From a virus: a DNA stretch of 64,000 nucleotides. The translations under genes and the position numbers were made by a program. The notes beneath the pieces were generated by a model. It was given only the letters and a program-made list of their open reading frames with translations. It had not been told where the DNA came from and made no database searches. The stretch is taken from positions 1 to 64,000 of IMG/VR virus record IMGVR_UViG_3300020204_000065. One strand, written 5' to 3'. Within the stretch, counting starts at the first letter, position 1. Each line of letters begins with the position of its first letter. Below are positions 1 through 64,000 of the stretch, piece by piece.

Positions 1-94
1 ACCACTGGAGATGATAAACAGTTGTTCGATTATTGCAGTGCGGGCAATAGATTGATTTGCCGCCTGCAATTAGATCAGTTGTTGCATGTGTCAT
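1..94 (-). CDS. Small zinc-ribbon-like protein, partial (3' end off window)
   Basis: The minus-strand frame opens with ATG at 94 and runs off the left edge, giving 31 visible residues. It contains a CPHC pair, as in a small zinc ribbon. No Shine-Dalgarno is present; the 5' leader is the hairpin element at 112-157 followed by a CA-rich spacer, the arrangement seen before other genes of this minus-strand cassette. That shared leader is the main reason to call it a gene. Function unknown. Confidence 0.55.
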   Translation of the reverse strand, partial: MTHATTDLIAGGKSIYCPHCNNRTTVYHLQW

Positions 95-111
95 GTTGAA
101 GTTAAAGTAAA

Positions 112-157
112 CCCTGGGACTTACACCACATTGTTATGTGGATGCCCAGGTGTAAAC
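112..157 (-). ncRNA. Structured leader RNA, copy L1
   Basis: Read on the minus strand, an outer CCTGGG/CCCAGG stem encloses a CAT / TGTAAGT internal loop and an inner CCACAT/ATGTGG hairpin. TTACACC upstream can alternatively pair with GGTGTAA, which uses the same bases as both stems, so the two folds exclude each other. Copies with different inner stems lie at 1145-1190 and 2403-2460, each about 20-35 nt before a start codon. Class unknown; a riboswitch or protein-binding leader is inferred. Confidence 0.65.
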
Positions 158-178
158 TGAAAAAAAGATTTAATACAG

Positions 179-946
179 ATGCCAGTACCTTTTAAGATTG
201 GTGGTGGACAAGGTTTTTATAATGGACAAATTGTTTTTGCTCCTGGTTTACAAGATGATTATGAAAGTTTTGTTAACGAAGGAAGGCTAAAAAGTAATTC
301 TTTAAGTTATGAAAACTTTAAACCTTTTACCAAGCAAAATGCAAGTGCTGCGTTTCAAAATTTCTTAGATCAAGTATCACCTGATCTTAATCAAAACGCT
401 CAGACGATCGAAGCATACCGTAATGCACTTGCTGGTGAGACGAAAACTACACCAATCGCTGGTGCTTTGATGCAAAGCATTAGTACAAACAAAGGACAGC
501 CAAGTAATGTGCAGATGATGCAGCAACTGATTGATGGTTTAACTAACAAAGGTCTTGTTTTTGAAGATGAAACCGGTTTAGTTGAGTTAACACCTGGTGG
601 TATTAACCTAAAATCAAATCGTGGATGGTCTGCTGGCATTAACCCACTTGGTGGTGAGGTTAATATTGGACCAATAGGCATACAAGGTACATGGGCTGGA
701 GACAAAAGTATTCAAGCAAAAATTAATCTGCAACCAGAAAGAATTTATCCAATGATGATGAGTAGCTTCTTGCCACCAGAAGTTGAAGAAGAAGGTCCTC
801 AATACTATGGCTTTGGGTTGCAGCAAAAAGTTCCTGTTGGAATGCAAAGAGGTCAAGGTTCCATTCCATTGTCTGCAGGCAGGCAATTAATGGAAGAACA
901 AACTGAAGATTACATGAGGCGGAATCCTAATTATCGATACCAATAA
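179..946 (+). CDS. Hypothetical phage protein, possible virion component
   Basis: A 255-residue protein, the only plus-strand gene within the minus-strand small-gene cassette. The middle is helical; residues about 140-195 are rich in Gly, Asn and Ile in a beta-strand-like pattern, and the C-terminus is Met/Gln-rich. That beta-like section resembles in style the C-terminus of the protein at 17839-18477, which hints at a structural role. There is no clear Shine-Dalgarno; its 5' region overlaps the back of leader L1. No family recognised. Confidence 0.7.
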   Translation: MPVPFKIGGGQGFYNGQIVFAPGLQDDYESFVNEGRLKSNSLSYENFKPFTKQNASAAFQNFLDQVSPDLNQNAQTIEAYRNALAGETKTTPIAGALMQSISTNKGQPSNVQMMQQLIDGLTNKGLVFEDETGLVELTPGGINLKSNRGWSAGINPLGGEVNIGPIGIQGTWAGDKSIQAKINLQPERIYPMMMSSFLPPEVEEEGPQYYGFGLQQKVPVGMQRGQGSIPLSAGRQLMEEQTEDYMRRNPNYRYQ

Positions 947-1116
947 ATTGTTGGTATTTCTATTCGTTGACATGTGTATACATAAGATGAAGCTGTGCAA
1001 ATGTAGTCTCTATTGAAACCATCCCAGATAAAGTTTTGACCATCTGAGTTGGCAATGTAACCAGTGCCAAGGTACTGTTGAATACAGACTACAGTTGTAC
1101 AAACGAAGTTAAGCAT
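931..1116 (-). CDS. Small Cys/Tyr-rich hypothetical protein
   Basis: A 61-residue protein rich in Cys, Tyr and Ile with no recognised family. The ATG at 1116 follows leader element L2 and a CA-rich spacer (CACTTCAATTCACC) without a Shine-Dalgarno, matching the neighbours in the cassette; this supports it being real. Its 3' end overlaps the end of the plus-strand gene 179-946 by 16 nt. Confidence 0.6.
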   Translation of the reverse strand: MLNFVCTTVVCIQQYLGTGYIANSDGQNFIWDGFNRDYICTASSYVYTCQRIEIPTIYWYR

Positions 1117-1144
1117 GGTGAATTGAAGTGAAGTTGGATTAAAG

Positions 1145-1190
1145 CCTGGGACTTACATACCGTACTTACGTCGGTAATGCCCAGGTATTG
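1145..1190 (-). ncRNA. Structured leader RNA, copy L2
   Basis: Second copy of the leader family. Outer stem CCTGGG/CCCAGG and internal loop CAT / TGTAAGT are conserved, but the inner stem is TACCG/CGGTA instead of CCACAT/ATGTGG. The competing pairing also covaries: ATACC with GGTAT here, ACACC with GGTGT in the other two. It lies upstream of the 61-residue gene at 931-1116. Confidence 0.65.
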
Positions 1191-1224
1191 GCATGTATTG
1201 GCTATTTGCGAATGGCAAACAATA

Positions 1225-1494
1225 CTACGGAAGTATTGTACAGTCATGAGGCAATCGTGGTGGAAGCATAATCCAACTTGTGTAGTTGGCACTGCTTCTG
1301 TCTACACGTATCAAACCATATTGTTCAAGTTTGATCAAGGCATTGAGATATTGTTCAAGCCTTGAGTTTTGACCGGGACACCTTGGCACATAACACGGTG
1401 TGTTCTTGTACTTATTCCTGTGATTCAGGAAGTACATGTAGAGGTTTCGTTGGTTGATACTCAACCCTACAGGTGTTGCCAATGTTGCCGTCAT
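1225..1494 (-). CDS. Small winged-helix-like hypothetical protein
   Basis: An 89-residue protein. Residues 15-75 read like a winged-helix fold: a first helix, a segment with two Cys, an amphipathic helix (LNALIKLEQYGLIRVD) and a two-stranded wing. This suggests DNA binding, but no named family is recognised. It starts 9 nt after the stop of the gene at 1503-1871, so probably the same transcript. Confidence 0.5.
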   Translation of the reverse strand: MTATLATPVGLSINQRNLYMYFLNHRNKYKNTPCYVPRCPGQNSRLEQYLNALIKLEQYGLIRVDRSSANYTSWIMLPPRLPHDCTILP

Positions 1495-1960
1495 CGGTTT
1501 GATCAGCAGTAGTGTGGTTTGGATTCGGAGTAGACCTTAGCGTAGTCGTTGGAGAAGTTGACTTCGTAGTTCGAGTACGTTGTTGAGAGGCCGAGGCTTG
1601 GCTGCTCGGCGATCTCGTATTCGTCAAAGTATTGGATGAAGGTTTGGACCGCTTGCTTCTTGGAGAAGATGCAGTGGGTAAGGACTGGATATCCTGCATG
1701 GTAGTACCATCCACCTTCTTCTGGACCGCCGTAGTTGAGCGTGGTTTCGTGGACGGTGATAGTCGTTGGGTCTTGGTGCTCCCACTCTTGGTGAGTGGAG
1801 TATCGTTGGATGGCAAGTCTTGCTTTCCACGTACGTGGGTAGAACTTGCGGAGTTCAGAGACGTAAGACATTTGAGTGCGTCGATGAGGATTTCAATGAG
1901 GATGGAAATGATGACAATGATGTGAAGAACAATGTCATCTTCTTGAAGTTTCTTAGTCAT
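1412..1960 (-). CDS. Short transmembrane frame, possibly frameshifted into the next gene
   Basis: The ATG at 1960 overlaps the stop of the upstream gene (ATGA coupling). The first 30 residues form a convincing hydrophobic helix (IVLHIIVIISILIEILI). After about residue 32 the frame becomes Ser/Thr/Pro-rich and low in complexity, typical of a non-coding frame, exactly where the well-formed ORF 1503-1871 begins in another frame. Either a small membrane protein with a spurious extension, a programmed frameshift joining the two, or a sequencing indel. Coordinates give the full open frame. Confidence 0.35.
   Translation of the reverse strand: MTKKLQEDDIVLHIIVIISILIEILIDALKCLTSLNSASSTHVRGKQDLPSNDTPLTKSGSTKTQRLSPSTKPRSTTAVQKKVDGTTMQDIQSLPTASSPRSKRSKPSSNTLTNTRSPSSQASASQQRTRTTKSTSPTTTLRSTPNPNHTTADQTDDGNIGNTCRVEYQPTKPLHVLPESQE
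1503..1871 (-). CDS. Hypothetical protein
   Basis: A 122-residue protein rich in Tyr, Trp and charged residues (for example GGWYYHAGYPVLTHCIF) with protein-like composition throughout. No family recognised. Its ATG lies inside the upstream membrane-helix frame, so it may be a separate gene or the second half of a frameshifted product. Confidence 0.6.
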   Translation of the reverse strand: MSYVSELRKFYPRTWKARLAIQRYSTHQEWEHQDPTTITVHETTLNYGGPEEGGWYYHAGYPVLTHCIFSKKQAVQTFIQYFDEYEIAEQPSLGLSTTYSNYEVNFSNDYAKVYSESKPHYC

Positions 1961-2144
1961 TGATAATGTACCTCTCGTTGTAGTGGTCACAAGCATTGCG
2001 TTCGGCAGATGAAATTTCATCAATGCCATCCCAATCAGATTGATTGGATTCACGCATAGCTTCTTCTAGTTCGTATGCACGATCAGCCATGGCATCAAGC
2101 AGATCAGTATTGTAGTTTTCATCAAGTGTTTGAAGGTTAGTCAT
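1953..2144 (-). CDS. Small acidic hypothetical protein
   Basis: A 63-residue acidic, helical protein (AMADRAYELEEAMRES region). I place the start at the ATG at 2144, preceded by CACTCAATTCAAACC, the CA-rich spacer without Shine-Dalgarno used across this cassette; a longer in-frame start at 2189 lacks this context. Its stop overlaps the next start in an ATGA junction. Function unknown. Confidence 0.6.
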   Translation of the reverse strand: MTNLQTLDENYNTDLLDAMADRAYELEEAMRESNQSDWDGIDEISSAERNACDHYNERYIIND

Positions 2145-2172
2145 GGTTTGAATTGAGTGAAATGAACGGTTT

Positions 2173-2379
2173 TCAAAAGGTATTGGCAACTCTTGTGGCT
2201 AATTCGTCAACAAGAGTTGGACCATCTTCTTTGAATGCAATCTCATATTGTTCACGCTCGTCTTCGTCAAGCAAAGAACCAAGCGTGTGATGAGCATGAT
2301 AAAAAGCTAGTGCATTGACGATGGCATACTTCTCATCAACGTTGATGATGAGGTGATACCGTTTGTTGTCTTCAGTCAT
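2173..2379 (-). CDS. Small hypothetical protein under leader L3
   Basis: A 68-residue acidic protein with no recognised family. The chosen ATG at 2379 follows leader L3 and the spacer CAGTTCACTTCAAC; the spacer and start context closely match those downstream of leader L1, which argues for this start over the in-frame ATG at 2439 that lies within the leader hairpin. Confidence 0.6.
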   Translation of the reverse strand: MTEDNKRYHLIINVDEKYAIVNALAFYHAHHTLGSLLDEDEREQYEIAFKEDGPTLVDELATRVANTF

Positions 2380-2402
2380 GTTGAAGTGAACTGAATGAAT
2401 GT

Positions 2403-2460
2403 CCTGGGGCTTACACCACTTGTTGAGAATGATTCTCAATAGTGGAGGCCCAGGTGTTTG
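2403..2460 (-). ncRNA. Structured leader RNA, copy L3, with extended inner hairpin
   Basis: Third copy. Outer CCTGGG/CCCAGG, internal loop containing TGTAAG, inner stem CCACT/AGTGG, extended by a 7-bp hairpin of TTGAGAA/TTCTCAA with a three-base loop. Competing pair ACACC/GGTGT is retained. The extension is the same 15-mer (TGAGAATNATTCTCA) found at 5775-5789. Confidence 0.65.
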
Positions 2461-2475
2461 TGGTGTTGCCGTTGA

Positions 2476-2955
2476 TCAGATCTTGACTTGACGCCAAGAC
2501 AAACCCTTATGAATGTTGGAAATTGTGTGGTGGCTAACTGAATAGCCTTCGGCAATCTTTTCGTAAGCTTGCTGCCTAGAACCAAAACGATTCATCGTCT
2601 TGTCATCAGACAGCATCAGCTTAATTTCACGAACAGACTCAGGTGTTAACTTGCAGTTACCTATAGGTGGCTTACGTTGTTTCATGGCAACAACAGTAGT
2701 CTTCTTTGAGCTTTTCCTTGCCAGCTCTTCGAGATAAGCAAGGCCTTCTTCCTTGGACATAGTCAGCCCATCCTCCCGTACCTGCGACTGTTGCAGAGGG
2801 GGACGGGGGGTTGTCTGGATCCAAGGTGTTTTGACGGGAAAGCCAAGAGTGACAGATGTTCCATCCTTAAGGACAGAGATTGTTACCTTGCCATCCCTGG
2901 TAATGACAGAGACGTGGTCTGGTGCTGTGACATCAAACTGGCTGAGTGCGTCCAT
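2476..2955 (-). CDS. HTH regulator-like protein
   Basis: A 159-residue protein. The N-terminal half is beta-rich (residues 15-45); a Lys-rich linker follows, and residues 103-159 form a helix-turn-helix of the type seen at the C-terminus of HNH homing endonucleases (AYEKIAEGYSVSHHTISN). The same kind of domain ends the intron-associated HNH protein at 22104-22664. The likely role is DNA binding, possibly control of this cassette. A 13-bp hairpin lies in its leader at 2998-3027. Confidence 0.6.
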   Translation of the reverse strand: MDALSQFDVTAPDHVSVITRDGKVTISVLKDGTSVTLGFPVKTPWIQTTPRPPLQQSQVREDGLTMSKEEGLAYLEELARKSSKKTTVVAMKQRKPPIGNCKLTPESVREIKLMLSDDKTMNRFGSRQQAYEKIAEGYSVSHHTISNIHKGLSWRQVKI

Positions 2956-2997
2956 GTCTTTAATTGAGATGAGTGCAGTGGATGCAAGTAGAGAATA

Positions 2998-3027
2998 GCT
3001 GGCACCTGCAAAGATGCAAGTACCAGC
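2998..3027 (-). promoter_or_regulatory. Strong leader hairpin
   Basis: On the minus strand GCTGGTACTTGCA pairs with TGCAGGTGCCAGC (13 pairs, two G-U) around a 4-nt loop. It sits 43 nt upstream of the start at 2955, comparable with the spacing of the other leader hairpins, but its sequence is unrelated to L1-L3. Confidence 0.5.
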
Positions 3028-3063
3028 TGTAGCGTCTTACGTTTGCGTGACACCAGATGTGGT

Positions 3064-3291
3064 CTAGTCGTGTGGAATGAAGTCGGAATCGTTAAGCAGC
3101 TGATGCACTGACAAGCAGTCCTCAGCAATTTCATCTGGGGTGCAGCCTTCCCAATCCTCTGTTTGATTCTCAACCACCTCGCAGCCAATGTCTTCGAGTT
3201 GATCAGAGAACAAAACAAAGGTTTGAGCTGTGCCCCAGACGTGGGCATAACGACCGCTTTGATCAGCGACCAGGGCGACGTGTGTTCTCAT
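3064..3291 (-). CDS. Small acidic hypothetical protein
   Basis: A 75-residue protein, strongly acidic in its second half (TEDWEGCTPDEIAEDCL). The N-terminus resembles a beta-hairpin (THVALVADQSGRYAHVWG). The start at 3291 lies inside the 3' end of the upstream membrane-protein gene (29-nt overlap). No Shine-Dalgarno. Function unknown. Confidence 0.55.
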   Translation of the reverse strand: MRTHVALVADQSGRYAHVWGTAQTFVLFSDQLEDIGCEVVENQTEDWEGCTPDEIAEDCLSVHQLLNDSDFIPHD

Positions 3292-3466
3292 TGTTCTGTG
3301 GATTGAGGTTAGTAATGTCGACGCCAACCATGGCACCTGCCGTCATCACTGCGATAGCAATGACGAAGAGGGTGCATAAGACATTGAAACGGCGTGTCTC
3401 ACGAGACTCACCGTAAGAATCAAGTCTGATGTAACGGTTGCGTCCGAGTCGTGTTGTGTGTTTCAT
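3263..3466 (-). CDS. Small single-pass membrane protein
   Basis: A 67-residue protein: basic N-terminal 28 residues, then a transmembrane helix (VLCTLFVIAIAVMTAGAM, about residues 29-48) and a short polar tail. The ATG at 3466 lies one base after the stop of the upstream gene, so translation is probably coupled. Function unknown. Confidence 0.55.
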   Translation of the reverse strand: MKHTTRLGRNRYIRLDSYGESRETRRFNVLCTLFVIAIAVMTAGAMVGVDITNLNPQNNENTRRPGR

Positions 3467-3467
3467 G

Positions 3468-3737
3468 TCAGTTAGTAGCGAGGATGTAACGAACACAAAC
3501 CAAAGGATCTGGTTTGAACCCAGGCGGTAGTTCTTCTGCGTAGAACCACTCGCCTTTGACATCAATTGAGATTGTGTCGTAGTTTTCAATAAGTCCCAAA
3601 GCATTGTTGTACTTGGTGCACCAAATGATGTATACACAATTGGACTCAAACAATATGTAGTAAGAGTCTTTGTCTATTCCAAAATCATTGAGTGCCTTTT
3701 GAATGTCTGAGTTGTCAATTGTGATTGGTAATGACAT
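3468..3737 (-). CDS. Hypothetical protein with two-hairpin leader
   Basis: An 89-residue, aromatic and acidic protein with no recognised family. The start at 3737 is chosen because it follows leader R1 (3757-3798) and an unstructured spacer; the longer frame to 3785 would start inside the leader hairpin. Function unknown. Confidence 0.6.
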   Translation of the reverse strand: MSLPITIDNSDIQKALNDFGIDKDSYYILFESNCVYIIWCTKYNNALGLIENYDTISIDVKGEWFYAEELPPGFKPDPLVCVRYILATN

Positions 3738-3756
3738 AGTGTTGTATGCAATGGAT

Positions 3757-3798
3757 GCAGGATTTTCAGTCCTGCAGAAACCCATCGAAATCGATGGG
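3757..3798 (-). promoter_or_regulatory. Two-hairpin leader, copy R1
   Basis: Two successive hairpins on the minus strand: CCCATCGA/TCGATGGG with a 2-nt loop, then GCAGGA/TCCTGC with a 7-nt loop. TTT(A)CTGCAGGACT is shared with copy R2 at 4236-4274. Both precede small genes with CA-rich, Shine-Dalgarno-free spacers. Confidence 0.5.
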
Positions 3799-3815
3799 AA
3801 TGTGCAAGAGTGATA

Positions 3816-4211
3816 TCAGAAAGCAATCTCTTCCAGCGTAGGAGTTGCCATTGGTGTAGCCTCCGGCTTAGGCTGAGGCTTGGAACCAAAGGCATAACTC
3901 ATGCAACGGAATTGTACTTCCGGCATCTTGAGCGGTGTCAGGACATCGTCTTTCATGTAGAAAGCACGAATGCCTCTGATGGTACCGCTGATGGTCAGCT
4001 CTTGCCCTACGACAAGAGTGCCATTGTTGTATGCCGTAAGCAACCCGTTGCTGTTGGTGAACTTGATACGGAGGTCTGCTGTTTCGGAGATGGTATGGAC
4101 CAGGGATACAGCAAGGAACTTGCGATCCTGGTACTCAGCCACCTCCATGTGAGCAATACGTCCGTGCAGTACGGTTTGCTGGAAGTCAGGGAGCTTCTTG
4201 TAGTCAGTCAT
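3816..4211 (-). CDS. Putative OB-fold single-stranded DNA-binding protein
   Basis: A 131-residue protein. Alternating strands over residues 14-105 (GQELTISGTIRGIRAFYM) fit an OB fold; then comes a Pro/Lys linker (KPQPKPEATPMATP) and an acidic-aromatic tip LEEIAF. SSB proteins share this plan, ending in a DDxxPF-like tip that recruits replication partners; the tip here is similar but not identical. The start at 4211 follows leader R2 and the spacer CAACTCAACTCAATTCAA. Function is inferred from architecture, not from a clear family match. Confidence 0.5.
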   Translation of the reverse strand: MTDYKKLPDFQQTVLHGRIAHMEVAEYQDRKFLAVSLVHTISETADLRIKFTNSNGLLTAYNNGTLVVGQELTISGTIRGIRAFYMKDDVLTPLKMPEVQFRCMSYAFGSKPQPKPEATPMATPTLEEIAF

Positions 4212-4235
4212 TTGAATTGAGTTGAGTTGAACAAA

Positions 4236-4274
4236 GCAGGAGTTGAGTCCTGCAGTAAAGGGCCGTAGCCCCTT
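4236..4274 (-). promoter_or_regulatory. Two-hairpin leader, copy R2
   Basis: On the minus strand AAGGG/CCCTT hairpin, then GCAGGA/TCCTGC with a 6-nt loop. The second hairpin and its flank match copy R1 while the first has an unrelated sequence, so the two-hairpin plan is conserved more than the sequence. Confidence 0.5.
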
Positions 4275-4284
4275 AGAGCAAGAA

Positions 4285-4494
4285 TCATTGGTTGACAATG
4301 TATTTAGTCTCGATGCAGTAATATGTATCGCCAAGAAAGCCACGGGAGAGAATCAGGTTATGACCTGGTCTCTGATGGCATGTGTCCTTGTAATACTGGT
4401 TGAGCATCTTCTGACCGATAACGGACAGAATCATGCCAACACCAGTGCCAAGGACAACGGCAATTACTGAATCTGAGAAGTAGTTGCGTGTCAT
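4285..4494 (-). CDS. Small membrane protein
   Basis: A 69-residue protein with an N-terminal transmembrane helix (residues 8-27, VIAVVLGTGVGMILSVIG) and a polar tail with two Cys. The ATG at 4494 follows CAACTCAACTGAAAC, the cassette's usual spacer. Function unknown. Confidence 0.55.
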   Translation of the reverse strand: MTRNYFSDSVIAVVLGTGVGMILSVIGQKMLNQYYKDTCHQRPGHNLILSRGFLGDTYYCIETKYIVNQ

Positions 4495-4525
4495 GTTTCA
4501 GTTGAGTTGATTGTGTTGACTAAGA

Positions 4526-4768
4526 TCACATCATTTGGTAGATGCGTTCTTGTTCAAGGATGATACCTTCGTGATAGTAGTTCTCCATCTCGAGAAGCAT
4601 CTCCTTGATACCTGCGGGAACACCAAAGCCAAGGGTACGGACATCTCTGTCGTACCACTCGCCTTGAATGTTGAGCTTCTCGAAGTGAAGTTGTGTACTC
4701 TCACCGCCATACCATGCAACACGCAGGTTGTGTTCGCAGGAAGGCTGATAGATCATTACAGGAGTCAT
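4526..4768 (-). CDS. Hypothetical protein
   Basis: An 80-residue protein with beta-like N-terminus and a C-terminal acidic helix (IKEMLLEMENYYHEGIIL). I chose ATG at 4768; a GTG two codons upstream is also possible. The start overlaps or abuts the stop of the 55-residue gene at 4771-4938, suggesting coupled translation. Function unknown. Confidence 0.55.
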   Translation of the reverse strand: MTPVMIYQPSCEHNLRVAWYGGESTQLHFEKLNIQGEWYDRDVRTLGFGVPAGIKEMLLEMENYYHEGIILEQERIYQMM

Positions 4769-4770
4769 GG

Positions 4771-4938
4771 TCACTTGGTAGAGATGAGGTTGGCTAGTGC
4801 GTTGCGGTAACCATTAACTTCATGAGTCAATGCTTCACGACGCACTTTGAGCTGAGCTTTGACGTGCTCAGGAGTTTGGTTTTGAGCAACCTTGACCGCT
4901 GCTGCGGCAAGGAGCTGGGACAAACGTTGACGAATCAT
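4771..4938 (-). CDS. Small helical hypothetical protein
   Basis: A 55-residue, Ala/Leu/Arg-rich protein predicted to be all helix (QRLSQLLAAAAVKVAQ; HEVNGYRNALANLIST). Its composition is protein-like and its stop adjoins the next start, which fits the compact cassette. Function unknown. Confidence 0.5.
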   Translation of the reverse strand: MIRQRLSQLLAAAAVKVAQNQTPEHVKAQLKVRREALTHEVNGYRNALANLISTK

Positions 4939-5016
4939 GTTGCGTTAAGTGGATGCCACGGGATTGTGGCAAGTCCTGGCCAAGGGATTGCACCCTGGCA
5001 CGCCGCTTTAACGGAC

Positions 5017-5205
5017 TCAGATGTTGTAACCGTTGGTGATGCACCAGTCACGGTGGATTTGATCAGCCTCCTTAGGCCAGTCATGCGTACGACATTGTTC
5101 GGCAGTTGCCTTATCAATGAAGTATGCAGCGACTGGACCGCCAAGGATGCCAGAAACAAATGCAGTAACGATGACTGCTGCAAAAACGTTACGTGGTTCG
5201 ATCAC
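5017..5205 (-). CDS. Small membrane protein, GTG start
   Basis: A 62-residue protein with one transmembrane segment (VFAAVIVTAFVSGILGGPVAAYFI, about residues 7-30) and a polar tail with two Cys. The GTG at 5205 is the only plausible start. A tRNA-like three-way junction (5254-5297) lies in its leader. Function unknown. Confidence 0.5.
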   Translation of the reverse strand: MIEPRNVFAAVIVTAFVSGILGGPVAAYFIDKATAEQCRTHDWPKEADQIHRDWCITNGYNI

Positions 5206-5253
5206 TTGCGTGTCCTGTGGTGTGTGCGGTGCCCATCTCCGCTGGGGGCAATG

Positions 5254-5297
5254 CTGAGTGGGGGATTCGATCCCCCGGCATCACGCCTGGCACTCAG
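5254..5297 (-). ncRNA. tRNA-like three-way-junction leader
   Basis: On the minus strand CTGAGTG and CACTCAG close a junction with a GGC/GCC arm and a GGGGG/CCCCC arm whose loop is ATCGAAT. That arm looks like a tRNA T-arm (T55 C56 R57 A58 positions match). There is no anticodon arm, so it is not a working tRNA. It could be a leader fold or a relic. Confidence 0.4.
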
Positions 5298-5539
5298 TAG
5301 CAGTTGCAATAATCCAACTTGATCATTGCGTGTTTAACTGGAACCCATCCTCGGTTGGACTCCCTCTCTTCAGTGAATCTGATGTAGCGAGCTTGATGTT
5401 CATCTGTTGCGCCCTTCTTCCATGCAACAACTGTTGCCATGTCAAGAACGTCGCTCTGGTCCAGCTGAACCCGCGCTTCCCATCCCATTGCCTCGGCTTT
5501 CGCCTTGGCTTCCATCGCCATCTTGTTAGTCTTGTTCAT
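5294..5539 (-). CDS. Hypothetical protein, first gene of the minus cassette
   Basis: An 81-residue protein with a Lys/Ala-rich N-terminal helix and a mixed C-terminal part (ARYIRFTEERESNRGWVPV) reminiscent of small phage proteins with a WVPVKH-like ending. It is nearest to the non-coding region and would be the first gene transcribed leftward. A small ACGTC/GACGT hairpin lies in its leader. Function unknown. Confidence 0.55.
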   Translation of the reverse strand: MNKTNKMAMEAKAKAEAMGWEARVQLDQSDVLDMATVVAWKKGATDEHQARYIRFTEERESNRGWVPVKHAMIKLDYCNCY

Positions 5540-5687
5540 GAGTAACTCGTTGTGTTGCGGTGGTGTAGTGCTACGTTTAACGTCCAGCTCGACGTGAACG
5601 AATCAATCCCTCATTGTTAACACAAAGTAAAGATTGAAGTCCGTTCTCGCTCACTGTCCTATTTCGAGCGCCAGAGAACGCGGGAAG

Positions 5688-5720
5688 TTTTCCACAATTT
5701 GGTGTGGAAACTGTGGAAAA
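5688..5720. other. Cluster of three DnaA boxes
   Basis: TTTTCCACA at 5688-5696 matches the DnaA box reported for Synechococcus. On the other strand TGTGGAAAA (5712-5720) is a perfect box and TGTGGAAAC (5703-5711) has one mismatch; these two are exactly adjacent. Three 9-mers in 33 bp is far above chance. Host-DnaA-dependent initiation is inferred. Confidence 0.6.
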
Positions 5721-5739
5721 ACCCCCACATTCCTCGGTC

Positions 5740-5755
5740 GATACGAATTCGTATC
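5740..5755. promoter_or_regulatory. 16-bp perfect palindrome
   Basis: GATACGAATTCGTATC reads identically on both strands and lies 20 bp from the DnaA boxes. It is suitable for a dimeric regulator; the binder is unknown. Confidence 0.4.
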
Positions 5756-5772
5756 AAAAATCCGATGATATT

Positions 5773-5791
5773 AATGAGAATCATTCTCAAT
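5773..5791. promoter_or_regulatory. Fur-box-like inverted repeat
   Basis: TGAGAATCATTCTCA is a 7-1-7 inverted repeat fitting the relaxed Fur consensus (TGANAATNATTNTCA). The same 15-mer apart from the centre base occurs inside leader L3 at 2424-2438. Host iron-dependent control is possible but unproven. Confidence 0.4.
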
Positions 5792-5978
5792 TAACTCACG
5801 CGGTTCTTTTTTTCTACGCACGCTCTCCCTCGGTTGGGGGGTGGGAGAAGCGTCAGGTAATTTTGTACCCTTTTCAGAACTGTATAGGGCCTCTTTTTGT
5901 ACGTGTAGATACAAAAAATTAGGTATTATCCCTACTTTGTACGTAAACTTCCTTGTTATCCCAAAAATTTACACAAAA

Positions 5979-6000
5979 AAGCCGGGTTCAACCCCGGCTT
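5979..6000 (-). terminator. Rho-independent terminator
   Basis: AAGCCGGG/CCCGGCTT, an 8-bp stem with a 6-nt loop followed by six U on the minus strand, placed directly after the stop of the gene at 6026-6238. Confidence 0.8.
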
Positions 6001-6025
6001 ACTACCTGAAAATTACATTGTTGTT

Positions 6026-6238
6026 TTAGACGGCGCCTTTTTGTACGTACTGAGTCGCCAAACTGACCGCTTGTTGATATTTTTCTGTGTCCGGCACAGC
6101 TTGAGCCAACTCCTGGTTCGCGGCTGACCGTAGATTTTGGACTTCAAAGGGATGCATACCACCTTCGCGCAGTTCATTGGCGCGTTGGTCAATTGTTTGA
6201 CGTACGTTTTCGCGCCTTTCCCTGAGTGCTTCGTCCAT
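6026..6238 (-). CDS. Small helical hypothetical protein
   Basis: A 70-residue charged, all-helical protein (ALRERRENVRQTIDQRANEL). It is a single leftward gene with its own terminator, divergent from the virion module. Function unknown. Confidence 0.6.
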   Translation of the reverse strand: MDEALRERRENVRQTIDQRANELREGGMHPFEVQNLRSAANQELAQAVPDTEKYQQAVSLATQYVQKGAV

Positions 6239-6359
6239 TTTTAAATTTTTTACCGCACTTCACGGTTTATATTCCTTAGTTTACAGGATAATTACGTTTT
6301 TTAATTATCCAAAGTTAGAATGTAACCATCAAAAGAACATAAATACATCTGTAAACGTT

Positions 6360-8228
6360 ATGGCGATCTCCCCTGCTGACTTTTACGCCTACAGTCGTGC
6401 CACTGGAGCGCCAATCCCAGAAGATCCAGAGGAAAAGGCGCAGATGGCGCCAGAAGTTCTGGAATTTCGCCGTAATCAACTCAAAGCCCCACAACAAGAG
6501 TCCAATCCACTTGCCGCGTTAGGCACTGCAGCCCTCGGCTTGGGTGCATTGGCAGGTTTGGGGTTTGGTGCCAGGGCATTGATGGGACGTGGCCGTCAGC
6601 TTCCTAAAGGTCCAGCTAAATCGGCAACTGCTGGTGTACGCCAGGTCAATCTTGCGGACATGGAACAGGCTGTTCGCCGTGTGGCTGCAGAACCAGGCGT
6701 ACCGGCTTCTAAGGTACCGCCATCAGCTGAACGTAGCCGCGTATATGCAGAAGTTGCTGCAAAACCAGAGGCTGAACTTCCACGTGTTTACAGACCAAAA
6801 GGTGGCTTAGAAGATATTCTTCCCGAGGGACGAGCAGAAGAACTTAACGTTTTAATTACAGATCCAAACACAGGTGAAGTTTTTAGGCGCGGACAAAGTC
6901 CAGAAAGTTTTGCGCAAACCTACATTAGTTTGCGTCCAGAGTTAACAGGGCAAAAAACCAACCTTCCGCTTAACCGAACTCCTGGTACGTTTAAAGAGTT
7001 CAGTGAATCTATTTCTTTAACCGATATTCAAAAAACCCAAGCACTTGCAAATACAGAGCAATTTATCAATGCAGTTGAATCTGGTGAGGACCAATTAACT
7101 GGACGTGTCATTAAACAAATTAACATTGCAGATCCCTGGGGCGAAGCAACCGTTCCTCCCGACGCCATCAATCAGCAACAAACTATTCCTTTACTTCCTG
7201 CAGCTGCTGCTAGTCCACGGGAGCAAGCGCAACAGTTCCTTCAAAATAAGTTTGAAGAATTAGGTGCCACGATCCCAGGTCGTTACCGGCGTGAACGTGC
7301 AATGGGCCAAGATCCCGCCATTGCAGAAGCAATGGAACTATATGCCTCTACTGGCGATCCGTCTGTTTTGTCTCGTCTGTCTGCAACACCCTCCTCTCCA
7401 CTAACAGTAATACCGCGTGTTCAAACTGAGCTTCGCGAAAAGGAAGAGATTCCAACTGGTATGTTCTTTAAACCGACGGGGCAAGGTGAGTTTGTTGACG
7501 ACTTGTTTGAAAAAGACATTGCATTAACAAATAAAATTTCAAGCCTAGGCGTTGAAAAACAAAATATCTTAAATCGTTTAGAACAAATTGACCAACTTGA
7601 GCCGCAGCTACGTTTTGCTGCTGCAGATGAACCAGACCAAGGTGGGTATTACACCCGGATGCTTAACAAGATGATGTTTGAGCGTCAGAGTTTAAATCCT
7701 GATGCAATTAACGCTGATCTTGGTGATGCAATTGCACAACGTGATTTTGTGCGTTCTCAAATGGAGTCTTTGGAATCTCTTGGATCTCAATACCAAATGA
7801 TACCGCGCCAAGAAGGTGTACGTCCTTTCTTTGAAGTTGATCCAGTTACTGGTGAACCAATTGCTGAAACCCTTGAAATTCGCAGCGGTCGTCCTTCCGT
7901 TCAGCTAGAAGAACAAAAAACGGGTGGAGGACGTTATTTTATGTCCGCTTACGATCCTGACGCGCAAACAGGCTCTTCCATTGGAATTTATGGTATCGAG
8001 CCTCGTAATTTCCCAATTGCTGATCCCGAGCTGAGGCCAACTGCTCTTCAACGAGAAGAAACTAAAATGACGCTTCGTCGGGGAAGCTACCCTGAATTCA
8101 AAACAACAATTACTTCTACACCTGAGCAAAAACGCCGTTCCTTGGAAGTAAGCGAAGCATTACGTCGAGCTACAATTGAAGGACGCGACCCCCAATCGGT
8201 TCTTAAACAGTTTGGTATCGGTATCTGA
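6360..8228 (+). CDS. Large internal virion-like protein with hydrophobic segment
   Basis: A 622-residue protein that opens the rightward virion module. Residues 49-74 are a Gly/Ala/Leu-rich membrane-compatible segment (ALGTAALGLGALAGLGFG), followed by an Ala/Pro-rich linker, then a long mixed region with a coiled-coil-like stretch around residues 385-460. This plan, and its position ahead of several other glycine-zipper proteins, fits an internal or ejection protein, but no family is recognised. Confidence 0.65.
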   Translation: MAISPADFYAYSRATGAPIPEDPEEKAQMAPEVLEFRRNQLKAPQQESNPLAALGTAALGLGALAGLGFGARALMGRGRQLPKGPAKSATAGVRQVNLADMEQAVRRVAAEPGVPASKVPPSAERSRVYAEVAAKPEAELPRVYRPKGGLEDILPEGRAEELNVLITDPNTGEVFRRGQSPESFAQTYISLRPELTGQKTNLPLNRTPGTFKEFSESISLTDIQKTQALANTEQFINAVESGEDQLTGRVIKQINIADPWGEATVPPDAINQQQTIPLLPAAAASPREQAQQFLQNKFEELGATIPGRYRRERAMGQDPAIAEAMELYASTGDPSVLSRLSATPSSPLTVIPRVQTELREKEEIPTGMFFKPTGQGEFVDDLFEKDIALTNKISSLGVEKQNILNRLEQIDQLEPQLRFAAADEPDQGGYYTRMLNKMMFERQSLNPDAINADLGDAIAQRDFVRSQMESLESLGSQYQMIPRQEGVRPFFEVDPVTGEPIAETLEIRSGRPSVQLEEQKTGGGRYFMSAYDPDAQTGSSIGIYGIEPRNFPIADPELRPTALQREETKMTLRRGSYPEFKTTITSTPEQKRRSLEVSEALRRATIEGRDPQSVLKQFGIGI

Positions 8229-8230
8229 TC

Positions 8231-8443
8231 ATGTCTAAAAATAAAGAAGATAAAAAATGGATTCAGGGTGCTGATATTAAAGAAGGCGCTTTTACCGCTA
8301 AAGCCAGATCCCGTGGAATCAGTACAGCCCAACTCCAGGAGAATGTGCTGTCTCATCCTGACAAGTACGATCCTAAAACGGTAAAGCAAGCAAACTTACG
8401 TAAAACCTTGGTAGGCTTACATAAGAAAAAGAAAGCTAAATGA
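8231..8443 (+). CDS. Small basic hypothetical protein
   Basis: A 70-residue, Lys-rich protein (about one third basic). The segment GAFTAKARSRGISTAQLQ resembles small basic phage proteins of unknown function that share a GAFxAKAxxxGxST pattern. It starts 3 nt after the previous stop and overlaps the next start, so it is co-translated with virion genes. Nucleic-acid binding is possible. Confidence 0.6.
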   Translation: MSKNKEDKKWIQGADIKEGAFTAKARSRGISTAQLQENVLSHPDKYDPKTVKQANLRKTLVGLHKKKKAK

Positions 8444-8970
8444 AAATAGATCGGCCGCGCACTACACCGGGTGATTACATTAAATTTGGCGGCAACAAAG
8501 ATAAAAAACTAAACTTCAAAGATCAATACGATCTCAAGGCTGCAGTACAAGAAACGCCTTGGATCACATCGCGTTTTGGTCCTCAAGATTTAACCAAACG
8601 TGTTGCTAACAGGCGGTTAAATCTCAACGAGCTTAACTTTGTTCCAGAAGGCGAGCTTCAGAATGGATATGAGATGTTCCCTGGACGGGGACGTTTCAAT
8701 ATGGAAACGGACTATGACTTCACCATTGGTCGTCCATCCACTCCAAATTATCCAGAGCAGCAGCCTGACTTTGACCCGGAGTGGAATAATTCCTATAGCT
8801 TAAGTCCAGTCATACCCCCTGGTGAAAAGATTAAAAATCCTTTTCCACGTCAAGATAACATTGATCCCAATGGCTACCTTTCTGCGATGTTGGCAGAAGG
8901 AATCAATACGGATATCCCCAAATTGCCTGATCTCATCAATGAGAACCCTCAGGCCTCGGTATCAATTTAA
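8440..8970 (+). CDS. Hypothetical virion-module protein
   Basis: A 176-residue protein rich in Pro, Asn and aromatics, low in predicted helix. Overlaps the preceding gene by 4 nt (ATGA). No domain recognised; a structural role is inferred from the operon only. Confidence 0.6.
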   Translation: MKIDRPRTTPGDYIKFGGNKDKKLNFKDQYDLKAAVQETPWITSRFGPQDLTKRVANRRLNLNELNFVPEGELQNGYEMFPGRGRFNMETDYDFTIGRPSTPNYPEQQPDFDPEWNNSYSLSPVIPPGEKIKNPFPRQDNIDPNGYLSAMLAEGINTDIPKLPDLINENPQASVSI

Positions 8971-9008
8971 GCTAATCAATTTAAAATAAAAGAATATCGG
9001 TAAACAAT

Positions 9009-9587
9009 ATGAACCCCTTTTCACGCCTGCTTAGTTACGCCGCAAAGAATAAAGATGTTGTTGGTAGCGTCGCAGCAGGTAGTGCGTTGTCTGCAGGCTT
9101 TGGTTTGATGGCGGGGGGTCCAGGGGCAGCTCTTGCCTACGGTCTTGGCGACTTGGTAACTGCACTTCCTCTAACCTTAGGCGCACGTAAACTTAGGCCG
9201 CCGAAGTCAACGGGGCGTCGTATTGAAGTTGCTCCTGGAAAGTTTGAAGCAGAGATTGTTCCTTCCAGGCTTGAATCTGCTGCCAATATTGGAGGATCGT
9301 TAATTTCTCCTTTTTTAACGGAGTCGTTGGTCGGTGGCTTGATGACGCAGCCCCAACCAACACCCACGCAGATCTCGCAAGAACAACAAATCATGCAGCA
9401 GATGATGCAACGTCAAGGCATCAATGATCTGCAGGTACCACAGGCTGTAGCCCCTGGCACGCAATTCCAAGCTCAGGGCATTGAGCAGACATTTCTTAAT
9501 GACTACCGCCAGCAAGTCACCAAGATGCTTCCAAACTTACCTCCTGGTTACATTGACCAGTTGGTTATGGCTGGAGGAGCAGGCTGA
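9009..9587 (+). CDS. Glycine-zipper virion-module protein
   Basis: A 192-residue protein. Residues 15-60 form long small-residue hydrophobic stretches (GSVAAGSALSAGFGLMAG; LAYGLGDLVTALPLTLGA), which suit membrane insertion and helix packing. The C-terminal half is Gln/Met-rich. Stop and next start overlap (TGATGA). Membrane-active ejection protein is an inference. Confidence 0.6.
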   Translation: MNPFSRLLSYAAKNKDVVGSVAAGSALSAGFGLMAGGPGAALAYGLGDLVTALPLTLGARKLRPPKSTGRRIEVAPGKFEAEIVPSRLESAANIGGSLISPFLTESLVGGLMTQPQPTPTQISQEQQIMQQMMQRQGINDLQVPQAVAPGTQFQAQGIEQTFLNDYRQQVTKMLPNLPPGYIDQLVMAGGAG

Positions 9588-10537
9588 TGAATCCTCTTCA
9601 GTTCCTAAAAGAATTCATAGGTGAATACGTCAGCGGTATTAAAACTGCTGATCGTGTTCAACGTGAAATGATTAAAGCCAGGGATGAAATCCTTAGTCAA
9701 GGAAACCTTGGTTATGGTCAAAGCGTTTTAGATCCACGCTTTAAAAAAGACATCAAAAAACAAGGCGTGAGTGTTAGACAAACGCCAGCTCAAGCCGCTG
9801 GCGCTTATACGTCTCGTGCCTTGGTGGACGCTGCAAACGATGGTACGCGAACTTATTGGTGGCGCTGGAACCATCCACTGGCTATCGCCCAGCGTCTTGT
9901 AGAAACAGGTCTTGGCAAGATTGAAAGCCCAACTGCCAAGGCAGTCGCCGGTCTTGCAATTTCGGTACCAGCGATTGCAGCAGCTGGTACATATGACATT
10001 ACCAATCCAGAAGAACAATTCCGCCCAGAGGGCTACGCTCAGTCTTATTCGCCAAAGGGTGCAGAGGATCGCCGTAAGACAGGCCAACCTGTTCAAGAAT
10101 TATTTGAACGTTTCTTCTTGGGACGTACAGGTGATCCGCTGAAATATGCCACTGCTAAAGAAGAAATTCCAAGCTTGACGCCAGAGCGTTACGGTAATTA
10201 TCTCAACTACCTTTACCAGGACAAAGGACTTCTTGGTCTTGGTGTTGTCAAGGGAACCATGGAGAATCTCCAAGGGTATCCAGAAGCTCGTATGTTGGGC
10301 TTCCCAATCAATCTACCCATGGCAGGTGGTTTTGCTGCTGGTACAGCAGGTGCAAAGATTGCGTCTTCTATGCCAGGTACTGCACGTCAACGTGCCATTC
10401 GTGGAATCATTGGTGGCGCAGCTGGGTCATTGCTGGGTGTAACCGGTGGTAATGTTGCAAATGAAATCATTGCTTCTGGTAATCGACCAAAACTACCAAC
10501 AGTTGCAGAATACGAAATGACTACTGATAAAATTTAA
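9587..10537 (+). CDS. Glycine-zipper virion-module protein
   Basis: A 316-residue protein with hydrophobic small-residue segments at about residues 120-138 (AVAGLAISVPAIAAAG) and 248-290 (GGFAAGTAGAKIASS; GIIGGAAGSLLGVTGG). The N-terminal 100 residues are charged and helical. Together with its neighbours it may form part of an internal core or genome-delivery pore; that is inferred from composition. Confidence 0.6.
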   Translation: MNPLQFLKEFIGEYVSGIKTADRVQREMIKARDEILSQGNLGYGQSVLDPRFKKDIKKQGVSVRQTPAQAAGAYTSRALVDAANDGTRTYWWRWNHPLAIAQRLVETGLGKIESPTAKAVAGLAISVPAIAAAGTYDITNPEEQFRPEGYAQSYSPKGAEDRRKTGQPVQELFERFFLGRTGDPLKYATAKEEIPSLTPERYGNYLNYLYQDKGLLGLGVVKGTMENLQGYPEARMLGFPINLPMAGGFAAGTAGAKIASSMPGTARQRAIRGIIGGAAGSLLGVTGGNVANEIIASGNRPKLPTVAEYEMTTDKI

Positions 10538-10572
10538 GATATAAGAAATATAAGCAATCGGCGGTCGATCCA

Positions 10573-11424
10573 ATGTTAGTTGATCAGTACGGCAGGCCTT
10601 TAGATATTCCAACGGCAACAATGCCACAACCTCAGAGTCGTCGTGCACAAGCGCAACAATTCCTTGAGGATCAAGCTGCACGCCTGCAAGTTGGTCTTGG
10701 GCCTGCCTTTGAATACATTAAGAAGAAACCAGTACGTGCCGGGCTTCGCGGTGGTTTAGCCGGTGGCGCACTGATGGCAATTCCTTCCTTGATGGAAGGC
10801 CGTCCTGCTGAAGCAGTTGGTGGTGTTGCCGGTTCTGCCGCTGGCGCAGCAGCTGGTGCAGCCCTTGGCTCTGTTGTCCCAGGTGTTGGCACTGTTATTG
10901 GCGGTCTCGCTGGTTCTGTTCTTGGCGGGATGCTTGGTGGCACCGCAGCAGAAGCAGTAGTTTCTGCGTACACAGGTAAACCTCCCACTGGCAAGACCGG
11001 TACTGAAACTGCCCAGCCTCCTCGTTACATTGAAACTCCCCTGGGCCGCATTAACTTAAATGATGCCGCTGCCCAAGAAGATTTCATGAACCGTAATCAA
11101 AAGCGTCAGCTTGAGTATTACGGCACCATGATGGGTATGACTACGTCGAATCTGAAAGATCTGACGCAGTTCCAGAATGATCAGGAAGTGACCATGGCAA
11201 AAGCCATGCTTCCTATTACAACCAAACTTGCCAACGATCAGCTGACTCGCTCCCAGGCACTGATCAATACCCAGAACAACGCTTATATCCAACAGATGAT
11301 GGTTGGTGCACAAGCCAACCTTGCTCTTGGTGCACAACGTGAGCGTGGTGCAACGATGCGTCAAGCACTTGCTAGCAATCCTTATGTGGTTGCCCTCAGT
11401 GCTCCAAATATTTCGATTAGCTGA
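10573..11424 (+). CDS. Glycine-zipper virion-module protein
   Basis: A 283-residue protein. Residues 57-135 are an extended glycine zipper (GGVAGSAAGAAAGAALGS; GGLAGSVLGGMLGGTAAE), a pattern found in membrane-perforating proteins. The C-terminal half is a helical Gln/Ala/Met-rich domain. Among the clearest pore-like candidates of this cluster; no family match. Confidence 0.6.
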   Translation: MLVDQYGRPLDIPTATMPQPQSRRAQAQQFLEDQAARLQVGLGPAFEYIKKKPVRAGLRGGLAGGALMAIPSLMEGRPAEAVGGVAGSAAGAAAGAALGSVVPGVGTVIGGLAGSVLGGMLGGTAAEAVVSAYTGKPPTGKTGTETAQPPRYIETPLGRINLNDAAAQEDFMNRNQKRQLEYYGTMMGMTTSNLKDLTQFQNDQEVTMAKAMLPITTKLANDQLTRSQALINTQNNAYIQQMMVGAQANLALGAQRERGATMRQALASNPYVVALSAPNISIS

Positions 11425-11435
11425 GGCTTAGCTCA

Positions 11436-11891
11436 ATGGCAGAAAATTCTTCGTTTGGAGCTTTTTCCCTAGCAGGTGCTGGCATGGGTAATCCCATGAC
11501 ACCACAAGCGGGTGCTTATGAACCCTGGGAGCAAGAACTTCTAAATAAGATGAGCCCAGATATTGCTGGCGCTCTACTTTTAAACCGTAAGCGTGAAGAC
11601 GTTTATAACGATCCCGCACGTTTCGGTGAGCTTCTCAAAGTGATGAAGGAGTTTCGCGCAGAAGAAGCTGCTGCTGCTGCCAAAATTCAAGCTGAACGTG
11701 ACAAGCGTGCTTTCCAGTACAACTTAATGGCAAGCATCCCTCAAACCATTAGTCAGATCGGAAGTAATCTGGCGCAGATGCGTTACAACGCACCACGCCT
11801 TCAAATCCTGGCAGGCATCCCAGATCAAATGCGTGCTGCCTACGGTTCGATGCCAGCCATTGATATTCCTCGTGGCCGAACCTTTAGCTAA
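11436..11891 (+). CDS. Hypothetical virion-module protein
   Basis: A 151-residue protein: low-complexity N-terminus, then a charged helix (EFRAEEAAAAAKIQAERDKR, about residues 72-91) and a C-terminal amphipathic part. Starts 11 nt after the previous gene. Function unknown. Confidence 0.6.
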   Translation: MAENSSFGAFSLAGAGMGNPMTPQAGAYEPWEQELLNKMSPDIAGALLLNRKREDVYNDPARFGELLKVMKEFRAEEAAAAAKIQAERDKRAFQYNLMASIPQTISQIGSNLAQMRYNAPRLQILAGIPDQMRAAYGSMPAIDIPRGRTFS

Positions 11892-11899
11892 CACTGGCA

Positions 11900-11905
11900 T
11901 ATAAT
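11900..11905 (+). promoter_or_regulatory. TATAATTA-type promoter, leaderless position
   Basis: TATAATTA ends 4 nt before the ATG at 11912. If this is a -10 element, transcription would begin at or within the start codon, so the mRNA would be leaderless. No -35 is visible. Confidence 0.4.
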
Positions 11906-11911
11906 TAAGTC

Positions 11912-12433
11912 ATGGCTTTATCCGATGGCTGGCAGCAATACGCTACCTATGCGCCAATTGCGCCTATCAATCAAGCTTTTCCAACTGCTTCTTCGGCGAC
12001 ATCAACAACAACAACAACTTCAGCTAAACCTACCAGTATGGATCCCTTTTCAATTGGCTTAGGTGTTGCAAATATCGGAGCATCTATCTTTGGTGCTTCT
12101 GCACAACAAAGAGCTGCAGAAGAACAAGCTCAAGCAGTAGAAGAAGCTTCCAAACGTGCGGCGGCTGCCACCAAGCAAGCAGCGGAAATTGGCGCTGTTG
12201 CCCAATTGCGGGGCAAGCAAGCGGGTTTTGGTTACGACTACCTCACCTCTCGGTACGAAGGGGGTGCAGGCGGTGCTCTCGCCCGTTTAAACGAAGCACG
12301 AGATCTTGTCCAGAAAGCAAATATTCAAGCTAATAATCCAGCCTTTAATACGCTGCGCTCGGTTGAGCGTTACGAAGATCGCCTCCGTGGCGCAATGCCT
12401 GGCTTTATGCCACCTTATGCTTTGTTTACGTGA
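11912..12433 (+). CDS. Hypothetical virion-module protein, Ala-rich
   Basis: A 173-residue protein. Residues 47-62 are hydrophobic (FSIGLGVANIGASIFG), followed by an Ala/Glu/Gln helix (residues 63-100) likely to form a coiled coil. There is no Shine-Dalgarno; the TATAATTA motif immediately precedes the start. It resembles in style short internal virion proteins, but no family is recognised. Confidence 0.6.
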   Translation: MALSDGWQQYATYAPIAPINQAFPTASSATSTTTTTSAKPTSMDPFSIGLGVANIGASIFGASAQQRAAEEQAQAVEEASKRAAAATKQAAEIGAVAQLRGKQAGFGYDYLTSRYEGGAGGALARLNEARDLVQKANIQANNPAFNTLRSVERYEDRLRGAMPGFMPPYALFT

Positions 12434-12463
12434 TCTAAAATAAAGACAATTCAATAAAGTGTT

Positions 12464-13201
12464 ATGGCAGGCAATAGCCCTTTTGAGTATTTAACCAAGC
12501 GTACTTCTGGAGATACGGAAGACGTATCTGATCGTCTTGGTGCAATTGAAGAAAAACTAGGCATTGCCCCAGTTACGGCACTTGGAAGTTTCTTTGGTGG
12601 TGACCAACCAAAACCTACGGAAAAGAAAAAGGGTTCTGGCTTTAAAGCAGCGATTCGTGACGTTAAAAAGATCGGCGCTATTCCTGTTAAAGCAATTGAA
12701 AAATCCGAAGAGGCAACTAAAAAATCTGCTGCTGATTATGCTCAGTTTCTTGCGGGGCAGGTGTCTCGTGGCGAACGTAGCCCGATTGAAGCATCTGACG
12801 AGTTTGCCAACTTTGGGTTGGCTTATAGGATTCCAGATGCATTTAAAATTGCTGAACAGCTTGGAAGCTTAAAAGCAGGTTTAGCGCCAGAAGGTACTGT
12901 AGAAAAATATCGTCCGTTCCAGGAATTTGCAGCGCGTTCGCTTGGTATTGGTTTAACGGAAGAAGACATCAAGTCTACAGAAGCCGCCGCTCGTGCACTT
13001 GGTAAAACGTCGCCTGAGGCATTTTCTCAATTCTTGGGACAAAAGATGCTTTCGTCTCCGGAATACGTTCGCAAAAACCCTCTCGCCTTTGCTGCTAATC
13101 TTCCTGGCGGTGGCAAATACGGCGTTGGTTATCAAACTCCCGATGGCACTTTTACAGGTACTTATCGCTTCAAACCAGGCTCAACTGTAAATTACAATTG
13201 A
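12464..13201 (+). CDS. Hypothetical virion-module protein
   Basis: A 245-residue protein with a Lys-rich section (residues 50-90) and a helical core, ending in a Gly/Tyr/Thr-rich beta-like tail (GYQTPDGTFTGTYRF). The tail resembles those of the proteins at 179-946 and 17839-18477. Function unknown. Confidence 0.6.
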   Translation: MAGNSPFEYLTKRTSGDTEDVSDRLGAIEEKLGIAPVTALGSFFGGDQPKPTEKKKGSGFKAAIRDVKKIGAIPVKAIEKSEEATKKSAADYAQFLAGQVSRGERSPIEASDEFANFGLAYRIPDAFKIAEQLGSLKAGLAPEGTVEKYRPFQEFAARSLGIGLTEEDIKSTEAAARALGKTSPEAFSQFLGQKMLSSPEYVRKNPLAFAANLPGGGKYGVGYQTPDGTFTGTYRFKPGSTVNYN

Positions 13202-13240
13202 TTTTACCTTTTATACTGATAAATAACGGATAGATAGTAA

Positions 13241-13984
13241 ATGGCTGACGCTCTTGAGTCTTTAATTGAACAGGCCCGCCTTAGAGGCGTTCAGTTGTCT
13301 GGTGCCCCTAAAAAAGAATTAACCAAATCTATCCAGCAAGCAGGTAAAAAAGGACAAGGTAAAACCATTACAGCAGCCGAAGTTCGTGGCGGCAAAAAAG
13401 TTTATGAAAAAGCTGGTGGCACTGATTATCTTTCAACTATTGGTCGTACATATGCCGCTAATCAATTAGCAAAAGATCTTCGCAAGAAGTTTGAAAAGAA
13501 AGGGTATACTCAACAAGACGGGTATTACACCAAAGCCGGTAACATCACGGAAGATGTGTTGAAGAAGGCAACCGACGCCGGTTTTGCAAACAAAGATATT
13601 CGCTCTTATCTTGCTGGTAAATTTGCTTACGATGAATTAGATGATCAAGTATCTAAATTTATGGGTCAGGGCAATTATGAGTTAGATCGTGCTACCGGCC
13701 GTTGGTCTGAAAAACCAGAAATCACAGTGACAGGTAGTGGCACTACTCCTGCACCAACCACAGTTCCCTCTGGAACTGTTAGTGGCATTTATGCTGGCAT
13801 CAACCCAGACAAAGCCCCTGGTTCTACGATTGCTGAGATGGAATACATGACTCTGATTGATCCTTATAAAATCCAAGCCAAGTCTGCAGAGCGCCGTGCT
13901 CGTATGGAGCAAGCAACGGATCTTACAAAGTCACGGATGCAACAGGCTAATTACTTGTACAACTTGATTCCTTCTGCTTTCTAA
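13241..13984 (+). CDS. Hypothetical virion-module protein
   Basis: A 247-residue protein with a Lys/Gly-rich N-terminal half and a Pro/Thr linker near residues 165-185 before a C-terminal helix. No domain recognised; structural role inferred from the operon. Confidence 0.6.
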   Translation: MADALESLIEQARLRGVQLSGAPKKELTKSIQQAGKKGQGKTITAAEVRGGKKVYEKAGGTDYLSTIGRTYAANQLAKDLRKKFEKKGYTQQDGYYTKAGNITEDVLKKATDAGFANKDIRSYLAGKFAYDELDDQVSKFMGQGNYELDRATGRWSEKPEITVTGSGTTPAPTTVPSGTVSGIYAGINPDKAPGSTIAEMEYMTLIDPYKIQAKSAERRARMEQATDLTKSRMQQANYLYNLIPSAF

Positions 13985-13993
13985 GGCTGCTGA

Positions 13994-13999
13994 TATAAT
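13994..13999 (+). promoter_or_regulatory. TATAATTA-type promoter
   Basis: TATAATTAA 17 nt before the ATG at 14017; member of the repeated promoter-like set described in the findings. Confidence 0.4.
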
Positions 14000-14016
14000 T
14001 AATTTTAGTTAATACC

Positions 14017-14163
14017 ATGGACTTTAATTCTGCCGCTCCGAAGGAGCCATCTGATGATGCTCCCTTTGATCTTCAAGGATTCAAAAATTTACTTGATACT
14101 TTGAAACAATCAAAAGAGCAGCGAGAAAATAAAGCAAAACCTGTATACAACCCAGAGGAGTAA
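14017..14163 (+). CDS. Small acidic hypothetical protein
   Basis: A 48-residue protein with an Asp/Pro N-terminus and a charged helix (FKNLLDTLKQSKEQRENK). It ends in GAGGAGTAA, whose GAGGAG is the Shine-Dalgarno for the next gene, a sign of true coding. Function unknown. Confidence 0.55.
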   Translation: MDFNSAAPKEPSDDAPFDLQGFKNLLDTLKQSKEQRENKAKPVYNPEE

Positions 14164-14165
14164 AT

Positions 14166-15035
14166 ATGGCTAAAGGTGGCGGCGGCAAAGGAAGCGGAGG
14201 AAAAAACGCCCCCAGTGGTGGTGCCAGTCCTAAAAGGGGCGGCGGAAATGCTCCTAGTGGTGGTGGCGGCAGTCCTAAATCCTCGCCAACTTCAGCCATA
14301 CCAGCTCCTGGTCCCAAGCCACCTGCGGCTCCCACTGGGGGTGGTGGTAGTGCACAGTCCGCTCCTGCCAAAGCAGTTAATGCTGCCAAAGCGTTTCAAT
14401 CAACGTCGCGCTCTTCCTCTCCTTCTCAACAAAAAGAAAAGAAGCAAGAACAAAAAGAAAAGAAGCAAGAACGAGTTAAAGCTTTAACAACTAAAGCCAA
14501 AACTTTAATCACGGGTGCTACCAGTGAGGGCATTGCGGATCCCGGTAAATTTAAAGATATTCTTGGAAAGTTAAAAGATCTTGGTAAAGATAAAAGAGTG
14601 CAAAACTTGCAAACACAAAAGAAAACTGCTGTTTCCACTGCAAAAGCGGCAGCTCAAGCCCCTGGAGGAAATAAATTTAGTCAAGAGGACTTAGATAAAG
14701 CAGTTCAAGATGCATTAAGTAAAGCAGGTAATTCAGGAATTACACAAGAAGATTTGGACGCTGCCTTGGCAAACGTTGGGAAGACAGGCCTTACGCAAGA
14801 AGATCTGGATGAAGCGTTATCAAGATACAGCCCTCAAACAAACCCCTTGGATACTGGTGCAGCTGCTGCAGGTACGAGCGAGTTTGATGACTGGATTAAA
14901 TCATTTGAATCACAACAAGATGCCGGTGCATTTGATCCAGATCTGTTCAGAGGCCTCCTGGGCGAGTTAGAATCTTCTAAGCGTCGTCAGAAGGATTGGA
15001 ATGAGCGTTCAGCAAAAGCGTCTTACAAGTACTAA
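14166..15035 (+). CDS. Low-complexity protein with helical repeats
   Basis: A 289-residue protein. The first 100 residues are Gly/Ser/Pro/Lys low complexity; residues 165-225 hold short repeats (FSQEDLDKAVQDALS, ITQEDLDAALANVG, LTQEDLDEALSRYS), a three-fold EF-hand-like or helical motif with conserved QEDLD. Basic N-terminus could touch DNA. It overlaps the next gene by 35 nt. Function unknown; a scaffold or linker is possible. Confidence 0.6.
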   Translation: MAKGGGGKGSGGKNAPSGGASPKRGGGNAPSGGGGSPKSSPTSAIPAPGPKPPAAPTGGGGSAQSAPAKAVNAAKAFQSTSRSSSPSQQKEKKQEQKEKKQERVKALTTKAKTLITGATSEGIADPGKFKDILGKLKDLGKDKRVQNLQTQKKTAVSTAKAAAQAPGGNKFSQEDLDKAVQDALSKAGNSGITQEDLDAALANVGKTGLTQEDLDEALSRYSPQTNPLDTGAAAAGTSEFDDWIKSFESQQDAGAFDPDLFRGLLGELESSKRRQKDWNERSAKASYKY

Positions 15036-15555
15036 GACAGATTCGGCTACCGGCTATTTAGACGTCAGCGCCTTTGAAGAGTGGTTTCTTGAGCAGCCTG
15101 GCGATGCTCAAGAAGCTTTTCATGCTTTTTCTTGTGAAAATTATTCATTCATTGAATGTTTTCTCTATGCCCGTTTCCTCGGTTATGTAGGCAACATTAT
15201 CTCGTGTGAGGCTTGGATCAAAGACCAATACCCAAAGCCAGATCACCGGAAAATGCTCCTAATGGAAATCGAAGAAATGCGGGAAGATATTCGCAAACTC
15301 CGTGAGGACATTGAAAATTGTGCCGTGAAACGGGATGCCGGCGTTGCTCGTATTGCAGCGATGGAAAAAGAATTGCGCGGCACGATTAATCAAGTTGAAC
15401 AATACACATCCGTCAAAGACCGCAAAGGTTTACTCATGGCTGGGGCTGATCGCGCCATTCGTGAGTTGATGTTTATTTTTAAAGACGATCCAATTGAATC
15501 ACCTCTTCACGAAGCAAGCATGAGCGTCTGGGCACGCATGCAACTGGAAGAATAA
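15001..15555 (+). CDS. Coiled-coil protein, candidate small terminase subunit
   Basis: A 184-residue protein with a globular N-terminus containing two Cys (residues 40-75) and a long coiled coil (residues 85-140, EIEEMREDIRKLREDIEN). Small terminases often combine DNA binding and oligomerisation and sit upstream of TerL, as here (one small gene lies between). No HTH is obvious, so the role is inferred from position. Confidence 0.45.
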   Translation: MSVQQKRLTSTKTDSATGYLDVSAFEEWFLEQPGDAQEAFHAFSCENYSFIECFLYARFLGYVGNIISCEAWIKDQYPKPDHRKMLLMEIEEMREDIRKLREDIENCAVKRDAGVARIAAMEKELRGTINQVEQYTSVKDRKGLLMAGADRAIRELMFIFKDDPIESPLHEASMSVWARMQLEE

Positions 15556-15586
15556 ACGGACATTAAAATAAAGAAAAACATTTGTT

Positions 15587-15748
15587 ATGGCCAAAGGAAA
15601 AATGCCTCCTCAACTTCTTGAGCACTTCAAGAAGAAAGAAGCCAAGAAAGAGGATGGCACTGAGATGAATGATAAGGAAAAACGTCGCGCTGCTTTGGAT
15701 AAAGCACGTAAGTATCAAAACAAAAAGCGCAAAGAACAAGAAGACTGA
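15587..15748 (+). CDS. Small highly charged protein
   Basis: A 53-residue protein, mostly Lys, Glu and Arg (HFKKKEAKKEDGTEMNDKEK), located between the coiled-coil protein and TerL. Composition is consistent with a disordered nucleic-acid-binding peptide. No family. Confidence 0.5.
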   Translation: MAKGKMPPQLLEHFKKKEAKKEDGTEMNDKEKRRAALDKARKYQNKKRKEQED

Positions 15749-15780
15749 GTTAGTATTCAATAACTGATTGAATATTATCT

Positions 15781-17307
15781 GTGCCTTCGTATCTTCATCT
15801 GGCTTATCGCAGGAATGCACGCGTTGCTTCCAAAAACTATGCGATTAAGCCACATAAAGATATTGATTCACTTAAGAAAGCACGCGAAGATTTTGGTTTC
15901 TTTTGTGAATACGTAGCTGATAAACCTCCTGCCCAGCACCACAAAGACTGGCATCGTCACTTTGTGACTGAAGAAGATAGCAGTTGCCTTCTTCGTATTG
16001 CTGGTCCAAACGTGGATCTACTTGCACCACGAGGATCCGCCAAATCCACAGTCCTTGGTTTGCTAACCGCCTGGGCTATTGGCATCCATACACAAGCTAA
16101 ACGTCCCCTACAAATTCTGTACCTTTCTTATACGGTTGATATTGCTCGCTCCAAGTCAGCAACAATCAAACGAATCATTGAAAGCAAACGATATCAAGAA
16201 GTTTTTCCTGAAGTCCGCCTTCTGAAGAACGTTACTAGTAATGAGTACTGGTCTATTGACCATAAGTTTGCTGGTATTGACGTAACCGGTGATGAACAAT
16301 TTACGCTCTGCGCCGCAGGTCTAAAAGGCTCGGTGACCTCCAAGCGTTCTCATCTGGTGATGATTGATGACGCCATTAAATCAGCTGCGGATATTTCAAA
16401 CCCTGACATCCGAAAGATGATGCAGGACAACTGGAACGCGGTGATTGCACCCACCATGTTCGAGGGTGGGCGGGCCATTTGTCTTGGTACGCGCTTCCGT
16501 CATGACGATATTCATGCCACGACATTCAACGAACAAAACAATTGGACGCAGATTGTTCTTTCCGCAATTCAAAATGATCCAAAAACAGGGGATGAAATTT
16601 CGTATTGGCCAGAGATGTGGTCATTGGATTATTTAAAGGAAAAGAAAAGGCAGGCGCCAATTGCTTTTTCATTCCAGTACATGAATCAAATTATCAGGCA
16701 GAACGAGCTTTCGCTCGCACCTGAACTGATTGTTAAAGCTGAAATCTCAACTGAATTTGATACGTTGGGTGTTGGGGTTGATCTGTCTGCTGGCACTAAA
16801 GAGAAAAACGATTACACCGTTATGGTTCTTGGTGGTCGTATTGGTGATCGCATTCATATTATTGATTACCGTCGATTGCGCGTGATGGGCAACCTTGAAA
16901 AATTAGATGCTCTCAAAGAACTCTTGAATGATTGGTCGATTCTCGGCAAGGATGCAAACGATAATTATTTTCCTACTTATTCCACGTGTGACATTTGGAG
17001 TGAAGCGGTCCAGTACCAGGCATCCCTGGAGGCAGACTTCAAACGTGTTTGCTTAAATCAAGAAAGTCTCTACAACTTAATCTGGCATCCGGTCAAAGGA
17101 TTCCGTGCCGATAAACTGGCTCGCTTCCGTGGAATTATGGGCATGTTTGAAGATCGCAAGATCATCTTTAATCGATACCGTAACTTCACCAACATGTTTG
17201 AAGAACTTACAAATTTTGGTGTCAGCAGTCACGACGACTGTGTTGACGCACTTGTTTGGTTGGTTACAGGTTTAGCGCGTAAAGGACAGCTTCAACTTGA
17301 TTACTAA
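15781..17307 (+). CDS. terL: Terminase large subunit
   Basis: A 508-residue DNA-packaging motor protein. ATPase domain: Walker A-type loop APRGSAKST at residues 82-90 and Walker B LVMIDD near 190. Nuclease domain: GVDLSAG around residue 332 followed by the RNase H-like strands and DDCVDAL near 485, the acidic cluster expected for headful cleavage. Length and motif order fit phage TerL. GTG start at 15781; the next gene also starts with GTG. It lies upstream of portal and capsid genes in the usual order. Confident from motifs. Confidence 0.93.
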   Translation: MPSYLHLAYRRNARVASKNYAIKPHKDIDSLKKAREDFGFFCEYVADKPPAQHHKDWHRHFVTEEDSSCLLRIAGPNVDLLAPRGSAKSTVLGLLTAWAIGIHTQAKRPLQILYLSYTVDIARSKSATIKRIIESKRYQEVFPEVRLLKNVTSNEYWSIDHKFAGIDVTGDEQFTLCAAGLKGSVTSKRSHLVMIDDAIKSAADISNPDIRKMMQDNWNAVIAPTMFEGGRAICLGTRFRHDDIHATTFNEQNNWTQIVLSAIQNDPKTGDEISYWPEMWSLDYLKEKKRQAPIAFSFQYMNQIIRQNELSLAPELIVKAEISTEFDTLGVGVDLSAGTKEKNDYTVMVLGGRIGDRIHIIDYRRLRVMGNLEKLDALKELLNDWSILGKDANDNYFPTYSTCDIWSEAVQYQASLEADFKRVCLNQESLYNLIWHPVKGFRADKLARFRGIMGMFEDRKIIFNRYRNFTNMFEELTNFGVSSHDDCVDALVWLVTGLARKGQLQLDY

Positions 17308-17337
17308 ACTTAGAATAATAAAAAATACGTTTAGGCT

Positions 17338-17634
17338 GTGGGTCCGGAATACATTGCTATCGGTTTGACGGCCGTTGTATCAGCTATTACTGGTGGAAGT
17401 TGGGTTGCCGGTAAGATCCTGAGCCGGCAGAATGATCAAATCCAACAAGCTTTCAATTATATTAGCTCTCAGAAACGCAGGATTGACATCTTGGAAGACG
17501 ATTTAAAACACATGCCTTTGGAATATGTTTTAAAGGTTGATTTCTTAAGAGAAATTCAACAAATGCACGATAACTTTAATCAGATTAACGCTAAGCTTGA
17601 TAAACTAGTCGAGAAACTGCTTGAAGCAAAATGA
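17338..17634 (+). CDS. Membrane-anchored coiled-coil protein
   Basis: A 98-residue protein, GTG start. A single N-terminal membrane segment (IAIGLTAVVSAITGGSWVAG, residues 6-25) is followed by a long coiled coil (residues 32-98). The architecture resembles small phage membrane proteins such as spanin or holin-associated products, but assignment is only by shape. Overlaps the next gene by 4 nt. Confidence 0.6.
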   Translation: MGPEYIAIGLTAVVSAITGGSWVAGKILSRQNDQIQQAFNYISSQKRRIDILEDDLKHMPLEYVLKVDFLREIQQMHDNFNQINAKLDKLVEKLLEAK

Positions 17635-17816
17635 GAAGTTACGTTCTTGAAGTAGAAGAGAACGAGAACGGAGAGCAATTTATCACCTTTCCTGAAGAAG
17701 TTATCGAAGAGCTTGGATGGCAAGAAGGAGATATTCTCAATTGGGATGTGCGAGGAGAAGGCATCATTCTTTCCAAGGTCCACGATGCCTCCGGCTACGA
17801 AGTTATAGAAGAGTAG
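17631..17816 (+). CDS. AbrB/MazE-like swapped-hairpin protein
   Basis: A 61-residue protein with the pattern of an AbrB-type DNA-binding domain: ITFPEEVIEELGWQEGDIL, then a second beta hairpin. These domains dimerise and bind DNA as transition-state regulators or antitoxins. It is acidic and starts in an ATGA overlap inside the virion module. No toxin gene is adjacent, so a regulatory role is more likely than antitoxin. Confidence 0.65.
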   Translation: MRSYVLEVEENENGEQFITFPEEVIEELGWQEGDILNWDVRGEGIILSKVHDASGYEVIEE

Positions 17817-17838
17817 AATATAGAAAATAGGCAAAAAA

Positions 17839-18477
17839 ATGCGTTATTACGGCGGCCAACCTGTTGACCTGGGAAATGCAGGAGCATTTAGTAACTTAAT
17901 GGCGGGTAGCCCAAGTTTTGATATTGGTCCACGAAGCCCGTTCAAAGGGATGCCGCAAGAAGAATTAAATAAACTGAAAGAATGGGATCAACGTCCGCAA
18001 GACTTGCAAAAATATTATGAACGTATTAATGCCCCTGGACCAAAACTTCCATTTGCGCTTGGTCTTGATGCAAATCCATTAATTGCTCAAGCTTATCCAG
18101 GTGGCCAAGCTCTTGGCAATGCAGCAGCACTTGGTGGTCAAATGGGAGTTGGTCCCCAGAATTACGAAGCGATGATGCAACAGCTTCAGCAGATGGGGGC
18201 ACAGGGTGGCGGCCAACCTCCCATTAATTTTGGCGTAGACATTGAAAACGAGAAGGTTAAAAATCTTCGCGGTAATGTCCGTGCTCAAATTGATAAAAAC
18301 CAAAGTGTCAACTTTGGTGGTCAATATAATGTTCAGGATCAAAGCGGTCGTTTCGGCCTTGGTTACCAAACACCAACTTTTGGTTTTGATGTGAATGTTA
18401 CGCGCACTCAACCAATGCCTGGCATGCCGGGTCCTGGAGGCTACGGCGCCATGATGAACATGGGAGGACGTTTCTGA
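17839..18477 (+). CDS. Hypothetical virion-module protein
   Basis: A 212-residue Gly/Gln/Pro-rich protein. The C-terminal third has repeated beta-like phrases (GGQYNVQDQSGRFGLGYQT) similar in style to proteins at 179-946 and 12464-13201. Good AT-rich upstream region (AAAATAGGCAAAAAA). Function unknown. Confidence 0.6.
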   Translation: MRYYGGQPVDLGNAGAFSNLMAGSPSFDIGPRSPFKGMPQEELNKLKEWDQRPQDLQKYYERINAPGPKLPFALGLDANPLIAQAYPGGQALGNAAALGGQMGVGPQNYEAMMQQLQQMGAQGGGQPPINFGVDIENEKVKNLRGNVRAQIDKNQSVNFGGQYNVQDQSGRFGLGYQTPTFGFDVNVTRTQPMPGMPGPGGYGAMMNMGGRF

Positions 18478-18478
18478 T

Positions 18479-18739
18479 ATGTACTACCAATCCACGCCGC
18501 CCATTGGTAATGTGGCCGGGATGGCAAACGCTCAATTCTTTAAAGGTCCACAGTACGGCCAAGCATTTGATGCGATTGCCATGGAACCTCCTTATACAGC
18601 ACGTGAACGAGCAGAAGATCAAATTATTTTGCGTTCTTTGCAGAAAGGAGAAATGGGCTCTGGCCCTTTGATTGAAAAGGCTATTCAGGACTTAATTCAA
18701 CGCACCAGTCTTGGAGGCACCGGCTTTCGTGGTGTTTGA
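18479..18739 (+). CDS. Small hypothetical protein
   Basis: An 86-residue protein starting one base after the previous stop. Contains a charged helix (ERAEDQIILRSLQKGEMG) and a Gly-rich tail. No family; belongs to the terminase-portal operon. Confidence 0.55.
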   Translation: MYYQSTPPIGNVAGMANAQFFKGPQYGQAFDAIAMEPPYTARERAEDQIILRSLQKGEMGSGPLIEKAIQDLIQRTSLGGTGFRGV

Positions 18740-18794
18740 TTTACAAGAAGCAAGCGAAACCTGCTAAGATCAAAAAAGAAAAGGAAAATAGTTA

Positions 18795-21044
18795 ATGGCT
18801 GTAGACGCTAAGGCCAGACTTAACGAAATTGTTGAGTCGTATCTAGAGAAAGACTCTGGTACGGTCGTAGATACGGGCGTTGTTGCGTCGCACCTAGCCC
18901 AGATGAAACTCTTTGGTATTCGCCAAGGAGTTGAATTTTTTCCAGGTCAAGACAACTTTGGCGCCCAGCGCAAAGACTTTATTGACCGTGTAATTAAATA
19001 CAACCAAATTGACATTCGCCTTGATTCTATTTGGGATTACTTCCTGTGCGATGGTAAAGGCATTTTCTATATACGGCCCACCAAGCAAAACTATCGTATT
19101 TATTATTTCCGCGAACACGAGTATCGCAGTTATTACAACGTAGATGGTGAGCTCGATGAGGTGGTGATCATCTACAGCTACAAGGTGCGTAAAGCGGGTA
19201 GCTCGCATGATGGTATTAATGTCACCAACATAACCGGCACTTCAATTACGGGTGAGCCAGGAGCAAAGCGTTATATTCGTTTATCAATCAAAGCAAATGA
19301 AATTGAGGAAACTCATTCTGATGCTGAGATGACTTTTGACATGCCATCTGGTATGTCTCCCGGTAAAACAAAAACATTTAAAAATTCGCTTGGGTTTATC
19401 CCCTGCGTTGAGATCTTTAATAATCCGAAGGGATTTGCAAAAGAAGGTGTTGGAGAATTTGACGCATTAGCCAATCACATCGTGACGCACGATGATTTGG
19501 TGCGTACCATGCGTAAAAACGTTCAGTTCTTTGGTAACCCAACTCTCCTTTCGTCTCGCCCCAAGACTGACCTTATGGAGTCAGGCGGCGACTCGGTTGT
19601 TCAGCGTCCTTCGATTGCGGCAAACTCTGGCTTCGCTGGTGCCAGCCCACTGAGCCGTTCAACCTTTAAGTCCGATCCAATTTCCCGTGGTGTTGACGGT
19701 CAGATCCGCGTGCCACGTGTGATTGCAAACCTGGAGCCAAACGACCGTGTCGGTTACATTGTTCCAGACGCCATCACTGGTGATCAAAATAATTTTGCAC
19801 GTCAATACCGAGAGGAAATTCGTACTGCCTTAGGCGGCGTTGACGAACTTTCAATTTCTGCAGGCGTTACCGCAACGGAGTACAAATCTCTGTTCGGCCG
19901 TGTGTCGGCAACATCGAAAAAGAAAGCAAATGCAGTTTACACCTATGGCATTTGTCGTTGCCTCGAACTGATTATATATCAAGAAGAGCAACTGTTTCGG
20001 ATGTCACTTGCTGCCGCACTTGGTATTGAGCGTCCAATTGAACCTGCAGCTGATGCTTCTAAAGAAGAAAAAGATGCCTATACGGAGGCTGCAACTCAAT
20101 TTGAAGCACAAGTCCAGGATGCAATTAATGCTGCTATTCAGGCACAAACTGTTCCCCCTGGTGTAACTGGACTCATCCCAGATGGTGATGTCACTATGCT
20201 GTGGAGGTGGACGGGGCCTGTTTATGAGGACTCCACGCAAGACGTACTTAACAACTCCATTGTGGTGCGCAACTTACAAGAATTAGGTGTTGATAGCATT
20301 GAAGCACTGAAATACCTCTTCCCGTCTAAAACGGATGAGGAACGGGCCGAGATGTTATCTGGGTTCCCGTTCAGGATGGTGAGTGAACTACAGGGCGCTT
20401 TTGCTCAATTCTCTCGCCTGGTGGGTGGCCTGATGCAGACCCCTCACCCGCAGTCACCGAACCTTCCGATGGCTGCCGATCCCAGGTTGGATTTAACTCC
20501 ATATCTGTATCGAACATTAGAGGCTTTACAAAAGGAGATGAGTTATGCAGGACGCTACCGTCCAATCGATCCCACAGACGAGCCCGACTCCGGCAGTAGC
20601 GCCGAGCAGTTACGTGACTCCGTCTTACCAGCCGAGCCAAGCCCCGGTCTCGTACCAAGCAGCCCCGGTGAGCTACCAGGCGGCAGCACCTCAGGCGGCC
20701 CCGGTTTACCAACCCTCAGCCCCTACTCAGTACGCCCCCCAATACCAACCGGCGGAAGTACAGAGCAACCCCTGGGAATCGGCGTTCAACAAAGTAGTGA
20801 ATCTACTGAGCGCACCAGTTCAATCCCCGTTCCAGGGTCAACCGTCAGCTCCGACGACGACCTACGCCCCGGCCAATTACGGTTCGACCAGCAGCCCAGC
20901 TACGCAACCATCGGTTCCGCAGACCTGGTCAACCAACCAGGTTTACTCGCCCAGCTCTTCCCCAACCTACTCGGAGGGTCTGAGCCAGGAAAGCCAGCAA
21001 GTAATCGCAGCGTTCGGAAGCGAAGCTCCCGCAATTCTAAATAA
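18795..21044 (+). CDS. Portal protein
   Basis: A 749-residue protein in the terminase-portal-capsid order. The first 560 residues have the mixed alpha/beta character of a portal: N-terminal wing (VVIIYSYKVRK region), a GxDGQIRVPRVIANLEPNDR-like core stretch, and a long helical stem. The final 165 residues are Pro/Ser/Gly-rich and disordered, and are encoded in the same DNA as the first 500 nt of the next gene in another frame. Assignment rests on position, size and fold impression. Confidence 0.75.
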   Translation: MAVDAKARLNEIVESYLEKDSGTVVDTGVVASHLAQMKLFGIRQGVEFFPGQDNFGAQRKDFIDRVIKYNQIDIRLDSIWDYFLCDGKGIFYIRPTKQNYRIYYFREHEYRSYYNVDGELDEVVIIYSYKVRKAGSSHDGINVTNITGTSITGEPGAKRYIRLSIKANEIEETHSDAEMTFDMPSGMSPGKTKTFKNSLGFIPCVEIFNNPKGFAKEGVGEFDALANHIVTHDDLVRTMRKNVQFFGNPTLLSSRPKTDLMESGGDSVVQRPSIAANSGFAGASPLSRSTFKSDPISRGVDGQIRVPRVIANLEPNDRVGYIVPDAITGDQNNFARQYREEIRTALGGVDELSISAGVTATEYKSLFGRVSATSKKKANAVYTYGICRCLELIIYQEEQLFRMSLAAALGIERPIEPAADASKEEKDAYTEAATQFEAQVQDAINAAIQAQTVPPGVTGLIPDGDVTMLWRWTGPVYEDSTQDVLNNSIVVRNLQELGVDSIEALKYLFPSKTDEERAEMLSGFPFRMVSELQGAFAQFSRLVGGLMQTPHPQSPNLPMAADPRLDLTPYLYRTLEALQKEMSYAGRYRPIDPTDEPDSGSSAEQLRDSVLPAEPSPGLVPSSPGELPGGSTSGGPGLPTLSPYSVRPPIPTGGSTEQPLGIGVQQSSESTERTSSIPVPGSTVSSDDDLRPGQLRFDQQPSYATIGSADLVNQPGLLAQLFPNLLGGSEPGKPASNRSVRKRSSRNSK

Positions 21045-21471
21045 TTATGCCCTTCAGCTTGAAGGTCTGCTGGATAGTGCTGTCGCTTGGGGTCAGGAAA
21101 TGACCGAAACTCTCAAGCAATATGCCGAATTTGCTACCAATGAGCACACCGAGAATCTTGCTTATAACGAGATTCTGACTAACCCTGATGTGCTGAGCGA
21201 TTACACCCTTCGGTTCTTCGGTCCCGAAGGTCCGTACCCTGTGCATGAAGGTGAGGAAGACCTGGAAGCTTACGGCTATCCAACTGAGCAAGTTGATCCA
21301 TATGCTTATGGTGAATTCCCTGCTCCTCCCGCCGCATCTGCTCCCCAGCAGCCCGCCAACTTCTGGGGCACCTTCAACGAGATCATGGCGCGTGATCCCC
21401 AGAATGCATGGCGCGTTCTGAACCAGGCTCAGCCCAACATGGTGTCAAACAAACTCTTCGTAATGGAGTGA
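20545..21471 (+). CDS. Overprinted gene, candidate scaffold or capsid-assembly protein
   Basis: A 308-residue protein that begins inside the portal gene, in the next frame, after AAAGGAGATGAGTT, a strong Shine-Dalgarno. Residues 1-150 are Pro/Gln/Ser/Tyr-rich (SYQPSQAPVSYQAAPVSYQ); residues 150-308 are ordered and helical (LQLEGLLDSAVAWGQEMTE) and lie mostly beyond the portal stop. Being between portal and capsid, with disordered and helical parts, it fits a scaffold. Both reading frames are read for 500 nt. Confidence 0.7.
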   Translation: MQDATVQSIPQTSPTPAVAPSSYVTPSYQPSQAPVSYQAAPVSYQAAAPQAAPVYQPSAPTQYAPQYQPAEVQSNPWESAFNKVVNLLSAPVQSPFQGQPSAPTTTYAPANYGSTSSPATQPSVPQTWSTNQVYSPSSSPTYSEGLSQESQQVIAAFGSEAPAILNNYALQLEGLLDSAVAWGQEMTETLKQYAEFATNEHTENLAYNEILTNPDVLSDYTLRFFGPEGPYPVHEGEEDLEAYGYPTEQVDPYAYGEFPAPPAASAPQQPANFWGTFNEIMARDPQNAWRVLNQAQPNMVSNKLFVME

Positions 21472-21476
21472 GGCAC

Positions 21477-21992
21477 ATGCGACCGCTAGGACAAACCCGT
21501 CCTCTGCTCGCCTACGGAGTCCCCGTCGCTGCCGGTCTGGTGGCTGGCGGGGCTCTTGCCGCACAGGGCGAAGATCCAGGTAGTGCTGTTCTTGGTGGCG
21601 TTGCCGCCGGTCTTGGCGCTCGCGGCGCCCTTGGCGCTGCTCGTCTGGCAGGTAAATATGCTGGTAAAGCACGTGCTGGCCTGGCATCCAGGGCTATCGA
21701 GAACCTTGGCAAAGCCGAAGGAATTCTTCCCGCTCAGTTTATTAATGCTGAGATGGGTAGACAGGCTGATCTTATTAACCGTTTTGTTAGCGACAAATCG
21801 GCCAAAGGAGCAGCTGCAGCAGTAGGTGTTCCTCTTGCCGCCGGTCTTGCCGGCATGGGTGGTCTAGCTGCAGGCAGTCTTGCAGGAGCGATTGGAATTC
21901 CTGGCTTCCAGCAAGGCATTGATCCCGAAGGCTACAGCTCCAACAACACGGAGATGGCACGGATGGGCGTGCCAACTATGCAGTACATGTAA
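21477..21992 (+). CDS. Glycine-zipper virion protein near capsid gene
   Basis: A 171-residue protein (start ATG 21477, after GGAGTGAGG). Two small-residue hydrophobic segments (GVPVAAGLVAGGALAAQ; GVPLAAGLAGMGGLAAGSLA) flank a charged middle, like the proteins at 9009-11424. Possible membrane-active or minor capsid component. A 14-bp palindrome (AGACACATGTGTCT) lies just downstream, ahead of the capsid gene. Confidence 0.6.
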   Translation: MRPLGQTRPLLAYGVPVAAGLVAGGALAAQGEDPGSAVLGGVAAGLGARGALGAARLAGKYAGKARAGLASRAIENLGKAEGILPAQFINAEMGRQADLINRFVSDKSAKGAAAAVGVPLAAGLAGMGGLAAGSLAGAIGIPGFQQGIDPEGYSSNNTEMARMGVPTMQYM

Positions 21993-22089
21993 CTTTTGAG
22001 TTACCACCTGCTAAAATTTTTGTTAGATAAGACACATGTGTCTTTATCTTTCACCCGATAAAAACACTGACACTGGAGGATAAACCAAA

Positions 22090-22101
22090 GTGTTCATTGA
22101 T
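22090..22101 (+). CDS. Major capsid protein, exon 1
   Basis: A GTG start at 22090 follows GGAGGATAAACCAAA, a strong Shine-Dalgarno. The frame reads V-F-I-D-S then stops at TAG, so only four to five codons precede the intron. Joined to exon 2 it gives a start such as MFIDNDFPKILGAELYRP. The exact splice sites are my best estimate (after GAT, 22101). Confidence 0.5.
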
Positions 22102-22926
22102 AGCTAGTTCAGATCCTGGTAGGTATGACCCTTCAAGATTTGGTAAATAGCTCCGTGGTTGCAATCAAACTTTTCAGCAATCTTTCGATAAGAAAGTCCA
22201 GCCTCTTTTAAAGATTTGATCTGAGCCACGTCATCCGAAGAAAACTTTCTCAAAGACTTCTTCGGTTTTCCTTTACTGGCAAAACCATTGTTTTTATAAC
22301 AACCGTTTTTCCAGGCTCTTGTTAAATTCTTTTGTTTGGTAACGATCTCAAGATTGTCAAGTTGATTATTTCTCTTGTCATTATCTTTGTGATCAACTTG
22401 CAAGGAAAAGTTACTGGTTCCATGGGAACGCAGGTCTAATCCTAAAAAAGCAACAGCCATCAAGACGTGAAGATGAAAACGTTTTCTCTTCCCATCAACA
22501 AGAACTGAAACACGGTCATAAACACTGGTCGAACGAACAGGAATCTCTCGAAAATATTCTTGATTATCGGGATCAAGTTGTTTTTCAAAAGGTTTTCCTT
22601 CTTCTGTTAAGTAAAGATTACCAAATCCAGGTACAAGTTTTGGACTCATGTTGTTCATAAACAAGTTTCCAAATGATAATATACCTCAACTGAACGCTCA
22701 ACGTTGTCACCTCACCGAGCAATCGATGAGTGCAAACCGGATGAATTCAGGGAAGCCCTAACGTAAAGACGAGGGTAATCCTGAGCCAAGCCAATCAAGT
22801 CGTGATTGGAAGGTGCAGAGACTACTGGGGGTAACACGATCTTGTTACGTAATACCAGATTTAGCGTCCGGCATCCCTCAGGGATGAAGAGATAGTCCAC
22901 CCCTCTAAGAAACTAGAGACCAGGAG
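22102..22926 (+). ncRNA. Group I intron in the capsid gene
   Basis: The conserved core of a group I ribozyme is present in order: Q region TAATCCTGAGCCAAG (22776-22790), R region GGTGCAGAGACTA (22812-22824) and S region ATGAAGAGATAGTCC (22885-22899). Removing it joins the GTG exon to an open frame that continues upstream of the internal ATG at 22990 (FPKILGAELYRPHP). Boundaries are estimates: 5' after GAT, 3' after the G at 22926. It carries an HNH gene on the opposite strand between the 5' end and the core. Confidence 0.85.
22104..22664 (-). CDS. Intron-encoded HNH homing endonuclease, antisense
   Basis: A 186-residue protein. Residues 90-118 hold the HNH motif (QVDHKDNDKRNNQLDNLEIV), a Lys-rich linker follows, and residues 141-180 are an HTH (YRKIAEKFDCNHGAIYQIL) of the type that gives such enzymes target specificity. 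The gene lies within the intron but points against the capsid gene, so it must be transcribed from its own promoter; TATTAT lies just upstream on its strand. Likely mobilises the intron. Confidence 0.85.
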   Translation of the reverse strand: MFMNNMSPKLVPGFGNLYLTEEGKPFEKQLDPDNQEYFREIPVRSTSVYDRVSVLVDGKRKRFHLHVLMAVAFLGLDLRSHGTSNFSLQVDHKDNDKRNNQLDNLEIVTKQKNLTRAWKNGCYKNNGFASKGKPKKSLRKFSSDDVAQIKSLKEAGLSYRKIAEKFDCNHGAIYQILKGHTYQDLN

Positions 22927-24078
22927 AACGACTTTCCAAAGATTTTAGGTGCGGAACTTTATCGTCCCCACCCTGCATATATTGCCGAGATGGCAGTCGA
23001 GCCTGTGGTCGTTCATGACTTCACTCGTCAGCCTGGTCAGACCGTTCAGTTAGACCGCTATAAGTTCTGGGGTACCCCTGGTACTAAGGACAGCCGTGAG
23101 CGTATTGCCGATCAGACCATCGGTACCGCCAACAGCCGTAACATCACCAAGGAGAAAGTCCTGGTGGTGCTTAAGGAATACACTGGTCCTGCAGATCCGG
23201 GTGATCCGACCCAGCCTTCGACCTTCAAGATTGCTCGTGAAACCCTGATTACCGCCCAGCGCCTGCTGCTGGACACCGGTAATCTCAACATGTTCCACCA
23301 GTCAATTGGTAGCCTCACCCTGTTGGATGACTACCGCCGCTGGCGCGACCGTGTCTTTATTGACGAACTTGCCAAAGCAGAAGCTAACGGTGAAGCTTCC
23401 AGCACCCAGGGTGGTTACTACTTCCCAGGTAGCAAGAACAAAGCTGCCAATGGTTCGATCTCTTACACCGCTGCTGAGTTCACCGCTGAAGTGCAGCAGT
23501 TCCAGGTGCGCACTGACCTTCTGACCATTGTTAAGGACCTGCGTAAGCGCAACGTTCCTACCTTCGCTGATGGTCTGTATCGTTGCATCTGCGATCCCAC
23601 CTTCATGATGCACCTGCGTCGTGATACTGACTTCCGTGAGATCGCTCGTTACGCTGGTAACCCTGGCCAAGGCATGTACATGGGCAACCCCATGATGCCT
23701 AACAACGCCAGCTTCTACATGGGTCCCCAGGCTGGTCAAGGTTACTTCCTGGCTGGCGAACCTGTGATGCCTACCGGCGTTCAGTTCGAAGGTGTGAAGT
23801 TCTTCGAGTCGACCAACTTCCCCACTAAGAACGTTCAAGCTTCGTTCGATGCTGGCTCCAGCTACAGCTCCCAGGAAGTGGCCCAAGGTTACTTCTTCGG
23901 TCCTCAGTCTGTCGGTGTGGGTATTGGCGGTCCGAACGCACAAGTTCTGATCAACAATAACGACGATTTCAGTCGTTTTATCATCCTGATTTGGCAACTT
24001 TACGCTGGTTTCGAGATCCTCAACAAGGACTTTGTTACCACCGCGTTCAGCTTCGTGTCTGATGACGGCAACGTCTGA
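22927..24078 (+). CDS. Major capsid protein, exon 2
   Basis: About 383 residues including an open frame before the ATG at 22990 that continues the sequence (KILGAELYRPHPAYIAEMAV). The protein is rich in Gly, Asn, Phe and Gln and has GC-biased, uniform codons like the next gene, as expected of the most abundant virion protein. Position after portal and scaffold-like gene, and before a decoration-like gene, supports the call. Use of the internal ATG alone would lack the first ~25 residues. Confidence 0.8.
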   Translation, partial: NDFPKILGAELYRPHPAYIAEMAVEPVVVHDFTRQPGQTVQLDRYKFWGTPGTKDSRERIADQTIGTANSRNITKEKVLVVLKEYTGPADPGDPTQPSTFKIARETLITAQRLLLDTGNLNMFHQSIGSLTLLDDYRRWRDRVFIDELAKAEANGEASSTQGGYYFPGSKNKAANGSISYTAAEFTAEVQQFQVRTDLLTIVKDLRKRNVPTFADGLYRCICDPTFMMHLRRDTDFREIARYAGNPGQGMYMGNPMMPNNASFYMGPQAGQGYFLAGEPVMPTGVQFEGVKFFESTNFPTKNVQASFDAGSSYSSQEVAQGYFFGPQSVGVGIGGPNAQVLINNNDDFSRFIILIWQLYAGFEILNKDFVTTAFSFVSDDGNV

Positions 24079-24114
24079 TAATTAACAAATAAACCACAAC
24101 ATAGGAAAAAATAA

Positions 24115-24921
24115 ATGACCTATTTGTCTTCTAAGAAGATCTATCCAGGTAACTGGACCAACGCCCTGAACGGCTGGTATAAGAACATTGATACCAACGA
24201 CAACGGTACCAATGATGCTTCCAAGGGTGGCCCCACCTCTGTGCTGGCCGTCCCTGGTTACCGCTACTTCCAGCAGCGTGGTTACGTTGCTGTGGCCTGG
24301 GCCTCTGGCGATGCCGCCACCAAGGGTCAGACCATGGATGTGATCGTTCCTTCGCCTTACCGCCAGGACGACACCCGCCCTGACATCACCGGCATGGTGA
24401 TCTCTGGCAGCTCCACCCAGCCTGCTTTCGTGTATCGCGCTGCGGTTTCAGTTGCTTCTGGTTGGGGTGATGGCCGTGTTGCCACTGGTATCTACGCTGC
24501 TACCGGCAACGTGGTGACCTTTGGTCGTAATGACAGCGGCCCTGTGGCTGTGACCGGTGTGGGTGAGCCTATCGCTCAAGCTAACCTTACCTCCACCGTG
24601 TCCGGTGACGCTTCGGCCAAGATTCTGTTTGCCGCTGGTTCTCAGGCCCTCAGCTCCACGCCTTTCCTGACCGCTACTGGTGCCACTGGTGTTGGTCCTT
24701 CGGGCGTGTACAAGTCCTTGACTGCTGCTACCACCTTCAAGGTGTTTGCTCGCGGTACCAACACTGATACCGGCGTGTCTGGTGGCGTGTATCTGGCCGA
24801 CGCTGATTACAACGCTGGTCTGAAGGGTTACCTGGTGGTTGAGGTGTGCTACATCCAGCCTGATGACGCCCCTGGCTACGAAGATATCGAAGAGTATATC
24901 CTCGGCCGCACTGTTAGCTGA
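24115..24921 (+). CDS. Virion structural protein, probably capsid decoration
   Basis: A 268-residue beta-rich protein (Gly, Thr, Ser, Ala, Val dominate) with repeated short strands. It shares the strong GC-rich codon bias of the capsid gene, so high expression is likely. The position directly after the capsid gene suggests a decoration, vertex or head-tail protein. No family is recognised. Confidence 0.65.
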   Translation: MTYLSSKKIYPGNWTNALNGWYKNIDTNDNGTNDASKGGPTSVLAVPGYRYFQQRGYVAVAWASGDAATKGQTMDVIVPSPYRQDDTRPDITGMVISGSSTQPAFVYRAAVSVASGWGDGRVATGIYAATGNVVTFGRNDSGPVAVTGVGEPIAQANLTSTVSGDASAKILFAAGSQALSSTPFLTATGATGVGPSGVYKSLTAATTFKVFARGTNTDTGVSGGVYLADADYNAGLKGYLVVEVCYIQPDDAPGYEDIEEYILGRTVS

Positions 24922-24933
24922 TTAGGTTAAACT

Positions 24934-24961
24934 AGGACCAGAAATTAAAACATCTGGTCCT
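24934..24961 (+). terminator. Hairpin abutting the next start codon
   Basis: AGGACCAGA/TCTGGTCCT, 9 bp with a 10-nt loop, ends one base before ATG 24963. It may terminate or stabilise the abundant upstream mRNAs, or control the next start. Only two T follow. Confidence 0.5.
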
Positions 24962-24962
24962 T

Positions 24963-25373
24963 ATGCTTTACCAGCATCGTAAAACCGGCGCTCGCGTCAA
25001 AGTTGTAAGCGAATGGGATAACGGCGATTGGTTCATGGTCGAAGATCAGGACGGTCGCCTTTATACCGCTTACAAAAATGAATTGATCCCTGATGAAGTT
25101 GCAACCAAGAAAGTTGCCACTCTTCAGGTTAAAGATAAGGCAGCCCAAGAAGAGCCTCGTACTTTCCCACCCGAAACGCGTTTAAACATCAATACCGCTA
25201 CCCCACAAATGATCGCTGATCATATTAAAGGTATCGGCGTCAAGACAGCTCGAGAGATTAAAGATCTTCAGATGTCCTTATCGGGTGAGAAGTTTAATAG
25301 CCTTGAGCAATTGAAACAGATTAAGCGTGTGGACTGGGATGCAGTTCTGGCAGCCGACCTGATCAGGGTTTGA
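24963..25373 (+). CDS. Helix-hairpin-helix virion-module protein
   Basis: A 136-residue protein. Residues 1-45 look like a small beta barrel (KOW/SH3-like, VKVVSEWDNGDWFMVEDQDG). Residues 70-135 form a helix-hairpin-helix of the ComEA type (LNINTATPQMIADHIKGIGV), a non-specific DNA-binding fold. A head-closure or genome-contact protein is a plausible role. Start abuts a 9-bp hairpin and has no Shine-Dalgarno. Confidence 0.6.
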   Translation: MLYQHRKTGARVKVVSEWDNGDWFMVEDQDGRLYTAYKNELIPDEVATKKVATLQVKDKAAQEEPRTFPPETRLNINTATPQMIADHIKGIGVKTAREIKDLQMSLSGEKFNSLEQLKQIKRVDWDAVLAADLIRV

Positions 25374-25392
25374 TCCATTTACCACAGATAAG

Positions 25393-25416
25393 CCCCTGGG
25401 AAACCAGGGGTTTTTT
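25393..25416 (+). terminator. Rho-independent terminator
   Basis: CCCCTGG/CCAGGGG stem with a GAAA tetraloop and six T, 20 nt after the preceding stop. It separates the HhH gene from the M23 gene. Confidence 0.85.
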
Positions 25417-25442
25417 CGTTTTAAAATAAAAAGAAAAAGATA

Positions 25443-26111
25443 ATGGCTGGTATTCAGTATTTCGGGCAAGTTGGATCGACTGGTGTATCAACCGGTCCGC
25501 ATAAACATGTTTATGTGAAAGAGTTAGCCACTGGGAAGTACCTGGATCCAGCAACCATTCGTACGCCTTTACTTGGTTTACGCATCGGGGAAAAGAAAAT
25601 ACCGGCACTGATTAAGACACCAGAAGGCAAGATTGAATTCAATCCAGCTGCTGGAATTACTCTCACATCTCGTTACGGTCCACGTAGTGCGCCAACTGCT
25701 GGTGCCAGTACCTTCCACCAAGGAGAGGATTGGGCGCTACCAGAAGGCACTCCTATTTACTACGAAGGCGGTGGTAAGTTTGTTCCGAAAGCAAACCAAG
25801 GTGGTTACGGTAATCTTGCCACTCTGATTACAAGCGATAACAAATACGAAGTTGGCTTGGGCCACATGAAAACGCTTGGTGGCGCATCTGAGTTACCGCC
25901 AACAACCCTGCCAGTTGATACTTCTGCTTCTGCAGAAACGAATGATTTGTCAACTTTATTATCTTTATTGCAGCTAACCAAGCCAAAGCAAAAAACATTA
26001 CAAGAATCACTTCTTGAGCAGACCTTGGGGGAAGCTTTAACTCCAAAACCAAGCATGACGCAGCAATTCCTCATGGAGTATATGAATTCTCCACTGCCAG
26101 GACTTGCTTAA
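25443..26111 (+). CDS. Circularly permuted M23-type peptidase
   Basis: A 222-residue protein with all the signature residues of LytM/M23 zinc peptidases but in rotated order. The usual C-terminal STGPHxH motif is at residues 16-22 (H20, H22); the usual start SRYGPR plus HxxxD follow at residues 76-96 (H92, D96), and the third His, in GLGHM, is H141. In normal M23 domains HxH comes last. The last 80 residues are a Thr/Ser/Leu tail. Likely cleaves peptidoglycan cross-links, perhaps as a virion enzyme. Possibly inactive if the fold is not kept. Confidence 0.7.
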   Translation: MAGIQYFGQVGSTGVSTGPHKHVYVKELATGKYLDPATIRTPLLGLRIGEKKIPALIKTPEGKIEFNPAAGITLTSRYGPRSAPTAGASTFHQGEDWALPEGTPIYYEGGGKFVPKANQGGYGNLATLITSDNKYEVGLGHMKTLGGASELPPTTLPVDTSASAETNDLSTLLSLLQLTKPKQKTLQESLLEQTLGEALTPKPSMTQQFLMEYMNSPLPGLA

Positions 26112-26122
26112 ATTGATTACTT

Positions 26123-26128
26123 TATAAT
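26123..26128 (+). promoter_or_regulatory. TATAATTA-type promoter
   Basis: TATAATTAA, 22 nt before the GTG at 26151, with AAAGG as a Shine-Dalgarno. Confidence 0.4.
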
Positions 26129-26150
26129 TAAACTATAACGAAAGGTAGAC

Positions 26151-26612
26151 GTGCAGTTATCTGACTTTGACAAAAGTAGAGTTAGGTATCACCTGGGCTA
26201 CTTTACCGTGTCTGTTCCAGCGGGTGACTATGCTCGCCTGGAAGAAGCGATGAATACCATCCCGGATTCATACTTCTATGACAAGGTTGTTATTCAACTT
26301 GGTCGTTGCGATACGGCTGAGAAGAAAACAGAAGTTGCATCGACGCCTTCTACGCGAATCGAAAGCATCCTCGGTGACGTGGATCGTACGATTCGCTCCA
26401 GCAATGCCAAAGAGGCATTAAAGGTTTGGGATGAGATTTATCTCTACGAAACCAATCGTCTCGCCGGCATTCTTTACGTTCCTAACTATAAAGATCCATT
26501 CCAGGCTCGATATCGTTATGAACGCTCAGGTGCGGAATTTATTCAAGCTCTACCTGGTCCTGCTGACACTGCAGTGGGCTCTCGTCTTTATCTTCATGAG
26601 GTTTGGCGCTAA
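26151..26612 (+). CDS. Hypothetical connector-type protein
   Basis: A 153-residue protein with GTG start and Shine-Dalgarno AAAGG. N-terminal helix, then a mixed alpha/beta body ending in AVGSRLYLHEVWR. Its size and location between head and tail genes suggest a head-completion or connector role; no family is recognised. Confidence 0.55.
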   Translation: MQLSDFDKSRVRYHLGYFTVSVPAGDYARLEEAMNTIPDSYFYDKVVIQLGRCDTAEKKTEVASTPSTRIESILGDVDRTIRSSNAKEALKVWDEIYLYETNRLAGILYVPNYKDPFQARYRYERSGAEFIQALPGPADTAVGSRLYLHEVWR

Positions 26613-26614
26613 TC

Positions 26615-27409
26615 ATGGCCATTGATATCTTTAAAGCGATTCAAGCTGCAGGAGTTCCGTCTTCTGTGTTTCAACGGCAGAAAGCTAAGCCTAAATCTTT
26701 TATTGAGATGGCTGCTTCTGCTCCAATGGCAGCTTCTCCGTTATTTAAGTTTCCTGGGCAGACCGCAGATTATGCTGTACCAGCAACGGTGCCAGCTACT
26801 CAGGTGAATCCTGGAGCTACAGCCGCAGCAGAACGTGCATATCAAACGGAGAAAGCACGTGTTGCTCAGATGGCAGCACAAAACCCTGAGCTCCAGCGTT
26901 ACGAAGCAGCACGCTTGAAAGCAGTAGCCCCCGGCGCAACGCCAGAACAAGTGCAATCTGCGGAAGATCTTGGGATGCAGATCTGGGCTCAAAAATATGG
27001 CAAGACCCTAGCTCCAAAGGTTAAGCCTGGTCAAGCTGGTTACGATGTTATCCAAAAAACTTTGTATCCAGGTGGCGCACCGTTGCCCGAATTGCCCGCA
27101 GAGTCAGTTGCAATGCTGAATGCCATCGCACCAGCTGATGCAACGGGTATTCGTCCTGATATCACACCGATGCCCGGTGCACTGCCAGTATTCTCGGATG
27201 TTTCCGATGCCATGTACCAGGCTGTAATAGGAGGTCAAAGCACCTTGGTACCACCCGCACCGCAATTAGCTTCTCCTTCTGCAGTTTCTCCTCAGGAAAC
27301 GGGAGGCATTTCCTTCCAGGATGCTTCTTTTGAGACTCCTGCAACCAAGCGTCGCTCTGATTTATTTGCACAGTTACTTTCTGGTATTCGTCAGTACGGT
27401 GGCATGTAA
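26615..27409 (+). CDS. Hypothetical virion-module protein
   Basis: A 264-residue Ala/Pro/Gln-rich protein (ATG chosen at 26615; a TTG four codons earlier is less likely). N-terminal helical segment, long Pro/Ala linkers and a C-terminal QLLSGIRQYGG motif. No family; structural role inferred. Confidence 0.6.
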   Translation: MAIDIFKAIQAAGVPSSVFQRQKAKPKSFIEMAASAPMAASPLFKFPGQTADYAVPATVPATQVNPGATAAAERAYQTEKARVAQMAAQNPELQRYEAARLKAVAPGATPEQVQSAEDLGMQIWAQKYGKTLAPKVKPGQAGYDVIQKTLYPGGAPLPELPAESVAMLNAIAPADATGIRPDITPMPGALPVFSDVSDAMYQAVIGGQSTLVPPAPQLASPSAVSPQETGGISFQDASFETPATKRRSDLFAQLLSGIRQYGGM

Positions 27410-27621
27410 TTAACTGGCATTGCTTTGCATGTAAGCCCAGCCTGCTGGACACGAATCTTTGATTCACGGGGGCCAGCGTTGTTGCTTTAAAACCATGATT
27501 CTCTGTCCCAAATTTGTTAAACGATCCCTGACTCATCTGGCAGTCGCACTTACTCTTCAAACAGTGTTTATTCCCGGTCTCAGGGCAAGTTCAAATTGGG
27601 TAGGAGAATAAGCAGAAAACC

Positions 27622-28248
27622 ATGTCTTACACCAGCGAACAACTTAAAGAAATTGCGAGGCAGAAAGCCCGCACTTATGGTGTAAATGAAGACATCTTTC
27701 TGCGTCTTGTAGGAGCAGAGTCTGGCTGGAATCCACGTGCCAAAAGCGGTGCTGGTGCCATGGGTCTTGTTCAGCTCATGCCTGGTACTGCACAAGGACT
27801 TGGTGTTTCGGATCCTTATGATCCTGTCCAAAGTCTGACGGGTGGTGCCCGTTATTTGAGCCAACAACTCAAGCGTTTTGGTTCTTATGACAAAGCTTTG
27901 GCCGCATACAATGCTGGTCCTGGCAATGTTGAACGATATGGTGGAATCCCGCCATTTAAGGAAACACAGAATTATGTGAAAAAAATCCTTGGTGGTGTTG
28001 ATGTTGCAGCCAAACCAAAACCACAGACACAAGAACCACCCGCCTCTGGATCACAAGTACAAGATTTCTTGAAGGGTTTTCTCCTTCAAAATTTCTTACT
28101 TAATGATCAAAACGTTGCACCTTCCATTGGCGAGCAGTTACTCAAGACTGCATTCCAACGCCCAATGACTGGAGTTGAAACGGATATCTCAACGGCGTCC
28201 TTATTTACACCAAGGACACCATTCTTGGAATCCCTCACTCAGTTCTAG
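27622..28248 (+). CDS. Virion lytic transglycosylase (SLT domain)
   Basis: A 208-residue protein with a Shine-Dalgarno (GTAGGAGAATAAG). Residues 20-110 form an SLT/lysozyme-like domain: catalytic Glu in GAESGWNP, then [15 protein letters not shown] and [13 protein letters not shown], all SLT family hallmarks. It cuts peptidoglycan by transglycosylation, probably during infection. The C-terminal half is a Gln/Phe-rich tail, perhaps to anchor it in the virion. Confidence 0.88.
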
Positions 28249-28286
28249 TAGATTGCAACAGACTTGTTTGCATTAGAATGCAAGCA

Positions 28287-28292
28287 TATAAT
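28287..28292 (+). promoter_or_regulatory. TATAATTG-type promoter
   Basis: CATATAATTG, 24 nt before the ATG at 28317. Confidence 0.35.
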
Positions 28293-28316
28293 TGATTCGA
28301 TAGAGAGTAAGCGTAC

Positions 28317-29096
28317 ATGTCCTCGACTTCCTCGAACAAACAACCACTGTTTATTGATCGTCCGTTGTTTGATACGGTGCGTGTCACTACTCAGACTGTT
28401 GGCAGTCAAGCCAGTAATACGGTGTTTGTCCAGGGTGGACAGGCACCTTCTATTCTGGTGGACATGGACGCTGCTTTCAGCGAAGACAATAACAATGGTG
28501 GTGTCGTTGATTCCATTACGATCACACGCGATGATCGCTATCGGGATGCCGATTACACTGTCAACGCAAGCACCTCTGGCACCGTTGTTTCTTTGAGGAG
28601 CGGTCAGGTCGTCTACGTTGCCTCCACAGCCGTTCTTACCAATGGTACCGCCAGTGGTGTTGGTTATTATACTTACACCGGCTCTGGCACCTTAACGGGC
28701 GTCAATACGGCCCTTAACTACTCAGGCGCAACGGCAAGCGGTTTCCAGTACCAAGGCGTTGCTTATGGTTATCAACCTGCTGTAACTTTTGTTTTCTATC
28801 AGACTCGTAACACCACCACTCCAATTCCGGCAAGTGGTGATTATCGTATTTTGTTCGCAAGAACAGTCCCTGCTAACAGTGGTGTAGTTGACTGTTCGGA
28901 CGTGATGCCACAGCTTGCTGTACCCATGCCTTCTGCAGGTAATACCAATGGTTTAGGTGCAGGCTCCCCGCTACGCAACAAAGGAATCTACCTGGAACGT
29001 GGCGACCGTATTTACGTCGGCGTTTTTGCAGAAGGTCCAAATATTTCTGGATACACCCCAGGTGCACATGTCTATGCACAAGGCGGATTCTTCTAA
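28317..29096 (+). CDS. Beta-rich virion protein
   Basis: A 259-residue Ser/Thr/Gly/Val-rich protein, with Asp/Asn turns and strand repeats, ending YTPGAHVYAQGGFF. It precedes the large 596-residue structural protein with 3 nt spacing. Tail-tip or capsid-fibre role inferred; no family. Confidence 0.6.
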   Translation: MSSTSSNKQPLFIDRPLFDTVRVTTQTVGSQASNTVFVQGGQAPSILVDMDAAFSEDNNNGGVVDSITITRDDRYRDADYTVNASTSGTVVSLRSGQVVYVASTAVLTNGTASGVGYYTYTGSGTLTGVNTALNYSGATASGFQYQGVAYGYQPAVTFVFYQTRNTTTPIPASGDYRILFARTVPANSGVVDCSDVMPQLAVPMPSAGNTNGLGAGSPLRNKGIYLERGDRIYVGVFAEGPNISGYTPGAHVYAQGGFF

Positions 29097-29099
29097 TGT

Positions 29100-30890
29100 A
29101 TGGCCCCAAGACAAGGAAATAGTTTTGGTTCTTTCAGCAGTTTCCTTCAAGCAAAGGACACTGATCCTTTCAAATTAAAACCAATTACAACAGAATTCTC
29201 AAAAGGATCTGTACCTGATTCTTTGAGCACTATCAACCGTGAGTCTGCTTGGTCACGATGGCGCCGTGGTTATGAATTGGCCACGGCTACTTTCTATGAC
29301 AACGATTTTTCATATCCTTTTGAATATCAGATTCCTACACCGTCTGGAAGCGTAGATCCGAACGTTAATCCTTACCCTGTTGTCTCAGGTGTATTTACAG
29401 GATTCCCGACAACAAATCGGGATCTTGGCATGCATTGGGCCGTATGGCGTTATGCCGGATCAACAAGAACAGATAAATTAACTGACCCGGTTAGCAGTAA
29501 CACCTTAGCCGTTGCATCTGTTACAGAGGACGCCGAAAATTGGTATGTAACACTCTCTGGCACCTGGAGCACAGGCAATCCATTACCACCGCCTTTTTAT
29601 ATTCCAGTCCCAGGTCAAACCGAAGGACTGAAACCAATGAATACGGAGATCTTTGAAGATCGTATCATTACAGCCAATGGTCCTTTAATTACAGCCGACA
29701 GCATTGATCCCAATACTCAACGTCGCTACGGCTACGCCCAGGCTGTGCTTGTAGACACAGATCCGTTCAACGGAATTTTGACATTTAGAAAAGACGGATC
29801 CGTTCAAATTACATTTGACAAGGAGTATCGAACGCCGTCTTCCTTTGGCTTCCAAGTTGGTAGGTTCTTAAATACAGGCGCAAGATTTTCTTGCTCTTGC
29901 CAAGATTTTACGCATAGAGATTATCGGTATCTTCACAACATAAGTGAACGATCTTATAAAAAAGCTTACCCAAGGTCTAGTATTGCTTCGATTAAACCTG
30001 GCCGTTTTGAGCAAACGAGTACGGTCGTTTTATCGACCCCTGTTTTATTTGACGCAATAACAGCAAATGGATCAACGATCACTGTTGCTACCACAGTGCC
30101 GCCGCCTGTGAACAGTTTTATTTCTGTACAGGGAACAGCTGGCGCAGTTGCTGATGGCTTCTATGAAATCACGGAGGTAAATCCGCGCGTTAGTTTTAAG
30201 TATGTCATCAATGGAAATGCAGGCGTTGGAAGCATTCTCAATGCAGGCGTCACGAAAATATTTGAAGCAAGTGCGCGGGTTCTCAATACGGCTATGGTGC
30301 CAGCCACGCAAAGTAATACCTTAAACGTGTATGCGCCCCCTGGGTATACACCTGAGCTGGGTGCGTCGACCAATAATATCACTAAACAAAATTCAAACAG
30401 GGACAACCCAGGTGTCTACCGAGAGTTTGGTGCAACGTATTTGCGAAGCACTTCAAACCCTGGCATCAAAGGCTCTACTGCGGAGGGTATCCCTGGATAC
30501 AACGACTACTCTTCATCTCAAAATGTCATTACGTCATTGACTGACAACTGGACGCCACTTTTAGATGAAATGCGTTATTGCAAACATATTTATGCGTTGC
30601 GTTTTAGGGACGGTGTATTTCCACCAGAGCCATCTGATTTTCCTGTACAGATTGGTTCAATGACTGCGTGGGAGCAACAACTTGTAGAAAGAACAGAAGC
30701 AGAACAACAAGAACTAAGAGCTGCACGAATGACACGCAAATCTTTATCGTTGATGGACGTGCCTCCTTACAATTGTCAGTCTCCGAACATGCTGCCGTTC
30801 CTGCAGAAGTTGTTTAATGTGCCCGCGTCTTATATCACAGTGGAGAACTTTACAATGTTCGATAAGGACGGTAACCCTTATAAACCGTAA
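29100..30890 (+). CDS. Large virion structural protein
   Basis: A 596-residue protein, beta-rich, with an N-terminal helical part and a C-terminal helix (LVERTEAEQQELRAARM). Around residue 265 it has FSCSCQDFTHRDYRYLH, a CxC...H pattern reminiscent of a SWIM-type zinc site. It is the last gene of the large rightward module; a baseplate or tail-hub role is possible but unproven. Confidence 0.65.
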   Translation: MAPRQGNSFGSFSSFLQAKDTDPFKLKPITTEFSKGSVPDSLSTINRESAWSRWRRGYELATATFYDNDFSYPFEYQIPTPSGSVDPNVNPYPVVSGVFTGFPTTNRDLGMHWAVWRYAGSTRTDKLTDPVSSNTLAVASVTEDAENWYVTLSGTWSTGNPLPPPFYIPVPGQTEGLKPMNTEIFEDRIITANGPLITADSIDPNTQRRYGYAQAVLVDTDPFNGILTFRKDGSVQITFDKEYRTPSSFGFQVGRFLNTGARFSCSCQDFTHRDYRYLHNISERSYKKAYPRSSIASIKPGRFEQTSTVVLSTPVLFDAITANGSTITVATTVPPPVNSFISVQGTAGAVADGFYEITEVNPRVSFKYVINGNAGVGSILNAGVTKIFEASARVLNTAMVPATQSNTLNVYAPPGYTPELGASTNNITKQNSNRDNPGVYREFGATYLRSTSNPGIKGSTAEGIPGYNDYSSSQNVITSLTDNWTPLLDEMRYCKHIYALRFRDGVFPPEPSDFPVQIGSMTAWEQQLVERTEAEQQELRAARMTRKSLSLMDVPPYNCQSPNMLPFLQKLFNVPASYITVENFTMFDKDGNPYKP

Positions 30891-30920
30891 TATTTATTTG
30901 CAATAAGGTATACTTATCTT

Positions 30921-30936
30921 AAGTCTCACGAGACTT
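30921..30936. promoter_or_regulatory. Inverted repeat AAGTCTCACGAGACTT
   Basis: A 7-2-7 inverted repeat downstream of GTATACTTATCTT in the gap between the structural module and the integrase-like gene. A near copy lies at 53333-53348. It could be an operator or a weak terminator. Confidence 0.35.
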
Positions 30937-31010
30937 GTTAGGAATTCCTTAAGAAGCGGCGACCAGTGATCTACGATTCCTAGGTTCTGGGGACGCAGCT
31001 CATTTCAACC

Positions 31011-31433
31011 ATGACTCAGACCATCCCTGTAGACCAGAGGATCGTTGATGCGTACTTTCAACTGAAGAGCCAACGCGGCAACAAAGGTGCTGCTTGGCTT
31101 TTTGGCATGATCGCAACCTACGGCATTAAACCAGAAGAACTAACATCTTTTGATTGGGGGCCAGGAGCTTCCCTGGTACTACATAATAAAAAACGTCCGA
31201 TCAACCCATTGCATCCACAGTGGGTTGTTTTGTTTGATTTAAATAAAAAACGGCCCTGCGACATGCAAGACCGTTTAGATTCCCTTGTCCCTCAGCTGTA
31301 TCGTCTAATGGCTCACCAAGCCATTGATGTTAATGTTACGGATTTGCTCTTGGCATACAGCATACGCAAGAACCATTACAAATCCATCAGGAAGCGGCAG
31401 CCATCTTCTCCTGTTTACGCAGGTGTTTCCTAA
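31011..31433 (+). CDS. Degenerate tyrosine-recombinase core
   Basis: A 140-residue protein resembling the first half of a cyanobacterial integrase catalytic domain: WLFGMIATYGIKPEEL corresponds to the GLRPHE region with the first catalytic Arg as Lys, and RPINPLHPQWVVLFDL is the strand-turn that follows. DLLLAYSIR aligns with the usual LRHxxAIR box but lacks the His. No catalytic Tyr follows before the stop. So it is probably inactive; it may be a relic or a repurposed DNA-binding protein. Confidence 0.6.
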   Translation: MTQTIPVDQRIVDAYFQLKSQRGNKGAAWLFGMIATYGIKPEELTSFDWGPGASLVLHNKKRPINPLHPQWVVLFDLNKKRPCDMQDRLDSLVPQLYRLMAHQAIDVNVTDLLLAYSIRKNHYKSIRKRQPSSPVYAGVS

Positions 31434-31605
31434 CGGCTTCCACATTCCAGCGATAGCTATCCCTGGAGCGAGTCTCAGGGAAAGCAGCAAAATGCGGACC
31501 GAGCTTTAGAGTGCCGTCATCACGCATACGGAAGAGTTCCTTGCGATCCATTCCAAGGAGTTCTTCCGCCCGTGCGACGGAAACCCAACCTGTGCTTTGA
31601 GCCAT
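31387..31605 (-). CDS. Excisionase-like HTH protein
   Basis: A 72-residue protein of the kind found beside cyanobacterial integrases: ARAEELLGMDRKELFRMRDD is a MerR/Xis-type helix-turn-helix, then SYRWNVEAVRKHLRK as the recognition-wing helix. It points against the integrase-like gene and overlaps its 3' end by 47 nt. Possible regulator of a lost lysogeny module. Confidence 0.6.
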   Translation of the reverse strand: MAQSTGWVSVARAEELLGMDRKELFRMRDDGTLKLGPHFAAFPETRSRDSYRWNVEAVRKHLRKQEKMAAAS

Positions 31606-31744
31606 GACTTGGCGTCAGGGTGTATAACTCTCGTACGGTAACGGGAGGAATCCCTGGGTCAAGGGGATTCATACTTTTTTAAGGCTGGTGTGAACTTGTG
31701 TAAAGCTTAAGGAAATTAGAATGAGTTAACGGCAACTAAAGAGT

Positions 31745-32170
31745 ATGTACTACAGCGAGCATGAGCCGATTGCTTTACTCGTTGAAGTCACTCCAAAATT
31801 AGCGAAGAAACGTTTTCGAGATGAAATCTATAAATCCTGGAACCACCAATGCGCCTATTGTGGTGACAATGCGACGAGTTTAGATCACGTCATACCAAGG
31901 CATAAGTCTGGGGAAACAACACGCAAGAACCTAGTGCCAGCATGCCGTCGTTGTAATGCATCCAAGGCTTCTTACAAGCTCCATGAATGGTACATGGAGC
32001 AAGACTTCTTCTCCAAGGCTAGGTTAAATAGAATTGAAAGATGGATTGACCAAGATCCCTTCCAGATGCTGAATTGGGAAAAAGAGTCTGATCATTCTTT
32101 AGTACATTTTCACTATGTCGGACAAACCAAGGAAGGCGGTTGCAGCAGCCAAGCGTTATCAGAAGGATAA
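31745..32170 (+). CDS. HNH endonuclease
   Basis: A 141-residue protein with a full HNH motif over residues 34-78: CAYCG, LDHVIPRHKSGETTRKNL and CRRCNASK, a zinc-ribbon-stabilised HNH typical of McrA-like and free-standing phage nucleases. It could be mobile, or part of packaging. Its 3' end overlaps the next gene by 56 nt. Confidence 0.85.
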   Translation: MYYSEHEPIALLVEVTPKLAKKRFRDEIYKSWNHQCAYCGDNATSLDHVIPRHKSGETTRKNLVPACRRCNASKASYKLHEWYMEQDFFSKARLNRIERWIDQDPFQMLNWEKESDHSLVHFHYVGQTKEGGCSSQALSEG

Positions 32171-32417
32171 GATGGCTTGCAATAAGCCACAACGCACTCC
32201 TGGTCATAAAACCAAAAGTCATATTGTCAAAGCTTGTAAAGGTGGAGAAGAGAAGATCATCCGCTTTGGCCAACAGGGTGTAAAGGGTGCGGGCAAGAAT
32301 CCGCAAACGGCAAAAGACAAGGCACGCAAGAAGTCTTATTACGCCCGTCATAACGCACAGGATTCCAATCCAGACAAGATGTCAGCTCGGTACTGGTCCC
32401 ATAAAGTGAAGTGGTAA
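32115..32417 (+). CDS. Small basic protein
   Basis: A 100-residue Lys/Arg-rich protein (ISoelectric strongly basic) with two Cys and the phrase KARKKSYYARHNAQDSNPDK, like small phage basic proteins near lysis genes. It begins within the HNH gene. Function unknown; nucleic-acid binding possible. Confidence 0.55.
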   Translation: MSDKPRKAVAAAKRYQKDKMACNKPQRTPGHKTKSHIVKACKGGEEKIIRFGQQGVKGAGKNPQTAKDKARKKSYYARHNAQDSNPDKMSARYWSHKVKW

Positions 32418-32462
32418 TTCCAGGTTTTCTCGCTAAGCTGCGTAGGCCAACCTCAGTTCACC

Positions 32463-32588
32463 ATGGCAAAACCCAAATCATCTGGCGCCATCAAGATTGA
32501 ATCCAAGCCAAAAAAGACACGCCAAGGCCAAGGATTACACTCCTTGCCTAATCATGGACGCAAGAAAACTCGCGGCCAAGGCAAATAA
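32463..32588 (+). CDS. Small basic peptide typical of cyanophages
   Basis: A 41-residue basic peptide with KKTRQGQGLHSLPNHGRKK. From memory similar short peptides, ending in RGQG, recur in cyanophage genomes; their role is unknown. It ends 14 nt before the lysozyme hairpin. Confidence 0.6.
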   Translation: MAKPKSSGAIKIESKPKKTRQGQGLHSLPNHGRKKTRGQGK

Positions 32589-32602
32589 TTTGTGTATGAT
32601 TG

Positions 32603-32621
32603 GGGGTAACTTAGTTACCCC
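32603..32621 (+). promoter_or_regulatory. Perfect hairpin before the lysozyme start
   Basis: GGGGTAAC/GTTACCCC, an 8-bp stem with a 3-nt loop ending 2 nt before ATG 32624. It could hold back translation of lysozyme or end the upstream transcript; the G-run might otherwise serve as a ribosome site. Confidence 0.5.
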
Positions 32622-32623
32622 TT

Positions 32624-33295
32624 ATGTCTGATTTTTCTGCGGCTATTGAGTTAATCAGAAAATACGAAGGGTATAACGAGAAGGCATACCCTGATCCAGC
32701 AACTGGTGGTGAGCCGTACACCATTGGTTATGGCACTCAGTATTACCCGGACGGATCTCCAGTCAGGCGCGGTCACCTCTGCACGAAACGCAAAGCTCTG
32801 GAGTACCTGTACCATGAGTTAGAAGTTCTGGATACGGAACTCAAAAGATTGAACCTTGGCCTGGATGAATCGATGCACCAGGCTCTATTGTCATTTATTC
32901 ATTCGGTTGGCTGGAATTCCTTCTTATACAGCAACATCATTGATTGTCTGGAACAAGAAGATTGGCGTGGTGCCAGCCAGGAGATTCCAAAGTGGGTCTT
33001 TGATCAAGACCACAAGATGGTGGGTTCTCTCCTCCACAGACGCCAGGAGGAGGTTAGCCTGTTCCTGCGGGAAGCTAACGACTGCGCCTGGCTCTCCACT
33101 GAGATTTTATTGACGGCATTCCGTAATTACACTGCTGCCGCTCACCAAGTGAGGGCCATTCGTCGCCTAGAGGAAGGCATCAATCCCTATACTTTGTCAG
33201 AGTTTGCTAACGAATTCAAGATTGACGAAGATCCATGGGATGTACCCTTTGATTCTTCTGATGAATTTGATCTAACTGGCGTCTGTGACATTTAG
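32624..33295 (+). CDS. Phage lysozyme (GH24)
   Basis: A 223-residue endolysin. T4-lysozyme-type residues: catalytic Glu15 (RKYEGYNE), Asp24 (YPDPATG) and Thr33 in YTIGYGTQ. MHQALLSFIHSVGWNSF is the usual second helix pair. The protein is longer than T4 lysozyme (164), with an extra C-terminal domain. It cleaves the glycan strand at lysis; start control by the preceding hairpin is possible. Confidence 0.88.
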   Translation: MSDFSAAIELIRKYEGYNEKAYPDPATGGEPYTIGYGTQYYPDGSPVRRGHLCTKRKALEYLYHELEVLDTELKRLNLGLDESMHQALLSFIHSVGWNSFLYSNIIDCLEQEDWRGASQEIPKWVFDQDHKMVGSLLHRRQEEVSLFLREANDCAWLSTEILLTAFRNYTAAAHQVRAIRRLEEGINPYTLSEFANEFKIDEDPWDVPFDSSDEFDLTGVCDI

Positions 33296-33319
33296 CTTTA
33301 AAATGATTTTAATTGAAGC

Positions 33320-33619
33320 ATGCAGCTAGGAATGGAAGGATCTATCGAGCCTCGTCAGTTTGAGCTTCCTCTGGAGCTTCAATTCTCCATGCGTAAGGCT
33401 GAACTCCAGGCCCAAGAGATGACCTGGGATCAGTTATATGGTGCACTCTTAAACCTATACCATCAACGGTTGATGGAATGGTATGCCGTTAAATCATTAA
33501 TGGCCGATGAGAACATCGACTTGGAGTTCGACATTCCCACCGACCTTGAATTAGCCGAACTCGCCGCCGCATGCATTTACGACGACGAGGATGATGACGA
33601 AGAGCTTCAGCCGTTCTGA
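33320..33619 (+). CDS. nblA: NblA-like phycobilisome-degradation protein
   Basis: A 99-residue protein whose residues 14-65 match the NblA helical hairpin: LELQFSMRKAELQAQEMT, then LLNLYHQRLMEWYAVKSLM. NblA binds phycobiliproteins and recruits the Clp protease, so the host light-harvesting antenna is dismantled. The start is ATG at 33320, or the ATG four codons later. A long acidic tail (DDEDDDEELQPF) is unlike cellular NblA (about 60 residues). It converges with a minus-strand operon and overlaps it by 13 nt. Homology is by pattern only. Confidence 0.7.
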   Translation: MQLGMEGSIEPRQFELPLELQFSMRKAELQAQEMTWDQLYGALLNLYHQRLMEWYAVKSLMADENIDLEFDIPTDLELAELAAACIYDDEDDDEELQPF

Positions 33620-33933
33620 GCTTCATCCAGTTGGATAAGGCGATCTAAGTACCACTGCGCTTTTTTCAGCGACTCGGTACCGCCCTTGTGACGTTCACGC
33701 CAAATGTATTTGATGCAGTTCGCCTTGCAGTAGCCACGGAATTCCTCGTTGGTTAATGCGGCCTCAATGGCTTCGATGGTCTCGATAGCGCCGTCAGTGT
33801 AATGAGACGGATGGTTGACCACATCCTCCTGGATTACAGGCGCTTCTTCCTTGACGGCCCAAGGCACCGGGCACACGCCATCTTTGCATTCCGTGGAGTT
33901 ACCACCCAAAATTTGAATGGTATCGTCCGCCAT
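33607..33933 (-). CDS. DUF3310-containing protein
   Basis: A 108-residue protein with the DUF3310 signature over residues 45-105: VNHPSHYTDGAIETIEAIEA, then FRGYCKANCIKYIWRERHKG, common in phages. Members have been annotated as nucleotide-kinase-like but the function is unproven. The start at 33933 overlaps the stop of the upstream gene (TGATG), so coupled translation is likely. Confidence 0.8.
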   Translation of the reverse strand: MADDTIQILGGNSTECKDGVCPVPWAVKEEAPVIQEDVVNHPSHYTDGAIETIEAIEAALTNEEFRGYCKANCIKYIWRERHKGGTESLKKAQWYLDRLIQLDEAQNG

Positions 33934-34289
33934 CACCGGCTCAAACCACGTCTTTTCTGGGAAAGTAATAACTCCATTTCCGGCGCTGAACCCAGATCCA
34001 TCACTAAGTTCTTCGGACGTGGAGAGGAAGTTGGGTACAGCTCCACCGCTTCCTCCATCGACGGAATATAACCCGTCATTCCAGGCCGTGCCCCCTCGAG
34101 TTCCAGACTCTGCCTGGGTATTCCTTCCTCGCATAGTGTCAGTCCGCGATTGTACTGATCATATAATGGCACATCATTTTCTTCATTGTCGAGATCAGTG
34201 CCAAATGTTGCCTGATTCAAACAACGACAGATGACCTCATCAATGATATTTTGACCAAGGCCGTCGCGGTAATCTGCGGGGTTATGCAT
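33933..34289 (-). CDS. Hypothetical protein
   Basis: A 118-residue acidic protein with Cys and Met, no recognised family. First gene of the leftward pair ending in DUF3310; the promoter would lie in the 41-bp gap shared with the rightward gene at 34331. Confidence 0.55.
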   Translation of the reverse strand: MHNPADYRDGLGQNIIDEVICRCLNQATFGTDLDNEENDVPLYDQYNRGLTLCEEGIPRQSLELEGARPGMTGYIPSMEEAVELYPTSSPRPKNLVMDLGSAPEMELLLSQKRRGLSR

Positions 34290-34330
34290 TTGAATATCTT
34301 GGCCTAAATTGCCTCGATTACAATATTATC

Positions 34331-34792
34331 ATGGCAAGATTTTATAACCCACGTCAAGAAAATATCGATCAACCGGTGGATACACCCGTTGGTTACAGAG
34401 GACGTGTTCAGTACGATCCACGCCAAGACTCTGGTTCCTCTGGCGGTGAAGTTACCGACCTTACGCCAGAGCGTCAATATGACGTTGATCTTCGGCGTCT
34501 TGGTCAAGACAATGCCGTAACTGCAGCAGCTGCTGATACAGAGAACTCGATCCAACAAAATCGTGTCGAACGCTTCTTGAGTGCATCGCGTATTGCCAAT
34601 AAGTACAAGCAACAAGCCGATATTCAGTATCCAAATACCGGCAGTTCTCCAAGGAGGGAACCTGTTTCCAGGCAAGGCGTTACATTGCCGACACTTGGCG
34701 AAGTCCCTGGAGCACGAGGAAGTATCAACTACCCCAACAAACCTCAACCAAGGTCGGGCAAGCCTTACAACTGGCGTGATTCCTTCGCTTAA
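34331..34792 (+). CDS. Hypothetical disordered protein
   Basis: A 153-residue Pro/Gln/Arg/Ser-rich protein with no ordered domain apparent. It starts after CAATATTATC with no Shine-Dalgarno and ends exactly where the dCTP deaminase gene ends (convergent, no gap). Structural or DNA-contact role is a guess. Confidence 0.55.
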   Translation: MARFYNPRQENIDQPVDTPVGYRGRVQYDPRQDSGSSGGEVTDLTPERQYDVDLRRLGQDNAVTAAAADTENSIQQNRVERFLSASRIANKYKQQADIQYPNTGSSPRREPVSRQGVTLPTLGEVPGARGSINYPNKPQPRSGKPYNWRDSFA

Positions 34793-35380
34793 TCAGACCT
34801 TACTAAAGACCACTTCTGGGGCCTGGTTCTGATATTTACCCTTGCGGTCTTGGTAGCTGACTTCACATGGGTTGCCGCGATAAAAGAGGAGCTGGGTTAC
34901 GCCCTCATCGGCGTAGATACGATTGAAAAGTCCGGTGCAGTTGCTGATTTCCAGGGTGAGATAACCTTCCCAGCCACTTTCTGCTGGTGTGATATTCACC
35001 AGGATGCCAGAGCGGGCATAGGTTGATTTGCCAACTGCGACGACGGTCACATCACGAGGAAGTTTCAGGCGCTCCCGTGCCACGCCAAGGCAGTAGCCGT
35101 AAGGAGGAAGCAGGAAATACTTGCCCTTCTCGTCTTCCAAAAGTTCAGCTTTGTTTAAGATTTCAGGTTTGAAATCCTTTGGATCACACTCACCTTCGGA
35201 GATTCGTCCAAAGACCAAGCATTGCTCTGGCGATAGGCGGATATCGTAACCGTAAGAGCTAAGGCCATAGCTTAAAATACGACGACCGTTTTCTTTACTG
35301 ACGAGACGATCCTGGAACGGAACAATCATCTCCTCTTCTTCCGCAAGACGACGGATTTCCTTATCGCAAAGAACGCTCAT
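34793..35380 (-). CDS. dcd: dCTP deaminase
   Basis: A 195-residue enzyme of the dUTPase superfamily. Dcd hallmarks are present: SSYGYDIRLS near residue 40, VGKSTYARSGI near 119 and PAESGWEGYLTLEI near 133. It deaminates dCTP to dUTP, feeding dTMP synthesis for phage DNA. The last gene of a five-gene leftward operon (37309 to 34793). Confidence 0.9.
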   Translation of the reverse strand: MSVLCDKEIRRLAEEEEMIVPFQDRLVSKENGRRILSYGLSSYGYDIRLSPEQCLVFGRISEGECDPKDFKPEILNKAELLEDEKGKYFLLPPYGYCLGVARERLKLPRDVTVVAVGKSTYARSGILVNITPAESGWEGYLTLEISNCTGLFNRIYADEGVTQLLFYRGNPCEVSYQDRKGKYQNQAPEVVFSKV

Positions 35381-35412
35381 AGACCCATTTAAGCTTTTTC
35401 AATATAGGTCAT

Positions 35413-36000
35413 TCAGCAAAGAATGCGCCCTTTGTCTGAGTAAATGTCAATGAATCGCTGGGTTGCTTCTCCTACGTCGTGCTTTGGTTGCAAATAAACC
35501 AAAAACGAAGTACATGTGTTATGTCTCTTGACCCCCTCATTAGTGCGTGCAAACAATGTTGGCACTGCCTTTAGGATGCAAACAGGGAAATCAAAGAGGC
35601 GTTGTTCGTAACGAAACATGTCAGGGCAATTGGAAAAGTACAACCCTTCTTCGATTTCGTTATGGAACCAGGCTTTAAATAAACGCCTAAACCACACAGC
35701 ATGGGACGATGTCAAGGTAGGGGAACAGGCCCTTGTCATCTTCCAGCGTTCATTCTTTTTATCGAGGTAGTAGGTACCGCTGGGCGGAAACAAATAAACC
35801 TTGCCGAACCACTCTTGATCATTCAGCCCATCATCACTGGGAGTGAAGTAGTTTTTGGCATGGACGTATTCATTGGCAAAGTCTGAACTGGCTACATCCA
35901 GATCGATGTGACCCATCAGTTCATGCGCTGCTGCTGCCAGATCTGCGTTGGTAATCAACTCAAGATCTTCACGGCGCATGCCGCTTTTAGTGATTGCCAT
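35413..36000 (-). CDS. Dam-like N6-adenine methyltransferase homologue, altered motif
   Basis: A 195-residue protein that resembles phage Dam-family methyltransferases: IDLDVASSDFANEYVHAKNY, then YFTPSDDGLNDQEWFGKVYL. Where the family has NPPY (the catalytic loop) it reads FPPS. The C-terminal half (AVWFRRLFKAWFHNEIEEGL) follows the fold. Loss of Asn and Tyr suggests it is not a normal methylase: inactive, a modified activity, or a decoy. It overlaps the upstream gene by one base. Confidence 0.6.
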   Translation of the reverse strand: MAITKSGMRREDLELITNADLAAAAHELMGHIDLDVASSDFANEYVHAKNYFTPSDDGLNDQEWFGKVYLFPPSGTYYLDKKNERWKMTRACSPTLTSSHAVWFRRLFKAWFHNEIEEGLYFSNCPDMFRYEQRLFDFPVCILKAVPTLFARTNEGVKRHNTCTSFLVYLQPKHDVGEATQRFIDIYSDKGRILC

Positions 36001-36386
36001 TACTGATTGGTTGCCTTGTTGTAATCAATCTCGAAATAACGGATGCCTTCTTGATCGTTGATGACGTAACCCGCCTTTTCGGTTGGGTCAATCTTCTGTG
36101 CTGCCGAGAGAATGCGTCGGAACGTTTCCGCCATATCACCATCATTAGCTCGTTCGCACTCTTCTTGTGCGGAGTGAATTTCCTTGAGTGTCCAGAAGAA
36201 CATCGAACGTTCTTTGTTATCAGGTTGGAAGACCATCACACCTGGCCCCTCCACTTCCCACATCTTGCAATACTGCTGACCCATGTCCCCAAGGATGACG
36301 CGCACTGTTGCGTCCAGCATTCTCACCTTGGTCTCGTCCAGGTCAGGACCGATGGCTTGGGCAATTAGTTTTTCACGCCTGTTCAT
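36000..36386 (-). CDS. Hypothetical protein
   Basis: A 128-residue helical protein with a central beta section (EVEGPGVMVFQPDNKERSMF). No family. Overlaps both neighbours by a few bases in the leftward operon. Confidence 0.6.
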   Translation of the reverse strand: MNRREKLIAQAIGPDLDETKVRMLDATVRVILGDMGQQYCKMWEVEGPGVMVFQPDNKERSMFFWTLKEIHSAQEECERANDGDMAETFRRILSAAQKIDPTEKAGYVINDQEGIRYFEIDYNKATNQ

Positions 36387-36861
36387 TTTGTATCAGTCCT
36401 TGCTTTTGGAGAACGTCTTGGAGCTTAGGGAGTGGCTGATAAATTACGACTAATTTACCAAGAATGCCGCGTTTCTTAATTAATTTTCCTTTTTCATCTC
36501 GTAGTTTATCAAATTCGCCAGAGCGAATCAGGTACTCGGCCACGCAACGGAGTCTACGTTTTAAGGCCAGTTCTGCAGCCGGGAATTTACTGCAGATGGT
36601 ATCAGGCTTCATGTCACTGAAGGCAACACGCAAACGGTTAGCCAGCGTCATACTGGAATTGACGTCCTCTTCTTCGTAAGTCTTGATGACTTCCAAGTAA
36701 CGACGCAGGCATCCATCATCGAAAGAACCTTCGGGTGGCAGAAAATTTTCAACCTGCAGACAAAGAGATGTTGGCAAAAGCTCTCTGTGGTTTTCAACGG
36801 TTACTTCATCAATGATGAAAGTTTCAAACCGATGCGCCAATGGTATCGTCGTTTTCTGCAT
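36373..36861 (-). CDS. Hypothetical helical protein
   Basis: A 162-residue mostly helical protein with a basic segment (ALKRRLRCVAEYLIRSGEFD). No family. Overlaps the next and previous genes by 14 and 38 nt, so the operon is tightly packed. Confidence 0.6.
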   Translation of the reverse strand: MQKTTIPLAHRFETFIIDEVTVENHRELLPTSLCLQVENFLPPEGSFDDGCLRRYLEVIKTYEEEDVNSSMTLANRLRVAFSDMKPDTICSKFPAAELALKRRLRCVAEYLIRSGEFDKLRDEKGKLIKKRGILGKLVVIYQPLPKLQDVLQKQGLIQNEQA

Positions 36862-37309
36862 CGGTGTCTGTTTCTAAGGAAGCAAGGTAGGCGTCAATCG
36901 AGTAAGGCTGAGCTTTGTACGCCTTCTCACTATGTTTAAAGGTGTAGTCAGTATTTTTAATTTTCGGATTCTTGACAAAGGATCTCACCAGATGGTTCCA
37001 GGGCACTCGGATTTTGGTCCTGGTGCCAGGCACTGGATTGACGTTGACGTAATGAATACCCTCAATCCAACCTTTGGTCTTATCGCCCCTGCGCCCTAGG
37101 GCAATCCAGTTCCTTAAGGTTTGGTCAGAGACCCCAAGGCGCCTGGCACATTCCTCTGTCGAGATGTACTCATCGGCATAGGCTTCGGGATTGGTGGTGC
37201 TCATCTGACTTGCGCCGTCCTGCAATGCCCAGATGCTGGAGAGGATGTTGCGAATTCCCTTTAATTCGTATGCAACATCTTCCAAACCTTTTCTAATTCC
37301 GTGGTTCAT
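36824..37309 (-). CDS. HTH DNA-binding protein
   Basis: A 161-residue protein. N-terminal helix, then an excisionase/MerR-type HTH at about residues 48-75 (ISTEECARRLGVSDQTLRNW), followed by a wing-like GIHYVNVNP and VPWNHLVRSF. Start chosen at ATG 37309, just outside the divergent gene at 37363; a longer frame to 37540 would overlap that gene. As first gene of the Dcd operon it may control it. Confidence 0.65.
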   Translation of the reverse strand: MNHGIRKGLEDVAYELKGIRNILSSIWALQDGASQMSTTNPEAYADEYISTEECARRLGVSDQTLRNWIALGRRGDKTKGWIEGIHYVNVNPVPGTRTKIRVPWNHLVRSFVKNPKIKNTDYTFKHSEKAYKAQPYSIDAYLASLETDTDAENDDTIGASV

Positions 37310-37362
37310 ACAGCAGATGTTTTGGTTAAATGCTAGGGTATTTGCAACAGAATTGTTAGACC

Positions 37363-37704
37363 ATGGAAGACCAAATCCCTGGAAGTACACCGCCAGAGTT
37401 CTCCAATCCTCCCAAGCTTTCAGCAGAGCAAGTCGAGATGCTGAAGGTGATTGCTCGTGAACGGGCCATTGCTCAAGCTGGGGCAGAACCCCTGCAGCAA
37501 CCTCAGAGAATGGTGGCGCCACCCCCTTCTTTCCAGCCACCTATCCCGCAGCCCAAGCCAGAAATTATTTATTTGCGCCGTAATTTAACGGTTGCTGAAT
37601 TAATTCTTGTCCTTCTTTTGTCTTGTGGACTGGTAACCGGAGTGCAAGCTCTTTGGGGATTTGGGTCGCGTATCTTACCTCAGATCGAAGTAAGGGTCAA
37701 ATAA
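37363..37704 (+). CDS. Small membrane protein with Pro-rich domain
   Basis: A 113-residue protein: Pro-rich first 70 residues, then one transmembrane segment (VAELILVLLLSCGLVTGVQA, about 76-95) and a basic tail. Divergent from the HTH gene. Located before the fibre genes; a holin-like role is possible but not supported by motif. Confidence 0.55.
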   Translation: MEDQIPGSTPPEFSNPPKLSAEQVEMLKVIARERAIAQAGAEPLQQPQRMVAPPPSFQPPIPQPKPEIIYLRRNLTVAELILVLLLSCGLVTGVQALWGFGSRILPQIEVRVK

Positions 37705-37722
37705 AATACGACAAACCTAAAC

Positions 37723-37728
37723 TATAAT
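37723..37728 (+). promoter_or_regulatory. TATAATTT-type promoter
   Basis: ACTATAATTTTAGTTATAAG, a partly symmetric region, 28 nt before the GTG at 37757 of the fibre gene. Confidence 0.4.
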
Positions 37729-37756
37729 TTTAGTTATAAGGTTTGCGAGCGTGTAG

Positions 37757-39559
37757 GTGGCCAATAGGCGGATCTCGGATTTACCTGCAATCAGTTCGGT
37801 CGACATCGCTGATGCCGATCTATTTACTATTGTCCATGTTGCGGAAGTAGATCCTGGGTTAAAGAATAAGAAGTTTACGGTTTCTGAACATAAGTCATAT
37901 CTCAATAATTACTATCTGCAGTTAACGGGTGGCACTATTACCACCTTAACTGTTACCAATAACTTAAACGTATCCGGCAACACGAATATTCGGGGCAACC
38001 TGGATGTCATCGGCACCGGTACGTTTGGCGTACTGACCATTAATAATCTGATTGCAACTGGAACAATCAGTGGCACCACGATTACTGGTCAGAGTATTCA
38101 GGGTGTCAATATTAACGGTAACAATGGTTACTTCACAAACCTTCAGTATATTAACGCTGTTGGTACAATTTTAGAAGGTAGCCTGATCAGTGGCGCTACG
38201 ATCACTGGCAATGTCATCCGTGGTAGTGGCATTACAGGCCAGGTAATTTCTGGCAATACTGTCAACGTAATCAACCTTGCAACTCAAACATTAACAGGCA
38301 CTTCAGGTGTCTTCACTTCTAATTTATCTGGCGCCGTCATCACTGGTGACGCTGGTCAATTCTCGAACATCACTGGTGTTTCCGGTGTTTTCACTACCAG
38401 GCTTTCTGGTAACACCATTACCGGAAACACTGGACTCTTTGCAAACCTGACTGGAGTTTCCGGAACTTTTACCGACAGACTCTCTGGTGCTGTTATTACA
38501 GGCAACACCGGACAATTTACGCAACTTACTGCAACAACCGGTCAATTTACTTATGCGTCTGGCATAACAGTCACTGGCTCTACCGGTTTATTTAATGGGC
38601 TAACCGCAAATTACATCACCGGAATAATCACTGTTTCTGGCACCACAGTTACAGGCTTATCCGGTATCTTTGGTAATACTGTTTCTGAAACTGGCGTTTA
38701 TACCACCAGTATTTCTGGAGCTTTAATCACAGGTGATACTGCGCAGTTTACTCAACTAACTGGAGTATCGGGCACTTTTACGTCTAGGATTTCAGGTACA
38801 ACAATCACCGGCGTTACTGGTTTATTCACAACCATTACGGCGGCCACTGGTACGTTCACTGATCAAATCAACGTCAGCACGATTGCTACGACGGGCAATC
38901 TTTCGGCAAGTGGCAACCTATTCATTGGAACTAGCGGGACAATTTCCACAAACCTCACGGTCAGTGGAACGATTTCTGGCGCTACAGTCACTGGTACTGA
39001 TGCATTCTTTGACACCGTTAGTGGCAACGGTGTTATCGGTGGAACAATTGTTTTTTCCCCAACCGTCACTGGTAATTTTGTTTTAGGCACCTCGATCACT
39101 GGTGTGACAGGCGTCTTTACAAGTCGCCTAAGTGGTGCTGTTATCACGGGTAACACCTTTAGCGGAACCACAGCTGTCTTTGGCAGTGGCGGATTTGTTC
39201 AATTGACCAGCACGACGGGTAATTTTAGTCGCGTCAGTGGCACTACCTATGTTGCTGGAAATACGATCTTTGTTTCTGGCGCTGGTGACGTTCGGCCCTT
39301 TAACCAGTTCTCCTTCCCGCCTAGCCCTGGCACATCCGGATATGTACTAACGACCCTGGGTAATGGTCAGACGACATGGGCCATTGCAACAAGTACAGGC
39401 ATCTTAACGTCCTCGCCAATCTTAGAAAGCAAAATTATCATCGATACTAATTATGCGATTACAATTGGATATAACGGAGGATCCATTGGGCCTGTTGAAA
39501 TTGCGTCGGGCATCATCGTCACCGTGCCTTCTGGATCAATCTGGAAGATCTTGAATTAA
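37757..39559 (+). CDS. Tail fibre with beta-helical repeats
   Basis: A 600-residue protein, GTG start. After a short N-terminal domain (about 55 residues) it is built of repeats such as GVSGTFTDRLSGAVITGNTG and its variants, spaced about 24 residues, in the style of beta-helical phage fibres; the C-terminal 120 residues differ. The repeats are shared with the next gene. Likely a receptor-recognising or shaft protein. Confidence 0.75.
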   Translation: MANRRISDLPAISSVDIADADLFTIVHVAEVDPGLKNKKFTVSEHKSYLNNYYLQLTGGTITTLTVTNNLNVSGNTNIRGNLDVIGTGTFGVLTINNLIATGTISGTTITGQSIQGVNINGNNGYFTNLQYINAVGTILEGSLISGATITGNVIRGSGITGQVISGNTVNVINLATQTLTGTSGVFTSNLSGAVITGDAGQFSNITGVSGVFTTRLSGNTITGNTGLFANLTGVSGTFTDRLSGAVITGNTGQFTQLTATTGQFTYASGITVTGSTGLFNGLTANYITGIITVSGTTVTGLSGIFGNTVSETGVYTTSISGALITGDTAQFTQLTGVSGTFTSRISGTTITGVTGLFTTITAATGTFTDQINVSTIATTGNLSASGNLFIGTSGTISTNLTVSGTISGATVTGTDAFFDTVSGNGVIGGTIVFSPTVTGNFVLGTSITGVTGVFTSRLSGAVITGNTFSGTTAVFGSGGFVQLTSTTGNFSRVSGTTYVAGNTIFVSGAGDVRPFNQFSFPPSPGTSGYVLTTLGNGQTTWAIATSTGILTSSPILESKIIIDTNYAITIGYNGGSIGPVEIASGIIVTVPSGSIWKILN

Positions 39560-39586
39560 ACTAGAAAAATAAAACTTTAGTTACTG

Positions 39587-40171
39587 ATGGCATACGGGAA
39601 CTTAAAGGTTGATAATTTAGTTTATTCAACTCCAACTGGGGATATTACTTTTCCCGTCAGTGGGATTGTTTATTTAGGTGCTCCTTTAATCTCTGGTGTT
39701 TCTGGCGTATTTACGACAGTTTACGCACCTCTGGTTAGTGGTGGTTCCGGTGTCTTCTTGTCGGGTGTTACCAGCCCTATCATCAGTGGTGTCTCCGGTA
39801 TCTTCACGACCAGCGTCAGCGGTGCAACTGTTACAGGTGGCTCGCTCCTTGGCACCACAATTACTGGTACGTCAATTTCCGGTGCCAACATCACTGGCGT
39901 TTCTGGAACATTTACAGATCGGATCTCTGGCGCAACGATTACTGGTGGAAACTTCAACGGTGTTTCCGGTGTCTTTACCACCAGTGTTAGCGGTGCAACA
40001 GTCCAAGGGAATACAGTTGTTGTGAATAGCGGCAACTTTGCTTCCGGTTTATTAACCTCTGGAACCATTCAGTCCACAACAGGTGGCTTCAAGTTTCCAG
40101 ACGGTACCACCCAAACAACTGCAGCCACCGCAGGCGTAAGTCTTGGTCTTGTAATCGCCCTTGGCGGTTAA
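39587..40171 (+). CDS. Short tail fibre with the same repeats
   Basis: A 194-residue protein with repeats of the same family (SGVSGIFTTSVSGATVTGGS) ending in a small C-terminal domain with FPDGTTQTTAA, a phrase common at the end of phage fibres. Probably a distal piece or paralogue of the previous fibre. Confidence 0.7.
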   Translation: MAYGNLKVDNLVYSTPTGDITFPVSGIVYLGAPLISGVSGVFTTVYAPLVSGGSGVFLSGVTSPIISGVSGIFTTSVSGATVTGGSLLGTTITGTSISGANITGVSGTFTDRISGATITGGNFNGVSGVFTTSVSGATVQGNTVVVNSGNFASGLLTSGTIQSTTGGFKFPDGTTQTTAATAGVSLGLVIALGG

Positions 40172-40182
40172 TTTATTGCTCT

Positions 40183-40188
40183 TATAAT
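40183..40188 (+). promoter_or_regulatory. TATAATTA-type promoter
   Basis: TTATAATTAAC, 20 nt before ATG 40209. Confidence 0.4.
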
Positions 40189-40208
40189 TAACGAAAAGAG
40201 TTTCGGAA

Positions 40209-40598
40209 ATGGCTGAGTATTTTGAATTTAAAGGTACTGTATTAACCACAACTGGTGTTGCAGATATCTATAACCCAACTAATGGTGTAGACGGAAATCT
40301 CACCAACAGCAGTGGCACATCCGTTATTTTGTCTGCTTTAGCAGCCAATGTGAGTAGCGGCAACGTTTCTGTTAACCTTTACACGACGTTAACCGGTTCG
40401 ACTAGCACGGCCACCGGAACTGTTCTAACTGAAAGCGGAAGCTTCTCGATGGCTGAGTCTATTGTTGTTCCAGCCTACGCGTCGTTAGAGATGATTGTCA
40501 ATAAGGCAAACGTTCCTTATGGCAGTAAGTTACGTGCACGTTCATCCGTGGCATCCGGCATTGTTTTTACCGTTTCTGCTGTTGATATTCAGCCTTGA
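40209..40598 (+). CDS. Beta-rich hypothetical fibre-associated protein
   Basis: A 129-residue Ser/Thr/Val-rich protein, probably a small beta-sandwich, between the fibres and the polyglycine adhesins. No family recognised. Confidence 0.6.
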   Translation: MAEYFEFKGTVLTTTGVADIYNPTNGVDGNLTNSSGTSVILSALAANVSSGNVSVNLYTTLTGSTSTATGTVLTESGSFSMAESIVVPAYASLEMIVNKANVPYGSKLRARSSVASGIVFTVSAVDIQP

Positions 40599-40629
40599 TT
40601 GTTATCATTAAATAACTAGCTGAAGAGCA

Positions 40630-41625
40630 ATGGGAAAGAAAAGGGAAGGGGGATATTTAGGTGCTACGCCAAGCACGTGGAGTAGCACGGTTCGTCCAGG
40701 TATATGGAATCTTAGAAGCCAATTTAACTTAAAAAAAGAGGGTACGTGGCCAGGCTTGTATAGCACTTTGGCACTTGAGTACCTTGTTGTCGCAGGTGGC
40801 GGTGGAGGTGGCGGTAGATATTATGGCGGTGGCGGCGGAGCCGGTGGTTTTCGTACGAATGCCGGGCCTTCTGGTGGTGGAGCATCTGCAGAAGGCAGTT
40901 TTACAATTACTTTAGGTAGTTCTTACACAGTCACAACCGGCGGCGGTGGTGCAGGAGGACTGTCTGGAGCAAGAGGAACTCAGGGTTCTAATTCTGTTTT
41001 TTCAAGTACTACATCAACAGGCGGCGGCGGTGGTGGCGGCAATACCGCCCCTAGTGGCGATGGTGGTGCAGGTGGCTCTGGCGGCGGCGCAAGTGGCTAT
41101 TCAGCTACAAACGGCGTTGGTACTCCAAATCAAGGTTATAACGGTGGTGCTGGTGGTACTTACGCAGGAGGCGGTGGCGGTGGCGCCGGACAAGCTGGAA
41201 GCAATGGTCCGGCGGGTGATACAACAGGCGGTAAAGGAGGCAATGGAGTAGCTTCTTCTATCACAGGATCCTCTGTAACCTACGCAGGTGGAGGTGGTGG
41301 TGCATACGGTTCCAGTTCCACTGCGGGGACATTGGGCGGTGCAGGTGGAACAGGCGGTGGCGGCCCAGCTTCTAACTTTGGGACAGCAGGAACAGCGGGA
41401 ACGTCAAATACGGGAGGTGGAGGTGGCGCCACAGGTGGCCTTGGCGGATCACCAACGACAGGAGCCAACGGGGGATCTGGCGTTGTGATTTTGAAAGTTG
41501 ATGCAGGATTAACTGCAACTTTTAGCGGTGGAGTTACTTACTCAACGGCAACAGTTGGAGCCTTTAAAATTTACACTATTACGGCTACTTCGACAACAAG
41601 TGAAACCGTAACTTTTAGTGCTTAA
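40630..41625 (+). CDS. Polyglycine adhesin-like protein (one module)
   Basis: A 331-residue protein. N-terminus GYLGATPSTWSSTVRPGIW is shared with the next gene. Residues 52-280 consist of Gly-rich runs (AGGGGGGGRYYGGGGGAG), ending in a conserved C-terminal strand unit (FKIYTITATSTTSETVTF). Such sequences fit a polyglycine-II sandwich as in T-even gp38 adhesins. Likely receptor binding. Confidence 0.65.
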   Translation: MGKKREGGYLGATPSTWSSTVRPGIWNLRSQFNLKKEGTWPGLYSTLALEYLVVAGGGGGGGRYYGGGGGAGGFRTNAGPSGGGASAEGSFTITLGSSYTVTTGGGGAGGLSGARGTQGSNSVFSSTTSTGGGGGGGNTAPSGDGGAGGSGGGASGYSATNGVGTPNQGYNGGAGGTYAGGGGGGAGQAGSNGPAGDTTGGKGGNGVASSITGSSVTYAGGGGGAYGSSSTAGTLGGAGGTGGGGPASNFGTAGTAGTSNTGGGGGATGGLGGSPTTGANGGSGVVILKVDAGLTATFSGGVTYSTATVGAFKIYTITATSTTSETVTFSA

Positions 41626-41631
41626 TTCATC

Positions 41632-41637
41632 TATAAT
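41632..41637 (+). promoter_or_regulatory. TATAATTT-type promoter
   Basis: CTATAATTTATAG, a short inverted repeat, 31 nt before the ATG at 41669. Confidence 0.35.
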
Positions 41638-41668
41638 TTATAGATAAGCTTGAACGCGCAATAATACT

Positions 41669-44356
41669 ATGGCCTCTCGTCCTCTAGGCGGTTACCTTGG
41701 TGCCACTCCGGCAACATGGAGTGCCACAAGTCGCACTGGAGAATGGGACTTAAAGCAACAATTTGACCTGCAAAAGCAAAGTTTATGGCCTATTCTTGGA
41801 TTCACGGCTGATTATTTAGTTGTTGCAGGTGGCGGCGGTGGTGGCGGTACGCCTTCTACCGGAGGTTATACCGGTGCCGGTGGTGGTGGCGCAGGTGGTT
41901 TCCGTTCGATTACATCTCAAGCATTAAGCACAGGAACCAGTTACACCATCACTATCGGCGCTGGCGGTGCTGGTGGTGTATCCAATTCCAATGGAACCGC
42001 AGGTAGTAATTCCGTTTTCAAAGAAACAACATCTGCTGGCGGCGGCGGTGGTGGAACAGGTGGTACACCTACAGGAAATAGTGGTGGAGCAGGTGGTTCC
42101 GGCGGCGGTTCAGGCGGTTATTACCAAGATCCAACACCGGCAGGTGGTTTAGGGGGTGCAGGTAACACCCCTGCTACCAGCCCATCGCAAGGCAATCCTG
42201 GTGGAAGCTCTAAAACAAACAGTACGTATAACGCCCCTGGTGGCGGTGGCGCTGGAGCATCAGGAACAAATGGTACATCTTCTGCTGCAGGCCCAGGTGG
42301 TATTGGTTCTACCAATGCTTACTTAGGAACTACTCTTTATTACGCTGGCGGCGGCGGTGGTGGCGCATTTGATCACAGTCCTCTTGCGTTAAAAGGTAAC
42401 GGCGGGCGCGGTGGCGGCGGTCCAGGGGGACATGCAAGCAGCACTGGCAACGCAGGCGGAAGAGGTGTTGACGGAAGCTATAGAACAGGCGGTGGCGGTG
42501 GCGGCCGAGGAAAAAATGCAACGACCGTGGGCCTGGGCAGCGGTGGCGGTGGTGTTGTATTGCTACGTGTTCCAGAGAACATAATCGCTACCTTCTCTGG
42601 TGGTGTTTCCAGTGCTTTTTACAACTCACAAAGTGGTTATAACGTTTATTTAATTTACGCAACATCTACTATTTATGAAACAGTTTCATTCAGTGAAAAA
42701 CCCTCTGGTTTCACTGTTCAATCTTTAGTTGTTGCAGGTGGCGGCGGCGGTGGCAACAACTACGGTTCTGGTGCTGGAGCTGGTGGATACGTTGAAACTT
42801 TCCATACCAACCTTTCTTTATCAACAAATTACACTGTTACCGTTGGGGCAGGAGGCAGCGCTGCCACTGTTGGTGCAAATTCTGTTTTTGGAACGGTAAC
42901 TGCTTATGGCGGTGGCAGAGGCAGTAACGCAGGCACAAGCGCAGGAAGCGGTGGATCTGGAGGTGGTGGTTCTTGGACGGGGGACGGGGGTTTAGCAGCT
43001 CCTGGTAGTGCAAGTCCTTCTGGCCAAGGATCACCTGGTGGCTATGGTGATGAAGGAGGCCTTTCTCCTTATGGCGGCCCAGGCGGCGGCGGTGGCGCCG
43101 GAACACCAGGGAGACCTGCAACCGCTGGTCAAGCAGGTGATGGCGGCGATGGTATTACGTCTTGGATTAACGGATATGCCACAACACGTGGTGGTGGTGG
43201 CGGCGGCGGTGGTTCTAACAACTATGCATATGCAAGCGGAAATGGTGGAGAAGGCGGTGGCGGCGATGGGAGTTATCTCCCTTCTTCTACTCCTGGGTTC
43301 CCAGGTAAGGCGTTTACCGGCGGCGGCGGTGGCGGAGGCAGAGATACTCCTGGTACTGGTGGTGCAGGTGGCTCTGGTTGCGTTGTGCTCAGAATTCCTG
43401 ACACTTATAAAGCAACGTTCTCATCTGGGGTTACTTACAGTACAAGCACTGTTACTGGATACGTTGTTTATTGGGTTACCGCAACCTCAACAGCCAGTGA
43501 AACGGTTTCTTTCTCGGCTGCATCTGGTATTGCCGTTGAATATTTAGTTGTTTCTGGTGGTGGTGGAGCAGGTGGTGAAATTAGTGGTGGGGGCGGCCAG
43601 GCGGGTGGTGGAGCAGGTGGTGTTATCACCGGAACAATTACAGCACCTCTTTCTACTGGTCTAACCGTTACTGTTGGAGCAGGTGGTTCTAGTGGCGGCC
43701 AGCGCGTTAATGGTGGTATTGGATCCAAGAGTAACTTCTTTGGCGTTAATCCTCTTGGCGGTGGTGGTGGTTTAACTTTCCAAAGCACCGCTTTAACCGG
43801 TGACGGTGGATCTGGCAGTGGCGCATCTGATCGCAGCTATAAAGCAACGGCTTATGGCACAGGTGTTCCCGGACAAGGTAATCGTGGTGGCCAAAGTGTA
43901 AACCCAATTGGCGGCGGTGGCGGTGGAGCAGGTGGTGTCGGAGGAGATTCGGTCAGTTCCCCTTACATCTCTGGAAACGGCGGTGTTGGTATTCAATGTT
44001 CTATTACTGGTAGTGCCACTTATTACGGCGGCGGTGGTGGCGCAGGTCAATTCAGCAATCCTGCTGGTGGTACTGGTGGTCAAGGTGGCGGCGGTGATGG
44101 TGGAACCCTTACTTCTGCCAACGGGAAGAGCGGTACAGCAAATACCGGCGGTGGTGGCGGTGGTGGTGCTGGCCTGGGCTCGAATACCAGTGGCGGCGGT
44201 GGTGGTTCCGGTATCGTCGTACTCAAAATCTCTAACGCATACACAGCTACCTTTAGTGGTGGGGTAACCTTTTCGCTTTCCACAGCTGTCGCAGGATATA
44301 AGATTTATACTGTAACTGCGACCTCTACTACTTCTGAAACTGTTACTTTTAGCTAA
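41669..44356 (+). CDS. Polyglycine adhesin-like protein (three modules)
   Basis: An 895-residue protein: the same N-terminus as the previous gene (GYLGATPATWSATSRTGEW) followed by three tandem modules starting near residues 50, 353 and 624, each beginning LVV(A/S)GGGG and ending in a SETVSF-type strand unit. It is a paralogue amplified in tandem. Polyglycine-II folding and host binding are inferred. Stop and next start overlap. Confidence 0.65.
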   Translation: MASRPLGGYLGATPATWSATSRTGEWDLKQQFDLQKQSLWPILGFTADYLVVAGGGGGGGTPSTGGYTGAGGGGAGGFRSITSQALSTGTSYTITIGAGGAGGVSNSNGTAGSNSVFKETTSAGGGGGGTGGTPTGNSGGAGGSGGGSGGYYQDPTPAGGLGGAGNTPATSPSQGNPGGSSKTNSTYNAPGGGGAGASGTNGTSSAAGPGGIGSTNAYLGTTLYYAGGGGGGAFDHSPLALKGNGGRGGGGPGGHASSTGNAGGRGVDGSYRTGGGGGGRGKNATTVGLGSGGGGVVLLRVPENIIATFSGGVSSAFYNSQSGYNVYLIYATSTIYETVSFSEKPSGFTVQSLVVAGGGGGGNNYGSGAGAGGYVETFHTNLSLSTNYTVTVGAGGSAATVGANSVFGTVTAYGGGRGSNAGTSAGSGGSGGGGSWTGDGGLAAPGSASPSGQGSPGGYGDEGGLSPYGGPGGGGGAGTPGRPATAGQAGDGGDGITSWINGYATTRGGGGGGGGSNNYAYASGNGGEGGGGDGSYLPSSTPGFPGKAFTGGGGGGGRDTPGTGGAGGSGCVVLRIPDTYKATFSSGVTYSTSTVTGYVVYWVTATSTASETVSFSAASGIAVEYLVVSGGGGAGGEISGGGGQAGGGAGGVITGTITAPLSTGLTVTVGAGGSSGGQRVNGGIGSKSNFFGVNPLGGGGGLTFQSTALTGDGGSGSGASDRSYKATAYGTGVPGQGNRGGQSVNPIGGGGGGAGGVGGDSVSSPYISGNGGVGIQCSITGSATYYGGGGGAGQFSNPAGGTGGQGGGGDGGTLTSANGKSGTANTGGGGGGGAGLGSNTSGGGGGSGIVVLKISNAYTATFSGGVTFSLSTAVAGYKIYTVTATSTTSETVTFS

Positions 44357-44751
44357 TGGCACACTTCGCACTGCTCGACGATAACAACATCGTCACTTTT
44401 GTTACCGTTGGTCGTGATGAAGACAACGGTAAAGAGGCTGAACTCAGCGCACGTACTGGTCAAACCTACAAACAAACCAGTTACAACACCCGTGGCGGCA
44501 TTTACTACACCCCTGGTACCAGTACGCCAGACCCAGATCAGTCGAAAGCGTTCCGCAAAAACTATGCGGGCATTGGTTACAGCTACGACGCCACATTAAA
44601 TGCCTTCATTCCTCCCAAGGAATTTGCATCTTGGTTGTTAAACACGACAACAGGTCTCTGGGAGCCACCTATTCCTTATCCCACTGACGGTAAAGTCTAT
44701 CGTTGGGATGAAGACACTCAATCTTGGGTTGAAATCCCACCTCCTGCATAA
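44356..44751 (+). CDS. Cyanophage-type fibre-associated protein
   Basis: A 131-residue protein starting MAHFALLDDNNIV and containing RKNYAGIGYSYDATLNAFIP and YRWDEDTQSWVEI, a pattern I recall in many cyanophage virion proteins. Likely attached to fibres or adhesins. It overlaps the adhesin stop by one base. Confidence 0.7.
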   Translation: MAHFALLDDNNIVTFVTVGRDEDNGKEAELSARTGQTYKQTSYNTRGGIYYTPGTSTPDPDQSKAFRKNYAGIGYSYDATLNAFIPPKEFASWLLNTTTGLWEPPIPYPTDGKVYRWDEDTQSWVEIPPPA

Positions 44752-44765
44752 GTTGATTTAGGACA

Positions 44766-45788
44766 ATGACAATAAAACTTGTTGATGCGGCTAAGTATTA
44801 TAAAGAGCTTCCTCATCAGCAAGAAGCTCTGGAGTGGCTCGAAAAAGAGTTAACTCCAGAGCAATTAAATACCTTTGCCACAAAGTACAGAACCGAGAAA
44901 AAACCAGCTGTACAAATTGAAAACAGCTGGGACGGCATTTATCAAGCTGCAAAATCAGCAGGGGCTAAATTTCCGGAATGTGTTTGTGCACAGTGGGCAC
45001 TCGAATCAGGCTGGGGCCAGCACTTTTCTGGTACCTGGAACGCATTTGGATTGAAAGGATCTGGAACAAGCGTCAATACACAGGAATTTATCAACGGTCA
45101 ATGGGTCACCATCAAAGCAGGTTTTATTGACTTCCCTGATCTAAAAACCTGTGTTTACTATCTCGTTGATCGTTGGTACAAAGACTTCAGTGTTTACCAG
45201 GGCGTTAACCGTGCAAGCACTCGCAATCAATGTGCTGAGTTATTAGTTAAAGAAAAATATGCTACAGATCCCGACTACAGCACAAAATTAATCCAGATCA
45301 TGGATCGAAAGCTTGGTACTGCAGGTAACAAGCCAGTAGAAGAACCTGCCAAGCCTGTTGAAAAACCAAAGTTCAATCCTTGGAGTCCCTTCACTTACAA
45401 GGTGACGCCAAATATCTCCTACGGTGAGCTAACGCTTAACCAAGAAGCCCGCCGTTTTAATAAACAGTATCAATGCGATACAGCACTGGAACTGTGTAAG
45501 TTTCTTGAGAAAGTTAGGACAGCATTTGGCAACAAGCCATTGATCATCACCAGTGCATCACGTCCTGAACCCATCAATACTCAAGTGGGAGGTGCAAAAA
45601 ATAGTGAGCACACCTACAGCGCACCATCTAAAGGAGCTGTTGATTTCTACATCGAAGGAGTTGACATCTATAAAGTGCAAGATTGGTGCGATAAAAACTG
45701 GCCTTATTCAGTTGGATACGGTGCGCCCAAGGGATTTGTTCATTTGGGAATGCGAGAAGGAAAGCCTAGAGTTCGCTGGGACTATTGA
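44766..45788 (+). CDS. Two-domain cell-wall lysin: glucosaminidase plus M15 peptidase
   Basis: A 340-residue protein. Residues 55-165 form an endo-beta-N-acetylglucosaminidase domain (CAQWALESGWGQHFSGTWNA with catalytic Glu; KGSGTSVNTQEF). Residues 215-340 are an M15-type D-Ala carboxypeptidase domain: SEHTYSAPSKGAVDF supplies His and Asp, GFVHLGM the third zinc His. Together they cut both the glycan and the peptide. Either a second endolysin or a tail-associated lysin. Confidence 0.8.
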   Translation: MTIKLVDAAKYYKELPHQQEALEWLEKELTPEQLNTFATKYRTEKKPAVQIENSWDGIYQAAKSAGAKFPECVCAQWALESGWGQHFSGTWNAFGLKGSGTSVNTQEFINGQWVTIKAGFIDFPDLKTCVYYLVDRWYKDFSVYQGVNRASTRNQCAELLVKEKYATDPDYSTKLIQIMDRKLGTAGNKPVEEPAKPVEKPKFNPWSPFTYKVTPNISYGELTLNQEARRFNKQYQCDTALELCKFLEKVRTAFGNKPLIITSASRPEPINTQVGGAKNSEHTYSAPSKGAVDFYIEGVDIYKVQDWCDKNWPYSVGYGAPKGFVHLGMREGKPRVRWDY

Positions 45789-45789
45789 T

Positions 45790-45951
45790 GTGAAGAAATA
45801 CAAGGAGCCGTACATACGCGTAAACGTATGTTATGAAGTTGGCAACGAAAAAAAATGCGTAACGCTGCCTAAAGAGCAAGCGTACGCAACAAGAGATTGG
45901 GTTGAAAGAAACAATGGTGTTTGCTTCTGGTTTCAGGCGTTACCTGATTAA
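45790..45951 (+). CDS. Small hypothetical protein
   Basis: A 53-residue protein with GTG start one base after the lysin stop. Contains YEVGNEKKCVTLPKEQAYAT and ends FWFQALPD. Composition and tight spacing support coding. Function unknown. Confidence 0.55.
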   Translation: MKKYKEPYIRVNVCYEVGNEKKCVTLPKEQAYATRDWVERNNGVCFWFQALPD

Positions 45952-46112
45952 CGCTGCTTAGCGCGGCCAATCACAAGGCCACAGATTTCAATGAGACGGT
46001 ACAGCTTGCGAACTGCAGCATCATCCTTGGGAGTTGGGGTGAGTGCACAAATGGCGGAACATGCGGCATGAATAGCCAGTGCTACTTCTAAATAACGATT
46101 TAAATCGTGCAT
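45948..46112 (-). CDS. Small helical hypothetical protein
   Basis: A 54-residue protein preceded by AAGGAGATCAGGAGATCAATT, a strong Shine-Dalgarno. Predicted helical with Cys (ALAIHAACSAICALTPTPKD). It converges with the 53-residue gene on the other strand. Function unknown. Confidence 0.6.
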   Translation of the reverse strand: MHDLNRYLEVALAIHAACSAICALTPTPKDDAAVRKLYRLIEICGLVIGRAKQR

Positions 46113-46164
46113 AATTGATCTCCTGATCTCCTTACATTCTATGTCTCTGTACTGAAGATTTTAT

Positions 46165-46302
46165 TTAATCTTCATAAATACGACAGGCCCTTTCCCAGGG
46201 ATTTAAATCACAATACGATTTGAATGCTTTGGCAGGACTTGGCGTGCCAAGATGAAATCGTTTTGATAACTTACAAACAAACCAGCTGTAAAACTTGATC
46301 AC
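46165..46302 (-). CDS. Small hypothetical protein, GTG start
   Basis: A 45-residue protein overlapping the upstream stop (GTGA). Its end, YCDLNPWERACRIYED, resembles the ends of small cyanobacterial and cyanophage proteins (CRxYED). Protein-like composition supports coding. Function unknown. Confidence 0.55.
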   Translation of the reverse strand: MIKFYSWFVCKLSKRFHLGTPSPAKAFKSYCDLNPWERACRIYED

Positions 46303-47039
46303 GGTACTGTGGTAAGGGGTACAAGAAAGGCTGGAAAGCGGTCATCGGCTTGGTGCTCACGCTGCCATGCTTCCTCCCATTCACTTAAAGAATGATCGTG
46401 AACATCTTGACCTGCATAAGTTTCTGTGTGATCGTTCAGAATAAAATCATTGTTCTCTAAAAGAATATATGTAAAATCTTCAAGCAACAACTCAAAGTCA
46501 CCGGTTGGAAACTCAATGACAACACCAACCTCATAGTCAAGAAGCTCGTTGCGAGTCGTGGAAACACACAATAAATACGTGCCAGTATTCAACGGATAGT
46601 ACCGTTCATCTCCTTTATCTAAGCGGTTTGGATCAAAGATGTTATACAGATCGGACTGTGTATTCATCACGTGTCCGACATATGGGTTATAGACTTCACC
46701 GTCAATGGTTGCTGTAATACTATCATCTTGAAAGATGCCACGTCCCTCAATAGGGACAAGGTTTAAGTCATACACAGATGTGTTGATGTATTTAGGCCTT
46801 GGGCCTCCTTTGGCGACAATAATCCAAGCTTTTGAAGTAATGGTGAAACTAAACCAGTGATTGTATACACCGCCACCGTAACCACCATTGGAATTCTGAT
46901 TTGTATCCCGACGACCAACAACTTGATTTTTTGGCCCAAGACTTCCTTTTAGATTTCTTAAGGACAGCTGGCTGAATTGTCCCATATTTAAGGGATTGTC
47001 CTGCGTCCTTTGACGCTGGAGTTCCTGATTACGTGCCAT
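46299..47039 (-). CDS. Virion-like structural protein
   Basis: A 246-residue protein beginning with Arg/Gln-rich residues then a beta-rich middle (YNHWFSFTITSKAWIIVAKG) and an acidic C-terminal tail. I associate this kind with cyanophage structural proteins, but no family is certain. It heads the run of small genes reaching 45948. Confidence 0.55.
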   Translation of the reverse strand: MARNQELQRQRTQDNPLNMGQFSQLSLRNLKGSLGPKNQVVGRRDTNQNSNGGYGGGVYNHWFSFTITSKAWIIVAKGGPRPKYINTSVYDLNLVPIEGRGIFQDDSITATIDGEVYNPYVGHVMNTQSDLYNIFDPNRLDKGDERYYPLNTGTYLLCVSTTRNELLDYEVGVVIEFPTGDFELLLEDFTYILLENNDFILNDHTETYAGQDVHDHSLSEWEEAWQREHQADDRFPAFLVPLTTVP

Positions 47040-47067
47040 CTATAGTCTGCAGACCTTTAGATGTATT

Positions 47068-47730
47068 CTACTCGTCTGGTATTTCTATGTTTTCGGGGAA
47101 TGTAATGGCGTTCTTGAAAGACTGATTGAATACGAGAGGGCGTTCTTTGTTGTGGCCATACGCCATTAATTTCTCAGCTTGAAACTCAAGCTCGAACGGA
47201 TGAACAGCTGATGGCGGAAATAATTTATTCCAGCTAGACACCATATGCAGGGGATTACCACAACGTGGGTTCCCGCAGAGGCGTGTCACAACCATTCCCC
47301 CCACATCCCCCCAGGCGCAGTTGTATAACGCTTTATGAAAACTCAGGTTTTCAGACTTTTGGTGGCTATAGGCAGAGCGATAGGACGGCATACACACACG
47401 CTTGGGGCTGTATGGGCCAGGGGTATTGATGGCCCAACAGTCTTCCGGGTCGCCAATCGTGACTTTCTGCCAAAGCTTGTGGTATTTGGCCTTGTACTCA
47501 ACGTGTAGGTAGTTGAGGTCAAAGCCACAGATGTTGGACTGGATTTTATGGACGCAGTGGTAACACCAGTGCTCGGCAAGATCCCTGATCACATGGCCGT
47601 GTGGACAAACAAAACCTTTGTAGTACCCATGTGTCTCAAGAGACTCGTCATCAAGGGCGTCGATGTCTGGTACGAAGCGGAAAGCAACGGTTTCAAAAAG
47701 CTTTCGTTCCGACCGATGGAGATTTGCCAT
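47068..47730 (-). CDS. HNH-like zinc nuclease
   Basis: A 220-residue protein rich in Cys and His. An N-terminal CPHGH...WCYHC ribbon and a C-terminal RLCGNPRCGNPLHMVSSWN, the HNH pattern H/xxC-NPxCxNPxHL seen in phage HNH endonucleases. Probably a nuclease or homing enzyme; no intron core is seen nearby. Confidence 0.6.
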   Translation of the reverse strand: MANLHRSERKLFETVAFRFVPDIDALDDESLETHGYYKGFVCPHGHVIRDLAEHWCYHCVHKIQSNICGFDLNYLHVEYKAKYHKLWQKVTIGDPEDCWAINTPGPYSPKRVCMPSYRSAYSHQKSENLSFHKALYNCAWGDVGGMVVTRLCGNPRCGNPLHMVSSWNKLFPPSAVHPFELEFQAEKLMAYGHNKERPLVFNQSFKNAITFPENIEIPDE

Positions 47731-47732
47731 AG

Positions 47733-48092
47733 CTATTTCAGCATTATCATTTGAGTCTCATTGTGAGTTTGTTTCTTTTTTGCGTATTTGGTGGTGGCGA
47801 CCAGGGTTTTGCGGTTGTCTTTGGTCTTATTGGACTCTTCGTGCAACACATCAGTATTGATGGGGTCGGTACCAGTACGTAAGTAGTACACCACTCGGTG
47901 TGCGAGGTAGACCACGTTGTCGATACAGACCATGTAATAGCCAGTGGTCTTGTTGAGGCGACCTGCCTGGCTGCCAGCAGCGTTACAGGCCTTCTTGATT
48001 CGCCATTCCAGGCCACTGGGGTACTGGTCCGATAGCTGGAGCAACTCCTGGACACGCCAAATAGGTGGCATTTCCTTGTGGTTGCGGGACAT
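47733..48092 (-). CDS. HNH-like protein, degenerate
   Basis: A 119-residue protein. Residues 20-90 resemble phage HNH_3 domains (LEWRIKKACNAAGSQAGRLN; LAHRVVYYLRTGTD), but the expected DH and NN residues read LHEESNKTKDNRKTL, so activity is doubtful. Start chosen at ATG 48092; a GTG at 48179 would add 29 residues including a hydrophobic start. Adjoins the other HNH gene. Confidence 0.5.
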   Translation of the reverse strand: MSRNHKEMPPIWRVQELLQLSDQYPSGLEWRIKKACNAAGSQAGRLNKTTGYYMVCIDNVVYLAHRVVYYLRTGTDPINTDVLHEESNKTKDNRKTLVATTKYAKKKQTHNETQMIMLK

Positions 48093-48179
48093 CCGGGGGT
48101 ACTGGGGCTGGAAAACATAGTAATAGGGGTTCCAAGGGAGGTCAAGCGTGCAGAAAAAACTAAGAATGCTTAATTTCAC

Positions 48180-48391
48180 TCTTTATATACAGTTAAACGA
48201 CGCCGCTTGACCAAAGTGTACGTACTTTATTTCTCTTTGCTTTCTTTCCGAACTTTTAGACATTACACCCTTTTTCATAGTGTCATTCGCCTTAGGGGGG
48301 GAGTAGACGGGGTCCTATTCTCTGTTCCTACGCACCTCACTTTAGTCTCAACCTAAGACTCGATGCGTAAAAAAAGGGGGTTCCAATGCAC
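48180..48391. promoter_or_regulatory. Intergenic region with promoter for the leftward run
   Basis: Contains TATATA just before the HNH-like gene on the minus strand, an inverted repeat TACGCA/TGCGTA around AGTCT/AGACT (about 48330-48370), and C-rich and A-rich tracts. No gene is apparent. The leftward genes below 48.1 kb probably start here. Confidence 0.35.
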
Positions 48392-48419
48392 AAAAAAAGG
48401 AGCTACGTCCAACAGCTCC
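48392..48419 (-). terminator. Rho-independent terminator
   Basis: GGAGCT/AGCTCC stem with a 9-nt loop and seven U on the minus strand, 34 nt after the stop of the cupin gene. It ends the leftward operon 53742-48453. Confidence 0.8.
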
Positions 48420-48452
48420 CTACCCGGATCGTCTCCTGGGGCACCTTAGCCC

Positions 48453-48794
48453 CTATTTGCGTCCGTAGTCATCACTGAGGCGGGTAATGTCCTCCTCGTA
48501 CAGCTTGGCGCCCCTCTGGACCTCAATCAGAACAAGCTCCGAGTCGCCAGCCTCCAGGCGATGGACGGCACCAACGGGGATAAAGGCAGTGGTACCGGGG
48601 GAAGCGAGGATTTCCGCATCTTCCACAGTGATGACACCAGTCCCTGTCACCACCACCCAGTGTTCCGAGCGGTGCTCGTGCTTCTGAAGACTGAGTCTCG
48701 ACTGAGGCTTAACTGAGATTCGTTTGACTTTGTACGTCGGCCCCGAGCAGATCGTTTCAAACGTCCCCCAGGGCCTCTCTTCCGCATAGGTCAT
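48453..48794 (-). CDS. Mannose-6-phosphate isomerase-type cupin
   Basis: A 113-residue single cupin domain of the type-II phosphomannose isomerase family: RPWGTFETI, then SLQKHEHRSEHWVVVTGTG with the metal-binding His and Glu residues. In cells this domain is fused to GDP-mannose pyrophosphorylase (ManC); here it stands alone. It would convert fructose-6-P to mannose-6-P, feeding GDP-mannose for the island at 55.8-58.8 kb. It overlaps the upstream glycosyltransferase gene by 4 nt. Confidence 0.82.
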   Translation of the reverse strand: MTYAEERPWGTFETICSGPTYKVKRISVKPQSRLSLQKHEHRSEHWVVVTGTGVITVEDAEILASPGTTAFIPVGAVHRLEAGDSELVLIEVQRGAKLYEEDITRLSDDYGRK

Positions 48795-50062
48795 GCAGTC
48801 ACCTCGGCCAGCTCCTTATTCTCAGCTTCTTTGCGTTGTTTTTTCCGCTTGCTGGTCTTGATCTGAGGCTCTTCCTTCTTGGTCAGCACCTCCTGGAACA
48901 CCTCATTGAAGTCAGAGGCAACCGTATCCCAGTTGAAGCAAGGATCAGTGACGCGGTCGTAACACTTCTGTGCCACGTCATCGAGCTTGTCACGGTTTTC
49001 GTAAAGTTCTGTAAGGATGCTTGCTAGATGGTTGTCATCTGGGCAGGGCATGATGCGACCGAAGTTGGTATCCACATCAGCGTGGAGGTTACGAATCAGG
49101 GGACCGCAGCCTTCAAAGATCTCTTTACAGGAGGTGTGATCGGGAACCACCTGGGCCACACGGCAGGCAGCGTGCTCGAAGTTGACCAGACCCCAGCCTT
49201 CCCCTTTGCAGGTGTTGACGCCCACATCAGCCACGTTGTAGATCGTATTGAGCAGGTCCACTGGTACCGAGGGGCCATGGGGAGTAGGCGCAGTCATGAT
49301 TATGCGGCCATTGGGATCCAGACCTTGACGGCTCATCTCCCGATGGAAGAGAGGCATGATGTCCCAGCCCTGGTCCTTTTGACCCATATGCAGGTAGAGC
49401 TTGGCGTCTGGCTTATCGACTGCAAATTTGGCAAACGCCGAAATCGTTAGGTCAATACGCTTGCGGAACTGGTTGCGGTTCCCGTTGAAAACAATGAAGT
49501 CATCAGGACTGAGGTTCAGCTCCTTCCGGCACTTTGCCTTGTCCTTGGGATAGAACTGACCAGCGGTTACGCCGTGTGGAATCACCCAGATGGGCTTATC
49601 AACCCCAGCGCTCAACGTTTCTTCTGCGCCGAATTTGGTGTAGCAGACCGCTGCGTCCCACTCATTCATGGTGTCAGTGAGGCAACCATACCAGCCGTAG
49701 GAGTCCATGGGGTAGTAACCCACGAACTTAAAGCCGATCTCATCACGAAGATCACGAATCTGACTCCACTGGTTATTGATGATCCAGCAGTCATTGATCG
49801 TAAAGATCACGTCAGGCCGCACCCGTTCTGTTACTTCGCGAATCCGTGCCTCACCAAAAGGCTGGTTCTGATACATATTTGCTGCTGGATATAAGTAGTA
49901 ATCCTTTTGCAGCGGGGTGTAGTCCCCATGCCAGTTGCAGCCCAGCACATGGATTTCGTACTGATCTTTCAGACGACTCAGTACATTTTCGGTAACACGC
50001 GCAAAACCGGTGGTAGCGACAATATCGCCCACCCACAAAAGCTTGGGCTTATTTTCAGTCAT
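48791..50062 (-). CDS. GT4-family glycosyltransferase
   Basis: A 423-residue protein with a GT-B fold. Key signs: DFIVFNGNRNQFRKRIDLTI (nucleotide-binding start) and CKGEGWGLVNFEHAACRVAQ, the GT4 E-x7-E region. The last 25 residues are Lys/Glu-rich. It transfers a sugar to an unknown acceptor, either virion or host glycan. Its neighbours in the operon are SpeD upstream and the cupin downstream. Confidence 0.82.
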   Translation of the reverse strand: MTENKPKLLWVGDIVATTGFARVTENVLSRLKDQYEIHVLGCNWHGDYTPLQKDYYLYPAANMYQNQPFGEARIREVTERVRPDVIFTINDCWIINNQWSQIRDLRDEIGFKFVGYYPMDSYGWYGCLTDTMNEWDAAVCYTKFGAEETLSAGVDKPIWVIPHGVTAGQFYPKDKAKCRKELNLSPDDFIVFNGNRNQFRKRIDLTISAFAKFAVDKPDAKLYLHMGQKDQGWDIMPLFHREMSRQGLDPNGRIIMTAPTPHGPSVPVDLLNTIYNVADVGVNTCKGEGWGLVNFEHAACRVAQVVPDHTSCKEIFEGCGPLIRNLHADVDTNFGRIMPCPDDNHLASILTELYENRDKLDDVAQKCYDRVTDPCFNWDTVASDFNEVFQEVLTKKEEPQIKTSKRKKQRKEAENKELAEVTA

Positions 50063-50095
50063 TTAATTGTTTATTGACTGAAAACAGTATACGAA

Positions 50096-50446
50096 TTATT
50101 GAGGAGTTATAGACCGTACTAATTCTTTTTCCTCTGATTGTTTTGCTTTTAGCTTCTTCTTGAGGAATTCAGCAGCCCGATGGGTATTGGTTGTATCCCC
50201 ACAGGTATAAAGATCGATAGCAACGTAGCCAAGTTCAGGCCAGCTGTGAATTGAGGCATGGGATTCAGCCAGCAATGCCAAGAGCGTTACACCTTGCGGT
50301 TGAAATTTTTCACCAAAGACCCGCAAAATTTTTGCACCTGCCATGTTGAGCGCCACCTGGAGCAATCGCTCTAGCTCATCGTAATCATCAAGAAGTTCTT
50401 GATCACATTCATAGAGATCAAGGATAAGGTGACGCCCGTTGCTCAC
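50096..50446 (-). CDS. speD: S-adenosylmethionine decarboxylase proenzyme
   Basis: A 116-residue bacterial-type SpeD. The self-cleavage site is in LLAESHASIHSWPELGY, where Ser of ESH becomes the pyruvoyl group. It makes decarboxylated SAM for spermidine synthesis. SpeD is a known auxiliary gene of cyanophages; polyamines may neutralise packaged DNA. Overlaps the PrimPol gene by 4 nt (ATGA). Confidence 0.9.
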   Translation of the reverse strand: MSNGRHLILDLYECDQELLDDYDELERLLQVALNMAGAKILRVFGEKFQPQGVTLLALLAESHASIHSWPELGYVAIDLYTCGDTTNTHRAAEFLKKKLKAKQSEEKELVRSITPQ

Positions 50447-53073
50447 AGTTCTTCTGCTACCTCTTCCATTGTCGCATTAGATGCTTTGTCAATAATGTCC
50501 CCGTAAAACGTACGCCATTCCTCTTTATTTAAGCCAACTTCCACAAGGGAGGGATACTGCTCGTACTTAGGACCGGACGCTCGCAGTGCGATGTTGACAA
50601 CACGCATGCCGCGACTGTTCTTGAATTGGTAGACATTCAGCTTGAGCTGATGAACGCATACGTCCATCAAAAGGGATTCAAACCGGCTGCGACCAAGGAT
50701 GTTGCTGTTTGAACCACGTGAGAATTCGCAGTAGCTGGCATACAACCACTTGTCCCAGTTGATGTACAGGTTGGAGACACCACCGGGCGCATGTTTTGCG
50801 AGGCCCACAGGAGTGGCAATACCTGGATCAAAAACAACACAATGCTGCATCCAATCAAGGATTTGGTTGGATTTAAGAATTTGTTCACGATGATGCTTGG
50901 CAAAGAAGTCGACTTTGTCGTTGGTCTCCATCAGGTATTCACGCATCTCAGCCTCGGACATATCGAGGACCCAGTTCACAAGCCCTGGAAGCAAAGCCGC
51001 AAATTCTCCGAAGGGACGACCGTGATCATCCATATCAATCAAAGTTTTTTGTTCGGCAGAACTACCTGTGAATGGTTGATCGAACGGGATGGTGAGACGA
51101 CGACGGGCTAAACCAGAGGTGGGGTCGGTTGTTTGAATAGGTTCATTGGCCGTAATCATGACCAGACCATTGAACTTGAATGGCTTCTGACTACCGGCCT
51201 GGAACTTGCGCTCATTACGAATCAGGTCACGACCCGTAATTGCTTTCAAGACGGAGACCGATCCGCCGTAACGCTCCACATCATTGAAGAGCAACAGTTT
51301 CTTCTTATAGAGGTTGGCGGTTTCAAACCGGTTTTTTTCCAGGTGCTCTAGGGAAGAGATCATGGCATTGTCATCACCCACCAATGCATGAGCAAGGTTG
51401 GAGTAGGTGGACTTACCGGATTTACCGGGGCCGACAATCTCCACAAACTTTTGGATATCCGAGTGACTCAGAAGCGTGGCACGCAACCAAGCCCGCAGCA
51501 CCTGGACACGACCCCAGCTGTCACGTTGCGTGGACTTCAACCATTTAATGATGGGTTCACAACTTGCGTAGGGATCGTATTCGTACGGCAGTTGTTGAGT
51601 GATGTACATCTCACGGTCAAAAGGAAGCAACTCCCTGGTATCAACCTTCAAGATTCCATTGGTAAAGAGCAGGTAGTCATTGCCTTCATACCAGTCATCA
51701 AAAATTGTCGAAATCCTCAATTGCTCCATTAAGTCGGAGATGAGGTTCATCGAGTAGCCACTGTGCAGCAGACCCTCTTTAATGGAATCAAGCTGGCCTT
51801 TGATATCGCCCTTCACCTCGTATTCCGACAGCTGTGACCACAGACCTTTCCTGTGGTATTGATACATGAAGAATGCACCATGCGACTGGCTATACCGAAG
51901 ATTTCCTTGGTAGTTCTGCAATAAGATGGCTGCAATTACGTCAGAAGACGGATTGCGTGTTTTTTGTTTAGCGCCTTCTCCTCCGCCGTAGTTAGGACTG
52001 CTTCGACGACGATAAACCTTGGTATCACCTTCGACCGTTTCTTTTTTGGGAGGTGTGGCCAACCCCAGGTCTTCTTCAAATTCGGTCAATAATTTTGCGA
52101 CGTGATCAAGCATGGTGTCATCTACATTCATTGCTTTGTGGTTTTCAGATGGCTTCCATCCGTTCTCCTTAGCTACATGCACTAGGGAGCCAACGCCTCG
52201 GCCACCACCTTTTGAGAAGGAAAGCCAACGCCGATGACATTCACCATCTTGATATTTATCCGATTGCCTGGACCATTCATCCCATTGATCAAGCAACGAT
52301 TCATCCAATGAATGAAGTGACTGACCGACTGTGATCCAGATGTCGTAGTCATCAGTTGCTTCTGGCGGCATACCCCACATTGCCTCCAGTGCCAGCTGCA
52401 TATCCCGTTCAAGGGATATTTCAGCGTTGATGGCAAAAGAAGGACCAATGATGCGTGTGGTTTCTTTTGCGGGAACACCTTGCTTGACGTTCTTTTGAAC
52501 AATGCAGTTCAGCAGCCAATCCGGAAACTCAGGCAATTGCTGGATCCATTCAAATCCTTGATCTGGAGCAGTGAAATAGCCTTCTGTTTCAGGGTGCAGA
52601 CCCATGAGAACACCCTGGTGCCGCTTCCAGAGAATCTCTAGTTTTTCTTTAGGGCCTTCTGAGTGCCAGGTGTATTTATTGCGAACGAATTGTTTGTGTT
52701 GATCCCGTGACAATTTATACAGTTTCCGCTCGCGTCCTTCTTTACCACTAAGGATGGTCAGCGTTGGGGGCAATGCCTCATTAAATGGAAGGTCCGAGAG
52801 ATTTTCAATGAGCTGGTAGACGGTAGGACCATCGACATCAACCCAGACAAAACCGTAGGGATGGTTGTAGACAGGACCACCAAGCAGACCAATTGCTTTA
52901 CAGCGTCCACTCAAAATCTCATCTTCTATTTCTTTTGGACTAAGTGGCTTGTTTTGCCAACCTGCAATATATGGATCTTTATTCGGACCCAAGGGAGTCA
53001 AGGGCCAGTCAACTGGGATGTAATCAAGCTTGATTTCGCCAGGCTTAAGTGTTTGCTGATTGGTATTAGTCAT
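50443..53073 (-). CDS. PrimPol-SF3 helicase (replication protein)
   Basis: An 876-residue fusion. N-terminus: archaeo-eukaryotic-type primase/polymerase domain (WPLTPLGPNKDPYIAGWQNK; YGFVWVDVDG with the two Asp ligands). Middle: primase C-terminal-like segment. C-terminus: D5/SF3 helicase with Walker A GPGKSGKST (about residue 553), Walker B LLLFNDVERYGG, motif C LVMITANEP and Arg finger GLARRRLTIPF. Typical of plasmid and virus replication initiators. No DNA polymerase is seen in the window. Confidence 0.85.
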   Translation of the reverse strand: MTNTNQQTLKPGEIKLDYIPVDWPLTPLGPNKDPYIAGWQNKPLSPKEIEDEILSGRCKAIGLLGGPVYNHPYGFVWVDVDGPTVYQLIENLSDLPFNEALPPTLTILSGKEGRERKLYKLSRDQHKQFVRNKYTWHSEGPKEKLEILWKRHQGVLMGLHPETEGYFTAPDQGFEWIQQLPEFPDWLLNCIVQKNVKQGVPAKETTRIIGPSFAINAEISLERDMQLALEAMWGMPPEATDDYDIWITVGQSLHSLDESLLDQWDEWSRQSDKYQDGECHRRWLSFSKGGGRGVGSLVHVAKENGWKPSENHKAMNVDDTMLDHVAKLLTEFEEDLGLATPPKKETVEGDTKVYRRRSSPNYGGGEGAKQKTRNPSSDVIAAILLQNYQGNLRYSQSHGAFFMYQYHRKGLWSQLSEYEVKGDIKGQLDSIKEGLLHSGYSMNLISDLMEQLRISTIFDDWYEGNDYLLFTNGILKVDTRELLPFDREMYITQQLPYEYDPYASCEPIIKWLKSTQRDSWGRVQVLRAWLRATLLSHSDIQKFVEIVGPGKSGKSTYSNLAHALVGDDNAMISSLEHLEKNRFETANLYKKKLLLFNDVERYGGSVSVLKAITGRDLIRNERKFQAGSQKPFKFNGLVMITANEPIQTTDPTSGLARRRLTIPFDQPFTGSSAEQKTLIDMDDHGRPFGEFAALLPGLVNWVLDMSEAEMREYLMETNDKVDFFAKHHREQILKSNQILDWMQHCVVFDPGIATPVGLAKHAPGGVSNLYINWDKWLYASYCEFSRGSNSNILGRSRFESLLMDVCVHQLKLNVYQFKNSRGMRVVNIALRASGPKYEQYPSLVEVGLNKEEWRTFYGDIIDKASNATMEEVAEEL

Positions 53074-53255
53074 GCCTGGGCTTCTCGTCGAACTTCTACT
53101 TTAAAGTTTTTATCTGCAAAAGCTGCCTCTTTCAACAAACAAAAAGCGTGGAGATGCATGTCAGTGGGCAGATAAAAACAGTCCCCATCCGTCGCACTTG
53201 TCATGCGACTCATGAGACTATTCATCCACTCACCCATTGCGACGTTGATGTCCAT
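53070..53255 (-). CDS. Small hypothetical protein
   Basis: A 61-residue protein; start chosen at 53255 (MDINVAMGEWMNSLM). Overlaps the PrimPol start by 4 nt. Contains a basic C-terminus (FKVEVRREAQA). Function unknown. Confidence 0.5.
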   Translation of the reverse strand: MDINVAMGEWMNSLMSRMTSATDGDCFYLPTDMHLHAFCLLKEAAFADKNFKVEVRREAQA

Positions 53256-53327
53256 GGTGAGGGTTTGACTTGTGTTTTCTAATCCTACGGCCGGCAATCC
53301 AAGCAAGCCATTACGAATTTCTGGAAA

Positions 53328-53495
53328 TTAGCAAGTCTTATGAGACTTATTAATTGGATCAATCGTTTCAAATTGCTTCATTAATCGCTCGTAAACCTGC
53401 AGCGCATCTTCTTTCGTGACCACAACCACCTGGCACGCCACGTCCCAGGCGTGACGCTTACGGTTTTCCAGTTTGCTCATCTTGTTTTTGTTCAT
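53328..53495 (-). CDS. Small hypothetical protein
   Basis: A 55-residue basic/helical protein (DALQVYERLMKQFETID). Its 5' end overlaps the previous gene by 38 nt. The near-palindrome AAGTCTTATGAGACTT lies in its last codons. Function unknown. Confidence 0.5.
   Translation of the reverse strand: MNKNKMSKLENRKRHAWDVACQVVVVTKEDALQVYERLMKQFETIDPINKSHKTC
53333..53348. promoter_or_regulatory. Inverted repeat AAGTCTTATGAGACTT
   Basis: Near copy of the element at 30921-30936 (the 7-bp arms differ by one base that still allows a G-U pair). Here it lies inside coding sequence, so its role is unclear. Confidence 0.3.
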
Positions 53496-53742
53496 CTTTA
53501 TACCAAGGCGCCGTTAACTGCATTGCTCCTCCAAGCTTTTGGGATTCACCTGTTTGGAGCACTGGATCAATCGGATGCTCCCTGTAGATTGGTTTGTTTT
53601 GCTTTTCAAGCTCAATCTCAGCCTGGATCCGGTTCTCCAATTCGATCATATCAAGTCTGGCCTTTAGTTTTGCTTCAAACCAAATGCGTTTCCACCACTT
53701 GATTACAGCATCAATTAATTGTTTAAACAGAGAATTAAACAT
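53458..53742 (-). CDS. Small amphipathic/coiled-coil protein
   Basis: A 94-residue protein: amphipathic N-terminal helix with Trp pairs (LIDAVIKWWKRIWFEAKLKA), a charged coiled coil, and a polar tail. It could bind membranes. First gene of the leftward replication operon. Function unknown. Confidence 0.55.
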   Translation of the reverse strand: MFNSLFKQLIDAVIKWWKRIWFEAKLKARLDMIELENRIQAEIELEKQNKPIYREHPIDPVLQTGESQKLGGAMQLTAPWYKDEQKQDEQTGKP

Positions 53743-53755
53743 GATATTCTTTAGA

Positions 53756-53761
53756 TATAAT
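53756..53761 (+). promoter_or_regulatory. TATAATTA-type promoter
   Basis: GATATAATTAG, 21 nt before ATG 53783. Confidence 0.4.
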
Positions 53762-53782
53762 TAGTTTATAGATATTAAAGCT

Positions 53783-54244
53783 ATGAAGGACACCCGTGCA
53801 GGCGCAGAGCGTCAAAAACCAGTCAAGGGCGCTGTTGACAAAGCAGGCAAGAAGGGGATGCCCAAGCCTGCGGAACGTCCCGTCCAACAACCCAAACCAG
53901 CCAAGGCAGCTGAAGCAGGTAAAAAAATTCGTGCGCAAGAGAAAGGAAAAGCCCCCCGTGGAGAAGTTACACCACGCATAGCTCCACCACCTGCACGAAA
54001 AGCACAAGCTACACGTCCCGCTTCTCGGCCTGCAGCTCGACCAGAAGGAAGAACCGGAGCCGCTGGCACACCTAAAAGCACAGCACCTACAGGGCCAGTC
54101 AAAAAAGCAGTTCCAGTGCCTCTACCCAAAGGTATATTCGTTCCCCCCAAAGATCGGGCACCTCGTGGCCGTGTTGTAGGAACTGGCCCAAAGCGTATTC
54201 CACCTAGCATTCCTGGATATAACCCTGGATTTCCAACCCTTTGA
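53783..54244 (+). CDS. Basic Lys/Pro/Ala-rich protein
   Basis: A 153-residue protein, nearly all Lys, Pro, Ala, Arg and Gly (KPAKAAEAGKKIRAQEKG). Low-complexity and histone H1-like in composition; DNA condensation or RNA binding possible. No domain. Divergent from the replication operon. Confidence 0.55.
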   Translation: MKDTRAGAERQKPVKGAVDKAGKKGMPKPAERPVQQPKPAKAAEAGKKIRAQEKGKAPRGEVTPRIAPPPARKAQATRPASRPAARPEGRTGAAGTPKSTAPTGPVKKAVPVPLPKGIFVPPKDRAPRGRVVGTGPKRIPPSIPGYNPGFPTL

Positions 54245-54256
54245 TCTTTAGTAATC

Positions 54257-54562
54257 ATGAAAATTTCCCCTAAAGAAGCAAAAGGGAAACTGGATCGGAT
54301 GAAGGCTGAACGGACTGCTCAACGCAAGCCTAAGCCTTCGCGTCCCACTCGAACTGTTCCTAGCACCAAACCAACCCCTGGGCGTGCAGCACCTAGTTAT
54401 GGCATGACCCCTAGCTCTGTCGGGATTGGTACCAGCCCAGGTATTGGATTAGGTAACGCAAGTTTTCCAATTAGCGGACCGAACTTTCCAATCAGTGCGT
54501 CAAACTTCCCTATTAGTGCGTCAAACTTCCCTATTAGTGGACCGAACTACGGCTTTCGTTAA
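54257..54562 (+). CDS. Basic protein with NFPIS repeats
   Basis: A 101-residue protein with a basic N-terminal half and a C-terminal half of short repeats (SNFPISASNFPISGPN). The DNA repeat (AACTTCCCTATTAGT...) may be unstable. Function unknown. Overlaps the end of the nuclease gene on the other strand. Confidence 0.5.
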   Translation: MKISPKEAKGKLDRMKAERTAQRKPKPSRPTRTVPSTKPTPGRAAPSYGMTPSSVGIGTSPGIGLGNASFPISGPNFPISASNFPISASNFPISGPNYGFR

Positions 54563-55413
54563 ATAAGATCAGGGTCATAGGCGTTACAGTTTTCTATCTG
54601 AGCATAGTATTCAGAAACCAACGCGAGCCAATCTTCCCTCAGGGAATCCAGGAATCTCCTGGAGATCTTAAAGACTTGAGTACGAACAGGCGTCGACACC
54701 AAGATTGCCGCCTGTTGTACTCTCATACCAAGAGTCTGCTCGATGGCAATGTCATACGCAGCGAGTTGTTTGCAAGTTTTTTTAAATTTCATGTGACCCC
54801 CGAGGAGATCACGCCATTCAGGCGAACCTTTCTCCAGATCTTTAGGCCACTTGCGGCTATAGGGTTTGACGCTGGTTTTTAAGTCAGCAAGCGTTAGTTT
54901 GTTGTTGGCAACAGCAATAATGTCAGGAGCCCCAGCCCAAGCACGACCCTCGTCGTCACAACCCCAGACGCGAGCAACATCGTCAGCACCAATAGTGAAA
55001 TCAAATTTATCAAGGACGGGTGACTCCGCCCAAAGAACTTCTTCGAACTGATCCAGAATTCCTGGCATACCAGCCCAAAAGTCCGCATATTCCTCTTTGA
55101 TTTCAGGTGTTTTATTCCCCTTGAGATATTGCTCCATGCCGTAGTGGATTGCAGTACCACGTTCGGCAGCAGCTTCTTTAACACCTGGATTTGCTTTCGA
55201 CCACATCTCAAGCTTCCGCTTGTTTGCTTCGGAAGCTGTTTCGCTAATGATAGTAGTTACGGACGGTGCAGGTCCAGTGGGTAACGGAGTTGTGTAGTGA
55301 CGTTTTCCGTTAAGTGTTATCCTGGCTGCGGTCCGATTAATCGACCGCATTACTTCCGGTTGCTCTTCCTTGGCTTTAATCCAAGGATCTGATGTATTCA
55401 GTTTAGCAACCAT
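54559..55413 (-). CDS. PD-(D/E)XK exonuclease, RecB/Cas4-like
   Basis: A 284-residue nuclease. Motif I ERGTAIHYGMEQYL (His), the catalytic GAPDIIAV...LADLKTS (Asp, Glu/Asp, Lys triad), and KQLAAYDIAIEQT, which is the RecB-family QxxxY motif. Phage members resect DNA ends during replication or recombination. Leftward single gene. Confidence 0.82.
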   Translation of the reverse strand: MVAKLNTSDPWIKAKEEQPEVMRSINRTAARITLNGKRHYTTPLPTGPAPSVTTIISETASEANKRKLEMWSKANPGVKEAAAERGTAIHYGMEQYLKGNKTPEIKEEYADFWAGMPGILDQFEEVLWAESPVLDKFDFTIGADDVARVWGCDDEGRAWAGAPDIIAVANNKLTLADLKTSVKPYSRKWPKDLEKGSPEWRDLLGGHMKFKKTCKQLAAYDIAIEQTLGMRVQQAAILVSTPVRTQVFKISRRFLDSLREDWLALVSEYYAQIENCNAYDPDLI

Positions 55414-55461
55414 TAATAGGTTTTGTATATTGGCTACACTGTAGCAGATATAAAACTAAGA

Positions 55462-55551
55462 ATGCACGAATTTAAGCTCATCATTCTGACGATTTTATTG
55501 TCTATGCTAATCACAATCGTTGTCGAGTTAGTTCCCCATTGGATCCACTAG
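55462..55551 (+). CDS. Tiny transmembrane peptide
   Basis: A 29-residue peptide almost entirely a membrane helix (LIILTILLSMLITIVVELV). Divergent from the nuclease gene; overlaps the next TTG-start frame by 13 nt. Small size makes this provisional. Confidence 0.4.
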   Translation: MHEFKLIILTILLSMLITIVVELVPHWIH

Positions 55552-55769
55552 AGCGAATTAAGTACTCCATCAAGGGTTGGTGGGGCTGCCTGGGAGCCCT
55601 ATTGCAAATTATCTGGATTGCAATCAAACTGAACTGGGAAGTTTTGACAGTATGGCTTGCAACATTAGTCGTTTCTATTACTGTGATCCAAGCCTTGATC
55701 TCAAATCATTTCTTCAGATGGAACACCGCAGCCGAAACGGTGTTGCATTCGACGATATTGAGACCGTAG
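55539..55769 (+). CDS. Putative two-helix membrane protein, TTG start
   Basis: A 76-residue frame with two hydrophobic segments (LGALLQIIWIAIKL; WLATLVVSITVIQALI). It overlaps the frame at 55652-55834 by 118 nt; which is translated is uncertain. Confidence 0.35.
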   Translation: MDPLERIKYSIKGWWGCLGALLQIIWIAIKLNWEVLTVWLATLVVSITVIQALISNHFFRWNTAAETVLHSTILRP

Positions 55770-55834
55770 AAGCAGACGCCTTCGAGGAAAAATTAATCCA
55801 AGAAGGCGAACTCTACTTACGCGTTGATCTTTAG
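55652..55834 (+). CDS. Small acidic hypothetical protein
   Basis: A 60-residue protein (ATG 55652) with FYYCDPSLDLKSFLQMEHRS and an acidic tail (DAFEEKLIQEGELYLRV). Composition is protein-like; it converges with GMD. Function unknown. Confidence 0.45.
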   Translation: MACNISRFYYCDPSLDLKSFLQMEHRSRNGVAFDDIETVEADAFEEKLIQEGELYLRVDL

Positions 55835-56853
55835 ACGGTTGCCAGATCGTAGGTGATCATTTCCTTCACCAGATCTTCAAAGGAGATTCGTGGTTCCCAA
55901 CCCAACTCCCGGTAAGCCTTGGTGCAATCACCCAGGAGAGTATCAACTTCAGCAGGACGATAGAACTGAGGGTTAATTGCGATTACCGTCTTGCCCAGTT
56001 TGGTGCTGTATCCGGTTTCGTTGACGCCTTCACCTTGCCATTCGAGACCAAGATCCAAGTAGTCAGCTGCAATTTCACAGAATTGCCGAACGCTGTGCTG
56101 GATACCACTTGCAATGACATAGTCTTTGGGCTGTGATTGTTGCAAGATCAGACGCATGGCATCGACATAGTCTTTGGCATGGCCCCAATCACGTTTAGCC
56201 TCCAGGTTCCCCAGCTCAAGAACAGGGATCTTACCTCTGATAATAGAAACTAATCCTTTAGTAATCTTCTTGGTGACAAAGTTATCGCCACGGATTGGAC
56301 TCTCATGGTTAAAGAGGATCCCATTAGCTCCGAACATGTCGTAGCTCTCGCGGTAATTCACCGTTAGCCAGTAGCCAAAGAGCTTGGCAACACCATAGGG
56401 ACTTCTGGGATAGAAGCCAGTCTCTTCATTTTGCGGAAACGATTGGACTTTCCCAAACATCTCGGAGGTAGATGCTTGATAGAACCGTGGATTTGCAGAT
56501 CCAGCCCGGCATGCCTCCAGAACATTCATGACACCGATTGCGTTTGCCGCAGCAGTGCTGACAGGAGACTTGAAGCTGACACCAACATGGCTTTGAGCAG
56601 CCAAGTTGTAGACCTCATCAGGACAAAAATCCTGAACAACTCTGGTCAGAGAGGGCGCATCCGTCAGATCGGAGTATTCAATCTGCACATTACCCGGAAG
56701 TTCCCCACCAAAAACCCACTTGAGCTTGTCGAGATGGTTAGGTTGTGTGTGATTTCTAACAACACCACAAACGTTGTAGCCATTATCGATCAGGTTACGA
56801 GCCAAATAGGCGCCATCTTGGCCAGTAATTCCGGTGATTAGTGCGCGTTTCAT
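55831..56853 (-). CDS. gmd: GDP-mannose 4,6-dehydratase
   Basis: A 340-residue SDR enzyme. NAD-binding TGITGQDGAYLARN at residues 7-20, substrate QSHVGVSFKSPV, and the catalytic PYGVAKLFGYW (YxxxK). It makes GDP-4-keto-6-deoxymannose, the precursor of fucose, rhamnose, colitose or perosamine. Divergent from the ColD-like gene that could use its product. Confidence 0.93.
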   Translation of the reverse strand: MKRALITGITGQDGAYLARNLIDNGYNVCGVVRNHTQPNHLDKLKWVFGGELPGNVQIEYSDLTDAPSLTRVVQDFCPDEVYNLAAQSHVGVSFKSPVSTAAANAIGVMNVLEACRAGSANPRFYQASTSEMFGKVQSFPQNEETGFYPRSPYGVAKLFGYWLTVNYRESYDMFGANGILFNHESPIRGDNFVTKKITKGLVSIIRGKIPVLELGNLEAKRDWGHAKDYVDAMRLILQQSQPKDYVIASGIQHSVRQFCEIAADYLDLGLEWQGEGVNETGYSTKLGKTVIAINPQFYRPAEVDTLLGDCTKAYRELGWEPRISFEDLVKEMITYDLATV

Positions 56854-56902
56854 TTGCCATATCTGCGTGGTTAAAGTATAACCATTGAAATGACGTTTAG
56901 TT

Positions 56903-58087
56903 ATGTCGGCTTACTCGGTGTTTGATTGGCCGCTTCAGAAGAACACAATCGGCTGGAAAGAGCGCCTGGCACTGACAAAATTTATTCTGACTTCTGATCG
57001 TTTTACAAACGGTCCCGAATGCCGCCAATTTGAAGACGAATGGAGTGAGTGGCAGGGTGCACCGTATTCCTTGTATGTAGCCAACGGTTCTGTAGCCAAT
57101 TTCCTACTGCTTGATGCCGTACACGAACATTATTTCCCCGACAAAAAACAGCTGACGATTTTTGCGCCAGCCATCAACTGGGCCACAAACATCTCGACGT
57201 TCTGCCAACAGAACCACAACGTATATTTTTATGACATTGATTACGAGACGTACAGCCCGACTCTCGAGTCAGCCCAGCAGTTGTTCTTCAAGGGACTCCA
57301 GCCTGACGTTGTTTACCTGACACATGTTCTTGGAGTCTCCAATGACATGGAAAGGATTAAAGAACTGTGGCCCCATGCCGCCATCATTGAAGATTGCTGC
57401 GAATCCCACGGTGCCCGCGATGCCAAAACTGGCGTCAAAGTCGGCAACACAGGCATCGGCTCAACCTTCTCGTTCTACTTTGGACATCATATGACCACCA
57501 TTGAGGGTGGCATGATTTGTGTCCAAGACGAAAAACTATATAACCTCTTGCGTGCCAAGCGTTCTCATGGTCTGTCTCGTGAGATGTTGCCGTCCTACAG
57601 GGCCGAAATCCAGGAGAAGTATCCGGATGTGGACCCCACTTTCCTCTTCCCCACTAAGGGATACAACTTTCGAAATGTCGAACCCGCCGCAGTGTTAGGT
57701 CGCGTTCAACTTAAGAAGCTTGACAGTTGGAATGAGCAACGCAGCAAGAACTATGCGCAATTCCGCCTGGAAATGATTGGGCGCTTCTGGTTCGATACGC
57801 TCCCTAAGCCAGAAGGGAACAGTGCCATGACCCTTCCTTTCCATTGCAAAGACGAAGACATTGCCGCTGAACTTAAGAAGTTTCTTCAGTTAATTGGCAT
57901 TGAAACCCGTCCGTTCCTGGTGGGCAACCTCCTGCGCCAGCCCTTCATGGAGGATTATGAATCGTTGATTCCTCTACCCAATAGCGAACGGATGCACACC
58001 CATTCGTTCTACATAGGCAATAACCACTTCATTAAAGAAGCCGACATCAAAGAACTCTCGAAGGTGATGGACCGATGCGGGTATTGA
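56903..58087 (+). CDS. ColD-like PLP 3-dehydratase (DegT family)
   Basis: A 394-residue PLP enzyme of the DegT/DnrJ/StrS family. The position that normally holds the PLP-binding Lys reads SFYFGHHMTTIEGG, with His195-His196. His for Lys is the mark of ColD and CDP-sugar E1, which act as 3-dehydratases instead of aminotransferases. With GMD next door, a product such as GDP-4-keto-3,6-dideoxymannose is suggested. Start after TTTAGTT; no strong Shine-Dalgarno. Confidence 0.8.
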   Translation: MSAYSVFDWPLQKNTIGWKERLALTKFILTSDRFTNGPECRQFEDEWSEWQGAPYSLYVANGSVANFLLLDAVHEHYFPDKKQLTIFAPAINWATNISTFCQQNHNVYFYDIDYETYSPTLESAQQLFFKGLQPDVVYLTHVLGVSNDMERIKELWPHAAIIEDCCESHGARDAKTGVKVGNTGIGSTFSFYFGHHMTTIEGGMICVQDEKLYNLLRAKRSHGLSREMLPSYRAEIQEKYPDVDPTFLFPTKGYNFRNVEPAAVLGRVQLKKLDSWNEQRSKNYAQFRLEMIGRFWFDTLPKPEGNSAMTLPFHCKDEDIAAELKKFLQLIGIETRPFLVGNLLRQPFMEDYESLIPLPNSERMHTHSFYIGNNHFIKEADIKELSKVMDRCGY

Positions 58088-58812
58088 TTTGTAGCATCAT
58101 CCGAAACCGGGAGCCATTTTTGTTTGGATGGAAGGATCAAATCTTTTGCCTGAAGGACGAAAACCCTGGCATCACCTTTGATCTTTCCGTTTTTGAAAAC
58201 GATTCAGATGACGGCAGTGTCGATTATCTGCGGATGATTGAACCCGAGTTAAAGGAAGAGCTGGGCAACGTCTGGATCCAGTGCATCAAAAAGGACTGGC
58301 CCTATTTTGGTTCCGTACGTGCAGAAGATCGCGTCAAGTATTTAGCGGAGGCCCGCAACGAATGCCTGGAAAAAGCCGAGCAAGAAGTCGGGCTAGCTCA
58401 GTACGACAAGGTTGTATTCATTGAACCAGACATTGACTTTGATCCGGAGGAGATCAGCAAGCTCTTCTGGACTGACGACGACATTTGTTCACCGTATAGT
58501 GTTCATCCTCTAAACGTCCAAAGTCATCGTTGGATTTATGACAGCTGGGCCACCCGTCTTTCGGTTGAGGATGACATCTTCAAGGGTCCACGGATCTATG
58601 AGATGCCACCCCGCCTGGATGTTGTTGCCACATTCAATTGTTTTTGTGTGTATCGCGCCAAACCATTTGCAGAAGGTGCACGTTTCTCCGGCATTAACCC
58701 ATGGACAAAAACCTGGGACTGCGATACCACAAACATCTGCTATGAGTTTAGTATGCGTGGGTACGACCGTATTGGGCTCTACAATATTCTCCTGACCCAC
58801 CTAGGGAATTAA
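58075..58812 (+). CDS. Glycosyltransferase, CAP59/GT69-like
   Basis: A 245-residue protein overlapping the ColD-like gene by 13 nt. ARNECLEKAEQEVGLAQYDK, then VVFIEPDIDFDPEEISKLF and DICSPYSVHPL, recall fungal CAP59-type alpha-1,3-mannosyltransferases (DxD-type). The acceptor is unknown. It would use a GDP-sugar from this island. Family assignment is moderate. Confidence 0.6.
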   Translation: MRVLICSIIRNREPFLFGWKDQIFCLKDENPGITFDLSVFENDSDDGSVDYLRMIEPELKEELGNVWIQCIKKDWPYFGSVRAEDRVKYLAEARNECLEKAEQEVGLAQYDKVVFIEPDIDFDPEEISKLFWTDDDICSPYSVHPLNVQSHRWIYDSWATRLSVEDDIFKGPRIYEMPPRLDVVATFNCFCVYRAKPFAEGARFSGINPWTKTWDCDTTNICYEFSMRGYDRIGLYNILLTHLGN

Positions 58813-58855
58813 GGCAAACCGTACTGTCCTTTCAAGTTCTCCGTATTTGATCTAA

Positions 58856-59062
58856 ATGGAAAAACTGCCAGACTATATCCAAGCGATAGAAGAGGGCAAG
58901 ACCCTGGTCGCAAACCACAACAACCTATTGAAAAGCCTATTACTATCGAGGCAAACCAATGACAACAACGTTTATACTGACCAAACAACCAACGGAAGCA
59001 CAGATGTCCCTCTCAACACAGGTGAAAGATTCAGTCAACCAAGCGATTCAACATCTGCGTGA
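58856..59062 (+). CDS. Small hypothetical protein
   Basis: A 68-residue protein, helical N-terminus and Thr/Ser/Asn-rich tail. Overlaps the next gene. Function unknown. Confidence 0.45.
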   Translation: MEKLPDYIQAIEEGKTLVANHNNLLKSLLLSRQTNDNNVYTDQTTNGSTDVPLNTGERFSQPSDSTSA

Positions 59063-59234
59063 TGCTCTTGCGTTTGCTGCTCGGTCAGAACATTCAATCA
59101 CGATTGGCACAATTTCAGACATCTTAATTCGCTGTGAAAGCATTGAGTCAATGGATGAAATCATGAATCGTTTTGGCAGCAAGTCAAAATCAGGTAATAT
59201 GCAGATGCCAGAAGATATGCAAAATCTCGGCTGA
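59004..59234 (+). CDS. Small helical hypothetical protein
   Basis: A 76-residue protein with start at 59004 (MSLSTQVKDSVNQAIQHLRD). Contains a C-terminal Met/Glu-rich tail. Ends 11 nt before the sulfotransferase gene. Function unknown. Confidence 0.5.
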   Translation: MSLSTQVKDSVNQAIQHLRDALAFAARSEHSITIGTISDILIRCESIESMDEIMNRFGSKSKSGNMQMPEDMQNLG

Positions 59235-59245
59235 GGTTAAAACCC

Positions 59246-60067
59246 ATGGACAACCTGTTCTTCTTAAACGGTCTTCCCCGTAGCGGCAACACGTTATTTA
59301 GTTGCATCTTGAATCAGAACCCTGACCTTTGCGTAACTGCAAAGAGCCCAGTGGTTTACATTCTTGAGAACTTTTATAACCAGCTTGAAGAAGAACAGGA
59401 AGTTCATCTGGCTAATTTTCCTGATTACAAATCTTTTGACAATGCAATCACAGGAGCTGTAGAGGGTTACTACAAAAACTGGACAGCGCCTTACATCATT
59501 GACCGTGCCCATTGGGGCACTCCAAACAACATTGAACTGATTAAAAAATACATCACACCTTCTCCAAAATTCATCTGTTTGTATCGTCCTCTAGAAGAAG
59601 TTGTTGCTTCTTTTATTAAATGGGGCACAGAAAATGACAACATTATTTTTGATTCTGATATGAATCAAGATGAGTTGTTTGAACGAGCAATTGAAGAGAA
59701 CAACATTATTTCAGAGTGTCTTTATGCGTTCATTAATTTAGTTTCTACTGTTCATCCCGAATCGCTCTTATTTATTACATATGATGATCTTGTAAATAAA
59801 ACAGAACAAGTTATTGAAAGAACGTATGCATTTTTAGGGCTACCTAAATATGAACACAACCTTAATCAATTAGACCAATTTGAATTAAATGGTATCACCT
59901 ATGATGATGAACAATATGCAGGCAAAAACTTGCATAAAATTAGAACAGATGATATTCGCAAAGATGTTTATAATTTGAGCAACTACTTATCTCCAGAACA
60001 ACTTGAGCAGATGCAAGGGACATCATCATTGATTGAAGCCTTGGTAAATGCAAGAGGTTTAAGTTGA
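59246..60067 (+). CDS. Sulfotransferase family protein
   Basis: A 273-residue protein with the PAPS-binding loop at the N-terminus (GLPRSGNTLF, residues 9-18) and the 3'-phosphate-binding region PKFICLYRPLEEVVASFIKW. Such enzymes transfer sulfate to sugars or proteins; a glycan target fits its place after the sugar genes. Its codons are more AT-rich than those upstream. Confidence 0.8.
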   Translation: MDNLFFLNGLPRSGNTLFSCILNQNPDLCVTAKSPVVYILENFYNQLEEEQEVHLANFPDYKSFDNAITGAVEGYYKNWTAPYIIDRAHWGTPNNIELIKKYITPSPKFICLYRPLEEVVASFIKWGTENDNIIFDSDMNQDELFERAIEENNIISECLYAFINLVSTVHPESLLFITYDDLVNKTEQVIERTYAFLGLPKYEHNLNQLDQFELNGITYDDEQYAGKNLHKIRTDDIRKDVYNLSNYLSPEQLEQMQGTSSLIEALVNARGLS

Positions 60068-60240
60068 AGGAATCAAATCGACATCGCCTTACAGAAGAAG
60101 ATAGACTTCAGAAATACTTTTGGGATTTAGAAAAGTTAATCCCCAATCCGCCTGCAAACTGGGCGGTGAATGCTAAACCATGTAAGTGGGCTAAAATATT
60201 AGCAGAACGTAAAAAGAATCCTGATGTCTCAGGAGAATAA
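60064..60240 (+). CDS. Small basic hypothetical protein, TTG start
   Basis: A 58-residue protein (TTG at 60064, overlapping the sulfotransferase stop) with RLTEEDRLQKYFWDLEKLIP and a Lys-rich end. It overlaps the next start by 17 nt. Protein-like. Function unknown. Confidence 0.5.
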   Translation: MKESNRHRLTEEDRLQKYFWDLEKLIPNPPANWAVNAKPCKWAKILAERKKNPDVSGE

Positions 60241-60505
60241 ATATACTAAGCCGGAGTTACGCGAACGAATTAAAGATCGTGTGATGGCTGGATCGAAGGG
60301 CGGCAAGCCTGGGCAGTGGTCTGCGCGTAAGGCTCAGCTTGTCGCACAGGAATATAAGTCTGCTGGAGGTGGTTATAAAGGTGGCAAGGGCGAGAAGCAA
60401 AAGTCGTTGGAGAAGTGGGGCAAAGAGAAGTGGATGACGAAGGATGAATATGAAAAGCGTAGTAAAGCTAAAGCTGCTGCCAAAAAATACAAGGACTCCA
60501 AGTAA
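60224..60505 (+). CDS. DUF5872-like small basic protein
   Basis: A 93-residue protein beginning with YTKPELRERIKDRVMAGSKG, then GKPGQWSARKAQLVAQEYK and GGGYKGGKGEKQKSLEKWGK, the pattern of DUF5872, shared with giant viruses and phages. Lys-rich; nucleic-acid binding is possible. Overlaps the next gene by one base. Confidence 0.7.
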   Translation: MSQENKYTKPELRERIKDRVMAGSKGGKPGQWSARKAQLVAQEYKSAGGGYKGGKGEKQKSLEKWGKEKWMTKDEYEKRSKAKAAAKKYKDSK

Positions 60506-61599
60506 TGGAATTATTTCAAAAATTTCTTAATAAAATTAACCAGGGCTACAAAGAAGCAGATAAACGTTTAGGGGGACTTTTACCTGGAGGCGGCACAGGA
60601 AATCCGATGAGCAAAACTGTTGCAGCAATTAATCCACAAGATGCTCTTGGATATGCTGTTATGACTACAGCCCGTCCTGTGCAACAAACTCTTAGTAAAG
60701 CTATAAACAAACACATTGACTCAGGAAGCTGGAAAACAACGCAGAAAAAAGTTCCTGCTTTAATGAGTGAAGCAACTCTTGCAATGCAACGCCTAGGTAA
60801 GCCTGGTATTTGGAGTACCGTTTTTCCTTCTGCACAGCAATATAAAGAAATGGGAACAGGTAGTTTACCTTCAGGTATTCAATTAGATGTACAAAAAGGT
60901 GGTTCATATTCTACATACGGGCCTCATTTTGTACCTGACGAATTAGCAGTACGTGTTGGACCACAGACTCCCCCCTGGATTACCGCACATGAATTGGGAC
61001 ATGCTATTGATTATTATAAAAATCCCAAGGAGTTTGAGCATTTTAAAGATATTAATACGCCCAAGGGAATGCAAAATAATTCAATGAGACAGCTTAGTCC
61101 AATTGCATTAACACTTGGAACCAGTGCATTAAAAAATGACGATAGACAAAATTCTTTATTAAGTGCGGGTATTGAAGGTGCGCTTAGTGGCTTAGGTGCT
61201 GACCAAAATAAATTGCGCATGGAAGCAAGAGCCGATCGATATGGCATGCCCCTAGCACAAAAAGCAGGAGTATCTTGGAACCACCCACAAAATATAATTG
61301 CAAAAGGAACTTATTTAACCGGCGCTTTATATCCAGGTTTTGCCCAAGGCGTTGTAGGAGAAGTTTTATCCAGAGGAGCAGACACACTTAGCGGTTTATT
61401 GGGAACAGCTGTAAAAGCATTAAAAGGAACACAGTTAAGTCCAATGGAGCAATCTCTTTCTAAATATGGATATGACCCCAGGCAACATGCTTTATCATTT
61501 AAAGGAAATGAGATTCAATTAAGATCTCGCAACCAAGCAGAACAAGCTTTATATGATTACATAACAGATCCAAATAAACGGTTAACAACTGGTTATTAA
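60505..61599 (+). CDS. HELGH zinc metalloprotease
   Basis: A 364-residue protein. WITAHELGHAIDYYKNP near residue 161 is a gluzincin zinc motif; EARADRYGM near residue 240 supplies the third ligand Glu, as in M48-type peptidases. N-terminal 70 residues may be a propeptide or a targeting part, and residues 265-305 are hydrophobic (GTYLTGALYPGFAQGVVGEV). The substrate is unknown; a virion or host-protein role is open. Confidence 0.7.
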   Translation: MELFQKFLNKINQGYKEADKRLGGLLPGGGTGNPMSKTVAAINPQDALGYAVMTTARPVQQTLSKAINKHIDSGSWKTTQKKVPALMSEATLAMQRLGKPGIWSTVFPSAQQYKEMGTGSLPSGIQLDVQKGGSYSTYGPHFVPDELAVRVGPQTPPWITAHELGHAIDYYKNPKEFEHFKDINTPKGMQNNSMRQLSPIALTLGTSALKNDDRQNSLLSAGIEGALSGLGADQNKLRMEARADRYGMPLAQKAGVSWNHPQNIIAKGTYLTGALYPGFAQGVVGEVLSRGADTLSGLLGTAVKALKGTQLSPMEQSLSKYGYDPRQHALSFKGNEIQLRSRNQAEQALYDYITDPNKRLTTGY

Positions 61600-61635
61600 T
61601 AATGGATTAACTATGGCAGACAAGGACAGTAAGTA

Positions 61636-61902
61636 ATGGAACTAGCAGGGAAATACGAAAGCATGCTAACGGGCTATACACCAGATACGTTTCCTGATCA
61701 AATGTTTATGCAAGAAATTGCAAAACAAAGTCAAAATGATCCAGAGATGAGAGAAGCAGCTCTTGACTATCAATATCCTTTTAAGATGTCTGAGCTACTA
61801 AACAGTAATTATTCGCCGCGAGTTAAAGAAGTAATTGCAAACGCCGCCAAAGTTCAACAGCCAACTTGGTCTGAGGTAAAGAAAAAACATGGCTTACGAT
61901 AA
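61636..61902 (+). CDS. Small hypothetical protein
   Basis: An 88-residue acidic, helical protein (DQMFMQEIAKQSQNDPEMRE). Overlaps the next gene by 14 nt. Function unknown. Confidence 0.55.
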   Translation: MELAGKYESMLTGYTPDTFPDQMFMQEIAKQSQNDPEMREAALDYQYPFKMSELLNSNYSPRVKEVIANAAKVQQPTWSEVKKKHGLR

Positions 61903-62092
61903 AGCAATTCAAAAGGGATACACCAAACGCTACTTACCAGAAAGTGCATGGGCCTCACTGTCTAAAAAAGAACGTGAGGAGACTGACCAAAAGAAAAGAG
62001 CTGGTAGTAAACAAGGTAAACAGTTTGTGCCTAACACTGAACGTGCGAAGAAAGCAGGACGTGCCGCCCGTCGTTACAAACAAGGTAAGTAA
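61889..62092 (+). CDS. Small basic protein, DUF6321-like
   Basis: A 67-residue protein with YLPESAWASLSKKEREETDQ and KRAGSKQGKQFVPNTERAKK, similar to a small basic domain that in giant viruses and phages accompanies DUF5872. Both occur here within 2 kb. Confidence 0.6.
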   Translation: MAYDKAIQKGYTKRYLPESAWASLSKKEREETDQKKRAGSKQGKQFVPNTERAKKAGRAARRYKQGK

Positions 62093-62123
62093 GTATAGAA
62101 TCAGTAGAGATACTTTAAAGATC

Positions 62124-62267
62124 ATGGCTAAAGCAGTTCCCTCCAAAGGTAAGGCAGTACCTCCCAAGGGCAAAGCAGGTACTACTGATAAGCAAGCTGC
62201 TGCACGCGACAAGTTTAAAGAGATGATCGCTAAGAAAAAAGAAGCTGCCGCTAAAAAGAAAAAATAG
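62124..62267 (+). CDS. Tiny Lys/Ala-rich basic protein
   Basis: A 47-residue protein (KGKAVPPKGKAGTTDKQAAA), histone-tail-like. The stop codon lies inside the first copy of a tandem 21-bp repeat. Function unknown. Confidence 0.5.
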   Translation: MAKAVPSKGKAVPPKGKAGTTDKQAAARDKFKEMIAKKKEAAAKKKK

Positions 62268-62304
62268 TGATATGCTGACACACAATAGTGATATGCTGAC
62301 ACAC
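62263..62304 (+). repeat. Tandem direct repeat of 21 bp
   Basis: Two perfect adjacent copies of AATAGTGATATGCTGACACAC (62263-62283 and 62284-62304). The first overlaps the stop of the preceding gene. They directly precede a structured RNA with a terminator. Confidence 0.85.
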
Positions 62305-62422
62305 GGAGCAATACCGCTCTGGGACCAATAGTCGAAAGTCCCTCCACGTTACGAACGTGGTGCTTAGCAACAAGTTGAGTGGGAAGGAAGTTATGATCCC
62401 GGTATAACAACCGGGATTTTTT
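62305..62422 (+). ncRNA. Riboswitch-like attenuator of unknown class
   Basis: A structured stretch: GGGAC/GTCCC stem, a 7-bp hairpin CCACGTT/AACGTGG, an unpaired region, then a terminator ATCCCGG/CCGGGAT with six T ending one base before the GTG at 62423. The layout (aptamer-like part, then terminator on the start codon) is that of a transcriptional switch. It does not match a class I can name. Confidence 0.55.
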
Positions 62423-63100
62423 GTGACTACTCTTGTTGCCAACATACCGCCAGTCAAGGTTTGGGTACGGCGTGAGTACTTGCGTGACTTGCGTGATGGC
62501 CATGGTGAGTACACACCAGGGTATTGGGTGACGTGCAAGTCATTGAGTGGTCGCGCTCTTTACTTTGAGACGTACCTAACTGAATACGGTGCGTTGTACG
62601 ACAAGCTTCCCATCAGTGCATTTCTTGCGTGGGATTCTAACCATCCGGAAAAACCAGAAAGTCCAACACCAGACCTGGAGCTAACTGACCTGCAGTTCTG
62701 GAATGGATTTGATACAGGTTTGACGGTAATCGAAAAGAACCTGATCTATAACATGGAGTTCCAAGTTATGACACGCAGTGCCGGTGTAATGACGGGCACA
62801 TACCTATTTACGATTGACAACTATCATCCACATAGGAACGAACCTGACTTTTATTTTGCGGAGTTCCCCGATGAACACAAATCCCATAACATCGTGGCTT
62901 TGGACAACGGTCAAATTGGCGCTTATCCCAACAATCGTTGTCGAATGGTTGATCCATCGCTCACCAACCATGAGCTAAAGACACCAGACTTTAAGGTATC
63001 AACACGATATTTTGATGTAGAACACGCCCCCAAGTGGGGTCGTCTTGGAGAATGTGATGATTACTTTTGGAAAACTCCAACTGAAAAAGTTGTAGAATAA
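62423..63100 (+). CDS. Hypothetical protein behind the attenuator
   Basis: A 225-residue protein (GTG at 62423) with a Tyr/Trp/Pro-rich, beta-like sequence (YWVTCKSLSGRALYFETYL). It is acidic and rich in DxxN turns. Expression seems controlled by the terminator overlapping its leader. No family. Confidence 0.6.
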   Translation: MTTLVANIPPVKVWVRREYLRDLRDGHGEYTPGYWVTCKSLSGRALYFETYLTEYGALYDKLPISAFLAWDSNHPEKPESPTPDLELTDLQFWNGFDTGLTVIEKNLIYNMEFQVMTRSAGVMTGTYLFTIDNYHPHRNEPDFYFAEFPDEHKSHNIVALDNGQIGAYPNNRCRMVDPSLTNHELKTPDFKVSTRYFDVEHAPKWGRLGECDDYFWKTPTEKVVE

Positions 63101-63298
63101 ACAGGTTCCCCCTCTCTTTTGATGGGGCATCACCACCCATACTGCTCTGTCGGTATGGTGCGTCCCAGGATACGCTTTATCGTTTCCAATGGGTGCGCGT
63201 GATAGAGGTGCAGTCACTGTCTGGATACGCCTGGTTAACTCACAGCCCGATTGTCGGTACGCCAGTCACACTGCATCCATCTATTATTTAGGGTACAA
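63101..63298. other. Non-coding stretch before the tRNA
   Basis: 198 bases with no convincing gene; contains a CCATAC/GTATGG hairpin and several C- and G-rich runs. It may carry an RNA element or simply separate the tRNA. Confidence 0.3.
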
Positions 63299-63372
63299 CG
63301 GGGATTAGCGCAGTTTGGTAGCGCAATTGCTTTGGGAGCAATGGGTCGCAGGTTCAAATCCTGCATTCTCGA
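63299..63372 (+). tRNA. tRNA-Pro (UGG)
   Basis: Full cloverleaf: 7-bp acceptor CGGGGAT/ATTCTCG (two G-U), D-arm GCGC...GCGC, anticodon arm ATTGC/GCAAT with loop TTTGGGA (anticodon TGG), T-arm GCAGG TTCAAAT CCTGC and discriminator A. CCA is not encoded. The last bases and following TTATCGAGAA form a short inverted repeat. Such tRNAs are usual in cyanophages and could also mark an integration site. Confidence 0.9.
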
Positions 63373-63443
63373 TTATCGAGAATCTCAATAAATTGCGTTT
63401 ATCAAGAATCCTGATAAATTAGTTATATTAAGAACACGAGTAA

Positions 63444-63794
63444 ATGTTCTTAATGCCCATAAAAAACGCAGACAAAAACAGAGAATATCAGCTGGAATGG
63501 TATCACCAAAACAAGGGCCGCTTGAAGGATCGGATCAAAGATCGACGGTACAAAAACAAGCGGTTGATTGATGACTACAAAGAGGAGTTGGGCTGTGTCT
63601 GCTATACCTGTAACAAGTTAGAGCACCCGTCTGCTCTTGACTTCCACCATATGAATGAGGAAGAAAAGGAGTATACAGTTTCAAAAATGGCTGGATACAA
63701 ATGGGAAAGAATAGAACAAGAAATTAAGAAGTGTATTTTACTGTGTGCGTGTTGCCACAGAAAACTTCATAAAGGTTTAATATCCCTTCTTTAA
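63444..63794 (+). CDS. HNH endonuclease
   Basis: A 116-residue protein. CVCYTCNKLEHPSALDFHHM and CILLCACCHRKLHKGL are the zinc ribbon and HNH core. An ATG four codons later is an equally good start. The leader holds the inverted repeat AAGAACA/TGTTCTT. Probably a free-standing homing or mobile nuclease. Confidence 0.85.
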   Translation: MFLMPIKNADKNREYQLEWYHQNKGRLKDRIKDRRYKNKRLIDDYKEELGCVCYTCNKLEHPSALDFHHMNEEEKEYTVSKMAGYKWERIEQEIKKCILLCACCHRKLHKGLISLL

Positions 63795-63844
63795 TTAGAA
63801 CCGAATACCCAATGCACCTAATTGTAGAGCCATCATCTGTTCCT

Positions 63845-64000
63845 CTAAAAGAAGTTAAGTGCAAGACGTGGTAAGTCAAATTTAGTTGGTGCTGCTGCAC
63901 CAATGTTTGCAGCACCAAAGCGAGACTTTAATAAAACATCAGCAACTGCAGGGTTTTTTTGATTGGCTTTTAACCAGTCTTGCAAAGCACCGTGCATAGG
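63845..64000 (-). CDS. Hypothetical protein, partial (5' part may lie off window)
   Basis: A leftward frame of 50 or more residues (LQDWLKANQKNPAVADVLLK; FGAANIGAAAPTKFDLPR) that enters at the right edge and stops at 63845. An ATG at 63997 could be its start. Helical Ala-rich, virion-like composition. Confidence 0.4.
   Translation of the reverse strand, partial: PMHGALQDWLKANQKNPAVADVLLKSRFGAANIGAAAPTKFDLPRLALNFF

Follow-up and report, generated by a model that had tools for sequence, protein, structure and literature searches.

Results

The gene and its genomic setting

The window, by which we mean the whole 64,000-nucleotide stretch of viral DNA analysed here, is part of the 64.5-kb record of a freshwater cyanobacterial virus whose closest cultured relative is the cyanophage S-EIV1. 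Downstream of the major capsid protein gene, and so within the structural module, lies the gene for the protein described here (hereafter, the window protein). It is separated from the preceding helix-hairpin-helix (HhH) protein gene by a hairpin resembling an intrinsic terminator, and in-frame stops are found upstream of its start codon (Table 1). The gene at the corresponding place in S-EIV1 encodes AHV82231.1, which is 37% identical to the window protein. In relatives at 51-91% identity the start is conserved and the full length is kept, and the same start was found across dozens of independent contigs. The ratio dN/dS over the domain was 0.02-0.10 where dS could be estimated, values that are rough because dS is high; the gene is under strong purifying selection. 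The only tRNA gene found in the window is a tRNA-Pro (TGG) at 63299-63372 (+).

Table 1 Features at the locus of the window protein (positions in the window; residue numbers refer to the window protein).
Feature	Position	Strand	Remarks
Major capsid protein gene	22990..24078	+	phrog_1357, E 3.6e-17; marks the structural module
HhH protein gene	24963-25373		Upstream of the permuted M23 gene
Intrinsic-terminator-like hairpin	25390..25413	+	Between the HhH gene and the permuted M23 gene
Permuted M23 protein gene	25443..26111	+	ORF; 222 aa plus stop
C-terminal half of canonical M23, placed first (GQVGSTGVSTGPHKH...LDPATI)	25443..25562	+	Residues 1-40; Pfam M23 67-96, canonical profile 100-132
HxH motif, H20-K21-H22	25500..25508	+	Conservation among distinct relatives (see text)
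Joining segment, old C-terminus to old N-terminus	25563..25658	+	Residues 41-72; 30-odd residues
N-terminal half of canonical M23, placed second	25659..25892	+	Residues 73-150; Pfam M23 2-54, canonical profile 2-89
Zinc-ligand motif HxxxD, H92-QGE-D96	25716..25730	+	Invariant in 59/59 core members
H141 of GLGHM, catalytic His of the YxH(L/M) strand	25863..25865	+	Invariant in 59/59 core members
C-terminal tail, partly helical	25893..26108	+	Residues 151-222; low model confidence
SLT lytic transglycosylase gene	27622..28248	+	PF01464, E 3.5e-27; three genes downstream of the permuted M23 gene

Motif order and domain organization

The M23 peptidase domain of the window protein is almost certainly circularly permuted. 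The canonical C-terminal half (GSTGVSTGPHKH) comes first in its chain, and the N-terminal half with SRYGPR, HxGxD, and GLGHM comes after. The window protein and every core relative have the order HxH - HxxxD - H and retain both half-domains; none of them has the canonical collinear order HxxxD - H - HxH. The original prediction had read the same arrangement from the sequence (STGPHxH first, then SRYGPR, HxxxD, and GLGHM), and H20-K-H22, H92-x-x-x-D96, and H141 were located where it had placed them. It had listed four zinc or catalytic residues, H22, H92, D96, and H141; all are present, but H20 is missing from this list, although as the leading His of HxH it is the expected second catalytic histidine. 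By analogy with LytM, H20-K21-H22 presumably supplies this catalytic His and a zinc ligand. H20, H22, H92, and H141 are the sole histidines of the protein.

The motifs TSxFGxR, HxGxD, GGYGN, xxH(M/L), and GSTGxSTGPHxH are common to the window protein and to the canonical enzymes NMB0315 (PDB 3SLU), ShyA (PDB 6UE4), LytM (PDB 2B0P), and lysostaphin, and after rotation the window protein can be aligned with canonical M23 peptidases over the whole domain. It differs from them in its swapped halves, a missing hairpin, and an added joining segment; it also lacks their accessory domains and has a C-terminal tail. When rotated permuted domains were aligned with canonical ones, all motifs were in register and the V..G..V..GQ.I hairpin, which in canonical domains lies between YxHL and GxVGsTG, was missing from the permuted forms. 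As judged from these aligned sequences, that hairpin is the point at which the chain has been opened. The joining segment mostly has no counterpart in the canonical profile.

Profile searches returned the two halves in swapped order. Pfam M23 (PF01551) matched residues 91-144 of the window protein to profile positions 2-54, and when the first 55 residues were searched alone, residues 5-36 matched positions 67-96 weakly (E 0.067). The native sequence scored 33.9 bits against a curated cut-off of 28.7, and the rotated sequence 38.7 bits over the full profile (2-96 of 96). By phmmer, 3SLU was matched twice, with residues 61-144 aligned to chain positions 215-297 and residues 3-50 to positions 307-352; the best PDB match scored 43.6 bits in two pieces in native order versus 55.4 bits in one alignment after rotation. 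Using hhalign, a native-order profile of 23 permuted relatives gave two matches to canonical M23 (query 59-147 to 2-89, prob 99.3; query 6-40 to 100-132, prob 98.0), and a rotated profile of 24 rows gave a single match of 116 columns (prob 99.9). Doubling the domain in tandem, a check suggested with the original prediction, likewise yielded a single 131-column match in hhalign (prob 99.8). The predicted permutation is therefore borne out by Pfam, PDB, and profile comparisons alike, each giving swapped-order matches that rotation or doubling made single.

Conservation and predicted structure

Positions 20, 92, 96, and 141, four of the five active-site positions, are invariant in 59/59 core relatives. 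Of 63 distinct relatives, all have His at position 20; at position 22, 58 have His and 5 have Asp. We modeled the protein with AlphaFold2 as a monomer (32 sequences), and block pLDDT was mostly >90 for residues 20-150 and about 93-96 for the joining segment, with a helical tail of low confidence. Sequential fold searches are ill-suited to circular permutations, and a sequential Foldseek search of the model against the PDB returned no M23 structure among the best 50 matches, an absence that fits a permuted topology and is no proof of it. Against viral models, Foldseek identified S-TIM5 and one other protein with a probability of 1.00.

Permuted M23 domains in other phages and bacteria

S-EIV1 AHV82231.1, annotated as "peptidase M23 family", has the same permuted order and genome place as the window protein, from which it differs by HxD instead of HxH and by a 4-residue insert before the motif. 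It gave no Pfam match even at E 1, and its record does not note a permutation. In the marine Aurunvirus phages S-TIM5 (AEZ65701.1) and S-TIM66, homologous proteins of about 1000 aa, annotated as virion structural, have an embedded M23 domain that is likewise permuted and shows the motifs HLH, HxGxD, and AHL. The 997-aa S-TIM5 protein reads GWVGYSGESRPPGPEGAHLHMEIR, then TSEHGSR, HTGVD, and LAHL, and has Phage_lysozyme2 at its end. The flanks of the S-TIM66 homologue are nearly identical to those of S-TIM5, with a much diverged permuted domain (41% identity); a pattern scan of IMG/VR found no S-TIM66-like domains. Upstream of its permuted domain, at residues about 430-464, the S-TIM5 protein (L179:6128-9121) also contains SLAGINVKEGDKVEIGQIIGSV, which matches the hairpin that permuted domains are without (Pfam M23 45-80, E 3e-4). 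This segment could be left over from a tandem M23 duplication; alternatively, it could be a barrel-sandwich motif with no such history.

M23 domains permuted like that of the window protein, but with HxD, are inserted in the tape measures of Acinetobacter Vieuvirus phages (the phage set had 24 Acinetobacter records) and of Moraxella Mcat phages. These domains (L181, L184, L187-L193) fall below the Pfam cut-off where tested, as did the distant permuted members tested against PF01551, and they are likely unannotated in most records. When bacterial genomes were searched with a permuted query, the best 80 matches comprised 72 canonical domains, 7 permuted ones (all Acinetobacter), and 1 that was cut off. 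Candidates from cyanophage ACG-2014f, two Vibrio phages, and a human-gut phage contig proved on checking to have canonical order, which for the ACG-2014f peptidase M23 was read directly from the sequence. Canonical order is also found in phi29 gp13 and SP-beta CwlP, phage M23 domains that serve the virion and cut peptidoglycan at entry (PMC9662197).

Domain exchange at the locus

We selected the 80 relatives that were closest by the gene following the permuted M23 gene (phrog_29158), and in each we read the gene that precedes the phrog_29158 homologue. A permuted M23 domain occupies the locus in 50 (45 with HxH, 5 with HxD), an M15-like domain with HxxGxAxD and HxH motifs in 20, and a protein of uncertain kind, here termed GFTG-type, in 7; the script left 3 of the 80 unclassed, among them L105, which on reading is M15-like. 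Canonical-order M23 was found at the locus in 0/77 classed relatives. Near-identical tails follow the M15-like domain in sister phages and the permuted M23 domain elsewhere; the tail of L172 (M15-like), for example, is 96% identical to that of L170 (permuted) over 75 residues. Because tails are exchanged between domain types, the sequences suggest that the catalytic domain behaves as a zinc-peptidase cassette that can be swapped. The motif residues of the M15-like domain are nearly all invariant in sister phages, and among its PDB fold matches the Zn DD-peptidase 1LBU had the highest probability (prob 0.69), but at E 0.09.

The M15-like lysin gene of L105, an S-EIV1-like contig, has an N-terminal extension of roughly 140 aa and is flanked by HNH and GIY-YIG homing-endonuclease-like genes (L105:1160-1603 and 2864-3445, both -), which are a possible driver of domain exchange at the locus. 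GFTG-type proteins (L149:1739-2533, L135, L153, and L163) have a homologue inside the 854-aa S-WAM2 protein AOV61704.1 (L185:1447-4011) and gave no Pfam match. Their motif order resembles that of permuted M23, with YHID first, then D, GGYG, and GHG, and with altered metal residues. They may be a further permuted M23 form; we did not count them as such, the profile match coming partly from the tail and missing the first motif.

A neighboring cell-wall glycosidase

The SLT lytic transglycosylase encoded three genes downstream is the probable partner glycosidase of the permuted M23 protein. The corresponding stretch encodes Phage_lysozyme2 in S-EIV1, a few genes after the M23 gene, and in L174; in L117 and L149 it encodes a lysozyme/endolysin-like protein, and in L130, L133, L163, and L119 it gave no clear family. 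The pairing of M23 with a glycosidase is common, if perhaps not universal, among the relatives looked at. We also considered a docking motif common to the M23 tail and the SLT-gene tail and rejected it, the likeness within a phage being no greater than between phages; the two tails matched, weakly, in S-EIV1 only.

Discussion

Proposed function and alternatives

Taken as a whole, the window protein is probably a circularly permuted M23 (LytM/lysostaphin-type) zinc endopeptidase that is associated with the virion and acts with the neighboring glycosidase at entry. The chain begins at the strand that precedes STGPHxH, the domain ends just after the YxH(M) strand, and the two halves are predicted to refold into the usual M23 sheet. 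From what is known of the M23 family, H22, H92, and D96 would hold the zinc, H20 and H141 would assist catalysis, and the bond cut would be a peptide bond of peptidoglycan. The genomic context suggests that the enzyme acts from the virion during entry, together with the glycosidase, and that the exchangeable C-terminal tail probably docks it there. The virion role is proposed because of the position in the structural module, the nearby glycosidase, and the permuted domains in the S-TIM5 virion protein and in tape-measure proteins; the reading as a whole is also supported by the finding that a probable M15-like zinc peptidase with the same tail can replace the permuted M23 domain.

The same enzyme might instead serve as a late endolysin that bursts the host at the end of infection. 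This would suit a small, stand-alone protein whose PHROGs matches are mostly labeled endolysin, and the terminator-like hairpin sets the gene apart from the upstream gene, so separate expression is possible. We nevertheless regard it as unlikely, since the gene sits among structural genes, virion proteins of other phages contain homologous permuted domains, and no holin was noticed next to it in a general reading of the neighboring genes. A catalytically dead fold with a structural or wall-binding role appears highly improbable. In its favor, bacterial LytM factors provide known cases of degenerate M23 domains (PMC9662197), HxD stands in place of HxH in the versions from S-EIV1 and the tape measures, and the GFTG-type subgroup has altered motifs; against this stand the invariance of positions 20, 92, 96, and 141 in the window protein as in its core relatives, with position 22 restricted to His or Asp, and the exchange of the domain for a probable M15-like zinc peptidase.

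The half-domains could also work only by pairing between two chains, as a domain-swapped dimer. Sequence alone cannot tell intramolecular from intermolecular assembly, and AlphaFold was run on the monomer only; but that monomer model is confident over residues 20-150, joining segment included, the rotated sequence gives one continuous full-length match, and both halves occur in every core member, and we judge such a dimer quite improbable. Finally, a chimeric assembly or a wrong start codon masking a canonical M23 has nothing in its favor beyond the unusual order, its probability is negligible, and it is refuted by the data: the same order and start recur in dozens of independent contigs with in-frame stops upstream, and the same order recurs in the complete genome of cultured S-EIV1, in S-TIM5 and S-TIM66, and in Acinetobacter genomes. 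The conserved start, the purifying selection, and the hairpin and in-frame stops upstream therefore mean that this is not a mis-assembled or mis-started canonical gene.

Relation to known peptidases and implications

Lysostaphin-type antibacterials derive from M23, which ranks among the major families of bacterial cell-wall peptidases. Our search, which covered open-access papers, turned up no account of a permuted M23 or LytM domain, and an earlier report elsewhere is possible; a review of the family (PMC9662197) is silent on permutation. The M23 assignment of the S-EIV1 homologue was already known from its record, and the permutation is apparently undescribed. A precedent exists in the permuted NlpC/P60 domains, in which the YaeF/G6R and LRAT-like families have a permuted catalytic domain within a cell-wall peptidase superfamily (PMC6403190), but theirs is an unrelated cysteine-peptidase fold.

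The permuted form is widespread and recurs in unrelated phages, namely freshwater and marine cyanobacterial viruses and phages of Acinetobacter and Moraxella. That the active site is complete in a natural permutation indicates that the M23 fold can be opened at the YxHL / GxVGsTG hairpin, which offers enzyme engineers alternative termini. The permutation also explains why such lysins escape annotation, as only half of the domain is visible to Pfam and mostly below threshold, and it reveals putative wall-cutting domains, previously unrecognized, in the tape measures and large virion structural proteins of known phages.

Origin of the permutation

The permutation most likely arose when a tandemly duplicated domain lost its outer halves, which is the usual route to such an arrangement. 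It may be, though we consider it less likely than not, that permutation at this same hairpin occurred more than once (in S-EIV1-like phages, S-TIM-like myoviruses, and Acinetobacter/Moraxella tape measures), because the form suits building into or docking on virion machinery. On a tree that combined canonical domains with rotated permuted ones, the permuted label had to change three times, but a single origin was not rejected (AU p 0.32). The canonical sequence nearest to the Acinetobacter/Moraxella tape-measure domains in this tree is cyanobacterial.
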